From a virus, in the IMG/VR virus record IMGVR_UViG_3300032116_000366, positions 1-46,169 of that record: a stretch of 46,169 bases of DNA. One strand, 5' to 3'. Positions 1 through 46,169 of the stretch are shown here, piece by piece. Below the pieces are notes generated by a model. The model was not told where the DNA came from, ran no database searches, and saw nothing but the letters and a program-made list of their open reading frames with translations. The translations under genes and the position numbers were made by a program. Each line of letters starts with the position of its first letter. Position 1 is the stretch's first letter.

Positions 1-1445
1 GTAGCGGCATGTTTATCATTAATAGGATCATCTACTAAGGTTAGATACCCAGTCATAATGCCACCGGATTTAGCTACTCTAGTTTCGTCAACAACATTAA
101 TATTTTCTGATCCGTCAAAAGCAACACCGTTAATATACTTAGGCGATTGTAATTTAGCGGCTGTGTCTGCGTTACCAACTAACGAGCCTGTGAATATTTT
201 TGTTCCTGCGTTATAGGCAATAGTATCATCACTAGCGTAAATGTCGCCTTTGAGATCACCAATAACCCTGTCAACTAATGTTAATAGATCCGTAGTTATA
301 TTAGTAAATGTACCCGAAGCACCAATAAACGCTCTAGCAGAAGAATCAAAACATAAAGAATTATCTGCTGCTCTAATATCGCCTTTATTGATACCCACAT
401 GTGTACCATAAAATTCTTTAAGACTAGCATCAAACATTACTTGATCGTCTTCTGCTAGTAGATCGCCTTGTAATGTACCTATGACATTACCAAATACGTC
501 CTTGGAATGTATAGCACTCCATTTTTTAACAGACGACCCTAAGTTATATATTTCAGTAGTGTTGGGCTCCATACCTGCTTCGGAGAAAATAGCCACATCA
601 TTGTTAATAGCACCGTTCTTTACACGTATTTTTAATGGACCATTTAACTGACTGGATATAACAATCTTGTTAAAATCTTCAACAAATATTTTTAAATCGT
701 TGTCATCACCTAAAGTTACACCCGTATCTCCAAACGTAGATCCGTTCATACCACGCATAACAAAATCAGCAGTGGTAAATCCTGAGAATTTTTCTGTGTT
801 ACTAGCTGTTCCCCAGTATCTATATTGCGAAGATGTTACACCGCTAGCAGCAGTATCAACTAGAGTAAATCCTTTCTTGATAGTTGTAAATCCATCAATA
901 GTGTCAATAATTCCAATGTCAAATTGATCGTTACTTACAACCGCAATAACTTTATCATTGTTAAAAACTTTGATTATAGGATATTCAACGTTTCCGTTAT
1001 CACGTATTGTTCCTGATGATAATTTAGTTTCTCCAAATCCTACTGCGATTTCTGGTCCAATAATTCTATATTCAGTGCCATCCCAGATGTTTAATTGATC
1101 TAGAGCATCGTTATACCAAAGATTTCCTTTGTCTTTAACTGACGATCCTGTTGGGGCTGTGCTAGATACGTCGGTTACAGAAACAGTTTTCCATTTTTGA
1201 GTATCATCATAAAATTTTAATTTATTGTTTAATTCGTCGTACCATATCTGACCAATAATAGGTCTTCTAGGAGCAGAAAATCCTCTAAAATTTTCTAGCA
1301 GATGTAAAACGTTTTCATTCTGGACCTCACCATATCCAGCATAATTTTTTCCAATAAGTTTTAGATCGGAACTAGAACTGTCAACCGTTTGATCAGGAAC
1401 TTCTATAAAAAACGATCCGTTATATCTATCTATCTGGTATGGCAT
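1..1445 (-). CDS. Tail-fibre/adhesin-like virion protein, 3' end outside window (partial)
   Basis: The frame is open from an ATG at 1445 to the window edge (about 481 codons, no stop), so only the N-terminal part is present. The first ~90 residues carry the module shared with the next three large genes: GKNYAGYG, then NENVLHLLENF, then GQIWYD and KFYDD. The visible end, near GGIMTGYLTLVDDP, matches the GGTLTGPL-type motif found before the C-terminal domain of many phage fibres and of the 540-aa paralogue. It is last in the leftward operon within this window and follows the 119-aa gene by 12 nt. By family knowledge such proteins are baseplate-attached fibres or adhesins. The receptor-binding end is not visible, so specificity cannot be inferred. 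The common N-terminus is probably the part that docks onto the baseplate (inference). Confidence 0.8.
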   Translation of the reverse strand, partial: MPYQIDRYNGSFFIEVPDQTVDSSSSDLKLIGKNYAGYGEVQNENVLHLLENFRGFSAPRRPIIGQIWYDELNNKLKFYDDTQKWKTVSVTDVSSTAPTGSSVKDKGNLWYNDALDQLNIWDGTEYRIIGPEIAVGFGETKLSSGTIRDNGNVEYPIIKVFNNDKVIAVVSNDQFDIGIIDTIDGFTTIKKGFTLVDTAASGVTSSQYRYWGTASNTEKFSGFTTADFVMRGMNGSTFGDTGVTLGDDNDLKIFVEDFNKIVISSQLNGPLKIRVKNGAINNDVAIFSEAGMEPNTTEIYNLGSSVKKWSAIHSKDVFGNVIGTLQGDLLAEDDQVMFDASLKEFYGTHVGINKGDIRAADNSLCFDSSARAFIGASGTFTNITTDLLTLVDRVIGDLKGDIYASDDTIAYNAGTKIFTGSLVGNADTAAKLQSPKYINGVAFDGSENINVVDETRVAKSGGIMTGYLTLVDDPINDKHAA

Positions 1446-1457
1446 TACTTGCTCCTA

Positions 1458-1817
1458 TTATTCTGTTATACTATCTGCGGCAGTTTGTCTTTGCTGCTCT
1501 AATTCTAAAAACTGTTGTTGTGTTAAAGATGTCGGTAATCCCAATGACTGCTCTCTTAAGTGTCTTAGCACTTTCCAATCGGTACTATTTAAGAATTCTC
1601 TATGAACACTGTTTTGATTAAATGTTGATTTAGCAATTACTTGTTCATTAGTTAATGCGTCAACAGTTTTAGTTGTTACATTAAAAAAATGTGTGTCATT
1701 GACTATTTGATCATATTGTTCGCTGGTAATATTAACCACCTCTACACCATTAGGTGTGTTTGGTTGATAATTTAATATTGCTGTAATTTGATTATTTTCT
1801 AAGCAGACGTAATACAT
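1458..1817 (-). CDS. Small tail-fibre assembly/chaperone-like protein (119 aa)
   Basis: This small protein starts at ATG 1817, one base after the stop of the 540-aa fibre gene, so it is probably translationally coupled. The C-terminal third has the pattern STDWKVLRHLREQ followed by an LxQQQ...QRQTAADSI segment. That pattern (short TDW motif, then a helix ending in RQxAxDxI) is seen in phage tail assembly chaperone or fibre-assembly proteins. The N-terminal half starts MYYVCLENNQITAIL and looks like a small beta domain, also common in that group. A position between two fibre genes suits a helper for trimerising or attaching them. I recognise the motif but not a precise family; a minor virion protein is the main alternative. 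Confidence 0.6.
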   Translation of the reverse strand: MYYVCLENNQITAILNYQPNTPNGVEVVNITSEQYDQIVNDTHFFNVTTKTVDALTNEQVIAKSTFNQNSVHREFLNSTDWKVLRHLREQSLGLPTSLTQQQFLELEQQRQTAADSITE

Positions 1818-1818
1818 A

Positions 1819-3441
1819 TTAACTCCAAATAGCTAGCCAATTGGCAGCAGGTGTTGATCTTTGCTCTGTGTTTTGTACCCATACACGGATACGGTCTCCA
1901 AGATTAGACCAAGTACATCGTAAACTGTCGTTGCCGTCAACTCCACCAGCGTAATGTATAACTGCAATTGAAGGAATAAAAGCAACTAAATTAGCCATTG
2001 TTTTACCAGCGGGGGAATATACATCAAAAAAGTTAGCACCGTTGTTAAAAGATCCAACTTGATTAGTATATCCAGTGGTGCTGTATTGAGTATTACCATA
2101 GGTTATTGTATAATTTGTTGGGAATAAAGCAACAACTTCATTTTTAATAATTTGATCTCTATCGTCAACATATTGTTTTGTTGCTGCTCCTAATCCTGTA
2201 TTTGGATTATCAGCAAGGATCAAAGGTCCAGTTAATGTTCCTCCGGTACTAGGAAATTTAGTATTATCAAAAACTGTGATACTAGATTGTCCTGTAAACG
2301 GAACATTGTTAATCATTACTTCGTTTTGTAATCTAGTAGCAGATGTAGCATTACCTGTAAAAGTACCTGTAAAGATTTTTGTAGTTCCGTCATAGGCTAC
2401 AGAATTGTCTGCAGCAATTAAACTACCTTTAGCGTTACCTAACAAACTACCTGTTAAAGATCCTGTTACGTTACCAGTAACATCCCCAGTGACATTTCCT
2501 AAAACATTACCAGTTAAATTACCTATAACATTTCCTGTAACACCGCCGACAACAGGGCCAGTATGTGTGCCTACACTATTACCTGTAAGATTAGCTACTA
2601 CAGTATTAGCAGCAAAATTTCCTGAGCTATCTCTAACAACTACGGTATCCTGAACATTGTTAGACGAAGCATCGAGTGTCCATGTAATAGGAGCAGATCC
2701 ATCAAAATCAGAACCTGTAATATAATTTCCAGATATCAATTTATTAGTAGTTGATGCTTTTACAGTAACATCTGCGGATCCATTAAATGCTACACCATTG
2801 ATATTTCTAGCTGTAGATAAAATATTTGCTGAACCAGCATTTCCTGAAATGTTGCCATTAAGAACAGATGTACTAGAAAAATTTATACCTTTTACAAATG
2901 ATGTAAATCCTGTAATAGGAGTTAACGGATTAAAAGATCTATCTGCCGTAATAGCTATTATTGAATCATTAATTAAAGTTTTAATTACTGGAACATTGTT
3001 TCCTAATGAATCAATTATTTTATCCGAAATGTGTCTTGTATTTCCAAAACCTGCTACAGTTTCTGGTCCTATAAACTGAAAGTCTGTGCCGTCATATACA
3101 TAAAATTTTCCATCATCGCTATCGTACCAACCGTCGCCTTCTGAAGGATCAACGGGTTCAGTAGCTGATAGTTTAGTTCCACCTACAAAATTCCATGTTG
3201 ATCCTGAATAAACTTTAATTTTTTTAGTAACAGTATCATACCATATTTGTCCGGTTAACGGTTTTCCGGGTGCTATACCGCTGGCAAAATTTTCTAGCAA
3301 CCATACAAAATTTTCATTTTGAGTTTCTCCATAGCCGGCAAAATTTTTACCTACTAGATTAAGATTGGTTGTCGAATCTAGTGTACCATCTTCTAGTATA
3401 ACTAGTCGCTCTCCGTTGAATTTATTAATTTGATATGGCAT
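1819..3441 (-). CDS. Tail-fibre-like protein with TGN-repeat shaft (540 aa)
   Basis: Residues 1-90 are the shared adaptor module (GKNFAGYG, NENFVWLLENFA, GQIWYD, KVYSGSTW). A second segment around GWYDSDDGKFYVYDG looks like a partial repeat of the WYD...KVYDG unit. From about residue 275 to 335 the chain is a run of short TGN/TGD/TGS repeats four to eight residues apart, as expected for an extended fibrous shaft. GGTLTGPLILADNP follows near residue 410, then a compact C-terminal domain ending in a tryptophan-rich stretch (CTWSNLGDRIRVWVQN). That tip is the likeliest receptor-binding part (inference). A Shine-Dalgarno-like GGAAGAG lies just upstream of ATG 3441. It is preceded by the 688-aa paralogue with a 12-nt gap and followed by the assembly-like gene. 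Confidence 0.8.
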   Translation of the reverse strand: MPYQINKFNGERLVILEDGTLDSTTNLNLVGKNFAGYGETQNENFVWLLENFASGIAPGKPLTGQIWYDTVTKKIKVYSGSTWNFVGGTKLSATEPVDPSEGDGWYDSDDGKFYVYDGTDFQFIGPETVAGFGNTRHISDKIIDSLGNNVPVIKTLINDSIIAITADRSFNPLTPITGFTSFVKGINFSSTSVLNGNISGNAGSANILSTARNINGVAFNGSADVTVKASTTNKLISGNYITGSDFDGSAPITWTLDASSNNVQDTVVVRDSSGNFAANTVVANLTGNSVGTHTGPVVGGVTGNVIGNLTGNVLGNVTGDVTGNVTGSLTGSLLGNAKGSLIAADNSVAYDGTTKIFTGTFTGNATSATRLQNEVMINNVPFTGQSSITVFDNTKFPSTGGTLTGPLILADNPNTGLGAATKQYVDDRDQIIKNEVVALFPTNYTITYGNTQYSTTGYTNQVGSFNNGANFFDVYSPAGKTMANLVAFIPSIAVIHYAGGVDGNDSLRCTWSNLGDRIRVWVQNTEQRSTPAANWLAIWS

Positions 3442-3453
3442 GTCGCTCTTCCA

Positions 3454-5520
3454 TTATGGTAATCTTGTACTGTATGTTGAATACGGGATGTCGTATGGCG
3501 ATGGATCTTCAACCAACGCAGTGTCAACTGTCCATATTAACGTCGATGTAATATTTTCTAATTTTAATATTATCAACCCTCTTCTTACAAATAACAGTGG
3601 TGGTGCTTTAGCAGGTATTACTACAGGATTTTGTATATCTAGTACAACACCATGTGGTGTTTCTACTCCGCCTGGTGTTTCAGAACCATCAACTTCATAT
3701 AAAGTAGAGTAATTAATAGTAAATGTTTGCTGGGCAATATCTTCTTGATAGTACCTAGTAGTTGCTATGCGACACAATGTATTCTCTTCGTACTCATCTG
3801 GAGGACAAATGTCAGTGACTATAGCAATAATTTCTGCGTTAGTTAATGGTTGTTCTGCTTGTGTACCTTGTCCACTGTTAGTATTTTTTGTAATATCTAA
3901 AGTTAACGGAATACTGCGAGTTCTAACTAGGTTAGTAACATATTTTTTAGATGTTGCTTGTTCTAATTGATCAGGATCGTTAACAGAAAGATATGTGTAT
4001 CCTTCTTGAGTTTGATCTGGAGAATTTTCGCCGTCAGTGGCGATTCCTAGCAATCTAGGATTACCTGTAAATTCTACATCACCTAACGGTTCAAAAACTA
4101 AATTAGTAGGGTTAGCAGGATCTCCGTTTACATATGGAGTTGTACGTCCATTATTAGAAATCCTATTATCGTCGATTGTGATATTGTCTGCTGTAAGTGA
4201 TGTTTGCGATCCAAAACTAACTAATCCCGGAGCTGTTGTCACTGCCGATGTTAATTCTATAGTAACACCGTTGTTTCGTAAAACTTCAACACCGCCTATC
4301 TTATAAGAACGGGTAGAAGGAATATCGATGTTTTCACTAAAGTCCCAATCTTGTTCATCGGTTACTGCTGATTCAACTTGATTCCAAACAATATAATGAT
4401 CAGTATCCCCTTTTAATACAATCCCGCCACCATAGGCTTGAGCGTCGGTGATGTTTGTATTGTCGGATTTTTTACCAAGTTCTATATTTTTATCTTCTAC
4501 TCTTAGTGTTGAAACATCGACACTGACCATATTCCCTAATACTGTTAGGTTTCCTGTAATTTCAACACTGCCGCCAATAGTAGTTAAGCTCAAAGGATTT
4601 GATGGGGCAATCTCAATTAAATCTGAACCGCTGGCATCAGGAGCAATTGAAAAATAACTTAATAAATTTCCGGCCCGTGTAGCCCTTAAAGTTATTCTTC
4701 CTTCATCTGATGTGTTTCTTATTGTTACATCTCTAAAATTTTCAACAGCTAATTGACCCTGAGGACCTGTTCCAAAAAATAATCCTTCATTGTTTTGAAC
4801 TGTTAAAGCTGCTGTAAGAACGTTAGCTAAATCTTTTCTTACATAATTTGACGAATCTACTTCTCCTAACCTATCAGAATTATAAGTAGTGCCTTGCCAT
4901 TTAAAAGAAGTATCTGCTGGATTAAATCCAATCTTAATTAAAGTATTGGGTATAGTTTCGCCGTTTTGATTAGCTGTATTGTAATCTGATATAGGATTTC
5001 TTAATGTGAATTCCTGGGCACTAAAATACCCCATTAATCTTCCAGCATTATAAACACCAGATATAATTTTATTTCTTCTGTCCGAATCTTCAACTGTTTC
5101 TATTCTAAATCCGCTGGTATTTTGGGACGAACTATATATAGGAGCTACTAGTGTATCTTGGTTGCCATCAAAGAAAAATAACTGTGCTAATGATGTGTTG
5201 AACCAAAAATCACCAGTACTGATATCTAAAGGTCGTGCGATAGATAACGCAGCAGTTCCTACAGATTTCCATTCATTACCTGAATAGACTTTAATTCTGT
5301 TTTCTGTTGTGTCATACCATAATTGTCCCAGCAAAGGTTGATTTGGTTGAGACTGTCCAGCAAAATTTTCTAGTAGGTGTACAAAATTTTCATTAAGATA
5401 GTCACCAAAACCGCTAAAGTTTTTTCCTATTAAAGTTAAATCGGTCGATCCTTGATCTATCTGACCGTCAGCTACTGTAGCTACTATTGATCCGTCTGTT
5501 TTGTTTACTGTATAGGCCAT
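3454..5520 (-). CDS. Tail-fibre/virion structural protein (688 aa)
   Basis: The protein begins with the same adaptor module as its neighbours (GKNFSGFG, NENFVHLLENFA, GQLWYD, KVYSGNEWK). Around residues 333-350 it has VDVSTLRVEDKNIELG. By family knowledge this motif recurs in fibre-like structural proteins of marine T4-like phages, usually after a short NLTVLGN strand-rich repeat, which is also present here. A GGGIVLKGDTDHYIVW block follows. The C-terminal ~140 residues are unrelated to the paralogues and have no domain I can name. The start at 5520 has a GGAGCG Shine-Dalgarno-like sequence and follows the 731-aa gene by 12 nt. The role is inferred to be a baseplate-attached fibre or appendage. 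Confidence 0.75.
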   Translation of the reverse strand: MAYTVNKTDGSIVATVADGQIDQGSTDLTLIGKNFSGFGDYLNENFVHLLENFAGQSQPNQPLLGQLWYDTTENRIKVYSGNEWKSVGTAALSIARPLDISTGDFWFNTSLAQLFFFDGNQDTLVAPIYSSSQNTSGFRIETVEDSDRRNKIISGVYNAGRLMGYFSAQEFTLRNPISDYNTANQNGETIPNTLIKIGFNPADTSFKWQGTTYNSDRLGEVDSSNYVRKDLANVLTAALTVQNNEGLFFGTGPQGQLAVENFRDVTIRNTSDEGRITLRATRAGNLLSYFSIAPDASGSDLIEIAPSNPLSLTTIGGSVEITGNLTVLGNMVSVDVSTLRVEDKNIELGKKSDNTNITDAQAYGGGIVLKGDTDHYIVWNQVESAVTDEQDWDFSENIDIPSTRSYKIGGVEVLRNNGVTIELTSAVTTAPGLVSFGSQTSLTADNITIDDNRISNNGRTTPYVNGDPANPTNLVFEPLGDVEFTGNPRLLGIATDGENSPDQTQEGYTYLSVNDPDQLEQATSKKYVTNLVRTRSIPLTLDITKNTNSGQGTQAEQPLTNAEIIAIVTDICPPDEYEENTLCRIATTRYYQEDIAQQTFTINYSTLYEVDGSETPGGVETPHGVVLDIQNPVVIPAKAPPLLFVRRGLIILKLENITSTLIWTVDTALVEDPSPYDIPYSTYSTRLP

Positions 5521-5532
5521 TAAATCGCTCCG

Positions 5533-7728
5533 TTAATCATTAGAAGGTCTACCGCTTCGAATAATGTAATTTAAAGTAAGGAACGGATTCATTACTGTAA
5601 AAGGTTTACCCGTTTGCGAATCAGCAAAACCTGGTCTTCTTTTATTTTCATCTGTGACTTTGACTAAACCAGATGATGCCATTGCTTGTGCTCCGTTAGT
5701 TGCTGTTCCGCCTTCTATTCTCACATTAGAAACAGATCCACCTGGTTGATAATCTAAATTAGCTGTAGGTGTTTCTGTAATGGCATAATATTGCGTAGCT
5801 CTGATGTTAGCACTAGATCTACCATACATATCATGTTCGTGATCAGGGACGTTTGGTGTTTGTAACGTGTATTGATCAGCACCGCCTGCTCTACCTAAAC
5901 TATTTGCTGAAGCAGTATCTGCTACTCTGTTACCCCCTACTTCAGATAACGGAGTTTCTGCTGCAGGACTGTTATTTCCGCCTGGATAAGGAACAGTTGT
6001 ATCTGCGTTCATATCCTGTTTACCTAAAACAAATCTGCCTCGCAGATCTGGTACACGGAAAGTAGCACCCTTGTCTGAGCCTTTTAAGTCAAGATTAACT
6101 GTTCTTCCTAAATTTTTATAGTTTACATTTGCTCCGATTATATCATACAAATCTCTAAATCTATAAGCTTCATATTCTGAACCATCACAAAGTAGATAAC
6201 CAATTGGTGCTGTAGTCCCAGCATAAGGCAACACTGCCCCAAGTGGAACACCTGCGTCATCAATAAAGGTTTCTCTAGTCATCTTACGAAGACCAAGAGT
6301 ACTTCTATATACTAATAATTCATCTGTATCTCGTACATTACCTAACGCAGATTTTGTAGAAATAATATCAGATGTTAGAGTAGTAACAAATGTTTTTGTA
6401 AGATTTCCTGTACCATTGAATACTACTACGTTACTAGAAATATCGCCTTCTAACTTAAAATTAGTTGCCGATTGTAAAGATGTTGCTGTTTGGGCATTAC
6501 CAGCAAGGTTACCGCTTAGGTTACCTTTAATAATTGAAGCGTCAATGGTGTTAGCATAAACTGTACTATACCTATTAGAAGCATCTCCGATTGTTTCAGA
6601 GCCTGTTAACGGTTTAATAGATTTAGAAAAAATATTTCCGCTTAATACCGAAAGGTCTCCGCCAACATTAAGATTTTTTGCTACGGCCATACCGCCAGCA
6701 GTTTGTATAGCACCGTTGCTTAAATTAGATGACTGCTGTTCGGAAGTATTAATTATTTCTCCCGCTATTTTTACATTACCACCAACATCTAAAGGTTGCT
6801 GAGGATTGGTGTTGTTAATACCTACTCTGTCTTCAACTATTTTTACAACAGTTGTTGGTAATCCAGCGGCACCAGTTCTTGTTGTTTGTAAATCAATAGC
6901 AGCACCGGGAGTAGAATTATACAGTGTACCGTTAGACGATCTTACCGATAAGTTAATATTACCGTTAGTACCTACAAATAACCCAGCATCGTCCCTTACA
7001 GCTAGTGTTGCCTGTATTGTTCCTGATTCGTCACTTCTAATAAATCTAGAAGATGGTATTTCCTCATCTGCTACTAATAAATTTTGTGCTGATCTAGCTA
7101 TACCTATTAATCTAGGCAATACTACTTCTTCAGAAATATCTGTTCTAGCGGTAACATTTATACCTGCTCCAATTTCTGGAAAACCTTGAATAACAACTTT
7201 AGGAATAAAATCATCTTTACTAACAATACTTACTGGTATATCTTTAGTGTAAAATACAATAACTGTTCTTTCAATGTTATCGATGTCAAGAATAGTTTCA
7301 ACTAATGGTCCCGATTTTGTACCTTCACTAAATTGTGGTCCAATTAAAACCCAGTTAGTTCCAGACCATAGATATAATTGTTGGGTACTAGAGTTTACCC
7401 ATAAGTCTCCAAGACTAGCACCGGTTGGTTCATTAACCCCTGTGCTGATGTTGCTGGTTGTCTTATATTCTATTCCATCATACACGTAAAGTTTATTTTC
7501 ATCTGAATTAAACCACAGTTGTCCTATAACGGATTTAGATGTTTCTGGTGCCGAACCACTAGCAAAATTTTCAAGTAAATGAATAAAATTTTCAGCAATA
7601 ATTTTTCCGTATCCTGTTTGATTTCTACCAGGGATAGAAATACTAGTTGACGTGTTAGGAAAATTGTCTGGAACGTCTAACGGTTCTGGATGTAATGTGC
7701 TGTCGGTAAAAAATACTTTATATGCCAT
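5533..7728 (-). CDS. Short-tail-fibre-like protein with tail-collar domain (731 aa)
   Basis: The N-terminus carries the shared adaptor module in a slightly divergent form (GRNQTGYG, AENFIHLLENFA, GQLWFN, KLYVYDG). Around residues 495-570 is a clear phage tail-collar domain: GAVLPYAGTTAPIGYLLCDG, then YRFRDLYDIIG, FRVPDLRGRFVLG. By family knowledge this domain occurs in T4 gp12 and in many collar/fibre proteins. The C-terminus is glycine- and asparagine-rich and ends with NPFLTLNYIIR, typical of collar-domain proteins. A repeat of the TGN type (KGNLSGNLAGNAQTATSL) lies in the middle. ATG 7728 overlaps the stop of the 220-aa gene as TAATG, so the two are probably translationally coupled. It is the likeliest gp12-like receptor-binding fibre in the set. 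Confidence 0.85.
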   Translation of the reverse strand: MAYKVFFTDSTLHPEPLDVPDNFPNTSTSISIPGRNQTGYGKIIAENFIHLLENFASGSAPETSKSVIGQLWFNSDENKLYVYDGIEYKTTSNISTGVNEPTGASLGDLWVNSSTQQLYLWSGTNWVLIGPQFSEGTKSGPLVETILDIDNIERTVIVFYTKDIPVSIVSKDDFIPKVVIQGFPEIGAGINVTARTDISEEVVLPRLIGIARSAQNLLVADEEIPSSRFIRSDESGTIQATLAVRDDAGLFVGTNGNINLSVRSSNGTLYNSTPGAAIDLQTTRTGAAGLPTTVVKIVEDRVGINNTNPQQPLDVGGNVKIAGEIINTSEQQSSNLSNGAIQTAGGMAVAKNLNVGGDLSVLSGNIFSKSIKPLTGSETIGDASNRYSTVYANTIDASIIKGNLSGNLAGNAQTATSLQSATNFKLEGDISSNVVVFNGTGNLTKTFVTTLTSDIISTKSALGNVRDTDELLVYRSTLGLRKMTRETFIDDAGVPLGAVLPYAGTTAPIGYLLCDGSEYEAYRFRDLYDIIGANVNYKNLGRTVNLDLKGSDKGATFRVPDLRGRFVLGKQDMNADTTVPYPGGNNSPAAETPLSEVGGNRVADTASANSLGRAGGADQYTLQTPNVPDHEHDMYGRSSANIRATQYYAITETPTANLDYQPGGSVSNVRIEGGTATNGAQAMASSGLVKVTDENKRRPGFADSQTGKPFTVMNPFLTLNYIIRSGRPSND

Positions 7729-8390
7729 TATTGTACCTCAGTAAAGCCTGTTAGGCTCTGTATTCTAATAGTATAATCAATCTGTATTAATCGATTTAAA
7801 GATTTTTGTACAGGATGGAATATAACATGTGTTAGCAATTTGCCTGTTCCGGCAGCTTTTAAACCTAATTCATCAAAAACAAAATCGCCTGCCATATCTA
7901 CAGAATTGTCAAATGCTTCTTGATTTTCTGGCTCACCATAATCTAATAGACATGATACAACAATGTCTGTATAGGTAGCACCAGTTACATGGCGAATTTC
8001 CATTTTATTCCTAACAGGATCGTTGTTTGTAGCAGAGTTTTGGTCTACTACTTTACTGTATGTTTGAGAATAAAGACTTGAATTAGTTCCGTTAGTGTTT
8101 GGAGTTAGATAGGTAATTAGTCCGGTAGGGTCTACAACAGTTCCTCCGTTGCCAAATACCATTTCTGATATCCACCCCTGTAACTGGTTAGATAATGATT
8201 GTGCCATAGCAACACTCATATTTTCATAGTGGATAGCGTTTCTTTTATCAATAAAAATCTCTCCATTTTCTGGATCAAAAATCTTTATATGCCCTTCTAC
8301 GTGAAAACCGCCAGTTTCGTCTGGTTTTTTATCGTAAGGTTGCTGTTGTGTTGGTTGTTCTAGCATAGTGTTTGACTCGTCTTTATTCAT
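7728..8390 (-). CDS. Conserved virion structural protein of unknown function (220 aa)
   Basis: I do not recognise a named T4 homologue. The protein has a disordered, glutamine-rich first 30 residues, then an ordered region beginning HVEGHIKIFDPENGEIF and continuing with KRNAIHYENMSVAMAQSL. That segment looks familiar from marine T4-like phages, where it is labelled only as a structural protein. It sits between the giant wedge-position gene and the fibre genes, so a baseplate-periphery or fibre-attachment role is plausible. ATG 8390 lies only 6 nt from a late-promoter match at 8404-8397 and has no ribosome-binding site, so the next ATG, at 8366 (residue 9, MLEQP), may be the true start. Confidence 0.7.
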   Translation of the reverse strand: MNKDESNTMLEQPTQQQPYDKKPDETGGFHVEGHIKIFDPENGEIFIDKRNAIHYENMSVAMAQSLSNQLQGWISEMVFGNGGTVVDPTGLITYLTPNTNGTNSSLYSQTYSKVVDQNSATNNDPVRNKMEIRHVTGATYTDIVVSCLLDYGEPENQEAFDNSVDMAGDFVFDELGLKAAGTGKLLTHVIFHPVQKSLNRLIQIDYTIRIQSLTGFTEVQ

Positions 8391-8396
8391 ATCATG

Positions 8397-8404
8397 TATT
8401 TATT
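8397..8404 (-). promoter_or_regulatory. Late promoter (AATAAATA) before the 220-aa gene
   Basis: The minus-strand AATAAATA lies across the stop codon of the giant gene's upstream side, between it and the 220-aa gene, with predicted start near 8391. It would boost fibre-gene expression independently of the 14.7-kb gene upstream. It ends 6 nt before ATG 8390, which bears on the choice of start for that gene. Confidence 0.55.
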
Positions 8405-11400
8405 ATGGTAATTTTGTACTGCTATTTTGTAAGAACTTAGCGATAGCGGTATTACTATAGCTGAGTCCTTGGCCGGTTGTAGCAGTCGATGCTCCCCTAT
8501 CATACCACAATCTACCTTGTCTGCGGATAACTGTAATACGTGTTCCTGCTGGAACTGGGTATGTCAATCTTATGTTTTCATTAATTCCGTCTACGGAAAA
8601 TTCTGCTTCTATGTCAATATCTCCCGCAGGGCTATAAGCACCTACTGTAGAATCATAAATTTTAGTAGCATCTTTTCGAAGTCTTCTTCCACCCACAAAA
8701 ACTTCAATCTGATCACATCTTCCAAAGTTTGTAGGAATAGTATTTCTGTACCAGTTACTGATATTAGCTTTTCCTGGTAGGAAATTTAAAGGCCCTACTA
8801 ATAGGGATGTACCGTCCGAAATAAAATCTTCTTTTTCTTGTGCTTCTTGATAAGGAATAAACTCTAAGAAACCAGTATCAACTACAAGAGTATTTTTTGG
8901 GTAGACTGCTCTAATAGCAGTTCCAAAAAGTCCTCTTCTAATATTTTTTAGCACATTTCCAATTTTTTCGTAGTACTGAATTTTTTCTCCCTGTATAGTT
9001 ATTATACCTGGCTGATCTTTTGATGGACTTGCTAACGGACTAGCATCTACAAGCGTAATTTCATTATCAAAATAGTTAAAATCTTTATCAAGTTTTAGAT
9101 CAAGTACTCTGTATCTGTTGTAATGATTTCTATTCAGCACATCTTTGAATATTTCAAAAGATAACGGCTGCTTGTATAAACGATCTCCAAAACTAATAGT
9201 TTCAATTATATCAGATTCAGTTGTTTCTTGTCTTAGATATATAGCCCTTGGTAATTCTACATAAAAGTCAATGTCGGGCGTTAGTCGAATACCGTTCTTG
9301 TATACCCATACATATGAAATTCCTATTAGAGGTCTTTGTAAAGAGAAACTAACTTTTCCGCCATTAAATTCATCTTTAACAATATCTAATTCTGTATATC
9401 TTTCAAACCAAGTTATAGATAAAGTATCGCCAGTTGAGTATTCTGTAAACTGCTCTAAAACAATATTTGTATCTGCTATAGAATATTGTCTACCAGACGA
9501 ATCTTCTATACGTATAACAGCTCCTAGTGTTATTGGTTTAATAAAAGTAACTGTGTTGTTTTCAGACGTAAATGTAAAATCAATACCAAATGTTTTTAGT
9601 TGATTATCAACAAATACTTTTAAATCAGTAAAAATAACTGTTCCTGGATCTCTCGGAGTATCAACACCTATTTGTATATTATTGTTTCCGTCATAAATCT
9701 TATAGGTTGTTTCAACAGTTCGTAATAATTCACCATTTATTTCTACCAACATGTCGCCAGCTGGATCAATATCTAATCCGCTAAAAGTCGGTATAGCATA
9801 TTCTTTAATTGCTTCGTCAAGGGGTATTTCAACATGATTAATTTTAACTAACGGGCGTTGGTCTGTATTCAAAGCTATTAATACTATTCTAGAACCTTCG
9901 GTAGGTGCTACTCCAAATTCTACAAGAGTTTTATCTTGAGTGTCAGTAAGTTGAGCACTATTAATAAATCCAACATCAACTGGCTGATTATCCACACTAG
10001 CAAATACTGTAACCGTTTCGTTAAATGATGCCCCTGTAATAAAATATCTATCGTTGCCTGTGCCGGTAAATTCTCTATAGTCTAATATTCCCTTGCCGCC
10101 TGTTCCCATAGTGAAAATTTCAATAACAGAACCAGCAGTAGGTATTGTTCCAATAAATCTAATAGAATTATTTTCTGACAATATAACAAACTCTGTATCG
10201 ATATCCTTTTTAAACTTATCTACAAATACAAGTATATTTGTTTTTTCAATTATTTTTTGTCCTATATCAAAAATAACAGTATTTCCGTCAGCTATATAAA
10301 TTTTAGATTTAACAGCCGAAGAGCCGCTTCTTGAAGAATGAAACACCTTGATGCTCAATGCTTCCAAGACCTGACCTGGAACATTTTCTTCAGGAGCAGG
10401 AACTTGTTCAGGACTAATAAGTCTATCCCCGTCAAGTACTATCTCAGCAGCAGTGGTTCCTGTAGCAGTCGAATATGCCGACATTCCCGATAAAGAGCCG
10501 CCTGATATATAAGCGTCTATGCTGTTACGTCCGCCAATAACTAAACTGCCATCGCTGGTAGATGGACGGAAGATTAATAAATCTCCAGATTCTAAATTTG
10601 CTGCTTGAGGAATTATTATTGATGCTGTAGAACCGTCGCCAACAAATGTATTCATTATTGCTGTTTCGGGCGGAACTTCACCACTATAAGAACTATCACC
10701 TAACTGATATTCATTATAAGTTTCAAAATCTAATCTTACTGTTTTTCCTGTAGTTACTCTTTTAACGTAGATATTGATGTCTATGCCTTGTTTAGGAACC
10801 TCGGGTAATAACACCGAAGTAGTGCTTCCGTCAACTAGGAAGTAGAAATCAGTTTCGTTAACTTCGGAACTATCCCATCCTTCAGTAAACCAAGGTAGAG
10901 CATCCCAGCCCGCACCAATGTCAAAAGTGGCTCCTTGAACAATAGTGCCGCCGTAATCAATACCTGTGATTAACTGAGAATAATCAGAAACTACTTCGCT
11001 GCCTTCAGTATCATCAATTCTAATTTTTTCTACACCTAACTGTCCGTCTTTAGGTTTATAGTATTTGTCTATTCTGTTTAGACTATCTAGTATTTCATTG
11101 TTTTTCTGATATTCAATAACAACTATACTTGCCTCGTCAGGAGCAGAATTAAGAATTAATCTTCCAATGAGTTCTGTTTTAGAATTAATTAATTCTTCAG
11201 TTAATGTTACAGAATATTGACTAGACAATAATCTAGATCCGTCTAATGTTACTGTGATTGTAGATTTATCTAAGGATAAAGGATATTTTAATTTATAAGT
11301 TGTTTGTTTTGCTGAAGCGTTGAATGTTTCAATTTCTATAAACTTTTCGTTGAAACTGTAAGATTTAAACTTAGGAGTTTTAGAAATTCTATCAAACTTC

Positions 11401-14400
11401 ATCTTCATATCAAAAGTTCTAACTTTTGAATCCCCAATGATAGCCACAGCACGAGCAGCATTTTGTATTTCGCTGCCTACACCACCCACGATCATAACAG
11501 TAGGAGCAGAAATATAACCACTACCCGGATTAGTAACTACAATCTTAGAAATTTTGCCGTTTGAAATATATGCTTGGGCTTGAGCACCTGTTCCATTTCC
11601 ACCATCAAATATAATTTGAGGCACAGAAGAATAATTTTTTCCCGGGCTTACTATCTTAATATCTACAACAGAATAATGATTATTATCAACCCAAAGCTTC
11701 CACGGATATTGAGATAATTGGTTAGAATTACTACCAATAACATCAATAGATGAAGTTTCGGGATTCCACACGGGTGGTAAATCAAAATCAGTAGTTAATT
11801 GATTAGCTAATTCAACATTGAAATACTTACTGATATAGTTTCTAATTTTAGTTCTATAAGGTTTTACTTCTTCAATATAAGATTGATAACTAGAAAGATT
11901 ATCGTTTTTATAATTCAATTTTTGTTCAAGAATACCAACGTTATGTACAGCATTTAAGAAACTAGTTTTAAATGCCCAATCAACATACAGTTGTTCTGAA
12001 AATACGTATCGTAAACTTACAAAGAAAAGTTTATTCCACTCTACAGATAAGTCTTCTTTAAAAATATCTTCTTTTACAGCTTTTAAGATATTTCTAAATT
12101 CAATAGATGCCGAACTATCGTATTTGTTACTATCAAAGGCTTGGCTTAAGTCGTATCCTGTAGATTCAACATCAGTATTATAAAAACCGTTAATAATTTG
12201 AATAGTACCTAATTTTCTTCCTACTAATTTATATTTTCCGCTTATGTCAGCATCGGTGGCATTGACTCTTTCAAGAACAGCCCAACCACCAATTCCATAA
12301 TTTTCTAATCTTAATAAATCACCAATTGCTAGATCTACACTAGCTTCTTCATAAAGACCAGCAATGGTTTTTTTAATTTTAGATTTTTCATTAAATGGTT
12401 GTAGCCACCAATCAACCTTTTTCCAAAAGTTTTTAGTATCAAAGGACTGTGTAGCTGTTCTATAAAATTCTTTATTTTTTTCATCTAGAGAATAAATGCT
12501 CCAAAAATTGTTTACACTAGAATCTTGTGAAACAAGAACAGAAAATGGTCTAACTATTAAGTTAGCAGTTAGATATTTTTTTCCTTGATTTATTACTTCT
12601 ACAGAAGTTATAGATCCTCTATTATCTAGGGTTGGTTTAAATTTTGCCCCAGACCCCGAACCAAGAATTTTTATATCAGGTGCGGTTTTATATCCGTACC
12701 CGCCATCAATAACATCTACAGTGTTAATGTGACCATTTACTATGTTTGCTTTAAGTTTTGCTGTTTTAATTTTAGAAGTAGCAATAAATCTTAATTCTTT
12801 TTCAGTTTCTAATACTTGGTCATAGAGATTTTTTGTTAACGCAGGTTTTTCATCTTGTAAATTAAGATTGCCATAGTCTATTATCTCAGCAAATGGTTTT
12901 TTCTTTAGAATATCGTTAACATAATCAATTATTAAACTAACAGCCTTATTCCTGTTTATGAACATTGACTGTCTTGGTCTAGAAGAAATGCCGTATCTTA
13001 ATTTTACTGGCAATTTTCTATCTGGAACAGCTTGTCCAGCAATGTCCTCACCTATTAGACTGTCAATCCATTTATTTTCTAATTCTAAATTAGGTACTTG
13101 TATTGTGCCTTCAGCTAATAGTTGATACTCATTGTGAATTAGATTAATTTCTTTTTCTTGATCATAAAATTGTATATTAACTAAAAATTCATCGTCGTCT
13201 ATTACACTGTTGAAATTTACTAAACTAAATGTGTTTTTAGAGGTTAATAAAGCATAAGGTATCCCAGCAGATGAAGGAGCTGAAATGTAATTGGCTATTT
13301 GATTAGCACTGAGGTCTCTATCTAAATCTTCTGGTACAGTAGTTTTATTTTTTACCCAATAATAATACATTGATCCAGATGGCAATCCTGTAATAGTATC
13401 AAAATTAGTTTTGACACTGTAATTAGTATCATCACCATATCGGGCTGTTCCAGTTATTCCTAACGAAAATCCTTCAGTAGTTCCGGTAAGAGCATTCCAC
13501 TCGCTGGGACTGTAAGAACTTTCAACCCATTCATAAACATCTACGCTACTACCAACTGCTGTAGAACCCCAGTTTCCGTTTCTAAAAGATAAAGAGTTTT
13601 GTTCGTATAACGCCCATTTAACCGCAGATAAGTCCCACCAAATTGTGCCAACTTTATCTAACTGCCATGATTGTTTAGGATCAGTAGCAGATTCTTCAGT
13701 TCCAACAGAATAAACCGCAGGATCAAATGATGTTTTAAAATCAATATACTGATCAGCTAGGGATAAAATTTTTCCTTTAGCAGGATCTAAAATATCAACA
13801 TCTGCTAGTTTTACGTTATTAAATTTATCGTAGAAAGAAAAATTCTTAAGCAAATCAATGTTTACTTGATCATCTTGTTGTTTAATAGTGAACCAAGGTT
13901 TTGAATTAGGTATTTTATCAAATTTTTGAAGTCTACCAATCCTAACAGCTTCGAACGCAGGATCTTCAGATATAAATGACGGGCTACCAACTATTATAGA
14001 ATTATTAGAAACAGACAGCCCTCTACCAAAATCTTCATCAGTGTTTAATCCCTGATCTAAAATTTCTGACAATACAAAAGATCCTGTGTAATTTGTATAC
14101 ACATAGACTTTACCAGTTTTTCCTTGACTGTCTCTAAATCTAGTTACGAATCTATCAAACGCAGTATTGCCTCGGTCAAATATAGTGGTCTTATAACTTG
14201 CTGCCCCTTCTGCCGAAATAGCTAAAGTCACACCGTCCGGTGATACAGATACGTTAGACCCAAACCTTTCTCCAGGTTCCATAATTAGGCCATTTAATTT
14301 TTGTTTTAAAACAAATCCAGAGGTTGTTTTATCAAAAACAAATACACTGCCTTGATCCTTGCCTAGATAATCAAAGTTGGGGGCAGATACAAATAATCGA

Positions 14401-17400
14401 GTACCTTCTTGATTCAATACTACTTTGTGACCAAACTCGTCACCTGCTTCTAATTCAATTTCATCGCTATCTATTGTTTGAATAAGAGTAAATGTTTCAT
14501 TAGAAGTTTTTTCGTATACAAAAACTGAACCAGTTTTCCCTAATGTGGAATCTGAGTTTTCTTGCCAAGTCGATGAAGAAAATTCTGGAATAGAATTAAT
14601 ATTATCTACTAGACAGTTATAATAAAAAGTGCCGCGTCTTACAGTATCACCGGCTAGATAATTAATATTGTTTCTCCAGACACCTTTAAAATTTTCAAAG
14701 CTAGCTGTATCATTTGCTGGAGCTGATATTACCATTAAAGAACCGTCTTTATTAAATGCTGAGAAAGTTCCGTAAGAGCTGCCGATATTCAAAAATTCTA
14801 TATCGCCGTTGGCGGGTTGTTGTATAGTAGATCCATCATCAGCATAGGCTAATGAAGGCGGAAGTATACTATTAGTAACCTCCGCAATTTTTTCCCAATC
14901 GCCGGCACCGGGTTGATTATTAGGGACAGCGGGTATATTTGACAATGCTTGCCAATAATCAGAATTATACCATACTCTAGATCCTATAGGATAATTTTTT
15001 GTTGACGAATATATTCCTACAAAATTAGGATCGTCAAGATGCTTCCAGCTCACCCCATCAAATTTATAAAGATAGCTACGGCCCATATCGTCTTTAGATC
15101 CTGGAGCACCCACTACCATATAATAAGCTTCTTCAACACCACCTAACGTGCTGCCTAAAATTCTTATTTGGTCTCCAACATTGTATCTTGTGCCTGCTAC
15201 ATTAACTATAGCATTATATCTTCCATCCTCTCTTACAAGATCAAAAATAGCACCCTGACCTGGGTCGCTAACATCTTCACCTTGTAGATCGTTAAATTGT
15301 CTTTCGCCAGCAGTAGCAGTTCCTGACCAAATAATTCCCGACGACGCAGTTCCTCTAAAAGAAAAATTATCAATAGCAGAGTTTGCTGTAACTAAATTTA
15401 CTCGAATAGTAATGTTATGTTCACCGTCTTCGCCACCTAACTCGCTGCCAGGAATAACTATGATAGACCCTGCGGTGTATCTAATTTTATTTCCTGTTAA
15501 ATCTAAATCTGACCATTCTACTGCTGTTTCGGCAAACACAGCACCAGACACCTGTTCCCAGTACGCTTGATTAGTTGGGAATATTGGTAAAGCATTTTCC
15601 CACTTAGAAGTATCTGTAGGAACGATCCCAGTGTTTAGTCCAGTTGCTGTGTAATATGCTGTAGAGTTAGCTGGATATTTGACTACATCTCCAGGTTGGT
15701 ATGTTCGGCTAGGATTCCATACACCTAAATCTATTCTAGTATCTTTGATACAAGCATATAATCTACCAGAGTATCTTACAATACTTCTTGAGCTATATCC
15801 ACTACCAGCACTAGTGCGAGTGACTGCGTACCTGTTTCCAGATTTAGTTACTCTAAAAGTAGCTTCCTCGTCAGGCAATATTGAATTAATACCTTTGATA
15901 TTATTATAGGTTGCCGATCCAACTATTTCCCCAGTCGCTGTGACTGCTACTACAGTTATAATTAAATCATTAAAAGGAGTAAGCCCTAATAAATTACTAC
16001 CGGTAATTTTTATTCTGTCACCTATAGCATATCTAGATCCGCCAGTTCTTACTAAAACACTATAGGTATTATTAGTTTTTTGGACATCAAACGTAGCATT
16101 AGATCCCGGCAAGCTGATATCTGATCCGCTGACGTTTGAAAATCTAGCGTCTTCTAAACCGCTTTCTCCTTGAGCAGATACTTCTAAAATTCCGCCAACA
16201 CTGTCTATAGAGGCCACTGTTAAGGTTACGTCTCCGCTGGTTCCTTCTATTCCTTCTCTCTTTGATAAACTAATCGTAGACGAGAATTTTTCTCCGTGTG
16301 CCGGACGTGGGCTTATTATTGTGTGTCTTAATTGATATTGGCTGAAAATTTCATCATATTCAAAAATTTCTAAAGCACCTTGCTGTCTGTATCCTTGATT
16401 AACGTCATACAATCCTATACCTAAGGGGTTAGCAAGATGTTCCGTAGCTGGTTTCCAATCTTGACTGTCTATGTTAATCGTTGACCCGTCACCCACAACT
16501 GTGGTTTGTGCTTGGTACAATTTACCAGCAAATAACACAGTATCGCCCGGATTATATGTTGCTGTAGGACTAAAGACTTCTTTATAATTGCTAGGGATAT
16601 AAGAAACAGTTGGCGATCCTACCATTAGCCATCGACCATCTTTACTCGATGCTAATACTTCTCCGTAAGATCCTAAAAATATTGATCTTAAATTTGAATT
16701 AGGATTTAATATCTGTAAAGGAATTAATCCTTCTTCGCTCTGGCCGTAGACAACCACTGCTGATTCTCTAATTACTTCTCCAGCAGGTACCACTTGACCA
16801 GGATTTGACGAAATAATTTGATTTCTTGCTTCTAAAAATAAAACATCTTTTCCTGAACCGGTAGGAAATGCTACACCATAATTAGCTACATCAACAGGTT
16901 TATAAATTCTTTTCTTTTCTAAGACTTCCCACTTGCCTTCGCCGTTGTCATCTAACCAAACTTTAGTTCCTTCTTTATAAGCTGCGAATCTGTCAGAAAT
17001 TAAGTCGCTGTATTGACCCACTCGTAAAGTTTCAAAAATAGATATTGTGGCGAAAGAACTTTGATCGATAACTGGTTCTTCGTCAAATCCAGCTATTTCT
17101 ATGATTACTGTATTAGGATCAACTGCTTTAACTCTCCAGAATCCTTCTAAGTATTTGATATTATTAATTCCTATAATATCATCTACTTTCAATCCGTGTG
17201 GTTTATTACACTCTAAAGCAACCGATGTAGTATCAACTACTGCCACTGCTCCTATAATAATATCTGTAATTGTATATCTTAATACAGACCAGCCTGGGTT
17301 ATCAAAAGTTACCCACACCTTAGAACCATCTTTTAATTCAGTTATATCTAAAGCATATAGGTTGGTTCTAGTTTTTACTACAAAGTCTACATCGCCAGAA

Positions 17401-20400
17401 TATACATAACCTGCCGATGATTCGGTTACAGGATAAGATTTTGTTGGAAAGGTATATTCTGGGCCACCAATAGTAAAATCATTAGATCCTATTAAAATAT
17501 AATTTTGATAATTTGATTTTGATAACCCTCTGCTATCAATAATAATTGGTTGAGGATTTAATCTTATATCCTTTTGATTTAATAATAATTCTAATTCTTT
17601 AAATTGAGATGAGCCTCCAAATGTTCCCATTAAGAATGCCCACTCTTCATTCATTTCAATAGCATCTTGATCTAAAGAACTTAGTTTATCAAAAATTTTA
17701 GTAATAGAATTTGTTGTTCCCTTTTCTCTAATAAATCCTTGATAAATTCTAAATTGTGTAACTTCGTCCTGAGCTAACTCGTCTAGATATCCACGTTTTT
17801 GATATCCAATAGAATGTCTAGCTAATTCTTTTTCAGTATCATCTATTCCTTGATAACCCAATTCATAATAATCTTCAATTTGATTAATCTTATAATCAAT
17901 GTTAGCAACTAAACTAGGTGTAGGGATTGAATCTAATCTTTCCCAATTGTTAAAATTAAAATCGCTAGATCCAGTTTGCGAAACTTTAGAAACATAATAA
18001 TATTCTCTATACTGAACAATATCCCCTAATTTGTAATCAGTAAATGCCTGCCACGGATTAATGTCAGCAGAATCGTATATAAAGCCTGGGCTGGTGTAGT
18101 CTCCATCCCAATCAGTAGTCCTAAATCCTACTAATTTCATTCTATCTTGTCTGTATCCCGGACCTTTATCAAATATAACATCTCCAAACATAGTTCTATC
18201 ATTAAAGATTGCTACATGTTCTTTTTGTACAAAATTAATCTTAGCAAAATATATTCCAGTAGCTTGTGTATCTAACGGAGTTAAAATAAATTCATTATAT
18301 CCTCTGTAAACTTGGATATCAGAAGCAGGTATTTTAGTTCCGTCATTTTTAAAAATATTATATTCGTAAAAATTATCTAAAATATTATCTGCTACGCTAC
18401 CGGCATTGACAATTTTTAATAATGTTGCAGCAGGACTTAAAGTTATTAACGCACCCACGGCCCAGTTATGAGAAGTCCAAAACATAAATTCTTGAACTGA
18501 CAACATCCAATCGTTAGGAACTAATAATTCTTTATTGAAATCATCAAAGACAATTCCTTGATCTACTAACCATTCACTATAACCTAGTATTACATCGACT
18601 ACTTGCTGTATTGTAGAAAAAAAGGCATTATATGGAATACGCTTTACTAAAAATTTATTAAAGGTAGTCCTTTTTATTGCCGTAACATCATTAACTATTG
18701 GTAATGCTGGCAATACTGTAAAATTTTCATTTTGAAAACTATTAGCGGAAAGATGATTAACTGTACAACGATAGTACAATCCTTGATACCGTACTAGGGA
18801 GCCTTTGCCATAAAATTTTTCAGCATCCCAGTCTACATATTTTTCGCTCACACCACCTACAGATATAGTCGGATCGTCAACCCTGGTGTACGGTTCATAC
18901 GTACTAAAGTACGAATTTAATTTATCGTAGCCGAATAATTTAAAACCGCCGTCAACTTTTTCTATTACTATTCCAGAATAGCTAATAGATTTAGCTACAG
19001 AACCAGTATTAAAAATAATTTGAAAATCTTCTGGCGGTATAAAGACTGCTGGAGATTTAGATGTTGGACTCTTACTATCTAAAATATATCGTTGTCTTGC
19101 TTTTTCAACAAATCCGCCTATCTTATGAGATATTCTTACATCTAAATTGCTTATTGTATTTGACAATAGCGAAATATCTATAGCGTTAAATTTTAGATAA
19201 TTTTGAATGTAAGTAAACAAACCCGATGGGTCACTGTCTACACTAGACGTTAAGGTTTGCTTATCGATAAATGTTCCAGTATCTTTGTCAATTAATTGAT
19301 CTAATTTGTTTTTTACAATTTTGTTCCTATTAAAATTTGTAGATATAAATTCAAAAGGAGTTAGGAGACACGCGGCTGTAATTATAGAAAACGGGTACAG
19401 CGAACTTCTTCTCCAAGAATTTTCAACTGGACCGTAATCTCCAAATTGAAAATCTTCATTTATTTTATTCAATGAATAATCTATAATCGCAGAAGCGTCT
19501 TGCGGTGATAATAAATTTCCATGATCATCTACAGGAATGTAATCTAATAGACCCGGCTTAGCATATCTAGGGTTTGCTCCCGTAGTTGGGCCTTGTCTTA
19601 TAATTCCCTGTTCTAAATCTTCCCATAATAATAGGTTACCTTTGGTATAAGGAGCAGGACCATATTCTTCTTCCCACCATAAGGGCTTTTCGCTGAACCC
19701 TAACATCTCCCAGGGGCATGTGTGAGGTCTATCAGTATCGTATAAAAATTTGTATATACCTCTCCAATATTGCGGAAGTTTAAGTTTTTTGTTTCTATCA
19801 GTGGCTCTAAAATATGTGTATGTAAAAGGATTTTCGGACTGATAAACTTCATTTTTATAAATGTCAATTCCTAAATTATTAGACCATTTTAAAAAATCTG
19901 TCTCTATAACATCGTCTATTGTAGATACATCATATATTGCTTGGCCGTGATATCCTTTAAAAAATCTATCAACATCAAAAATTTCTGTATCATATTTTAT
20001 TTTAAGATTATTATAGATTCTCTTTTCTAATTCCAATATAATATCATCTCTTAAATCACCAAAAGCAATCGTAATACTGCCGTCGTGTCCTTGTATTACT
20101 TCTGTAGGTTCTACCAGAGTGTCATCAAGATAAATTCTAGGAGTAAATTTTTTGTACAACCCTAATTTAGTAGGCGTTTCTGGAATAAAATTATAAGTTG
20201 TTGTTAGATATTCTCTAATCTCGATTCTGTCATTTTCGTTTAGATTTACTAATAATTTTACAAATCCAAAGGTAGAATCAAATACATAATCAAACCCATG
20301 TAACATTTGGATATCGTTAACATACACGTAGACAGCACGAGATGAATTTGTATCTAAGTCAAATTTTTCATTTAAAGCAAAAGTTGTAATGCCTTCATCT

Positions 20401-23075
20401 TCAACAGTATAATTAATTACTTTATAAGCACCGCTACCGATCATGTCCGATGTAGCAAAAGGAAAATCAATAACATTAGATTTAGACATCTTATCTAAAA
20501 TTTTATCTACAAATTCCACAATACTACGTTGATCAAAATCTAATTCGCTAGCTAGAGTAATAAAATTATTTTTAAACTTTTCGTATTCGTTGGCTGCGTG
20601 TCTAATAGACTTTATTAGATTAATATCTTTATCACATAATAATGGAAATGCCAATACTCCTAGACTAGCTCGTTTCATAAATCTAGAACCGTTCTGTCTA
20701 TAATTCACTATATCTCTGATATTACTAGCTCCTGGAAATTCTCCTTGGAATCCGGTGTCTACTTCAATCATAGTTTTTAAATGATCATTGGCCTGGCCTA
20801 GAGTAAATTGTTCTAGGTTTTCATTTAGGGGATTTTTTTCTAAAGAATTAGGAATTTCATAATAACCTAAATTTGGCTCGTCGGTCGTAAAGATTTTTAA
20901 AGTTACAGTTTCCCCTGCTTTTAAAGTTTGGTCAAAAACAAAAGTTCTTGTATCTGCTACAAACGTGCTGGTAAAACTTGTGTTAATTTTTTTACCGTTG
21001 ATGTAGAATAATATATGTTCTGTAGCATTGCCTGACCAAATACACGCCGACGATGTTATTGAATTTGTATCACTTTCTATAATAAAAGTGTCAAGGATAG
21101 GTTGTCTTAAATTAGGATTAGTTTTAATCCACCCGTTAAAAAATTCTTCAGTTTGATGATTTTTAAAAAAACCGGACGCTGATAATTTATTAATAGTTTG
21201 TCCAGACTGTTGATATAAAAATGAATCTTTTTCAAAATCAACTTCAAATAAAATATCTCCAGAATTATTAATATTCAAATAGGACAACGAAAACCCTAAT
21301 TCTTTATCTACCGGTCCGTTTCCTATTTTATAGCTAATAAGTTCACTTCCAGCAAAGGTTGATGTTTCATATTTTTGATTGTCGGAAAACGAAACTCCCT
21401 CGTCATCAAACAAATCAAATAACGGAAATTGATTTATAGAAGTTTTTGTTTGACTACGTACCCACTGTTCGCCATCATAATGATACATCCTACCTTTGTT
21501 TAGCACACTACCCTTGGATATGATTATGGCTTCACCTATAATAGGATCAGTATCATTGGTTTCAACTAAACTAATTTGGGTTCTATTAATAGTGTTTGTA
21601 CTAGTTTGAACAGTTATAATCTTTACTTCAAAAATTTTATTCTTAACAAATGGATCAGTGTCATTTAAAAATAAAATTCTATCGCCATCCTCAACCGATT
21701 GCCCGTCAATATTATAACCGGCAGATCCTTCTATAGTTGAAAATACATCTTTAGTAAAATCGTCTATCAAATCAACTGTTTTCTTAGGCGTTGACCCATG
21801 ATTAAACAATTGAATATTTGGAAGGAATTCTATTATAGGACGCTTGGCTCTGTCAGTTTCTGTTAACGACGGCGGTACTCCGTTTATATTAGCAGCATAT
21901 TCTATAACATCTCTATGGAACCATCTATTATAACGTGCCCACGGATTTTTATCTTTACTACTTTTATTAATGGTAATATAGTCTTTTTGTGTAGGATATG
22001 ACGAAGCATCGTCAAAAGGCAAAGTATCGAAGCCGCCATCATCAAAAGTAATTTCTATCTCATTAGAAATAATAGGCGGAATTTCTAGTTCGGCAAAATT
22101 TACTAATTTAATAGATTCGCCAACTCCTTCTACTAGCCATAAACTATCATTGTAGATAGCAGGCTGTACTTTACCTACAAATTGTACTTTTAATCCATTG
22201 GTAAATTTTATATTATTAGAACTTGTGTAATTTACCTTACCAAGAATTTCTTTTTCAACGTCTATAAAAGAATTTTCTAAAACAGACGCAATTACAAAAC
22301 TGCCAACACGATTAATATTATTTTCGCTTTGATAATATAATAATTCTGGAGCATCTAACGGAACTTCAAATGTTATAGTACCAACTTCAATTCCGTTATT
22401 AGTTACACCTTTATTATAATTTTCTTGATTACCTTTGAGATTTCCGGATCTGATAACAAACGGATCACCGGGACTATTAACATCAAAAATATATGTTTGA
22501 CCTCTGTAAAGAGTAAGTTGAGGATTTCTTTTTAATCCGTCTGGGTAGAACAACCATTCGTTCTGGCCGTCTGAACGTACACGATAGCTAGATATAACAT
22601 TTTCTGCTTGGCCGGCTACTGAGACTGTTTCTGGTCCAACTGGCAACCAATAATATTCTCTATAGTTTATAAACTTGTCCCAATCGATAGGAGGGTTCCA
22701 ACTATATTGTTCTTGATAAGTTGCTAAATCGTCTCTTTCAGATAAGTTATTAAAAAATTTTAATTGATTTTTTAAATCAACATAGTCGTATACTTTCTTT
22801 ACTTTCTGACCGCTTTCTATTACTACCGCAGGTTCTAGTTGATAAGATGATCTTAAAGATTTTTCTACATCAACATAAATGTCTTGAGAATTAAATGTTT
22901 TTCCATAACGACGACCAACAAATCCCGACAATCTTTCTAAAGTACCGGGTTGGACTAACGCATCTAGCGTAGTTGAAAGAAACTTATCATTAGTACTTGT
23001 TTTAAAAATATCAGGAAGTAGATCAACGGTTCTTCTTACTGGTAGTTCGCTTTTTTTGAAAATTTTATTTGACAT
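8403..23075 (-). CDS. Giant mosaic baseplate-region protein in the gp7 position (4,890 aa)
   Basis: One uninterrupted frame of 4,890 codons starts at ATG 23075, overlapping the gp6 stop as TAATG. In T4 the gene after gp6 is gp7 (about 1,030 aa), so this is a wedge-position protein nearly five times larger. The N-terminus (DLLPDIFKTSTNDKFLSTTL, FVGRRYGK, NYREYYWLPVGP) matches a type of very large structural protein in marine T4-like phages. Residues ~170-260 resemble a cupredoxin-like domain without copper ligands. Residues ~1415-2840 contain at least six short WxxxxxYxxGDxVxYxGxxYxA modules resembling family 5/12 carbohydrate-binding domains. Residues ~2135-3040 contain FG-GAP-like propeller blades (DEFGHKVVLNQEGTRLFVSA, ERFGSNVSVSPDG). 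Two GxGYxxxPxVxIxGG units lie near 3460 and 3830. The last ~700 residues repeat strand-rich units and end WYDRGASTATTGQGLSYS. Likely role: baseplate periphery and host-surface contact (inference). Confidence 0.85.
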   Translation of the reverse strand: MSNKIFKKSELPVRRTVDLLPDIFKTSTNDKFLSTTLDALVQPGTLERLSGFVGRRYGKTFNSQDIYVDVEKSLRSSYQLEPAVVIESGQKVKKVYDYVDLKNQLKFFNNLSERDDLATYQEQYSWNPPIDWDKFINYREYYWLPVGPETVSVAGQAENVISSYRVRSDGQNEWLFYPDGLKRNPQLTLYRGQTYIFDVNSPGDPFVIRSGNLKGNQENYNKGVTNNGIEVGTITFEVPLDAPELLYYQSENNINRVGSFVIASVLENSFIDVEKEILGKVNYTSSNNIKFTNGLKVQFVGKVQPAIYNDSLWLVEGVGESIKLVNFAELEIPPIISNEIEITFDDGGFDTLPFDDASSYPTQKDYITINKSSKDKNPWARYNRWFHRDVIEYAANINGVPPSLTETDRAKRPIIEFLPNIQLFNHGSTPKKTVDLIDDFTKDVFSTIEGSAGYNIDGQSVEDGDRILFLNDTDPFVKNKIFEVKIITVQTSTNTINRTQISLVETNDTDPIIGEAIIISKGSVLNKGRMYHYDGEQWVRSQTKTSINQFPLFDLFDDEGVSFSDNQKYETSTFAGSELISYKIGNGPVDKELGFSLSYLNINNSGDILFEVDFEKDSFLYQQSGQTINKLSASGFFKNHQTEEFFNGWIKTNPNLRQPILDTFIIESDTNSITSSACIWSGNATEHILFYINGKKINTSFTSTFVADTRTFVFDQTLKAGETVTLKIFTTDEPNLGYYEIPNSLEKNPLNENLEQFTLGQANDHLKTMIEVDTGFQGEFPGASNIRDIVNYRQNGSRFMKRASLGVLAFPLLCDKDINLIKSIRHAANEYEKFKNNFITLASELDFDQRSIVEFVDKILDKMSKSNVIDFPFATSDMIGSGAYKVINYTVEDEGITTFALNEKFDLDTNSSRAVYVYVNDIQMLHGFDYVFDSTFGFVKLLVNLNENDRIEIREYLTTTYNFIPETPTKLGLYKKFTPRIYLDDTLVEPTEVIQGHDGSITIAFGDLRDDIILELEKRIYNNLKIKYDTEIFDVDRFFKGYHGQAIYDVSTIDDVIETDFLKWSNNLGIDIYKNEVYQSENPFTYTYFRATDRNKKLKLPQYWRGIYKFLYDTDRPHTCPWEMLGFSEKPLWWEEEYGPAPYTKGNLLLWEDLEQGIIRQGPTTGANPRYAKPGLLDYIPVDDHGNLLSPQDASAIIDYSLNKINEDFQFGDYGPVENSWRRSSLYPFSIITAACLLTPFEFISTNFNRNKIVKNKLDQLIDKDTGTFIDKQTLTSSVDSDPSGLFTYIQNYLKFNAIDISLLSNTISNLDVRISHKIGGFVEKARQRYILDSKSPTSKSPAVFIPPEDFQIIFNTGSVAKSISYSGIVIEKVDGGFKLFGYDKLNSYFSTYEPYTRVDDPTISVGGVSEKYVDWDAEKFYGKGSLVRYQGLYYRCTVNHLSANSFQNENFTVLPALPIVNDVTAIKRTTFNKFLVKRIPYNAFFSTIQQVVDVILGYSEWLVDQGIVFDDFNKELLVPNDWMLSVQEFMFWTSHNWAVGALITLSPAATLLKIVNAGSVADNILDNFYEYNIFKNDGTKIPASDIQVYRGYNEFILTPLDTQATGIYFAKINFVQKEHVAIFNDRTMFGDVIFDKGPGYRQDRMKLVGFRTTDWDGDYTSPGFIYDSADINPWQAFTDYKLGDIVQYREYYYVSKVSQTGSSDFNFNNWERLDSIPTPSLVANIDYKINQIEDYYELGYQGIDDTEKELARHSIGYQKRGYLDELAQDEVTQFRIYQGFIREKGTTNSITKIFDKLSSLDQDAIEMNEEWAFLMGTFGGSSQFKELELLLNQKDIRLNPQPIIIDSRGLSKSNYQNYILIGSNDFTIGGPEYTFPTKSYPVTESSAGYVYSGDVDFVVKTRTNLYALDITELKDGSKVWVTFDNPGWSVLRYTITDIIIGAVAVVDTTSVALECNKPHGLKVDDIIGINNIKYLEGFWRVKAVDPNTVIIEIAGFDEEPVIDQSSFATISIFETLRVGQYSDLISDRFAAYKEGTKVWLDDNGEGKWEVLEKKRIYKPVDVANYGVAFPTGSGKDVLFLEARNQIISSNPGQVVPAGEVIRESAVVVYGQSEEGLIPLQILNPNSNLRSIFLGSYGEVLASSKDGRWLMVGSPTVSYIPSNYKEVFSPTATYNPGDTVLFAGKLYQAQTTVVGDGSTINIDSQDWKPATEHLANPLGIGLYDVNQGYRQQGALEIFEYDEIFSQYQLRHTIISPRPAHGEKFSSTISLSKREGIEGTSGDVTLTVASIDSVGGILEVSAQGESGLEDARFSNVSGSDISLPGSNATFDVQKTNNTYSVLVRTGGSRYAIGDRIKITGSNLLGLTPFNDLIITVVAVTATGEIVGSATYNNIKGINSILPDEEATFRVTKSGNRYAVTRTSAGSGYSSRSIVRYSGRLYACIKDTRIDLGVWNPSRTYQPGDVVKYPANSTAYYTATGLNTGIVPTDTSKWENALPIFPTNQAYWEQVSGAVFAETAVEWSDLDLTGNKIRYTAGSIIVIPGSELGGEDGEHNITIRVNLVTANSAIDNFSFRGTASSGIIWSGTATAGERQFNDLQGEDVSDPGQGAIFDLVREDGRYNAIVNVAGTRYNVGDQIRILGSTLGGVEEAYYMVVGAPGSKDDMGRSYLYKFDGVSWKHLDDPNFVGIYSSTKNYPIGSRVWYNSDYWQALSNIPAVPNNQPGAGDWEKIAEVTNSILPPSLAYADDGSTIQQPANGDIEFLNIGSSYGTFSAFNKDGSLMVISAPANDTASFENFKGVWRNNINYLAGDTVRRGTFYYNCLVDNINSIPEFSSSTWQENSDSTLGKTGSVFVYEKTSNETFTLIQTIDSDEIELEAGDEFGHKVVLNQEGTRLFVSAPNFDYLGKDQGSVFVFDKTTSGFVLKQKLNGLIMEPGERFGSNVSVSPDGVTLAISAEGAASYKTTIFDRGNTAFDRFVTRFRDSQGKTGKVYVYTNYTGSFVLSEILDQGLNTDEDFGRGLSVSNNSIIVGSPSFISEDPAFEAVRIGRLQKFDKIPNSKPWFTIKQQDDQVNIDLLKNFSFYDKFNNVKLADVDILDPAKGKILSLADQYIDFKTSFDPAVYSVGTEESATDPKQSWQLDKVGTIWWDLSAVKWALYEQNSLSFRNGNWGSTAVGSSVDVYEWVESSYSPSEWNALTGTTEGFSLGITGTARYGDDTNYSVKTNFDTITGLPSGSMYYYWVKNKTTVPEDLDRDLSANQIANYISAPSSAGIPYALLTSKNTFSLVNFNSVIDDDEFLVNIQFYDQEKEINLIHNEYQLLAEGTIQVPNLELENKWIDSLIGEDIAGQAVPDRKLPVKLRYGISSRPRQSMFINRNKAVSLIIDYVNDILKKKPFAEIIDYGNLNLQDEKPALTKNLYDQVLETEKELRFIATSKIKTAKLKANIVNGHINTVDVIDGGYGYKTAPDIKILGSGSGAKFKPTLDNRGSITSVEVINQGKKYLTANLIVRPFSVLVSQDSSVNNFWSIYSLDEKNKEFYRTATQSFDTKNFWKKVDWWLQPFNEKSKIKKTIAGLYEEASVDLAIGDLLRLENYGIGGWAVLERVNATDADISGKYKLVGRKLGTIQIINGFYNTDVESTGYDLSQAFDSNKYDSSASIEFRNILKAVKEDIFKEDLSVEWNKLFFVSLRYVFSEQLYVDWAFKTSFLNAVHNVGILEQKLNYKNDNLSSYQSYIEEVKPYRTKIRNYISKYFNVELANQLTTDFDLPPVWNPETSSIDVIGSNSNQLSQYPWKLWVDNNHYSVVDIKIVSPGKNYSSVPQIIFDGGNGTGAQAQAYISNGKISKIVVTNPGSGYISAPTVMIVGGVGSEIQNAARAVAIIGDSKVRTFDMKMKFDRISKTPKFKSYSFNEKFIEIETFNASAKQTTYKLKYPLSLDKSTITVTLDGSRLLSSQYSVTLTEELINSKTELIGRLILNSAPDEASIVVIEYQKNNEILDSLNRIDKYYKPKDGQLGVEKIRIDDTEGSEVVSDYSQLITGIDYGGTIVQGATFDIGAGWDALPWFTEGWDSSEVNETDFYFLVDGSTTSVLLPEVPKQGIDINIYVKRVTTGKTVRLDFETYNEYQLGDSSYSGEVPPETAIMNTFVGDGSTASIIIPQAANLESGDLLIFRPSTSDGSLVIGGRNSIDAYISGGSLSGMSAYSTATGTTAAEIVLDGDRLISPEQVPAPEENVPGQVLEALSIKVFHSSRSGSSAVKSKIYIADGNTVIFDIGQKIIEKTNILVFVDKFKKDIDTEFVILSENNSIRFIGTIPTAGSVIEIFTMGTGGKGILDYREFTGTGNDRYFITGASFNETVTVFASVDNQPVDVGFINSAQLTDTQDKTLVEFGVAPTEGSRIVLIALNTDQRPLVKINHVEIPLDEAIKEYAIPTFSGLDIDPAGDMLVEINGELLRTVETTYKIYDGNNNIQIGVDTPRDPGTVIFTDLKVFVDNQLKTFGIDFTFTSENNTVTFIKPITLGAVIRIEDSSGRQYSIADTNIVLEQFTEYSTGDTLSITWFERYTELDIVKDEFNGGKVSFSLQRPLIGISYVWVYKNGIRLTPDIDFYVELPRAIYLRQETTESDIIETISFGDRLYKQPLSFEIFKDVLNRNHYNRYRVLDLKLDKDFNYFDNEITLVDASPLASPSKDQPGIITIQGEKIQYYEKIGNVLKNIRRGLFGTAIRAVYPKNTLVVDTGFLEFIPYQEAQEKEDFISDGTSLLVGPLNFLPGKANISNWYRNTIPTNFGRCDQIEVFVGGRRLRKDATKIYDSTVGAYSPAGDIDIEAEFSVDGINENIRLTYPVPAGTRITVIRRQGRLWYDRGASTATTGQGLSYSNTAIAKFLQNSSTKLP
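13955..16680 (-). repeat. FG-GAP-like beta-propeller blades inside the giant gene
   Basis: At least five segments have the blade pattern FG..v..s.DG..l.vgaP. They are GSYGEVLASSKDGRWLMVGS (~16670), SSYGTFSAFNKDGSLMVISA (~14785), DEFGHKVVLNQEGTRLFVSA (~14440), ERFGSNVSVSPDGVTLAISA (~14260) and EDFGRGLSVSNNSIIVGSPS (~14030). Between them are GSVFVFDKT or GKVYVYTN strands, the usual fourth-strand partner in such propellers, and a YYMVVGAPGSKDDMGRSYLY segment near 15100 that fits one more blade. The carbohydrate-binding-like modules are inserted between blades rather than following them. A propeller of six or seven blades is plausible but the blade count is my reading, not a model. Confidence 0.55.
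14555..18835 (-). repeat. Six diverged carbohydrate-binding-like modules inside the giant gene
   Basis: Read on the minus strand, six protein segments share the plan aromatic/Tyr - GD or GS - V - aromatic - YY/LY - about 20 residues - W. Their cores are GKGSLVRYQGLYYRC (~18800), LGDIVQYREYYYVSK (~18010), PGDTVLFAGKLYQAQ (~16530), PGDVVKYPANSTAYYTA (~15680), IGSRVWYNSDYWQA (~14980) and AGDTVRRGTFYYNC (~14650). This is the pattern of small chitin-binding-like modules (CBM 5/12 type). Each is about 45 residues and they are separated by other domains. The similarity is at protein level; the DNA copies are too diverged to align by eye. A partial seventh copy (SIVRYSGRLYACI) lies just upstream of the fourth. 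Confidence 0.55.
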
Positions 23076-26000
23076 TATTTTGCTGTCCTAGTTACAACCT
23101 GACTATTCAAAAGATTTAATTCTGTAGCTGTAATATTGTATAATATTTCAATACTATCCACTGTAGCAGCACTTACTAGAATTTCATCTGGCTGAGCTCT
23201 TATTTCTGATAAACTTCCGTACGCTTGATTTTCTTGTTTTGGTACTAACGCAATATTACTAATATTAGGAGAATTATTAGAAACAATATAAGTGATCAAT
23301 TCGCTAGCAAAAAATCTATCGCCAAAATCCCAATTGCCTACATCAAAAAATTCATTGATACTATTAATTATTCTCACTTTGAGATCGTTATCATTTATAA
23401 CTCGGTTAGGATTTTTTACAACTTTAAAAATTGCCTGAAACTCTGGACTTGCCTTGTCCCCAAATAAAGGAAAATATTTTACAGGATGATAAACTATTTC
23501 ATCGCTGATAGATTTAATTGGGCCGAGCGTAGATCCAAATTGTATGCTTAAACTTTCAGAAGAGGGCTCTGCAGGTTTAGTTGGTAAACCGCCAGTGAGC
23601 CATAATCGATAGTTGTCATCATACGACCTAGTTAAAAGATATATGTCAATAATATTACTGACACTAGGGTCAATTCTTCTATTTTCACTGGCATTATGAA
23701 TGTATTGAAATTTTAAATTATCTCTACCGATATATCCTACATAACTAGGTTCTAGGACAAAAGAACGAGTTATAAGGTCAACTTTTTTAATTAAATTTTC
23801 AGCCCTATCATAAAAATAAATTAATTGGTTATGATCGTAATCATTAACGTTAGCATTAACTTCTTTGTCTACAATAATAAACTTGTTATTAACATTTGGA
23901 ATATAATTAAAGACATCAAATCCATTCTCATCTTGCACTTGTTGGAAAAACACATATTTGTTATTGATATTAGATCCTACTATTTCATCAAATGAATCAG
24001 GATTGTCTATAACTCCGTCGTTGTCGCTATCATAGAACGATATCTTAACAGAATCGGAGCTCTTATAACCGTCTTGAAACCTCACAGAATCAGCTATCTC
24101 AAAAGATATATCATCTTTTAGTGTTTGCTGCCTGTCCACTATTGCTAATACGTCTGCTACGGAAAATAACGGATTTACCTGTCTTAAATTTACTATTTCG
24201 TTGGCTATTTCTGTATTGCTTAATATAGAACTTAAAGGCGAAGTATTAATGGCCAATACTTTAACTTGATCTTTAATTACGGTTCTAGCACGACTGTCGT
24301 ATACTTTTTCGCCTCTATCAAAATAAAATCTGTTTTGTAAAATGCTAGAAAAAATATATTCTGTACCTCTTACTCTAACTCTATATTCATCACCGTCATA
24401 AACAAATGCCACAATCCACGAGGTGTCAACAGCTTCGTTGCTGGTATTACCAGCTTGTCCTAAATTAAAATCATTTTCTAAATCGATGTTTGTAGAGCTT
24501 ATTACTTTCCACATACCATCTAATACATCGTATCTTAAACCAAACGTCTCAGAACTAAATGTTAGATTTAAAATTTCATTTTCAATATCTGTTGGCAATG
24601 TTGTTACAAATTTAGCTACTACTTGACTAGGCAGAGATCCTGTGGGAATATTTTCACTATAGGTTATAGGCCCTTTACCCGAACTTAGATTTCCCTTTCC
24701 AGCATTGGTTCCGTCGCCTATTAATTTAACAACTTTAGTCCATATAAATTTTTTATGATTGGCATTTGAAGGATCATAGTTAACTATTTCTCCGTTATAG
24801 AATGCTTTGTCTGCCGAAGGTGGAATAAATTTAATGAGACTTCCTAGCTCTATATATTTTAAATTACTGCTTGTATAAGATCCAATTTTGATAGGAAACG
24901 AATCAAATACGTTTCCAAAATATCCAGTTGATGCGTTTTCTTCTGTAGTAGATTTAATCCATTTGACATTCACGTCAGCTGTAAAAATTTTATCAAAATT
25001 TGTAAGATAAAAATTATACGTTTGAAAAGAGCTCAGTGCTGGTTGAACTATATTTCTTATAAAATTTAAAACTGTAGCAGAATTAGTATATTTGAAAGAA
25101 TAATATCGTTCTTCGTCTTTTCTATAAATTAATCCGTCATCGGCAAAAATGTTTATTTTAGAATATTTTCCAGAAGCGTCGATGATATCAAAATTTCTAC
25201 TAATGCCACTGCTAGTTCTATTAATGGCTTTGACTTTTATTACTTCCTGCGAGCTTGACAATGGAGCGATATTATAATCTTCTCCGGTAATCATCCTGTT
25301 TTGAGTGTAGTACAAAGCCGGAGCTTTAGATCTAATAGAATCTATAGTCTCCGATGATGAAGCGTTGTCAACAGTATATTCTAAACTTAAAGTTATTGAT
25401 AGACTGTGTTGAGTTCCACGTTTATTAATGTAAGGAACTGATATAGTAATTGCCTTCATTTCTGAAGGATTTACAACATAACTTTGACCGTTGCTTACTC
25501 TATAATAAAATCTAAAAGTTCCTTGAGGTAATTTTCCATACACCCCGTCTGAGAATTGTAAATCTACAGCATCGTTAGCTTGTGTGATTACTGAATAAAC
25601 ATTTCTTTGATTATTACTTAAACTATTAAAAACAATGTTGTTTCCAGCAACTGATGAAACTTCTGTCCAAGCGTTTGTGATATTACTTGAACCATCAATA
25701 GAATATAACCACACATCATCATTATTAATATTTTGAGTAGTAATAGAAACTATTTCATTTGGCGTTGGGCGAGATATACTGAAATCCGCACTTTCTAATG
25801 TTCCTTGTTTAAACATCATGAAGAATCCAGTATTATTACTTGCTGTACCTTTGCCGTCTTGTCTATAAACAAATCCTACTTGTCGACTTGGAACTGGTGC
25901 TTCTTCAAATATAAAATCTCTAAACTCAGCTAGTCCTGTACTAACTAGTTCAAACCCTATAGATCTGCCAGCTACAGATTTGCTGAAGGAAAAAATTGGC

Positions 26001-26587
26001 AGTCCAGAACTAAAAGAATTGAGTCTATACTGCTCTGTTCTAATTCCATCTATAATTTTATTTGATTGTTCTTTTCCAAACTCAACGTTTGGTATCATAG
26101 CAGCATTTAAAATTGATATAAATTGCTCATACCAATTAGAGTTTGCTGGATCGTTCCATACAATAATTTGATTAGATAGATTTGTTCCGTTGCTATCAAC
26201 TAGCCCTTCTGTTGTTGAAACAGATTCAAATTTTAACAACCCCGACGCAGATTTGTTCCTCTTGGCGTTGTAAGACAGCATTCTAGCTAGACGTAATACA
26301 CTTTCTTTTCTATCAGCTAATTCAATAAAATTTTCTCTGCTGTTTAAGTCAATCCTAAATGCTAGGCTCTGCCCTAGAAAAGCTATCAGATCTATTAATG
26401 CTACGTATTCGGAACTTTCTATAAAATCGTTGAAATCTTCTGGATAATTTTCTTTGATATAGTTAATCATTACCCTGCGAAGGTTTTCAAAGTCGTAACT
26501 TTGAAAATCCGCATTACGGAAAGTTTGATAAATTCTAGTCCAGTCTTCAGCTAAAATTAGGTTATTTTGTCTAGTAGTTGTAGTCAT
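23075..26587 (-). CDS. 6: Baseplate wedge protein gp6-like (1,170 aa)
   Basis: The N-terminal ~160 residues are highly characteristic of gp6 in T4-like phages: LRRVMINYIKENYPEDFNDF, SSEYVALIDLIAFLGQSLAF and ENFIELADRKESVLRLARML. gp6 forms the inner wedge dimer that closes the baseplate around the hub. At 1,170 aa it is longer than T4 gp6 (660 aa), as is usual in marine relatives. The central part contains the MITGEDYNIAPL segment also typical of gp6/gpJ-type wedge proteins. A late-promoter match, AATAAATA at 26613-26606, lies upstream, followed by AGGACAC as a Shine-Dalgarno-like site before ATG 26587. The stop overlaps the start of the giant gene as TAATG, so gp6 and the giant protein are probably translationally coupled. 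Confidence 0.93.
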   Translation of the reverse strand: MTTTTRQNNLILAEDWTRIYQTFRNADFQSYDFENLRRVMINYIKENYPEDFNDFIESSEYVALIDLIAFLGQSLAFRIDLNSRENFIELADRKESVLRLARMLSYNAKRNKSASGLLKFESVSTTEGLVDSNGTNLSNQIIVWNDPANSNWYEQFISILNAAMIPNVEFGKEQSNKIIDGIRTEQYRLNSFSSGLPIFSFSKSVAGRSIGFELVSTGLAEFRDFIFEEAPVPSRQVGFVYRQDGKGTASNNTGFFMMFKQGTLESADFSISRPTPNEIVSITTQNINNDDVWLYSIDGSSNITNAWTEVSSVAGNNIVFNSLSNNQRNVYSVITQANDAVDLQFSDGVYGKLPQGTFRFYYRVSNGQSYVVNPSEMKAITISVPYINKRGTQHSLSITLSLEYTVDNASSSETIDSIRSKAPALYYTQNRMITGEDYNIAPLSSSQEVIKVKAINRTSSGISRNFDIIDASGKYSKINIFADDGLIYRKDEERYYSFKYTNSATVLNFIRNIVQPALSSFQTYNFYLTNFDKIFTADVNVKWIKSTTEENASTGYFGNVFDSFPIKIGSYTSSNLKYIELGSLIKFIPPSADKAFYNGEIVNYDPSNANHKKFIWTKVVKLIGDGTNAGKGNLSSGKGPITYSENIPTGSLPSQVVAKFVTTLPTDIENEILNLTFSSETFGLRYDVLDGMWKVISSTNIDLENDFNLGQAGNTSNEAVDTSWIVAFVYDGDEYRVRVRGTEYIFSSILQNRFYFDRGEKVYDSRARTVIKDQVKVLAINTSPLSSILSNTEIANEIVNLRQVNPLFSVADVLAIVDRQQTLKDDISFEIADSVRFQDGYKSSDSVKISFYDSDNDGVIDNPDSFDEIVGSNINNKYVFFQQVQDENGFDVFNYIPNVNNKFIIVDKEVNANVNDYDHNQLIYFYDRAENLIKKVDLITRSFVLEPSYVGYIGRDNLKFQYIHNASENRRIDPSVSNIIDIYLLTRSYDDNYRLWLTGGLPTKPAEPSSESLSIQFGSTLGPIKSISDEIVYHPVKYFPLFGDKASPEFQAIFKVVKNPNRVINDNDLKVRIINSINEFFDVGNWDFGDRFFASELITYIVSNNSPNISNIALVPKQENQAYGSLSEIRAQPDEILVSAATVDSIEILYNITATELNLLNSQVVTRTAK

Positions 26588-26605
26588 CTAATGTGTCCTG
26601 TGTAA

Positions 26606-26613
26606 TATTTATT
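26606..26613 (-). promoter_or_regulatory. Late promoter before gp6 (AATAAATA)
   Basis: The minus-strand octamer AATAAATA matches the T4-type late -10 element in its relaxed marine form (NATAAATA). It lies in the 51-nt gap between gp25 and gp6, 18 nt before the gp6 start, and would give a leader of roughly 12 nt containing AGGACAC. No -35 element is expected, because gp55-type sigma factors recognise only this region. In AT-rich DNA one match alone is weak; the support is its position in a rare gap of the operon. Confidence 0.65.
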
Positions 26614-26638
26614 TTTTTTAAAATATACGCATATTATC

Positions 26639-27082
26639 TTAGAATCTTGGAATATCGGTTCGATTAAAGGCAATAAACATTTCTTCTGTAATATCAAATT
26701 CTATATACTTAAGATCAGCTTCAATTCTTATTCCTTGCTCATTAGGGACAACTGCTATACTTTTAACTTCAATTCTAGGATCTGCTTTAAGTATTCTTAT
26801 AACATCATCCTCTATTACCTTGATATTATTATCATTCATCGGTTCATATATCATAGACCAAATTATAGTTCCAAATTCTGGGTTTTCCATCTTTTCGCCT
26901 TTTTTAATATTAAAGGCGTTCATGATATCTTGTTTGACAAGATCTATATCATATAATTTAAATTTTTGTCGAATAGCCCTGCTGCCAAATCCCTTGTAAG
27001 CAATGCCTCCGCTGATCCTATCATTTCCAGTTGACGCTTTGATCGAATCAACTTTTTTTACATTATAAATTTTATTAGACAT
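26639..27082 (-). CDS. 25: Baseplate wedge protein gp25-like (147 aa)
   Basis: The length is close to T4 gp25 (132 aa), and the core KKGEKMENPEFGTIIWSMIYEP is the signature of the gp25/gpW baseplate family. It is followed by the EDDVIRILKADPRIEV segment that pairs with it in the fold. gp25 sits in the inner wedge and starts sheath polymerisation by strand exchange with the first sheath ring. The extra N-terminal ~15 residues (MSNKIYNVKKVDSIK) are lysine-rich and poorly conserved. A Shine-Dalgarno AAGGA lies 6-10 nt upstream of ATG 27082. gp5 precedes it with a 14-nt gap. Confidence 0.93.
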   Translation of the reverse strand: MSNKIYNVKKVDSIKASTGNDRISGGIAYKGFGSRAIRQKFKLYDIDLVKQDIMNAFNIKKGEKMENPEFGTIIWSMIYEPMNDNNIKVIEDDVIRILKADPRIEVKSIAVVPNEQGIRIEADLKYIEFDITEEMFIAFNRTDIPRF

Positions 27083-27096
27083 TTTTATTCCTTATT

Positions 27097-28734
27097 TTAT
27101 GTAGCGGGCGGAAGAGCTTGACGAGTTTCTCTATCAGTCTTTTCTAACGCACTCTCTTGAGGATTTACATTTTCATGTTTGTACCACGGCTCGTGCATAG
27201 GCATACGTTTCATTATGCTTTGTACCAGATTAAATGATTGATATCTTGTTTGAGCATATTTTTGCGAAGCATCAACTACTTCGTTAGGATGAAGTTTGAT
27301 CCGTTCCTCTTTTACAATACGCTCCGCTAATATCGGAGATTGAGCAGGGGTTGCTGGATCACATTTAATTTCTATGCGTTCGGCGTATTGTACATGCTTA
27401 CTACCGCTTAAAAAATGACTGTCTGTTCCTGCTGTTGAAAATATACTTGTACCAGCTGTTAGATGACTGTTACCAGCAACTTTAATTTTTTGATCAGACC
27501 CAACAGTTAATTCTAGGCTTTCTCCTACTGTTTGTAATAATGATCCCTCAAACACATTTTGTATTTCTCCGCCAACATAGTTGTTAACGGTACCGCCAAT
27601 ATACGATGAAAAATCTTTTTCAATATCTTGGGTGTAATTTTTTTCAGCACGGACATTAATATTACGTCCAGCTTCTAAATTAATATCTCTATCTGCTCTA
27701 AAATTAAAATCTCCTTGAGTATGTATACTCACAGAATCTGCCGCAAAGATATCAATTTTTCCGTTACTGGTTAATTCAATCCACGATGTTCCTCTTGAAT
27801 TTCCTATGTAAATTAAATCTTCAGAGTTATGTAATAGTATCTGGTGACCTGTTCTAGTTCTTACTCTAAAATATTCGCTGATGGGAATTCTAACATCGCC
27901 TTTTTCTCCCTTAAGAACATTGGCATATTCTGGAGGACCTTCTGCTGCTGGCGTTTTTCTTACAAATCTGTCATCGCCGTCATCCATGACAAATTGTGTG
28001 CCGCCTACTCTGCTTACTGGTATTGGTTTAGTTTTATCATCTGAAGTTCCAGTGGGCATTCTTTTAGCACCTGGACGTTTGTCTAAGGGCCCTGGTGTTG
28101 ATATACCAAACACAGATGGTGTTTGATTTCTTCGCATAGTAGATGAAGTTCTACCGCGTATATCATCCTCGATTAGTCCCTGTTCCAACATAAATCCTGC
28201 TATAGGATGGACTGGTTTTTTAGTTTCGTCGGGGCCTTCTTTTCTTTGTATTGCCCTATTATATTCTGCTACAGGAAGCGGAATATTTCCAAAATCTTCT
28301 TTTTGAGTGGGTGATAAGTCGACTGCTGATGAAGCAGCTATAGCAGGGACCATATTGTTCATATAGGTATCAGGAACACATCCTACCCAAAATCCCTTGC
28401 CGGTTTCTGATTCAAATACACATAATACAGTTACTCCAATATCTGGCGGAATAAAACTCATCCCATAGGATTTTTGTGTGTCATTAAATGCGTTTTCGTT
28501 GCCAGTATTAGAACCATTGAACACATAGTTTGTAGAGCCAAAAAATGGAGGACAATAATATACGTCCACTGTTTGACCTTCTAGGCCTATTGGATCAGAA
28601 TCTGTAGTAATTAGAGTTACTGTTAATCTCCCCATAAAATTTGGATCTTTATGGGCAACTACTTTGGCTAAACGGATTCCTAGCGACCTCTGTTCTTGAT
28701 ATCGCTCTTCATTTAATCTATGCGTCTGTGCCAT
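27097..28734 (-). CDS. 5: Baseplate central spike protein gp5-like, without lysozyme domain (545 aa)
   Basis: Residues ~15-130 form the gp5 OB-fold domain: KVVAHKDPNFMGRLTV, VYYCPPFFGSTNYVF, SYGMSFIPPDIGVTVLC and GFWVGCVPDTYMN. Residues ~300-480 are the beta-helix needle: RTGHQILLHNSEDLIYIGN, then repeats such as GDFNFRADRDINLEAGRNIN. This is the architecture of gp5/VgrG spikes, which form the trimeric needle that pierces the outer membrane. T4 gp5 has a lysozyme domain between these parts. Here the intervening ~170 residues are proline-, lysine- and glycine-rich and show no lysozyme-like catalytic motif, so peptidoglycan cleavage must come from elsewhere. The gene follows the 774-aa hub-like gene by 14 nt with an AGGAAA site. 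Confidence 0.88.
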   Translation of the reverse strand: MAQTHRLNEERYQEQRSLGIRLAKVVAHKDPNFMGRLTVTLITTDSDPIGLEGQTVDVYYCPPFFGSTNYVFNGSNTGNENAFNDTQKSYGMSFIPPDIGVTVLCVFESETGKGFWVGCVPDTYMNNMVPAIAASSAVDLSPTQKEDFGNIPLPVAEYNRAIQRKEGPDETKKPVHPIAGFMLEQGLIEDDIRGRTSSTMRRNQTPSVFGISTPGPLDKRPGAKRMPTGTSDDKTKPIPVSRVGGTQFVMDDGDDRFVRKTPAAEGPPEYANVLKGEKGDVRIPISEYFRVRTRTGHQILLHNSEDLIYIGNSRGTSWIELTSNGKIDIFAADSVSIHTQGDFNFRADRDINLEAGRNINVRAEKNYTQDIEKDFSSYIGGTVNNYVGGEIQNVFEGSLLQTVGESLELTVGSDQKIKVAGNSHLTAGTSIFSTAGTDSHFLSGSKHVQYAERIEIKCDPATPAQSPILAERIVKEERIKLHPNEVVDASQKYAQTRYQSFNLVQSIMKRMPMHEPWYKHENVNPQESALEKTDRETRQALPPAT

Positions 28735-28748
28735 TATTATTTCCTAAT

Positions 28749-31073
28749 TTAATTGCCATTATTGAGCTGTCTTTCTAAATCTTCACTATACTCTAGTTTT
28801 TGTCCCTGAGGTCCAGTTTTAACATTACCTTCCTTTTGAAAAGGCGGAGGTTGATTATCGGTAGCTCGCCATTCACGAGTAACTTCAACTGTAGAAGTAG
28901 TTACTGGAAATGTTTGTACTTCCACTGTAGCTGATTCTTTAACAACTGGTGAATTCGACTGGACATCAAACTTATCACTGGAGACAGCCGCAGGTGCGGC
29001 AGCCGCAGGTGCGGCAGATACCTCCGGAGTGCTTGCAATAGCAGGTTCAACTGCTGCTGCTGCCGGAGTTCCGTTTAGCTGAGCTCTATTAGGATCAGGA
29101 GTAGGTGATAGTCCTGGACTTTGTAAGAATGGGTCTGATTTCTGGTTGATTAATTCTTCAGGCTGTTGTCCTCGATCTCTAAATAAATTTAATTCTTGTG
29201 TAAAAACTCCGTCAATAAATTTACTTTTAACTGTTCTGATTCTAAACAAGCCGCTGTAAGGACTGTCCGTAAAACCAGCTGCTGGAAATAGGAACAGCGA
29301 CCTTCCTTTAGGAGGAGCATCAACAGGACTCTTAAATCTTAGATAAAGTCGAATTTCAACTTCTTCGCTGGCCATCGTTCCGTCACTGTTGACCTGAGCT
29401 CCTGGTGCTACTGGTGCTACATTGTCTATAAAAACTCCAGATTTAGTTAGATAGTACGGGTCACCTAGTATGGTAAGATCTAACATTATCATTTCTGTAT
29501 CTAACAACATAGCCTGTTCAAATGCTCTAGCTACTCTTATTTCTGCCGTATCTTTGGTGCCGCCGCCTTGTGGAGCAGCATAAGATGATCTTTTGTCTCT
29601 TAACATTTTTCCCGCATGAGTTTCTAAAGTTAATCCTTTAATATTAGTACCAGGTGTGTTTCCACCTACATCCTCGGGTTTAATAGTTTTTCCGTCGCTG
29701 TCTATAGCTCCTCGTTGACTATTATATCCTTGAGCTGACATAGCAGTATAAAAGGTATTGTCAAATTTTAGTTCCCAGCGAATAATATCATCGTTTTGTC
29801 CAGTGTACAGATAATCATATTTCTTTTTAATTTGAGCAGGAATGTCGTCAGGGGCAAATCCTTTGGTTTCGTCTGAAGGCAGTTTCCAATTTGAATGATG
29901 AGCTCTGTAAGGCCTAATATAATATTCTATGTCGTATGCTGGTCTGTTTTGCACAGTATCTAACTGAAATTTTTGGCCTTTATATTTTAATTTTGCCGAA
30001 GGCCTATACCAAACAACATAACCGTCCTTTGGAATATTTTTTAAAGCGTTAACACAGTACTCAGAAGTTTTCATTATTTCTTTAATGATGTCTTCAATTT
30101 TTCGAGGACGACCTTCTAACGCAGGAAAAGGAAAACTTCGTTTTCCTCCTTGTTTTTGATCCCTGTCCGCAGATTCGTTTTTAACAGTAGTACTGTTTGA
30201 TCCACGCTCAGCAGGTTGTCCGTCTGCGTTGACAAATTTAGATTTTAAAATTTTATCTGGTTCGGCTCCGGATACTATAATTTTATATGTGTCTTCATTA
30301 ACTATCAACTTACTGTCTTTTAATTTTAATTGTGCTTCGTTTAGTTTCTTAGTTAGATCTGCTAGAGCTTCTCCAACGGTGCCGCCTTCGACTGTTATAC
30401 TACCTTCTACACTTCCATATACGTTATTAAATGCTTCAAGATTAAAATCTAAACATCTCACAGTATATTTGCTGCCACCTTCGTTAGACGTAAACTGTAT
30501 TTGTTGTAATTTTATTGGATAATCTCTTGTTGTGCCTGGAATTATCTGTTGTTTAAAAGTGTTAGGTGTATATCCAAGAAATTCTATTCTTAATAACCAA
30601 GCACATTCTATATAATTTGTATATCCAGACTTAATAGCAGCAGTCTGTAAACTCTGCATGAATAGGCCTAGACTGTAAGGTTCATGAACATCAAAATTTA
30701 TAGTAAGATTACCAGACAGGCCAGATATTTTTGTTGGCGTAGCAAACGTGTAAATTTCAACGTTGTTGATAAAATATTCAGGAGAACCATAAAAAGTAGC
30801 AACCCGCTCGGCATCGTACCGCCCGGCAGAAGATAGCACTACATTTTGTAAAGCAGTACCAAACGTTCCGTTAGATTGCAAAGAATCTAAATTTGTTGGT
30901 GTCAATGGTGCTAAGGTAAAAACAGGAATAACATTGGTATAATATTTTAAAATATTATCTTCTACATTGCCAAATTGTTTAGCAGGACTACCGCTGTCTA
31001 GTTCTTTTCGTAAGTCAACTATTGCCCGGTCTGGCAACGTACCCCCCACTACGGCATTTATTTGATTAGCCAT
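28749..31073 (-). CDS. Probable baseplate hub protein, gp27 position (774 aa)
   Basis: The gene lies between gp53 and gp5, where a hub protein that binds the gp5 spike is expected. The N-terminal ~270 residues are beta-rich and include EPYSLGLFMQSLQTAAIKSGYT and IECAWLLRIEFLGYTPNTFK. The latter segments are conserved in the large hub-associated proteins of marine T4-like phages. The C-terminal ~130 residues are proline/alanine-rich (repeated APAAAAPAAV-type runs) and probably disordered. At 774 aa it is about twice T4 gp27 (391 aa), so homology to gp27 is a positional suggestion, not something I can see. It is separated from gp53 by one base and its stop precedes gp5 by 14 nt. Confidence 0.6.
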   Translation of the reverse strand: MANQINAVVGGTLPDRAIVDLRKELDSGSPAKQFGNVEDNILKYYTNVIPVFTLAPLTPTNLDSLQSNGTFGTALQNVVLSSAGRYDAERVATFYGSPEYFINNVEIYTFATPTKISGLSGNLTINFDVHEPYSLGLFMQSLQTAAIKSGYTNYIECAWLLRIEFLGYTPNTFKQQIIPGTTRDYPIKLQQIQFTSNEGGSKYTVRCLDFNLEAFNNVYGSVEGSITVEGGTVGEALADLTKKLNEAQLKLKDSKLIVNEDTYKIIVSGAEPDKILKSKFVNADGQPAERGSNSTTVKNESADRDQKQGGKRSFPFPALEGRPRKIEDIIKEIMKTSEYCVNALKNIPKDGYVVWYRPSAKLKYKGQKFQLDTVQNRPAYDIEYYIRPYRAHHSNWKLPSDETKGFAPDDIPAQIKKKYDYLYTGQNDDIIRWELKFDNTFYTAMSAQGYNSQRGAIDSDGKTIKPEDVGGNTPGTNIKGLTLETHAGKMLRDKRSSYAAPQGGGTKDTAEIRVARAFEQAMLLDTEMIMLDLTILGDPYYLTKSGVFIDNVAPVAPGAQVNSDGTMASEEVEIRLYLRFKSPVDAPPKGRSLFLFPAAGFTDSPYSGLFRIRTVKSKFIDGVFTQELNLFRDRGQQPEELINQKSDPFLQSPGLSPTPDPNRAQLNGTPAAAAVEPAIASTPEVSAAPAAAAPAAVSSDKFDVQSNSPVVKESATVEVQTFPVTTSTVEVTREWRATDNQPPPFQKEGNVKTGPQGQKLEYSEDLERQLNNGN

Positions 31074-31074
31074 C

Positions 31075-31374
31075 TTATATTCCTAAATAATTCATTAAAT
31101 TATTTTTTTGAGGTATTTTTATTTCTAATCCCGGTTCAAAATCATATATAGGATCTTTAATAATAGACATATTTCTTTGTACAAATACCCACCACAGCTT
31201 AGGTGTTCCATAAAGATCATAGGCTAATAGATCGGGTCTATGTTTATATTTTGTATCTATGATATAGGTAAAATCAGTATCGCTAGATGGCACTGGTCTA
31301 ATCTTTAAGATATCTAAGTAAAGAGAATTTTGTCTAGTCTTAAACCAAGGTGATGTATTTTTATATGTGGCCAT
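31075..31374 (-). CDS. 53: Baseplate wedge protein gp53-like (99 aa)
   Basis: The short protein has the gp53 hallmark segments YKHRPDLLAYDLYGTPKLWW and VFVQRNMSIIKDPIYDF, ending EPGLEIKIPQ. This part has a LysM-like fold in T4 gp53, which clamps wedges together around the hub. At 99 aa it is about half the T4 protein (196 aa), the usual short form in marine relatives. It starts at ATG 31374, three bases after gp48, and is followed by the hub-like gene after one base, so translation of the block is likely coupled. Confidence 0.9.
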   Translation of the reverse strand: MATYKNTSPWFKTRQNSLYLDILKIRPVPSSDTDFTYIIDTKYKHRPDLLAYDLYGTPKLWWVFVQRNMSIIKDPIYDFEPGLEIKIPQKNNLMNYLGI

Positions 31375-31376
31375 TA

Positions 31377-32396
31377 TTAAAATCCTGTTAGTCTACCTGC
31401 TGAGTACTCAGCAAGATTAAATTCTCTTCGTACTTGTTCTCTATTGTACATAGGACTAACAACAACCGTTATAGTACTGTGCATTGGAACACTGTTGTTT
31501 CCGCTTGCTCCAGACTGTACCAATGACGGAACTGTTAGATACTGTACGTTATCTTTAAGGTCTACCTGAAAAGATTTAACTACCACTGGCAGAGAAGGCA
31601 ACATTTCTGGCCCGTAGCCAGTTAACGTACACACAACCGGCGGAAATCCGGCAGGGACTGATTTACCATAAAACATTTTGGTAGCTGAACGCAGGAAATG
31701 ATTTGCTGCCATCCAGTATTGACCTTCAGAAGCATTCTGTACAGTAAATTCGCCTTGTATAGTTATATCTTCAATCTGACTATTTTTGTATGCTTGGAAA
31801 GGAAAATTTGAATGAACAATTCCTTCAGTGCTTGAATAATTAGCTTTGTATGTTAAAGAAATATTTGGAGTATAGGGAAATATTAAACCTCCGGTTTCTA
31901 TTAACCGTTTAAAATATGGATTTTCTGAAAAGCCATTAAATACAGTAAAATCAGTGTTCAACCGTATACGAGAATCGCCGGTAACACTGCGTCTAGTTGG
32001 TTCTTTGTCGTTGAGATCAACCCCAGCCGTCCACATGTTTAAAGTTGGTACCGAGGTAGTTGTTAATCGTTTATACGATAAGGCACCAAGATCAAACTTT
32101 AGATCTTTGACATTTTCATAAGCAGACTTTCCAAGCGATATTAAAGCAGCTATTGATCCTAGAGTTCCCAACGCTTTGTCTAAGCCACTGAAATCAGGAA
32201 TATTCAGTCCCTTAGGCCTATTGTTATAACTATTACTACCACCCGGGGCGGCATACGCACTCACCGCCTGATCGGCAGCATTCTGAGGAGTATCGCTGGA
32301 ACCACTTCTATTTGGTCCTGACGATCTTTCCGGGGCTGACTTCACAACAACTGCTACTCCGCCAATAGTAGTTTCCGTGTTTAATGGTAATGGCAT
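31377..32396 (-). CDS. 48: Baseplate tail-tube cap protein gp48-like (339 aa)
   Basis: After a disordered serine/glycine-rich N-terminus of ~70 residues, the body carries GGLIFPYTPNISLTYKANY, FPFQAYKNSQIEDITIQGEF and YWMAANHFLRSATKMFYG. These mark gp48 in marine T4-like phages. In T4, gp48 (364 aa) binds the top of the hub and initiates the tail tube with gp54. gp54 is not seen in this window. This is the first gene of the leftward operon, with the late-promoter match AATAAATA at 32423-32416 and an AGGATAC Shine-Dalgarno-like site before ATG 32396. It is divergent from gp55. Confidence 0.85.
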   Translation of the reverse strand: MPLPLNTETTIGGVAVVVKSAPERSSGPNRSGSSDTPQNAADQAVSAYAAPGGSNSYNNRPKGLNIPDFSGLDKALGTLGSIAALISLGKSAYENVKDLKFDLGALSYKRLTTTSVPTLNMWTAGVDLNDKEPTRRSVTGDSRIRLNTDFTVFNGFSENPYFKRLIETGGLIFPYTPNISLTYKANYSSTEGIVHSNFPFQAYKNSQIEDITIQGEFTVQNASEGQYWMAANHFLRSATKMFYGKSVPAGFPPVVCTLTGYGPEMLPSLPVVVKSFQVDLKDNVQYLTVPSLVQSGASGNNSVPMHSTITVVVSPMYNREQVRREFNLAEYSAGRLTGF

Positions 32397-32415
32397 AAAT
32401 TGGTATCCTTTAGAC

Positions 32416-32423
32416 TATTTATT
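32416..32423 (-). promoter_or_regulatory. Late promoter for the baseplate operon (AATAAATA)
   Basis: The minus-strand AATAAATA lies 19 nt before the gp48 start at the head of the leftward operon, in the 71-nt divergent gap between gp48 and gp55. It has the same form as the matches before gp6 and the 220-aa gene. Predicted transcription would begin around 32409 and give a short leader with AGGATAC. Confidence 0.7.
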
Positions 32424-32435
32424 TTCTTAAAAATG

Positions 32436-32444
32436 TGCTATTAT
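32436..32444 (+). promoter_or_regulatory. Possible extended -10 promoter for gp55
   Basis: TGCTATTAT fits the extended -10 pattern TGnTATnnT recognised by host housekeeping sigma. It would start transcription near 32451, just before the AGAGGA ribosome-binding site of gp55 at about 32454. There is no convincing -35 element. The gene has to be expressed before the late promoters it serves, so a host-type promoter here would make sense, but the match is weak in AT-rich DNA. Confidence 0.3.
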
Positions 32445-32467
32445 TATATTTCCAGAGGAATCAATAG

Positions 32468-33322
32468 ATGACAATAATACAACCACCAAAAGTAAAGTAC
32501 TTAACAAACAAGGATTTACTAGCAGAAATACACAGAAGTAAAAATACATTTTGTTTTTATACCAGCCCAGAATATTCAGATTATGATCTAATAGTACCCA
32601 ATCTTGACAAACTAAATGTGAGAACTATTGCAGAGGCCAAACGAAACAGAGCTGCTAAAGAAAGCAAGAAAGCACACGAAATAGCACAGCAGACCAATAA
32701 AAAAGCATCTGCTAAAGATTCAGAAATAGATTATAAAAAAATTAACAAACACGACCTTGTGTTTAGAATCATGACCTTTGATCATATACCTCTAGCACCA
32801 GGGCGTAAGAAGACAGTTAAGTCTAGAGCAGACAGTCATGAAAAGGTCAACTTTCCGCCATTTCAGCACTGGAAATATGATGAGAATAACAATCTTATAT
32901 GTGTAGGAAAAAGTCATTGGAAGGGCGGCATTGACTCTGGAGAGTTCTGTAAGGATCACGGTCAGATGACCAATGACCTAGCTCGCATGTTTATCAAACT
33001 CTGTGAACGCTATGCTACCCGCGGTAACGTTAGAGGTTATACCTATAACGACGAAATGAAAGGGCAAGCCATTCTTCAACTAACTCAGATAGGACTACAA
33101 TTTGATGAAAGTAAATCTAATAATCCTTTTGCTTATTATACCGCTGCTGTTACTAACTCATTCGTTAGAATTATCAACATTGAAAAACGCAATCAAAACA
33201 TTCGAGACGACATTCTCGAAATGAATGGTATGAATCCTTCATGGACTAGACAGAACAGCGGCGGTGGCGGCGGAGTTGCTGCTCCTGGGCCAGTTACAAC
33301 CGAAGGCGGTGATTGGGATTGA
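32468..33322 (+). CDS. 55: Late-transcription sigma factor gp55-like (284 aa)
   Basis: Residues ~170-260 hold the sigma region-2-like core: NDLARMFIKLCERYATRGNV, YNDEMKGQAILQL, NNPFAYYTAAVTNSFVRIIN and NQNIRDDILEMNGMNPSW. gp55 replaces host sigma on RNA polymerase and recognises the late TATAAATA element; at least six such elements are seen in this window. T4 gp55 is 185 aa. This one has a basic N-terminal extension of about 100 residues (KYLTNKDLLAEIHRSKNTF, then a lysine/alanine-rich helix) and a glycine-rich C-terminal tail ending GGDWD. In T4 the C-terminus binds the sliding clamp; the T4-type clamp motif is not evident here. A good AGAGGA site precedes ATG 32468. It is followed by gp47 after 31 nt. 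Confidence 0.9.
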   Translation: MTIIQPPKVKYLTNKDLLAEIHRSKNTFCFYTSPEYSDYDLIVPNLDKLNVRTIAEAKRNRAAKESKKAHEIAQQTNKKASAKDSEIDYKKINKHDLVFRIMTFDHIPLAPGRKKTVKSRADSHEKVNFPPFQHWKYDENNNLICVGKSHWKGGIDSGEFCKDHGQMTNDLARMFIKLCERYATRGNVRGYTYNDEMKGQAILQLTQIGLQFDESKSNNPFAYYTAAVTNSFVRIINIEKRNQNIRDDILEMNGMNPSWTRQNSGGGGGVAAPGPVTTEGGDWD

Positions 33323-33347
33323 TCTTTTATAACAAAAATAGTATAAT
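33319..33347 (+). promoter_or_regulatory. Sigma70-like promoter directly before gp47
   Basis: TTGATC (33319-33324, 4 of 6 consensus bases), a 17-bp spacer and a perfect TATAAT (33342-33347) form a host-type promoter that begins inside the last codons of gp55. The expected start site, about 7 nt downstream, coincides with the gp47 ATG at 33354. There is no Shine-Dalgarno sequence before that ATG. The spacing is ideal, but AT-rich DNA makes chance TATAAT matches common. Confidence 0.45.
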
Positions 33348-33353
33348 AACTTT

Positions 33354-34364
33354 ATGAGTCTATTCAAAAAAGCAGCGTGTTTTACAGATATACATTTTGG
33401 ATTAAAATCAGGCAGTCGAACGCATAATGCCGATTGTGAAGAGTTTGTCAAATGGTTTTGCGACACTGCCAAAGATGAAGGGTGTGAAACTGCTATATTT
33501 TTAGGTGACTGGCATCACAATCGTGCGACCACTGATGTCAGTACCATGAACTATACCGTTTCAAATCTAGAACGTCTAAGCCAAAACTTTGAAAAAGTAT
33601 ATTTTATTTTAGGAAACCATGATTTATTTTATAAAGATAAACGTGAAATTAACTCTATAGAGTTTATGAGATTGTTTCCTAATGTAGTACCTATTAGAGA
33701 TCCGTTCACTGAGGGCGATGTTACTATTCTACCGTGGCTAGTAGGTGATGAATGGCAAAAGGTTCCTAAGATCAAGAGTCGTTATATTTTTGGACATCTT
33801 GAGCTTCCAAATTTCTACATGAATGCTATGGTACAGATGCCCGATCATGGACAATTACAGAGCACACATTTTGTAAATCAAGAATATGTATTCTCTGGAC
33901 ACTTCCATAAGCGTCAGACTAGCAGGAATATCACTTACATTGGTAATGCTTTTCCGCACAACTATGCCGATGCCGGAGACGACGACCGCGGCATGATGAT
34001 GTTAGAGTGGGGCGGAAAACCAGAATATCGTATTTGGCCCGGACAGCCTACGTTTAGAACCTACAAGTTAAGCCAAATTATAGATAGTCCAGATTCTTTG
34101 CTTAAAGAAAAAATGCACTGTAGAGTTACTATAGATCTACCTATTACATTTGAAGAGGCTAACTTTATCAAAGAACAGTTTATACCTCAGTATAATCTTA
34201 GAGAACTTATGCTTATACCTGAAAAAGTAGAGGTAGAAAGCAATGCAGTGGCCATAGACGTTAATTTTGAATCAGTTGATACGATTGTGATGAATCAGAT
34301 TGATGCTATTGAAAGCGATTCCTATGACAAAAAATTATTGTTGGACATTTACAGAGACTTATGA
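33354..34364 (+). CDS. 47: Recombination endonuclease subunit gp47 (SbcD/Mre11-like, 336 aa)
   Basis: All metal-binding motifs of the Mre11/SbcD phosphoesterase family are in place: D12-I-H14, G51-D52-W-H54, G87-N-H89-D90, H148 and G182-H-F-H185. The length matches T4 gp47 (339 aa). With gp46 it forms the nuclease-ATPase that resects DNA ends for recombination-dependent replication and host DNA degradation. The stop overlaps the start of gp46 by four bases (ATGA), as expected for two subunits made in fixed ratio. No ribosome-binding site precedes ATG 33354 and a sigma70-like promoter ends 7 nt before it, so leaderless initiation or coupling to gp55 is possible. Confidence 0.95.
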   Translation: MSLFKKAACFTDIHFGLKSGSRTHNADCEEFVKWFCDTAKDEGCETAIFLGDWHHNRATTDVSTMNYTVSNLERLSQNFEKVYFILGNHDLFYKDKREINSIEFMRLFPNVVPIRDPFTEGDVTILPWLVGDEWQKVPKIKSRYIFGHLELPNFYMNAMVQMPDHGQLQSTHFVNQEYVFSGHFHKRQTSRNITYIGNAFPHNYADAGDDDRGMMMLEWGGKPEYRIWPGQPTFRTYKLSQIIDSPDSLLKEKMHCRVTIDLPITFEEANFIKEQFIPQYNLRELMLIPEKVEVESNAVAIDVNFESVDTIVMNQIDAIESDSYDKKLLLDIYRDL

Positions 34365-36139
34365 TTAAAATAAAAAATCTTACTGTTAAAAATTTTATGA
34401 GTGTGGGGAATCAAACCCAAGCTATTGATTTTGACCGCGGACAATTAACTTTAGTGTTAGGTGAAAATTTAGACCTAGGCGGAGATGACAGCGGTGCTCG
34501 TAACGGCACTGGTAAAACTACAATCATTAATGGACTAAGTTATGCTATCTACGGCAATGCTTTAACTAACATTAAGAAAGACAATCTCGTTAACAAGATC
34601 AACGGCAAAGGAATGTTAGCTACTGTAACGTTTGAAAAAGACGGTATTGAATATCATATTGAACGTGGACGTAAGCCCAACTTATTAAAGTTTAGTGTTA
34701 ACGGTCAAGAACAAGAGTTAGATGACCTAGACGAGAGTCAGGGCGATTCTAGAGAAACACAAAAAGCCATTGAAGAAATGTTTGGAATGACACACGAAAT
34801 GTTCAAACATCTTGTGGCTTTGAATACCTACACTGAGCCGTTCTTGTCAATGAAGGCTGCTGATCAACGAAGTATTATTGAGCAACTGCTGGGAATTACT
34901 TTACTCAGCGAGAAAGCCGAAAATCTCAAAGAACAAGTCAAACAGACCAAAGATGCTATTGCCACAGAAAACACAAGGATAGAGACTATTAAGATCTCTA
35001 ACGAAAAAATACAACAGAGTATTGAAAGTTTAGAACGTAAACAAAAACTGTGGGAAGATCAAAAAGAAAAAGCCTTAGAGAACCTTAGAAAAAGTATTGA
35101 CATACTAGGTACTATCGATATTGATCAGGAAATTATTAATCAACGTGCTCTAATAGAGTGGAACAAAAACAAAAAAGAACACGATAATCTAACTGCGATG
35201 ATCGCAAAACAGGTTACTACTTTTGAAAAAGAACAAAAAACCTTAGACAAGCTAGAAAAAGAATTAAATCTTTTAGCTGATCATAAATGTCATAGCTGTG
35301 GCCAAGACTTACATGACGAAAAACATGAAAGTATGGTCTCTACTAAAACCAAACAGTTAGAAGACAGTACTAATTCTGTTAACGAACACCAAAAAGAATT
35401 AGATACTCTCAAAGAAGCACTAGGATTATTGGGCGAACTTAATGCGTGTCCGCAGGTAAGTTATGATAATCTTGAAGAAGCATTAAATCACAAAAATACG
35501 CTTTCAGGTTTAGAAAAAGATATCACTATAAAAGAAGCAGAAACCAATCCCTATGCCGAACAAATCGATGATTTAAAAAATACCGCAGTACAAGAAATAG
35601 ACTGGGAAGCAGTTAATGAGTTAACAAAACTTAAGGATCATCAAGAGTTTTTATACAAACTGTTGACTAACAAAGACAGTTTTGTACGCAAACGTATTAT
35701 TGATCAAAATCTAGCGTTCTTAAATCAGCGTTTGACTTATTATCTAGACAAAATTGGGTTACCGCATATAGTAGAATTCCAAAACGATCTATCAGTAATC
35801 ATTACACAACTAGGACAAGACCTAGACTTTGATAATCTCAGCCGTGGAGAACGTAATAGACTTATATTAAGTCTAAGTTGGGCGTTCCGCGATGTATGGG
35901 AAAACCTATATCAGCCCATCAACTTGTTGTTTATTGACGAACTAGTTGATAGCGGCATGGATTCCAGCGGTGTTGAAAGTTCTATTGCAGTATTGAAACG
36001 CATGACCCGTGAACGTAACAAGAATGTATTCTTAATATCGCACAGGGATGATCTAACCAGCAGGGTAAATCATGTGCTGAAAGTAATAAAAGAAAACGGT
36101 TTTACCAGTTATTCAAATGATGTGGAGATCGTAGCTTGA
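34361..36139 (+). CDS. 46: Recombination endonuclease subunit gp46 (SbcC/Rad50-like ATPase, 592 aa)
   Basis: The Rad50/SbcC plan is complete. There is an N-terminal Walker A (NGTGKT, residues 48-53), a long coiled coil from about 180 to 440 interrupted by a zinc-hook C310-H-S-C313, the ABC signature LSRGE (493-497), Walker B LLFIDE (522-527) with D-loop DSGMD, and an ISHRDDL switch histidine near 565. T4 gp46 is 560 aa. It dimerises through the hook and controls the gp47 nuclease. ATG 34361 overlaps the gp47 stop. Its own stop overlaps the TTG start of the next gene (TTGA at 36136-36139). Confidence 0.95.
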   Translation: MIKIKNLTVKNFMSVGNQTQAIDFDRGQLTLVLGENLDLGGDDSGARNGTGKTTIINGLSYAIYGNALTNIKKDNLVNKINGKGMLATVTFEKDGIEYHIERGRKPNLLKFSVNGQEQELDDLDESQGDSRETQKAIEEMFGMTHEMFKHLVALNTYTEPFLSMKAADQRSIIEQLLGITLLSEKAENLKEQVKQTKDAIATENTRIETIKISNEKIQQSIESLERKQKLWEDQKEKALENLRKSIDILGTIDIDQEIINQRALIEWNKNKKEHDNLTAMIAKQVTTFEKEQKTLDKLEKELNLLADHKCHSCGQDLHDEKHESMVSTKTKQLEDSTNSVNEHQKELDTLKEALGLLGELNACPQVSYDNLEEALNHKNTLSGLEKDITIKEAETNPYAEQIDDLKNTAVQEIDWEAVNELTKLKDHQEFLYKLLTNKDSFVRKRIIDQNLAFLNQRLTYYLDKIGLPHIVEFQNDLSVIITQLGQDLDFDNLSRGERNRLILSLSWAFRDVWENLYQPINLLFIDELVDSGMDSSGVESSIAVLKRMTRERNKNVFLISHRDDLTSRVNHVLKVIKENGFTSYSNDVEIVA

Positions 36140-36366
36140 GCACAGATGCTCACGATCGTATGATTAAAGCATTCCAAGAGTACTTCAAGTGGCAAGACCG
36201 CTTTGAGTACAAAGGATCTGACGAGGCAGGCATAAAGGCACGGTATTGGCTATCAGAAATACGCAACGAAGCAAGTATAAGACGAGTAGAAATTCAAGAA
36301 AAAAGGCAAACACGTAAGCGAGCCAGAAAAGGCATGTTAGGCAGACCCCCAAAAATAACTAAGTGA
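36136..36366 (+). CDS. Small conserved basic protein of unknown function (76 aa)
   Basis: I recognise this as a small protein conserved next to gp46 in marine T4-like phages but know no function. Features seen: an acidic/aromatic first half (AFQEYFKWQDRFEYKGSD), then EAGIKARYWLSEIRNEASIR, then a strongly basic tail (KRQTRKRARKGMLGRPPK) that could bind nucleic acid. The chosen start is TTG 36136, overlapping the gp46 stop. A GGAG site at 36124-36127 lies 8 nt upstream and supports it; the alternative ATG at 36160 would lose eight residues. Position suggests a role with the gp46/47 nuclease (inference only). Confidence 0.7.
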   Translation: MSTDAHDRMIKAFQEYFKWQDRFEYKGSDEAGIKARYWLSEIRNEASIRRVEIQEKRQTRKRARKGMLGRPPKITK

Positions 36367-36801
36367 GTGCTGTGGACATATCAAAATCAACCTGTAGATG
36401 AAATTCCAGAAGGCTACATTGGCTTTGTTTATCTAATCACGAATCTTAAGACCGGACAAAAATACATAGGCAAGAAACTAACACAGTTTAAACGCACAAA
36501 ACCACCACTCAAAGGCAAAAAACTTAAAAGAAGATCTGTAGTAGAAAGCGATTGGCGTGACTACTGGAGTTCTTCTGATAGGCTACAAGCAGATGTCCAA
36601 GCACTAGGTCCGGAAAACTTCACCAGAGAAATCATTTATCTTTGTAAATCTAAGGCAGAAATGTCATATCTAGAGGCAAGAGAGCAGTTTGAACGCAGGG
36701 TTTTAGAAACAGATGACTATTATAATGGCATTATAAACGTCAGAGTTGGCGGATCAAACATACTTAGACAGCGTCTAGAAGAACATAAAAAGGCAAAATA
36801 A
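36367..36801 (+). CDS. GIY-YIG endonuclease, SegE-like (144 aa)
   Basis: The GIY-YIG domain is clear: GFVYLITN (residues 18-25) and KYIGKK, a variant of the GIY...YIG pair. It is followed by a catalytic-type arginine/glutamate region (ESDWRDYWSSSDRLQADV, then FTREIIYLCKSKAEMSYLEA). It resembles the small SegE-type putative endonucleases of T4-like phages, which may act as free-standing homing nucleases or DNA-processing enzymes. The start is GTG 36367, directly after the previous stop (TGAGTG), with no strong ribosome-binding site, so it probably depends on coupling. The next 450 nt are the structured non-coding region; whether the two are functionally linked is unknown. Confidence 0.75.
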   Translation: MLWTYQNQPVDEIPEGYIGFVYLITNLKTGQKYIGKKLTQFKRTKPPLKGKKLKRRSVVESDWRDYWSSSDRLQADVQALGPENFTREIIYLCKSKAEMSYLEAREQFERRVLETDDYYNGIINVRVGGSNILRQRLEEHKKAK

Positions 36802-37250
36802 TCGCCAAAAAAACCCGCACCGGTGACTAATATGGTGCCCAAAATCCGTGGTGATGTCGCACGGTAAGGATCCTAAATTGGCGAAGGATAACTACAGTAC
36901 TATCCTTAACAGGACGATGATCGGATACGCCTATAACCGGTTTACTGTACGAAAAGACAAGTTTAAAAGGCTAATGAGGGAGAAAAACCCACGACTATAA
37001 TATGCGATAGCAGGCAAATTATAGTTCGCCGTCAGGAATAAGACGGAGCTCGAGGTACCGGCTGACCGCCTCTGTAATGCTCTACTGCTGTGTGACAATG
37101 TTCGACTCGGATAATGTTCATCTTTTAGCCCGCAAGGGCTAAGTGTGACTGAACGATCTGGATAATAGTTAAAACTGCTTCGCAGTTAACTCTAAAAAAA
37201 ATGTGTCTGAGCGTTAGCGATAGACACGAGTGAGCTTGGCTCACTCCTAA
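36802..37250 (+). ncRNA. Candidate structured non-coding RNA
   Basis: This 450-nt stretch has no plausible ORF but is dense with perfect inverted repeats. An outer stem TCGCCAA (36802) / TTGGCGA (36878) encloses GCACC/GGTGC (36817/36834) and CCGTG/CACGG (36846/36860). Next come AAGGATA/TATCCTT (36884/36901), ACTATAAT/ATTATAGT (36994/37018), CCGTC/GACGG (37029/37042) and GTTCA/TGAAC (37116/37150). The last encloses AGCCC-GCAA-GGGCT (37127-37140, a GNRA tetraloop). Then AACTGC/GCAGTT (37173/37182), GTGTCT/AGACAC (37203/37222) and GAGTGAGC/GCTCACTC (37228/37239). The loop sequence TACAGTA (36893) is complementary to TACTGTA (36943), a possible pseudoknot. The GNRA loop favours the plus strand, as does co-directional reading from gp46. 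I do not recognise it as tmRNA, RNase P, a tRNA or a group I intron. Confidence 0.6.
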
Positions 37251-37253
37251 ACA

Positions 37254-37261
37254 TATAAATA
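37254..37261 (+). promoter_or_regulatory. Late promoter (TATAAATA) before the 358-aa gene
   Basis: This is a perfect T4 late consensus, 28 nt before ATG 37290 and directly after the last hairpin of the non-coding region. The leader contains TTAGGACAC as ribosome-binding site. It separates the early/middle-type gene block on its left from a late gene on its right. Confidence 0.75.
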
Positions 37262-37289
37262 ACTCTATAAGTTCTTAGGACACTTTTAA

Positions 37290-38366
37290 ATGAAAATCAC
37301 TGATATATTATCTCAAAAACAACAACAACAGGTATCTGAAGCACCTGTAGGTATGTTAAAAAGGGCTGGTCTAGGTATTGCTTCTAAGTTTGGAAGTAGT
37401 TCTGCTAAGGGTGCTCTTGACATGGCCAAGTATGCTAATGGCCTCAGAAAACAATTTGACTTTTATCTAGGTCAAACAGATCAAAAACCTAATTCGGATG
37501 CGTTAATTGCCTTTTTAAAATCCAACGGTTTTCCTACAGCAGGAGCCGAAGCTGCGTTAAAACAAGCAGCTATGGCATCGGGTAGTGCAGCAACTGGTGA
37601 TATTGCCAAAGAACTTGGGGCAGATAGAGTTGAACCTACTGGTACGATAGAAGTTCCAGCAGATCCAAGCAGTGATGCTGCTCCTGAGACACCCGCTGAG
37701 CCAGGTGCTCCAGAAACTCCCGCTGATACAGCAGCTCCAGGTGCTCCAGAAACTCCCGCTGATACAGCAGCTCCAGGTGCTCCTGAAGCACCTGCCGATG
37801 AAGTTCCTCCTAAAGGAAAAAAGAACAAATCAGCTGAGAGCATTGGTGAATTATCACGCATTGCTCAATTAGCAGGATTACGATACAACCCAGTTAGTGA
37901 AACAATCATTGACGAAGTAGAACTTAAGAATTCAACAGTAGACAGTATTATCAAAGCAGCAGTTACTGATATCCTTAAAGCCAAAATGGGTCAACAACTT
38001 GATGCGGTCATTGGTGGGCAAGGTGCTTCAGCTCAAGACATTAGCCGATCAGGCGGTGACGCTGGAGATGACGCTGGCGGCAGCGGTGTAGGATCATCGT
38101 TTATTCGTGGAGTTAAACAAGGTATGTCAGGCGGTGAAGAACCAACTAAAACCAAAGGTAGCCTTAACTACGGTAAACTATCAGAATTGCTTCCTGGTAT
38201 CGATGCTAATCAATTAAGAAAATCAGTTACTAGCTATATGGCTGGTAATCCATTAACTAGAGAGCAAATGAATGTAATGTCTAATGCTTTTGGAGAATTG
38301 GTTAAGATGGATCCTGCTCAGACTGCTAAAGCACTTCAGTTATTAAAAGCTGTACGTGCTGGTTAA
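37290..38366 (+). CDS. Late protein of unknown function with Pro/Ala-rich repeat linker (358 aa)
   Basis: I do not recognise the family. The N-terminal ~110 residues look helical (GALDMAKYANGLRKQFDFYL and a glutamine-rich start). Residues ~115-175 are an acidic proline/alanine/threonine linker with repeats of the type GAPETPADTAAP. The following region contains SIGELSRIAQLAGLRYNPVS and VDSIIKAAVTDILKAKMGQQ, amphipathic helices. A glycine-rich stretch and a helical C-terminus end the protein. A perfect late promoter and AGGACAC leader make it a late product, so a virion or head-assembly protein is likely (inference). Its stop codon overlaps by three bases the end of the -1-frame ORF coming from the opposite strand. 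Confidence 0.75.
   Translation: MKITDILSQKQQQQVSEAPVGMLKRAGLGIASKFGSSSAKGALDMAKYANGLRKQFDFYLGQTDQKPNSDALIAFLKSNGFPTAGAEAALKQAAMASGSAATGDIAKELGADRVEPTGTIEVPADPSSDAAPETPAEPGAPETPADTAAPGAPETPADTAAPGAPEAPADEVPPKGKKNKSAESIGELSRIAQLAGLRYNPVSETIIDEVELKNSTVDSIIKAAVTDILKAKMGQQLDAVIGGQGASAQDISRSGGDAGDDAGGSGVGSSFIRGVKQGMSGGEEPTKTKGSLNYGKLSELLPGIDANQLRKSVTSYMAGNPLTREQMNVMSNAFGELVKMDPAQTAKALQLLKAVRAG
37704..37775 (+). repeat. Perfect 36-bp tandem duplication in the linker of the 358-aa protein
   Basis: The unit beginning GGTGCTCCAGAAACTCCC is present at 37704-37739 and again, identical, at 37740-37775, with diverged partial units on both sides. Each copy adds 12 residues (GAPETPADTAAP). Identity at the DNA level points to a recent duplication or ongoing slippage. 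Confidence 0.9.
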
Positions 38367-38593
38367 AAAAACGGTAGTCCAGAACTCTTAGTAATATCCA
38401 TGTTGTCCTTGACTATCTCAAGGACTAACTCTCTTTCGTCCCAGCTGAGGTTCATGGCTTCGGCAAATGACAATCCGCCACGCATATACCAAACTGAACG
38501 CATAGCTTCCAGTTTGATCTGCTTTGCCTGTTCATCAAGGGCTTTCGACTCGGCTAATACCTCGGGGATACTTAACGTCGAAAGCCGTTGCCG
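38363..38593 (-). CDS. Overlapping -1-frame ORF after gp26 (76 codons), probably expressed by frameshift
   Basis: In the -1 frame relative to the gp26-like gene, an ORF is open from 38620 to TAA at 38365-38363. Its sequence looks coding: an acidic/alanine helix (IPEVLAESKALDEQAKQIKL), then SVWYMRGGLSFAEAMNLSWD, ERELVLEIVKDN and the C-terminus TKSSGLPFF. The WYMRGGLxxxEAMxL and KSGLPFF patterns are familiar from the small protein next to gp26 in marine T4-like phages. By position this is the place of T4 gene 51 (baseplate hub assembly), though homology to gp51 itself is not shown. No ATG, GTG or TTG occurs in the first 30 codons after the slip site. The first ATG (38503) has GGAAG only 3 nt away and would cut off the helix. 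The frameshift product would be 291 + 76 = 367 aa. Confidence 0.75.
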   Translation of the reverse strand, partial: RQRLSTLSIPEVLAESKALDEQAKQIKLEAMRSVWYMRGGLSFAEAMNLSWDERELVLEIVKDNMDITKSSGLPFF

Positions 38594-38599
38594 AAAAAA
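38540..38599 (-). promoter_or_regulatory. -1 programmed ribosomal frameshift signal
   Basis: On the minus strand the heptamer T TTT TTC (38599-38593) is in the correct phase of the gp26-like frame (codons GAT TTT TTC, residues 289-291). A 6-nt spacer (38592-38587) is followed by a perfect 10-bp stem, GGCTTTCGAC (38586-38577) pairing with GTCGAAAGCC (38549-38540), around a 27-nt loop. These are the three textbook elements of a -1 frameshift site at textbook spacing, and the -1 frame entered is the one that codes for the downstream domain. Confidence 0.8.
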
Positions 38600-39465
38600 T
38601 CCGATTGGTCCATAGTAAGCTCAACGTCCCATTCGTGTTCGCATTTTTGGCATTTACTATGAAAGCTGCTAAGGTTTCCAGTTTCTCTAGTTTTGCTCAC
38701 TGCGGTGTTAATCTGTTCAAACACAGACTTATCAGTCTTTTGTAAAAATTCTTTTATAAAAGCAGGATCTTCAGTCATACCAGCAGAACTTTCAATCTTT
38801 GTAATACACTTTACAGCAGTATCTATAGTTAAATCGGTTAACTTAATAAAACTTTCTTGGAAAATTTTTAATTTTTCCTGCTCTTCAATTGTATCATCGT
38901 TGATTACTTGAAAAATTCGCTGATGCTCAAACGCTTTCAACGCAGTTTTAGTAATTTCTTCGTAAGTCATCGGACGCAGATACACAATCATGTCTGAACC
39001 AATTTCAACTTTGGTATCAAAATTAATTTTGTTTAATCTATCCAACACATCACGTAGATCAACCATAGAGTCATTAAGATTTTCACATTGCGGGCATCTA
39101 ACAGAAACTTCCATTTCCTCGCCATATGTGGCAATCCTAATTGCTGATAACACCGCATCAACATCAAGACTTGGAATCTTCCAAGGATCTAAAATGTTAG
39201 GGATGCAACTACTGATAACTTCTCTAGTTGCTACCCCGTTCATCAATGCGTCTGGGGTTTTAAATAACAATTCATCTCTGGCCGTCATGGCGAACACAGG
39301 ATATTCGTTGTTAGTGGTCTTTTTTAACGACCCTTCCGGATAAAATTCACCTTTTGACGGCAGAGAAACATAGATCTTTGGTTGTCTAAAAAACGCCGCT
39401 AGAGGATTAACTGCTGGAGCAGCATTTTGTTGAGACTGAAACTTACTTGGATCAAAATCTGGCAT
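38572..39465 (-). CDS. 26: Baseplate hub/assembly protein gp26-like (297 aa)
   Basis: The protein matches the T4 baseplate protein family seen in marine relatives: FFRQPKIYVSLPSKGEFYPE, PVFAMTARDELLFKTPDALM and SCIPNILDPWKIPSLDVDAV near the N-terminus. Two CxxC pairs (CPQC near residue 117 and CQKC near 275) probably bind one zinc. The end is TMDQSDFFGNGFRR. T4 gp26 (208 aa) acts in hub assembly. A late promoter TATAAATA lies at 39504-39497 and an AGGTGG ribosome-binding site 6 nt before ATG 39465. The last eight codons contain a -1 frameshift signal leading into a second ORF, so two products are predicted: 297 aa and a 367-aa fusion. It is divergent from the tape-measure-like genes. Confidence 0.88.
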   Translation of the reverse strand: MPDFDPSKFQSQQNAAPAVNPLAAFFRQPKIYVSLPSKGEFYPEGSLKKTTNNEYPVFAMTARDELLFKTPDALMNGVATREVISSCIPNILDPWKIPSLDVDAVLSAIRIATYGEEMEVSVRCPQCENLNDSMVDLRDVLDRLNKINFDTKVEIGSDMIVYLRPMTYEEITKTALKAFEHQRIFQVINDDTIEEQEKLKIFQESFIKLTDLTIDTAVKCITKIESSAGMTEDPAFIKEFLQKTDKSVFEQINTAVSKTRETGNLSSFHSKCQKCEHEWDVELTMDQSDFFGNGFRR

Positions 39466-39476
39466 GTTTTTCCACC

Positions 39477-39484
39477 TATAAATA
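39477..39484 (+). promoter_or_regulatory. Late promoter (TATAAATA), rightward, for the tape-measure-like genes
   Basis: A perfect late consensus on the plus strand lies 58 nt before ATG 39543, with predicted start near 39490. It lies to the left of the leftward promoter at 39504-39497, so the two promoters point across each other. Confidence 0.7.
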
Positions 39485-39496
39485 AACGTAGCAAGA

Positions 39497-39504
39497 TATT
39501 TATA
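39497..39504 (-). promoter_or_regulatory. Late promoter (TATAAATA), leftward, for gp26
   Basis: A perfect late consensus on the minus strand lies 31 nt before the gp26-like start, with predicted start near 39491. That is within about one base pair of the predicted start of the opposing rightward promoter. Confidence 0.7.
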
Positions 39505-39542
39505 TACACAGATTTTCTGGTATTATAATTCCGGACACTCAA

Positions 39543-42131
39543 ATGGCAAAAACTACAGTAGAAATCCTAGGCGGAGAACTAGACGGTACAGTATTAAACA
39601 ACATAGCTAGCGAGGCTACTATGCGTGAACTACTGGCCGCAATTAAATCAGAATCTAAATCTCCAGGTGGTGGCGGCGGCGGCGGATCGAGCAAGACAAA
39701 AAATCCAGCTAAAAATCTAGATGTAATGTCAAAATTAGCCAACGGTCTAGGTAATCAGATTGGCAACGTAATAGGTGCCGTGGGCAGTATGGGAGCAATG
39801 TTGCTAACAGGCAACACCAAGATGAGTTCTTATACCAAAACATTAAATGATCAAGTTATTGCTAAATTGCCTATCGTTGGAGGCCTGTTAGGTGGACTAG
39901 GTGGAATAATCAGTGACAGCATTGAAGTGTTTGAAGATTGGAATGAGAGTTTAAAAACAGGCACTCAAACTGGAGCAACATTTGGTAACAGTATCCTTAG
40001 AGCTTCAAAAGCAGCAACGGATGCGGCTATGGATATTGATTCGTATATGAAAATGATTTCTAGCAACTCATCAGTGATGCTGAACCTAGGAAAAACAGTT
40101 ACTGAAGGTGCTGAGAGATTTAGTAAAATATCCAGATTGTTGAATAGAGATGGCGGCAAAGCAACACAAACTCTAAGACAAATGGGTATGAATGCTAGGA
40201 ATGTTAATGAAGGATTGATTAGTTACATTGATATTATGGGCGGGGGATTACTTAGAGATAAACGTTCAGATGCCGATGTTGCAGACAGTTATGAAAAGTT
40301 TCAACTCAACATAATGAGATTGACTTCATTAACAGGAAAAAGTGTAAAAAAATTAGAAGAAGAAATGGCTGTAGCAACTAAAGACGTTGTATTCAAAATG
40401 GCTTTACAAAAACTAGATGAAAAAGAACGATCTAAGTTACTTAACACGTTAGCCAATTACACCGCTATGTATGGCCAGTCTGGTGCTGAACTGTTTAAAT
40501 CATTGTATCTTCAAATGCCGCCGGGCGATGAAGGTGCTAGAAACTTAATGGTATTACAACCGCAATTAGTTAGGTCTATGAAAGATTCTATCAACACTGC
40601 TTTAGATACTAATGTTACTATAGATAAAATGTCTAGTAGGATAGAAGATGATATTATTTCAGTGATGCTAAAATCTGCTAAATCAACATCCGGTTTAGAA
40701 GGATTATTAGCTGCTGCCGGTGCTAGTTACGGTGATGCTAAATCTCTTACCGCTGCTATAAATCCTATTCTAAATCAATTAGTAAAATACGGAGATGTAT
40801 CTAAGTTAACTGAAAAAGATCTTAGAGCCATGTTTAAGAAAGCTAGAGACGAACAAAAAGCTAGAGACGAAATTACTAAGTTCCTCAATGACTTTGAAAT
40901 GGCTATGCAGGATTTAAAATTTCAGCTAATGGATTTTTTATATCCATTGTTGGATGATTTAGGAAAAGTTTTAGAAAGACAAGATTTACCAGGTAAAGTA
41001 AAAGCGTTTGGTAACTGGATCAAAGATAGTGTTGAAAAGTATCTGCCTGATGTGATAACATTTTTCAAATATCTAGGAGATGAAAACGGCAGAGACTTTA
41101 TTTGGAACGAAGTAACATATTTCTTTGAACGTATGGGCATTAATTTTATGTACCATGCTAAAACCATGTTTGATAAAGATAGGATGGGCGATTTTGCTGT
41201 AGATAGAGATAACGCATTAGCAAAAGCCCTAGAAGATCACGAACAGAGACAAAATATACTTCGTCCAAAGTTACCAGAAAGATATACACCACAATCAGAA
41301 AGAGGGGCAGCAGTACCAAATAAGAGTGGTAGGGCAAGCTCAGTAACCGAAACCGGTAAAAAAGATCAGGGCGTAGTAGCTGCTTCAGATAAAATAGTTG
41401 CTGAATTAAAAGATAAACTAGCTATTTTTAATCCCGTAGGAAAAGGATCATCTTTAGCAATAAACAGCGAATTTGGTAATATACGTCAATATCGCGATGC
41501 TGATGGTAACGTGATGCGTGAAAGTGTACATCCGGGTGTGGATGTAAAGGCAGATAAAGCAAAAATAAGAGCCGGCATAGACGGAAAAGTTTCATACGGA
41601 TATGAATCAGGTTACGGATACTATGCAAAAATTTTAGGTGCTGACGGTGTTGAATTACTTTACGGTCATTTACACCAAACAGACACACAAGACCAATTTA
41701 CTAGAAAACTACATGGCGGTACAGTAACGGCTGGCACAGAGATAGGAATATCAGGAGGCGGCAAGGGCGATCCGGGAGCAGGAACTTCTACAGGTCGACA
41801 TTTACATTTAGAAGCTAGACGCAACGGAGTAAAATTTGATCCTACATCGTTAATAAAGCCAGGTATGAGTACAGGAACTTTAGGAACTTATGGTAGTTTG
41901 TTTAAAGATTTTGGATCAGCTACAGATGTTATGTTAGAAGGTACAAAAGCTGTTATGACTCCTGAGCAAATGAATAATGTTATGACAGGTGCTGGCAATA
42001 TGGCCACTAAAGAATTGTTGGAATCTATAGATGTAAATTTTGCAAGATTAGAAATGTTAATGAGAGAACGCACTAATCTATCAAGATCTCAACTTTCCTA
42101 CATAGAAAATAATCAAATGACGATAGCATAA
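39543..42131 (+). CDS. Tape-measure-like tail protein with M23 peptidase domain (862 aa)
   Basis: The N-terminus (MAKTTVEILGGELDGTVLNN) and C-terminus (GTYGSLFKDFG...EGTKAVMTPEQ) match the 827-aa gene that follows, so the two are paralogues. The end resembles the FG-GT-V-HG-EAVV motif of phage tape-measure proteins. Residues ~20-540 are mostly helical with glycine-rich stretches near LPIVGGLLGGLGGI that could be hydrophobic. Residues ~638-770 form an M23/LytM metallopeptidase: H663-P-G-V-D667, YGHLH at 707-711, and GRHLHLE with H753 and H755. All zinc ligands are present, so it should be active and cut peptidoglycan cross-links. A weak GGACAC ribosome-binding site precedes ATG 39543. The stop overlaps the next start (TAATG). 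Confidence 0.8.
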   Translation: MAKTTVEILGGELDGTVLNNIASEATMRELLAAIKSESKSPGGGGGGGSSKTKNPAKNLDVMSKLANGLGNQIGNVIGAVGSMGAMLLTGNTKMSSYTKTLNDQVIAKLPIVGGLLGGLGGIISDSIEVFEDWNESLKTGTQTGATFGNSILRASKAATDAAMDIDSYMKMISSNSSVMLNLGKTVTEGAERFSKISRLLNRDGGKATQTLRQMGMNARNVNEGLISYIDIMGGGLLRDKRSDADVADSYEKFQLNIMRLTSLTGKSVKKLEEEMAVATKDVVFKMALQKLDEKERSKLLNTLANYTAMYGQSGAELFKSLYLQMPPGDEGARNLMVLQPQLVRSMKDSINTALDTNVTIDKMSSRIEDDIISVMLKSAKSTSGLEGLLAAAGASYGDAKSLTAAINPILNQLVKYGDVSKLTEKDLRAMFKKARDEQKARDEITKFLNDFEMAMQDLKFQLMDFLYPLLDDLGKVLERQDLPGKVKAFGNWIKDSVEKYLPDVITFFKYLGDENGRDFIWNEVTYFFERMGINFMYHAKTMFDKDRMGDFAVDRDNALAKALEDHEQRQNILRPKLPERYTPQSERGAAVPNKSGRASSVTETGKKDQGVVAASDKIVAELKDKLAIFNPVGKGSSLAINSEFGNIRQYRDADGNVMRESVHPGVDVKADKAKIRAGIDGKVSYGYESGYGYYAKILGADGVELLYGHLHQTDTQDQFTRKLHGGTVTAGTEIGISGGGKGDPGAGTSTGRHLHLEARRNGVKFDPTSLIKPGMSTGTLGTYGSLFKDFGSATDVMLEGTKAVMTPEQMNNVMTGAGNMATKELLESIDVNFARLEMLMRERTNLSRSQLSYIENNQMTIA

Positions 42132-44614
42132 TGGCTAAAAATACTGTAGAATACTTTAGTTCAAAATTAGGTAGCGGAGTAATTAACAACGCTGCGTCCG
42201 AAACCACGCTTCAAGAAATTGTTAGATACTATAAAGATAACTCTAACAATAATAGAGGCGGCGACGACGTATCTGACGAAGCTGGTGCTGCTGGTACATC
42301 ACTTAAATTACTAAAAAAAAGTTTTACTACATTAACTGCCGGACTATCAAATACAGTTAGTGCTGGTAAGAATTTTATCTCTATGATAGCTAGGGGTGAA
42401 GATAAACTCAGTGCTTACGGAAAATTTATACAAGATGATTTAATTAAAAAACTTCCAGTTGTGGGAGACACTTTAGGTGATCTTGCCGGCATTGTAACAG
42501 AAACTATAGTGGCTTTAGAATCTTGGAACGACGGGCTGCGAGAAGCAAACAAACACGGAGCAACATTTAATTATAGTATTTTTAAATTTAAAGAAACTGC
42601 TTTAGATATGGGATTGTCTACTGACGAGCTTGTATCGTTGGTTGGAAGTAACGCAGAAACGTTAGTATCGTTAGGCGGAGGTACAATGACTACCGGTATA
42701 GATAATTTACGAAAATTATCTGCTGCTATGTTTATGGATTCTGATCGAGTGTCAGATATATTAGATCGATGGGGATATAACACATATCAACAAAATGATT
42801 TACTATTAGAATTCTATGCTGCAACTAGAAGAGGAAAAGCTGTAACAGAAAACAATCTTAATAGCACTAGCAACGAATTTTTACAATACGCTAGTCAAAT
42901 AGATGCTTTTCAAAAAATAACAGGCATGGGTAAAGAGCAGCGTCAAGAAGCCGCAGCGGCAGCTAACCAAGACCTATCATATAAACTAAAAGTTGGAAAA
43001 TTATTACCTGCTCAGCAGGCTAGGATGGAAACAGCTTTACAGAGTTTTTCTATGGTATTTGGTGCTCAAGGAGCAGAATTATTTAAATCTAGAGAATTAG
43101 GTGTTCAATCTATCAATGATACTGTAATAGCATTACAGTATGCGTTAGGGCCAAGTTTTGAAAGGTCTATGGATACTATTATTAAAATGGCCAAAGACAC
43201 CAGTGTTAGTCCTAAAGTATTTGAAGATTATGTTAATAATACCATAGGCAGTCAATTAGCTAATTCTAAAGAAGCTATGAAAGATTTGGAAGGTATAATA
43301 AAAGGTTCAGTATCGGGAAATGAAAGTTCTAAAAAGCTAGTTAAGGCTCTTACACCAGCAATGGAATTTATGATTAAACAAGGCGGTCTAAGCAAAGACA
43401 TGGAAGGTCAATTTGTTAAGATGGTTGAAGCAGCTAAAAAAGAGCAAGGAAAAACAGATGCGTTTACAGATACTCTAAGAAAATTTCAAAGATCGGTATA
43501 TCGTGTCTATCGAGCACTATTAAAAGGATTCTTTCCTATCATGAAAGAACTAGCCAAAGAATTTAAAATAGCTATGATACCCGACCAACTAAGAGCGTTT
43601 AGCAAATATCTAATACAATTAGCTAATGATGCGTTACCGTATGTAAAAAACTTTTTTGCAAATCTCACAGATGATGACACGCTTGTATACATGAAAAATA
43701 TATTTGAAAGCATGTTTGAAGCGGCCATTATATATTTTCATATGTACATGCGAAAAGCAATATATTCAACATTTAATGTTGAAGGTGCAGCAAAGTGGTT
43801 AGCAAAAATAGGAATTGGTCCAGACCTTGATCGGATGGCGGCAGAAGCTGAAGCTAGGCTTAGATTTGCCAGAGAAAATAGAGACCAGTTAATTTTGCCT
43901 AAAGAAGAAAGAAGGATGCCGGTAAGTCCAGAAGATGAAAAAGTTGTTATAGATGGCAAAACATATTATATTAGAGATTTATTAAGAGGCTCAGATGGAC
44001 GTTTTAGATCTTACGACAGCACTTATGAAGGAGGCAGCGGCAGTCGAGTTACAGATGCTGCTCTTACCGCAGCAATTCTAGCACTTAGAGAACGTAAAGC
44101 ACAGGCAGGTGCTTCGATGCCAGACGATAGAGATCAATTTGGAGGGTTAACGCTGTTACAAAGAGAAGCAGTGGCTAATCTTTTAAACAAAGGCATCCGT
44201 GGAATAGGCACAAACCTAAATCCTTTAAGACAAGTAATGTTTGATCCTGCTTTGTTTGCCCAAACAAAAAATAGAAATCTCCCTAAAATTCAAAGGATTA
44301 TGGAGAGAAAAGAGTATGCTGATGAAGTAGAAAGGTTACGCAAAGAATATCCTTCAACTTATATGGGTATGAATACTGGTACTCTTGGAACCCTTGGAGG
44401 ATTGTTTGGAAACTTTAAACGCGGTACAATGGCCACGCTTCACGGAAAAGAAGCAGTAGTATCACCAGGACAACTTCAAAATGTGATCAATACAAGTGCT
44501 CAGATCTCGATGAGAGATGTAGTAAAACGTTTAAATAGTAATATTAATCGCATGATTGATGTAGCAAAACAAGATGTTGGATTAGAGCGTTCTAAACTGT
44601 TAGCTATGACCTAA
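42131..44614 (+). CDS. Tape-measure-like tail protein, paralogue without peptidase (827 aa)
   Basis: The protein begins MAKNTVEYFSSKLGSGVINN, parallel to its upstream neighbour, and ends GTLGGLFGNFKRGTMATLHG then KEAVVSPGQ. That is the tape-measure C-terminal motif in a more complete form than in the 862-aa protein. The middle is helical, with matching segments such as GAQGAELFKS (GQSGAELFKS in the paralogue) and KLPVVGDTLGDLAGI. No HxxxD or HxH motif is present where the other copy has M23, so this copy is structural only. T4 gp29, the tape measure and hub protein, is 590 aa. Either or both genes could fill that role; I cannot decide which. The ATG overlaps the previous stop, giving coupled translation, and the portal gene follows after 21 nt. 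Confidence 0.7.
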   Translation: MAKNTVEYFSSKLGSGVINNAASETTLQEIVRYYKDNSNNNRGGDDVSDEAGAAGTSLKLLKKSFTTLTAGLSNTVSAGKNFISMIARGEDKLSAYGKFIQDDLIKKLPVVGDTLGDLAGIVTETIVALESWNDGLREANKHGATFNYSIFKFKETALDMGLSTDELVSLVGSNAETLVSLGGGTMTTGIDNLRKLSAAMFMDSDRVSDILDRWGYNTYQQNDLLLEFYAATRRGKAVTENNLNSTSNEFLQYASQIDAFQKITGMGKEQRQEAAAAANQDLSYKLKVGKLLPAQQARMETALQSFSMVFGAQGAELFKSRELGVQSINDTVIALQYALGPSFERSMDTIIKMAKDTSVSPKVFEDYVNNTIGSQLANSKEAMKDLEGIIKGSVSGNESSKKLVKALTPAMEFMIKQGGLSKDMEGQFVKMVEAAKKEQGKTDAFTDTLRKFQRSVYRVYRALLKGFFPIMKELAKEFKIAMIPDQLRAFSKYLIQLANDALPYVKNFFANLTDDDTLVYMKNIFESMFEAAIIYFHMYMRKAIYSTFNVEGAAKWLAKIGIGPDLDRMAAEAEARLRFARENRDQLILPKEERRMPVSPEDEKVVIDGKTYYIRDLLRGSDGRFRSYDSTYEGGSGSRVTDAALTAAILALRERKAQAGASMPDDRDQFGGLTLLQREAVANLLNKGIRGIGTNLNPLRQVMFDPALFAQTKNRNLPKIQRIMERKEYADEVERLRKEYPSTYMGMNTGTLGTLGGLFGNFKRGTMATLHGKEAVVSPGQLQNVINTSAQISMRDVVKRLNSNINRMIDVAKQDVGLERSKLLAMT

Positions 44615-44635
44615 GGTCAAGCACTGGAGAATAAA

Positions 44636-46169
44636 TTGAGTTGGAAAAAATATTTTACGCCTGTACCTGTAGCTAAACAAGCAGGATCCATGAGCCCATT
44701 AGGGAATGGTTCTAGACCAGGCCCGGCACGCTCAAACTATTCTAGTTTTTTACCTGATGTATATGCTGGTACTCCAAATCGTGTAGAACGATACATGCAG
44801 TATGAAACTATGGACATGGATTCAGAAGTTAATGCTGCCCTAGACATCCTAGCAGAATTCTGTACACAAACTAACAGAGAAAACAACACAGCTTTCCAAA
44901 TTAATTTCAAAGGACAACCAACAGCTACAGAAGTTAAAATCCTTAAAGATGGATTACAGAAGTGGCATAAGTTCCAACAATTTGAAACACGTATGTTCCG
45001 CATTGTGCGTAACGTTTTCAAATACGGCGATTCGTTTTTTATTAGAGATCCAGAAACACAAAAACTTCATTATGTCGATCCTGCTAAACTAGTAAAAATT
45101 ATAGTCAACGAATCTGAAGGTAAAAAGCCCGAGCAGTATGTAGTTCGTGATATGAATTTCAATTTTAGAAATCTAGTAGCAACTTCATTACTGAATAATA
45201 CAAATAAAACTCCAGCAGGTTCTGCTTCATATGTCAGTGGCGGATCTTTTGGGCGAGGTATGGTAGGCACAGCACCTACACAGACAGGTACTAGGTTTAG
45301 TACTACTCAAGAAGAACTAGCCATTGATGCTAAACATATTGTACATTTGAGTTTGTCAGAAGGGTTAGACAATAACTATCCGTTCGGCAATTCATTATTA
45401 GAATCAGTATTCAAAGTCTACAAGCAGAAAGAACTGCTTGAAGACGCTATTATTATCTATCGTGTACAACGTGCTCCAGAACGCAGAGTGTTCTATATTG
45501 ACGTTGGTAACATGCCAGCACACATGGCTATGAGCTTTGTAGAACGTGTTAAAAACGAAATTAATCAAAGACGCATACCTAGTCAGTCTGGCGGCGGTGC
45601 TAATATGATCGATGCTAGTTATAATCCATTAAGCATATCAGAAGATTACTTTTTCCCGCAGACAGCAGAAGGCCGCGGATCAAAAGTCGACACTTTACCA
45701 GGCGGTACTAACCTAGGTGAAATCGACGACTTACGTTATTTCACTAATAAATTATTCCGTGCGTTACGTATTCCTAGCAGCTATCTTCCTACAATGCCTG
45801 ACGATAGCCAAGCAGCATTCACAGACGGAAAAGTAGGCACAGCCTACATCCAAGAGCTACGTTTTAATGAATACTGTAAACGTTTACAGACAAATTTAAT
45901 TGAAGAATTCGATTTAGAATTTAAAACATGGTTGATCGATACTGGCATTAATATTGACAACAGTTTATTTGAATTAAAGTTTAATCCTCCGCAAAACTTT
46001 GCGGCCTATCGTCAGAGTGAACTTGATAATGCTCGAGTACAGACATTCGCAGCACTACAGGAAGTTCCTTTTATGAGTAAACGCTTTGCTCTAAAACGCT
46101 TCTTAGGATTAAGTCAAGAAGAAATTACAGAAAACGAGCGTATGTGGAAAGAAGAAAACGGAACGCTGG
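44636..46169 (+). CDS. 20: Portal protein gp20-like, 3' end outside window (partial)
   Basis: Translation from TTG 44636 gives SWKKYFTPVPVAKQAGS and continues open for 511 codons to the window edge. T4 gp20 is 524 aa, so little is missing. Diagnostic segments include YASSEVN-type MDMDSEVNAALDILAEFC, KYGDSFFIRD, YPFGNSLLESVFKVYKQKEL, RVQRAPERRVFYIDVGNMP and RYFTNKLFRALRIPSSYLP. gp20 forms the dodecameric ring at the head vertex through which DNA is packaged and ejected. The TTG start is supported by GGAGA at 44626-44630, 5 nt upstream, and by the absence of an earlier ATG in frame with a ribosome-binding site. It follows the tape-measure-like genes on the same strand with no promoter seen between. 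Confidence 0.93.
   Translation, partial: MSWKKYFTPVPVAKQAGSMSPLGNGSRPGPARSNYSSFLPDVYAGTPNRVERYMQYETMDMDSEVNAALDILAEFCTQTNRENNTAFQINFKGQPTATEVKILKDGLQKWHKFQQFETRMFRIVRNVFKYGDSFFIRDPETQKLHYVDPAKLVKIIVNESEGKKPEQYVVRDMNFNFRNLVATSLLNNTNKTPAGSASYVSGGSFGRGMVGTAPTQTGTRFSTTQEELAIDAKHIVHLSLSEGLDNNYPFGNSLLESVFKVYKQKELLEDAIIIYRVQRAPERRVFYIDVGNMPAHMAMSFVERVKNEINQRRIPSQSGGGANMIDASYNPLSISEDYFFPQTAEGRGSKVDTLPGGTNLGEIDDLRYFTNKLFRALRIPSSYLPTMPDDSQAAFTDGKVGTAYIQELRFNEYCKRLQTNLIEEFDLEFKTWLIDTGINIDNSLFELKFNPPQNFAAYRQSELDNARVQTFAALQEVPFMSKRFALKRFLGLSQEEITENERMWKEENGTL

Follow-up and report, generated by a model that had tools for sequence, protein, structure and literature searches.

A gp26/gp51-like phage gene with a conserved candidate -1 frameshift site as a putative tail assembly chaperone gene

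Genes and signals at the locus

The 46,169-base linear virus record IMGVR_UViG_3300032116_000366, taken over its entire length (positions 1 to 46,169; called the window here), carries a minus-strand gene related to T4 genes 26 and 51. Near its 3' end lie a slippery heptamer, a stem-loop, and the beginning of an ORF in the -1 frame, and two plus-strand genes diverge from it (Table 1).

The 297-aa product of the 0-frame ORF matches PF12322 with an E value of 4.5e-16 and 59.6 bits (cutoff, 24.5) from position 4 to position 218 of the 219-position profile, that is, over the whole domain that defines the T4 gp26-gp51 family. It also matches phrog_150 (baseplate hub; E value of 3.9e-21), and both matches stop at residue 291, which is the second Phe of the heptamer. 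A structural model of this body (mean pLDDT of 81) superposes on a predicted T4-like baseplate hub assembly protein with a TM score of 0.86. Experimental structures gave less: a profile search of the PDB yielded nothing credible (best E value of 0.34), Foldseek found no PDB match to the model at an E value of ≤0.001, and a second structural search returned partial helical matches only, the best with a Z score of 8.0 over 54 residues. Nothing in NCBIfam scored above its cutoff. By its profile matches, the body of the 0-frame protein is homologous to gp26 and gp51.

The 0-frame ORF ends in GAT TTT TTC GGC AAC GGC TTT CGA CGT TAA. The heptamer T TTT TTC is in a phase that suits tandem -1 slippage and stands eight codons ahead of the stop, the first TTT counted. 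After a spacer of 6 nt (38592 to 38587), GGCTTTCGAC can pair with GTCGAAAGCC at 10/10 positions, and the 0-frame stop is located inside the 27-nt loop. The -1 frame stays open for 78 codons counted from the heptamer, or 76 beyond the two Phe codons, up to a stop at 38365 to 38363. At the level of coding sequence, the locus thus holds a short form of 297 aa and, by -1 reading, a fusion product of 367 aa with an extra C-terminal domain. The earliest ATG, GTG, or TTG in the -1 frame is codon 33, 71 nt past the 0-frame stop. An initial annotation of this DNA had described the in-phase heptamer eight codons before a gp26-like stop, the 6-nt spacer with its perfect 10-bp stem and 27-nt loop, the 76-codon -1 frame with its 367-aa fusion, and the lack of a start among the first 30 codons of that frame; each was confirmed when the sequence was read again, and the start-free stretch proved to be 32 codons long.

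The same annotation had placed the gene divergently from two tape-measure-like genes. The divergent orientation was borne out, and the two neighbors proved to be paralogues. Tape measure genes are the usual neighbors of tail assembly chaperone genes. Their identity as tape measures is weakly indicated by sequence, the TMP_2 match of the first one falling below the curated cutoff; in the RaK2 record, the neighboring gene bears a note of similarity to a tape measure protein.

Table 1. Features of the window around the candidate frameshift site
Feature	Position	Strand	Basis
0-frame ORF, 297 aa, putative short form (TAC-N, gp26/PF12322-like)	38572..39465	-	PF12322, phrog_150, model match
AGGTGG, likely ribosome-binding site of the 0-frame ORF	39472..39477	-	6 nt before the ATG; inferred from sequence
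Slippery heptamer T TTT TTC	38593..38599	-	Reading phase and conservation among relatives
Stem-loop, arms 38586-38577 / 38549-38540 (10 bp), 27-nt loop	38540..38586	-	Folding, shuffles, one compensatory change
-1 frame ORF, 78 codons, putative C-terminal domain of the long form (TAC-NC)	38363..38599	-	Open frame, alignment, substitutions, helical model
Tape-measure-like gene with M23 peptidase domain	39543..42131	+	PF01551, E 3.1e-12; PF06791 TMP_2, E 8.6e-4
Second divergent gene, paralogue of 39543-42131	42131..44614	+	27% identity over 553 alignment columns, E 5e-60

Conservation of the heptamer, the -1 frame, and the stem-loop

We investigated the distribution of the site in three collections. 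In IMG/VR, 42 relatives were found at 40 to 100% identity; over the site region they are 28 distinct sequences and 14 identical copies. In 42/42, TTTTTTC is in phase and the 0-frame stop follows 3 to 8 codons later. Copies with 99 to 100% identity occur on three other contigs (L001 to L003) and all of the relatives have the site; on these grounds we reject a base-call error in the T6 run. The second collection comprises 80 cyanophage-like loci, the top-scoring ones among at least 591, and in all 80 TTTTTTCG is in phase. The third consists of 15 named phage records in which a PF12322 gene precedes either a short second ORF or a -1 frame that stays open. An in-phase T6N heptamer was found in 14 of them: Phosso, Atu_ph07, 121Q, RaK2, PA5oct, Vibrio 2.275.O, SCTP-2, CM1, Kaldavass, XacN1, cyanophage Sf-FS3, Rhizobium phages IC12 and RL38J1, and Aeromonas phage phiAS5. 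The heptamer reads TTTTTTC in 11, TTTTTTT in 2 (CM1 and XacN1), and TTTTTTG in 1 (RL38J1). The 15th, Cygsa01, has the same layout and one PF12322 gene, and no T6 run was found in it.

The heptamer is conserved beyond what the amino acids need. The residue before the two Phe residues varies (D, N, H, R, S, or Y), and its codon ends in T in all 24 lineages (<75% identity). With the amino acids fixed, a T before TTT in 24/24 has a log10 p of about -10.5, a value that treats the lineages as independent and is indicative only. In T4-type gp26 genes, EFF is encoded with TTC TTT in 7/8 3' ends and the T6 heptamer is found in 0/8, these eight being the ones picked by a motif filter from 11 loci. Whether the heptamer is kept in other phages had been posed as a check by the initial annotation; it is kept throughout the first two collections and in 14/15 records of the third. 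This conservation at the sequence level supports a genuine programmed -1 frameshift in this gene.

The -1 frame continues for 209 to 224 nt past the 0-frame stop in the 28 distinct IMG/VR loci. Over the stretch coded by the -1 frame alone, six sequence pairs differ by 89, 39, and 175 substitutions at -1 codon positions 1, 2, and 3, and in a 21-row alignment of the domain, eight columns show no variation (F1, F2, R3, W37, R40, G42, R56, and N66). An AlphaFold2 model of the domain is helical, with a mean pLDDT of 89.6; it has no fold match in BFVD at an E value of ≤0.001, and a profile search of the PDB with the domain gave nothing credible (best E value of 0.068). From the third-position bias of the changes and the conserved alignment, the -1 frame is evolving as protein, as the protein-like look of the stretch had suggested at the outset.

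How ribosomes would reach this domain depends on the start codons, which differ between phages. PA5oct has no start codon at all in the -1 frame, and phiAS5 has none before +50. Phosso and Atu_ph07 have an ATG that overlaps the stop of the first ORF, Cygsa01 has an ATG in the absence of a heptamer, and an ATG stands at +5 in 80/80 of the cyanophage-like loci (best 80 of at least 591); in 15 of these 80, there is a further start at -1. The absence of a start codon reported initially therefore holds for the window and PA5oct and not for the cyanophage-like loci or for Phosso and Atu_ph07. These ATGs, and the annotation of the second ORF as its own CDS in several records, speak for a second gene of its own that is reached by reinitiation or internal initiation and overlaps the heptamer only by accident; in the cyanophage-like loci, separate initiation is possible. 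In the window, however, initiation at codon 33 would cost the model a large part of its long helix, and that start is not conserved (Phe in relative L007). The invariant FFR with which the -1 domain begins lies upstream of the 0-frame stop, which also speaks against a separate gene. We consider a separate second gene very improbable as the general explanation: it is disfavored for the window and PA5oct, which have no suitable start, and possible for the cyanophages. Frameshifting would be the only evident route to the whole second domain in the window and PA5oct, not everywhere. Among the 14 records with the heptamer, 13 are annotated, and a joined CDS is given in 0/13.

For the stem-loop, evidence was sought within the window and across lineages. 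The window RNA downstream of the heptamer has a folding z score of -3.3, with 2/200 shuffles equally stable; none of the 255 phase-matched positions in this gene scores as high as its stem, for which the comparison with synonymous-codon shuffles gives a p of 0.003. A scan of 29 distinct sites permitted stems to start 2 to 12 nt after the heptamer. The best stems begin 2 to 8 nt after it and differ in sequence between lineages, with a p of ≤0.01 against dinucleotide shuffles at 15/29 sites; when the first 70 nt were judged solely by minimum free energy, a p of ≤0.05 was reached at only 15/29. Against phase-matched positions in the same gene, the stem ranks in the top 1% in 10/24 lineages and in the top 5% in 14/24. 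Synonymous-codon shuffles were beaten (p of ≤0.05) in 15/24 lineages; the nine in which no stem did so are L021, L023, L030, 121Q, RaK2, SCTP-2, CM1, phiAS5, and RL38J1. Downstream structure at a fixed spacing is thus present in the window and in 15 lineages, with the place kept and the sequence changed, so that the conservation of the stem, raised as a question at the start, holds for part of the family. In the seven sequences nearest to the window (five distinct), every stem position pairs (100%), and L007 carries a single compensatory change from A-U to U-A. Covariation among these seven is slight, 90/500 shuffles scoring as high, and they have changed too little for this test; the case for the stem rests on the lineage scans and the synonymous shuffles.

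A frame change made at transcription, by slippage of the polymerase on the T6 run, would also fit a conserved core that is a homopolymer run, and CM1 and XacN1 have seven T's. Six T's are short for transcriptional slippage. The constant C at the seventh base in 42/42 IMG/VR relatives and 80/80 cyanophage-like loci (best 80 of at least 591) argues against it, and a stem of constant position and changing sequence suits a ribosomal stimulator. We regard polymerase slippage as extremely improbable and prefer ribosomal frameshifting.

Relationship to T4 genes 26 and 51

Gene 26 of T4 encodes a 208-aa protein that matches the full PF12322 profile, the match extending to residue 206. The 249-aa gp51 also has a full PF12322 match, to residue 201, followed by 48 extra residues, and gp51 can therefore be described as a gp26-like body plus a tail. 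From these matches, gp26 is the short form and gp51 is the entire long form, more than a second domain. The two genes, which the initial annotation had taken as adjacent and separate, are indeed so, with the correction that they lie on opposite strands and diverge. Its idea of a fused gp26-gp51 pair needs a similar adjustment: conservation supports a frameshift that joins a gp26-like protein to a second domain, but gp51 itself is a full PF12322 paralogue with a tail. The window locus resembles the T4 pair in having a PF12322 body with a short and a long form, and differs in that T4 has two divergent paralogues where the window has one frameshift gene.

Two PF12322 copies were found in each of T4, Aeromonas phage 31, and RB43. 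A single copy was found in 19 of 20 heptamer-bearing records searched, comprising the 14 named records and six IMG/VR contigs that are possibly fragments. In SCTP-2, PF12322 scored below the threshold, and its gene was found by tblastn. Cygsa01 has one copy.

We compared the second domains by profiles; the set for the gp51 tail excluded L064, a truncated row that ends short of the tail. The cyanophage -1 domain matches the gp51 tail (hhalign, 95%; pairwise E value of 2e-8) and the Rhizobium and Aeromonas -1 domains (97.5%). The -1 domain of the window clade is highly diverged from the gp51 tail, and its profile similarity is weak to the cyanophage domain (14%), the Rhizobium and Aeromonas domains (6%), and the gp51 tail (hhalign, 1.5 to 2%); these weak alignments fall on the same stretch. 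Its position after a homologous body and the cyanophage intermediates weakly link the second domain of the window to the gp51 tail. Loci of the cyanophage Sf-FS3 type, where the downstream ORF is annotated as a baseplate hub assembly catalyst, share the heptamer and the layout with the window in 80/80 cases (best 80 of at least 591), and their body is homologous. They differ in that their 0-frame stop is 3 codons from the heptamer and is followed by the ATG at +5, which the window lacks, and their body has only 16 to 23% identity to that of the window.

A maximum-likelihood tree of 36 proteins, rooted at the midpoint and with some long branches, places the T4-type gp26 and gp51 clades as sisters (94/86). 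The single-gene frameshift phage phiAS5 branches just outside gp26 plus gp51 (97/91), and the cyanophages and the jumbo clade are farther out. This branching order favors a frameshift ancestor, with the duplication occurring later in the T4 line. On balance we lean toward the view that a T6 heptamer with a place-keeping stem in a single gene was the ancestral short/long chaperone system of the T4 superfamily, including jumbo phages, and that the T4 line duplicated the gene, fused one copy in frame (gp51), and lost the heptamer in the other (gp26).

Proposed function and significance

In phage lambda (G/GT) and P2 (E/E'), a -1 frameshift near the 3' end of a gene yields a short and a long tail chaperone. 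The window gene is alike in layout, by which alone the comparison is made, and differs in that its tape-measure-like genes are divergent and not downstream. Vladimirov, Gautam and Davidson (2022) reportedly name genes 26 and 51 and are said to describe frameshifting as conserved in several T4-like groups. A passage of the PRFect paper that cites this study states that some T4-like phages have a short gene for the tail assembly chaperone (TAC) plus a longer fusion gene, with no frameshift (PMC10885494). With the same citation, a passage of the paper on phage Adele mentions poly-T slippery signals in the TAC-N genes of T4-like phages, a likeness to the site in the window (PMC12846349). That paper further describes the TAC genes of Vandenendeviridae and Andersonviridae, in which TAC-N ends in a conserved poly-T -1 site, GTTTTT, and the -1 frame is open (PMC12846349); these are other phage families, likened to the window by site layout only. 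The TAC and frameshift idea for T4-like phages, as far as these passages convey it, is already in print (Vladimirov, Gautam and Davidson 2022). The initial proposal that gp26/gp51-type proteins are the T4-like counterpart of lambda G/GT had thus been made before, and the conservation described here supports it. Our literature search, which covered few subscription papers, found none on jumbo phages together with ribosomal frameshifting and the baseplate hub, and none on jumbo phages together with tail assembly chaperones and frameshifting. Four points may be new: the occurrence in a divergent jumbo lineage, the loci that lack a start codon, the sequence turnover of the stem-loop, and the order of branching in the tree.

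Taken with the published work, the gene is very probably a tail assembly chaperone gene of the T4 gp26/gp51 family with a short form and a -1-frameshifted long form; the slippage, its frequency, the chaperone function, and the binding to a tape measure are what we infer. Most ribosomes would end at the 0-frame stop and produce the 297-aa TAC-N. Some would slip by -1 on T TTT TTC, aided by the stem-loop 6 nt downstream, and produce the 367-aa TAC-NC carrying the 76-aa helical C-terminal domain. By analogy to lambda G/GT, TAC-N would cover the tape measure protein, TAC-NC would use its additional domain to bring in components of the tail tube or the hub, and both forms would be absent from the finished virion. 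In T4, the equivalent two forms would come from the paralogous genes 26 and 51.

The frameshift could also be real and its products be structural hub proteins instead of tape measure chaperones. The usual annotations, such as baseplate hub subunit, agree with this, and genetic work is described as placing gp26 in the hub (PMC3004832). The same source, in its listing of T4 proteins, nevertheless gives gp26 and gp51 as hub assembly chaperones, with gp51 essential and not in the particle (PMC3004832). The pairing of a short and a long form is moreover the TAC pattern, and in H106, a T4-like record, the protein is annotated as a tape measure protein assembly chaperone. In the PA5oct record, the two preceding genes on the opposite strand are marked as detected by ESI-MS/MS, while the PF12322 gene is not so marked. 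We judge structural hub proteins to be an improbable reading and prefer the chaperone one.

Because the T4-like TAC assignment is already published, the gain from this locus is one of breadth, stem-loop evidence, and better annotation, not of a new principle. Raw sequence supports the T4-type tail chaperone as a frameshift gene across a wide span of phages, and conservation of the site is strong within a group of large phages that has received little study. In the window and PA5oct, where start codons are lacking, frameshifting would be the sole evident means of making the whole second domain. For the T4 pair of genes 26 and 51, the suggested direction is that duplication replaced recoding.

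Genes neighboring the PF12322 gene

The tape-measure-like genes beside the PF12322 gene are paralogues, as a pairwise comparison showed (27% identity, E value of 5e-60), and an M23 peptidase match was found in the first of the two only. The convergent gene at the 3' side of the −1 ORF contains PADTAAPGAPET-like repeats at about 37660-37790.

Features of the window around and beyond the PF12322 gene
Feature	Position	Strand	Remarks
Single ORF, 4890 aa	8403-23075	-	Situated among tail genes
Convergent gene	37290-38366	+	Own stop overlaps −1 ORF stop, tail to tail
Two tape-measure-like genes	39543-44614	+	In tandem

Arrangements in other phages

In one T4-type gp51 locus (L064:1501-2246), the frame stops after 120 aa, yet residues 1 to 247 are covered by tblastn; the early stop is a sequence error or an interruption. 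Phage RB43 (L150:2001-3294) has two PF12322 genes on the same strand, head to tail, whereas the T4 pair is divergent. In Pseudomonas phage Cygsa01, PF12322 is present in one gene only, and the short ORF that comes next has an ATG of its own; the T6 heptamer was looked for there (L151:1572-2482) and was absent. An alternative route to the second domain, besides the T6 heptamer, may therefore exist.
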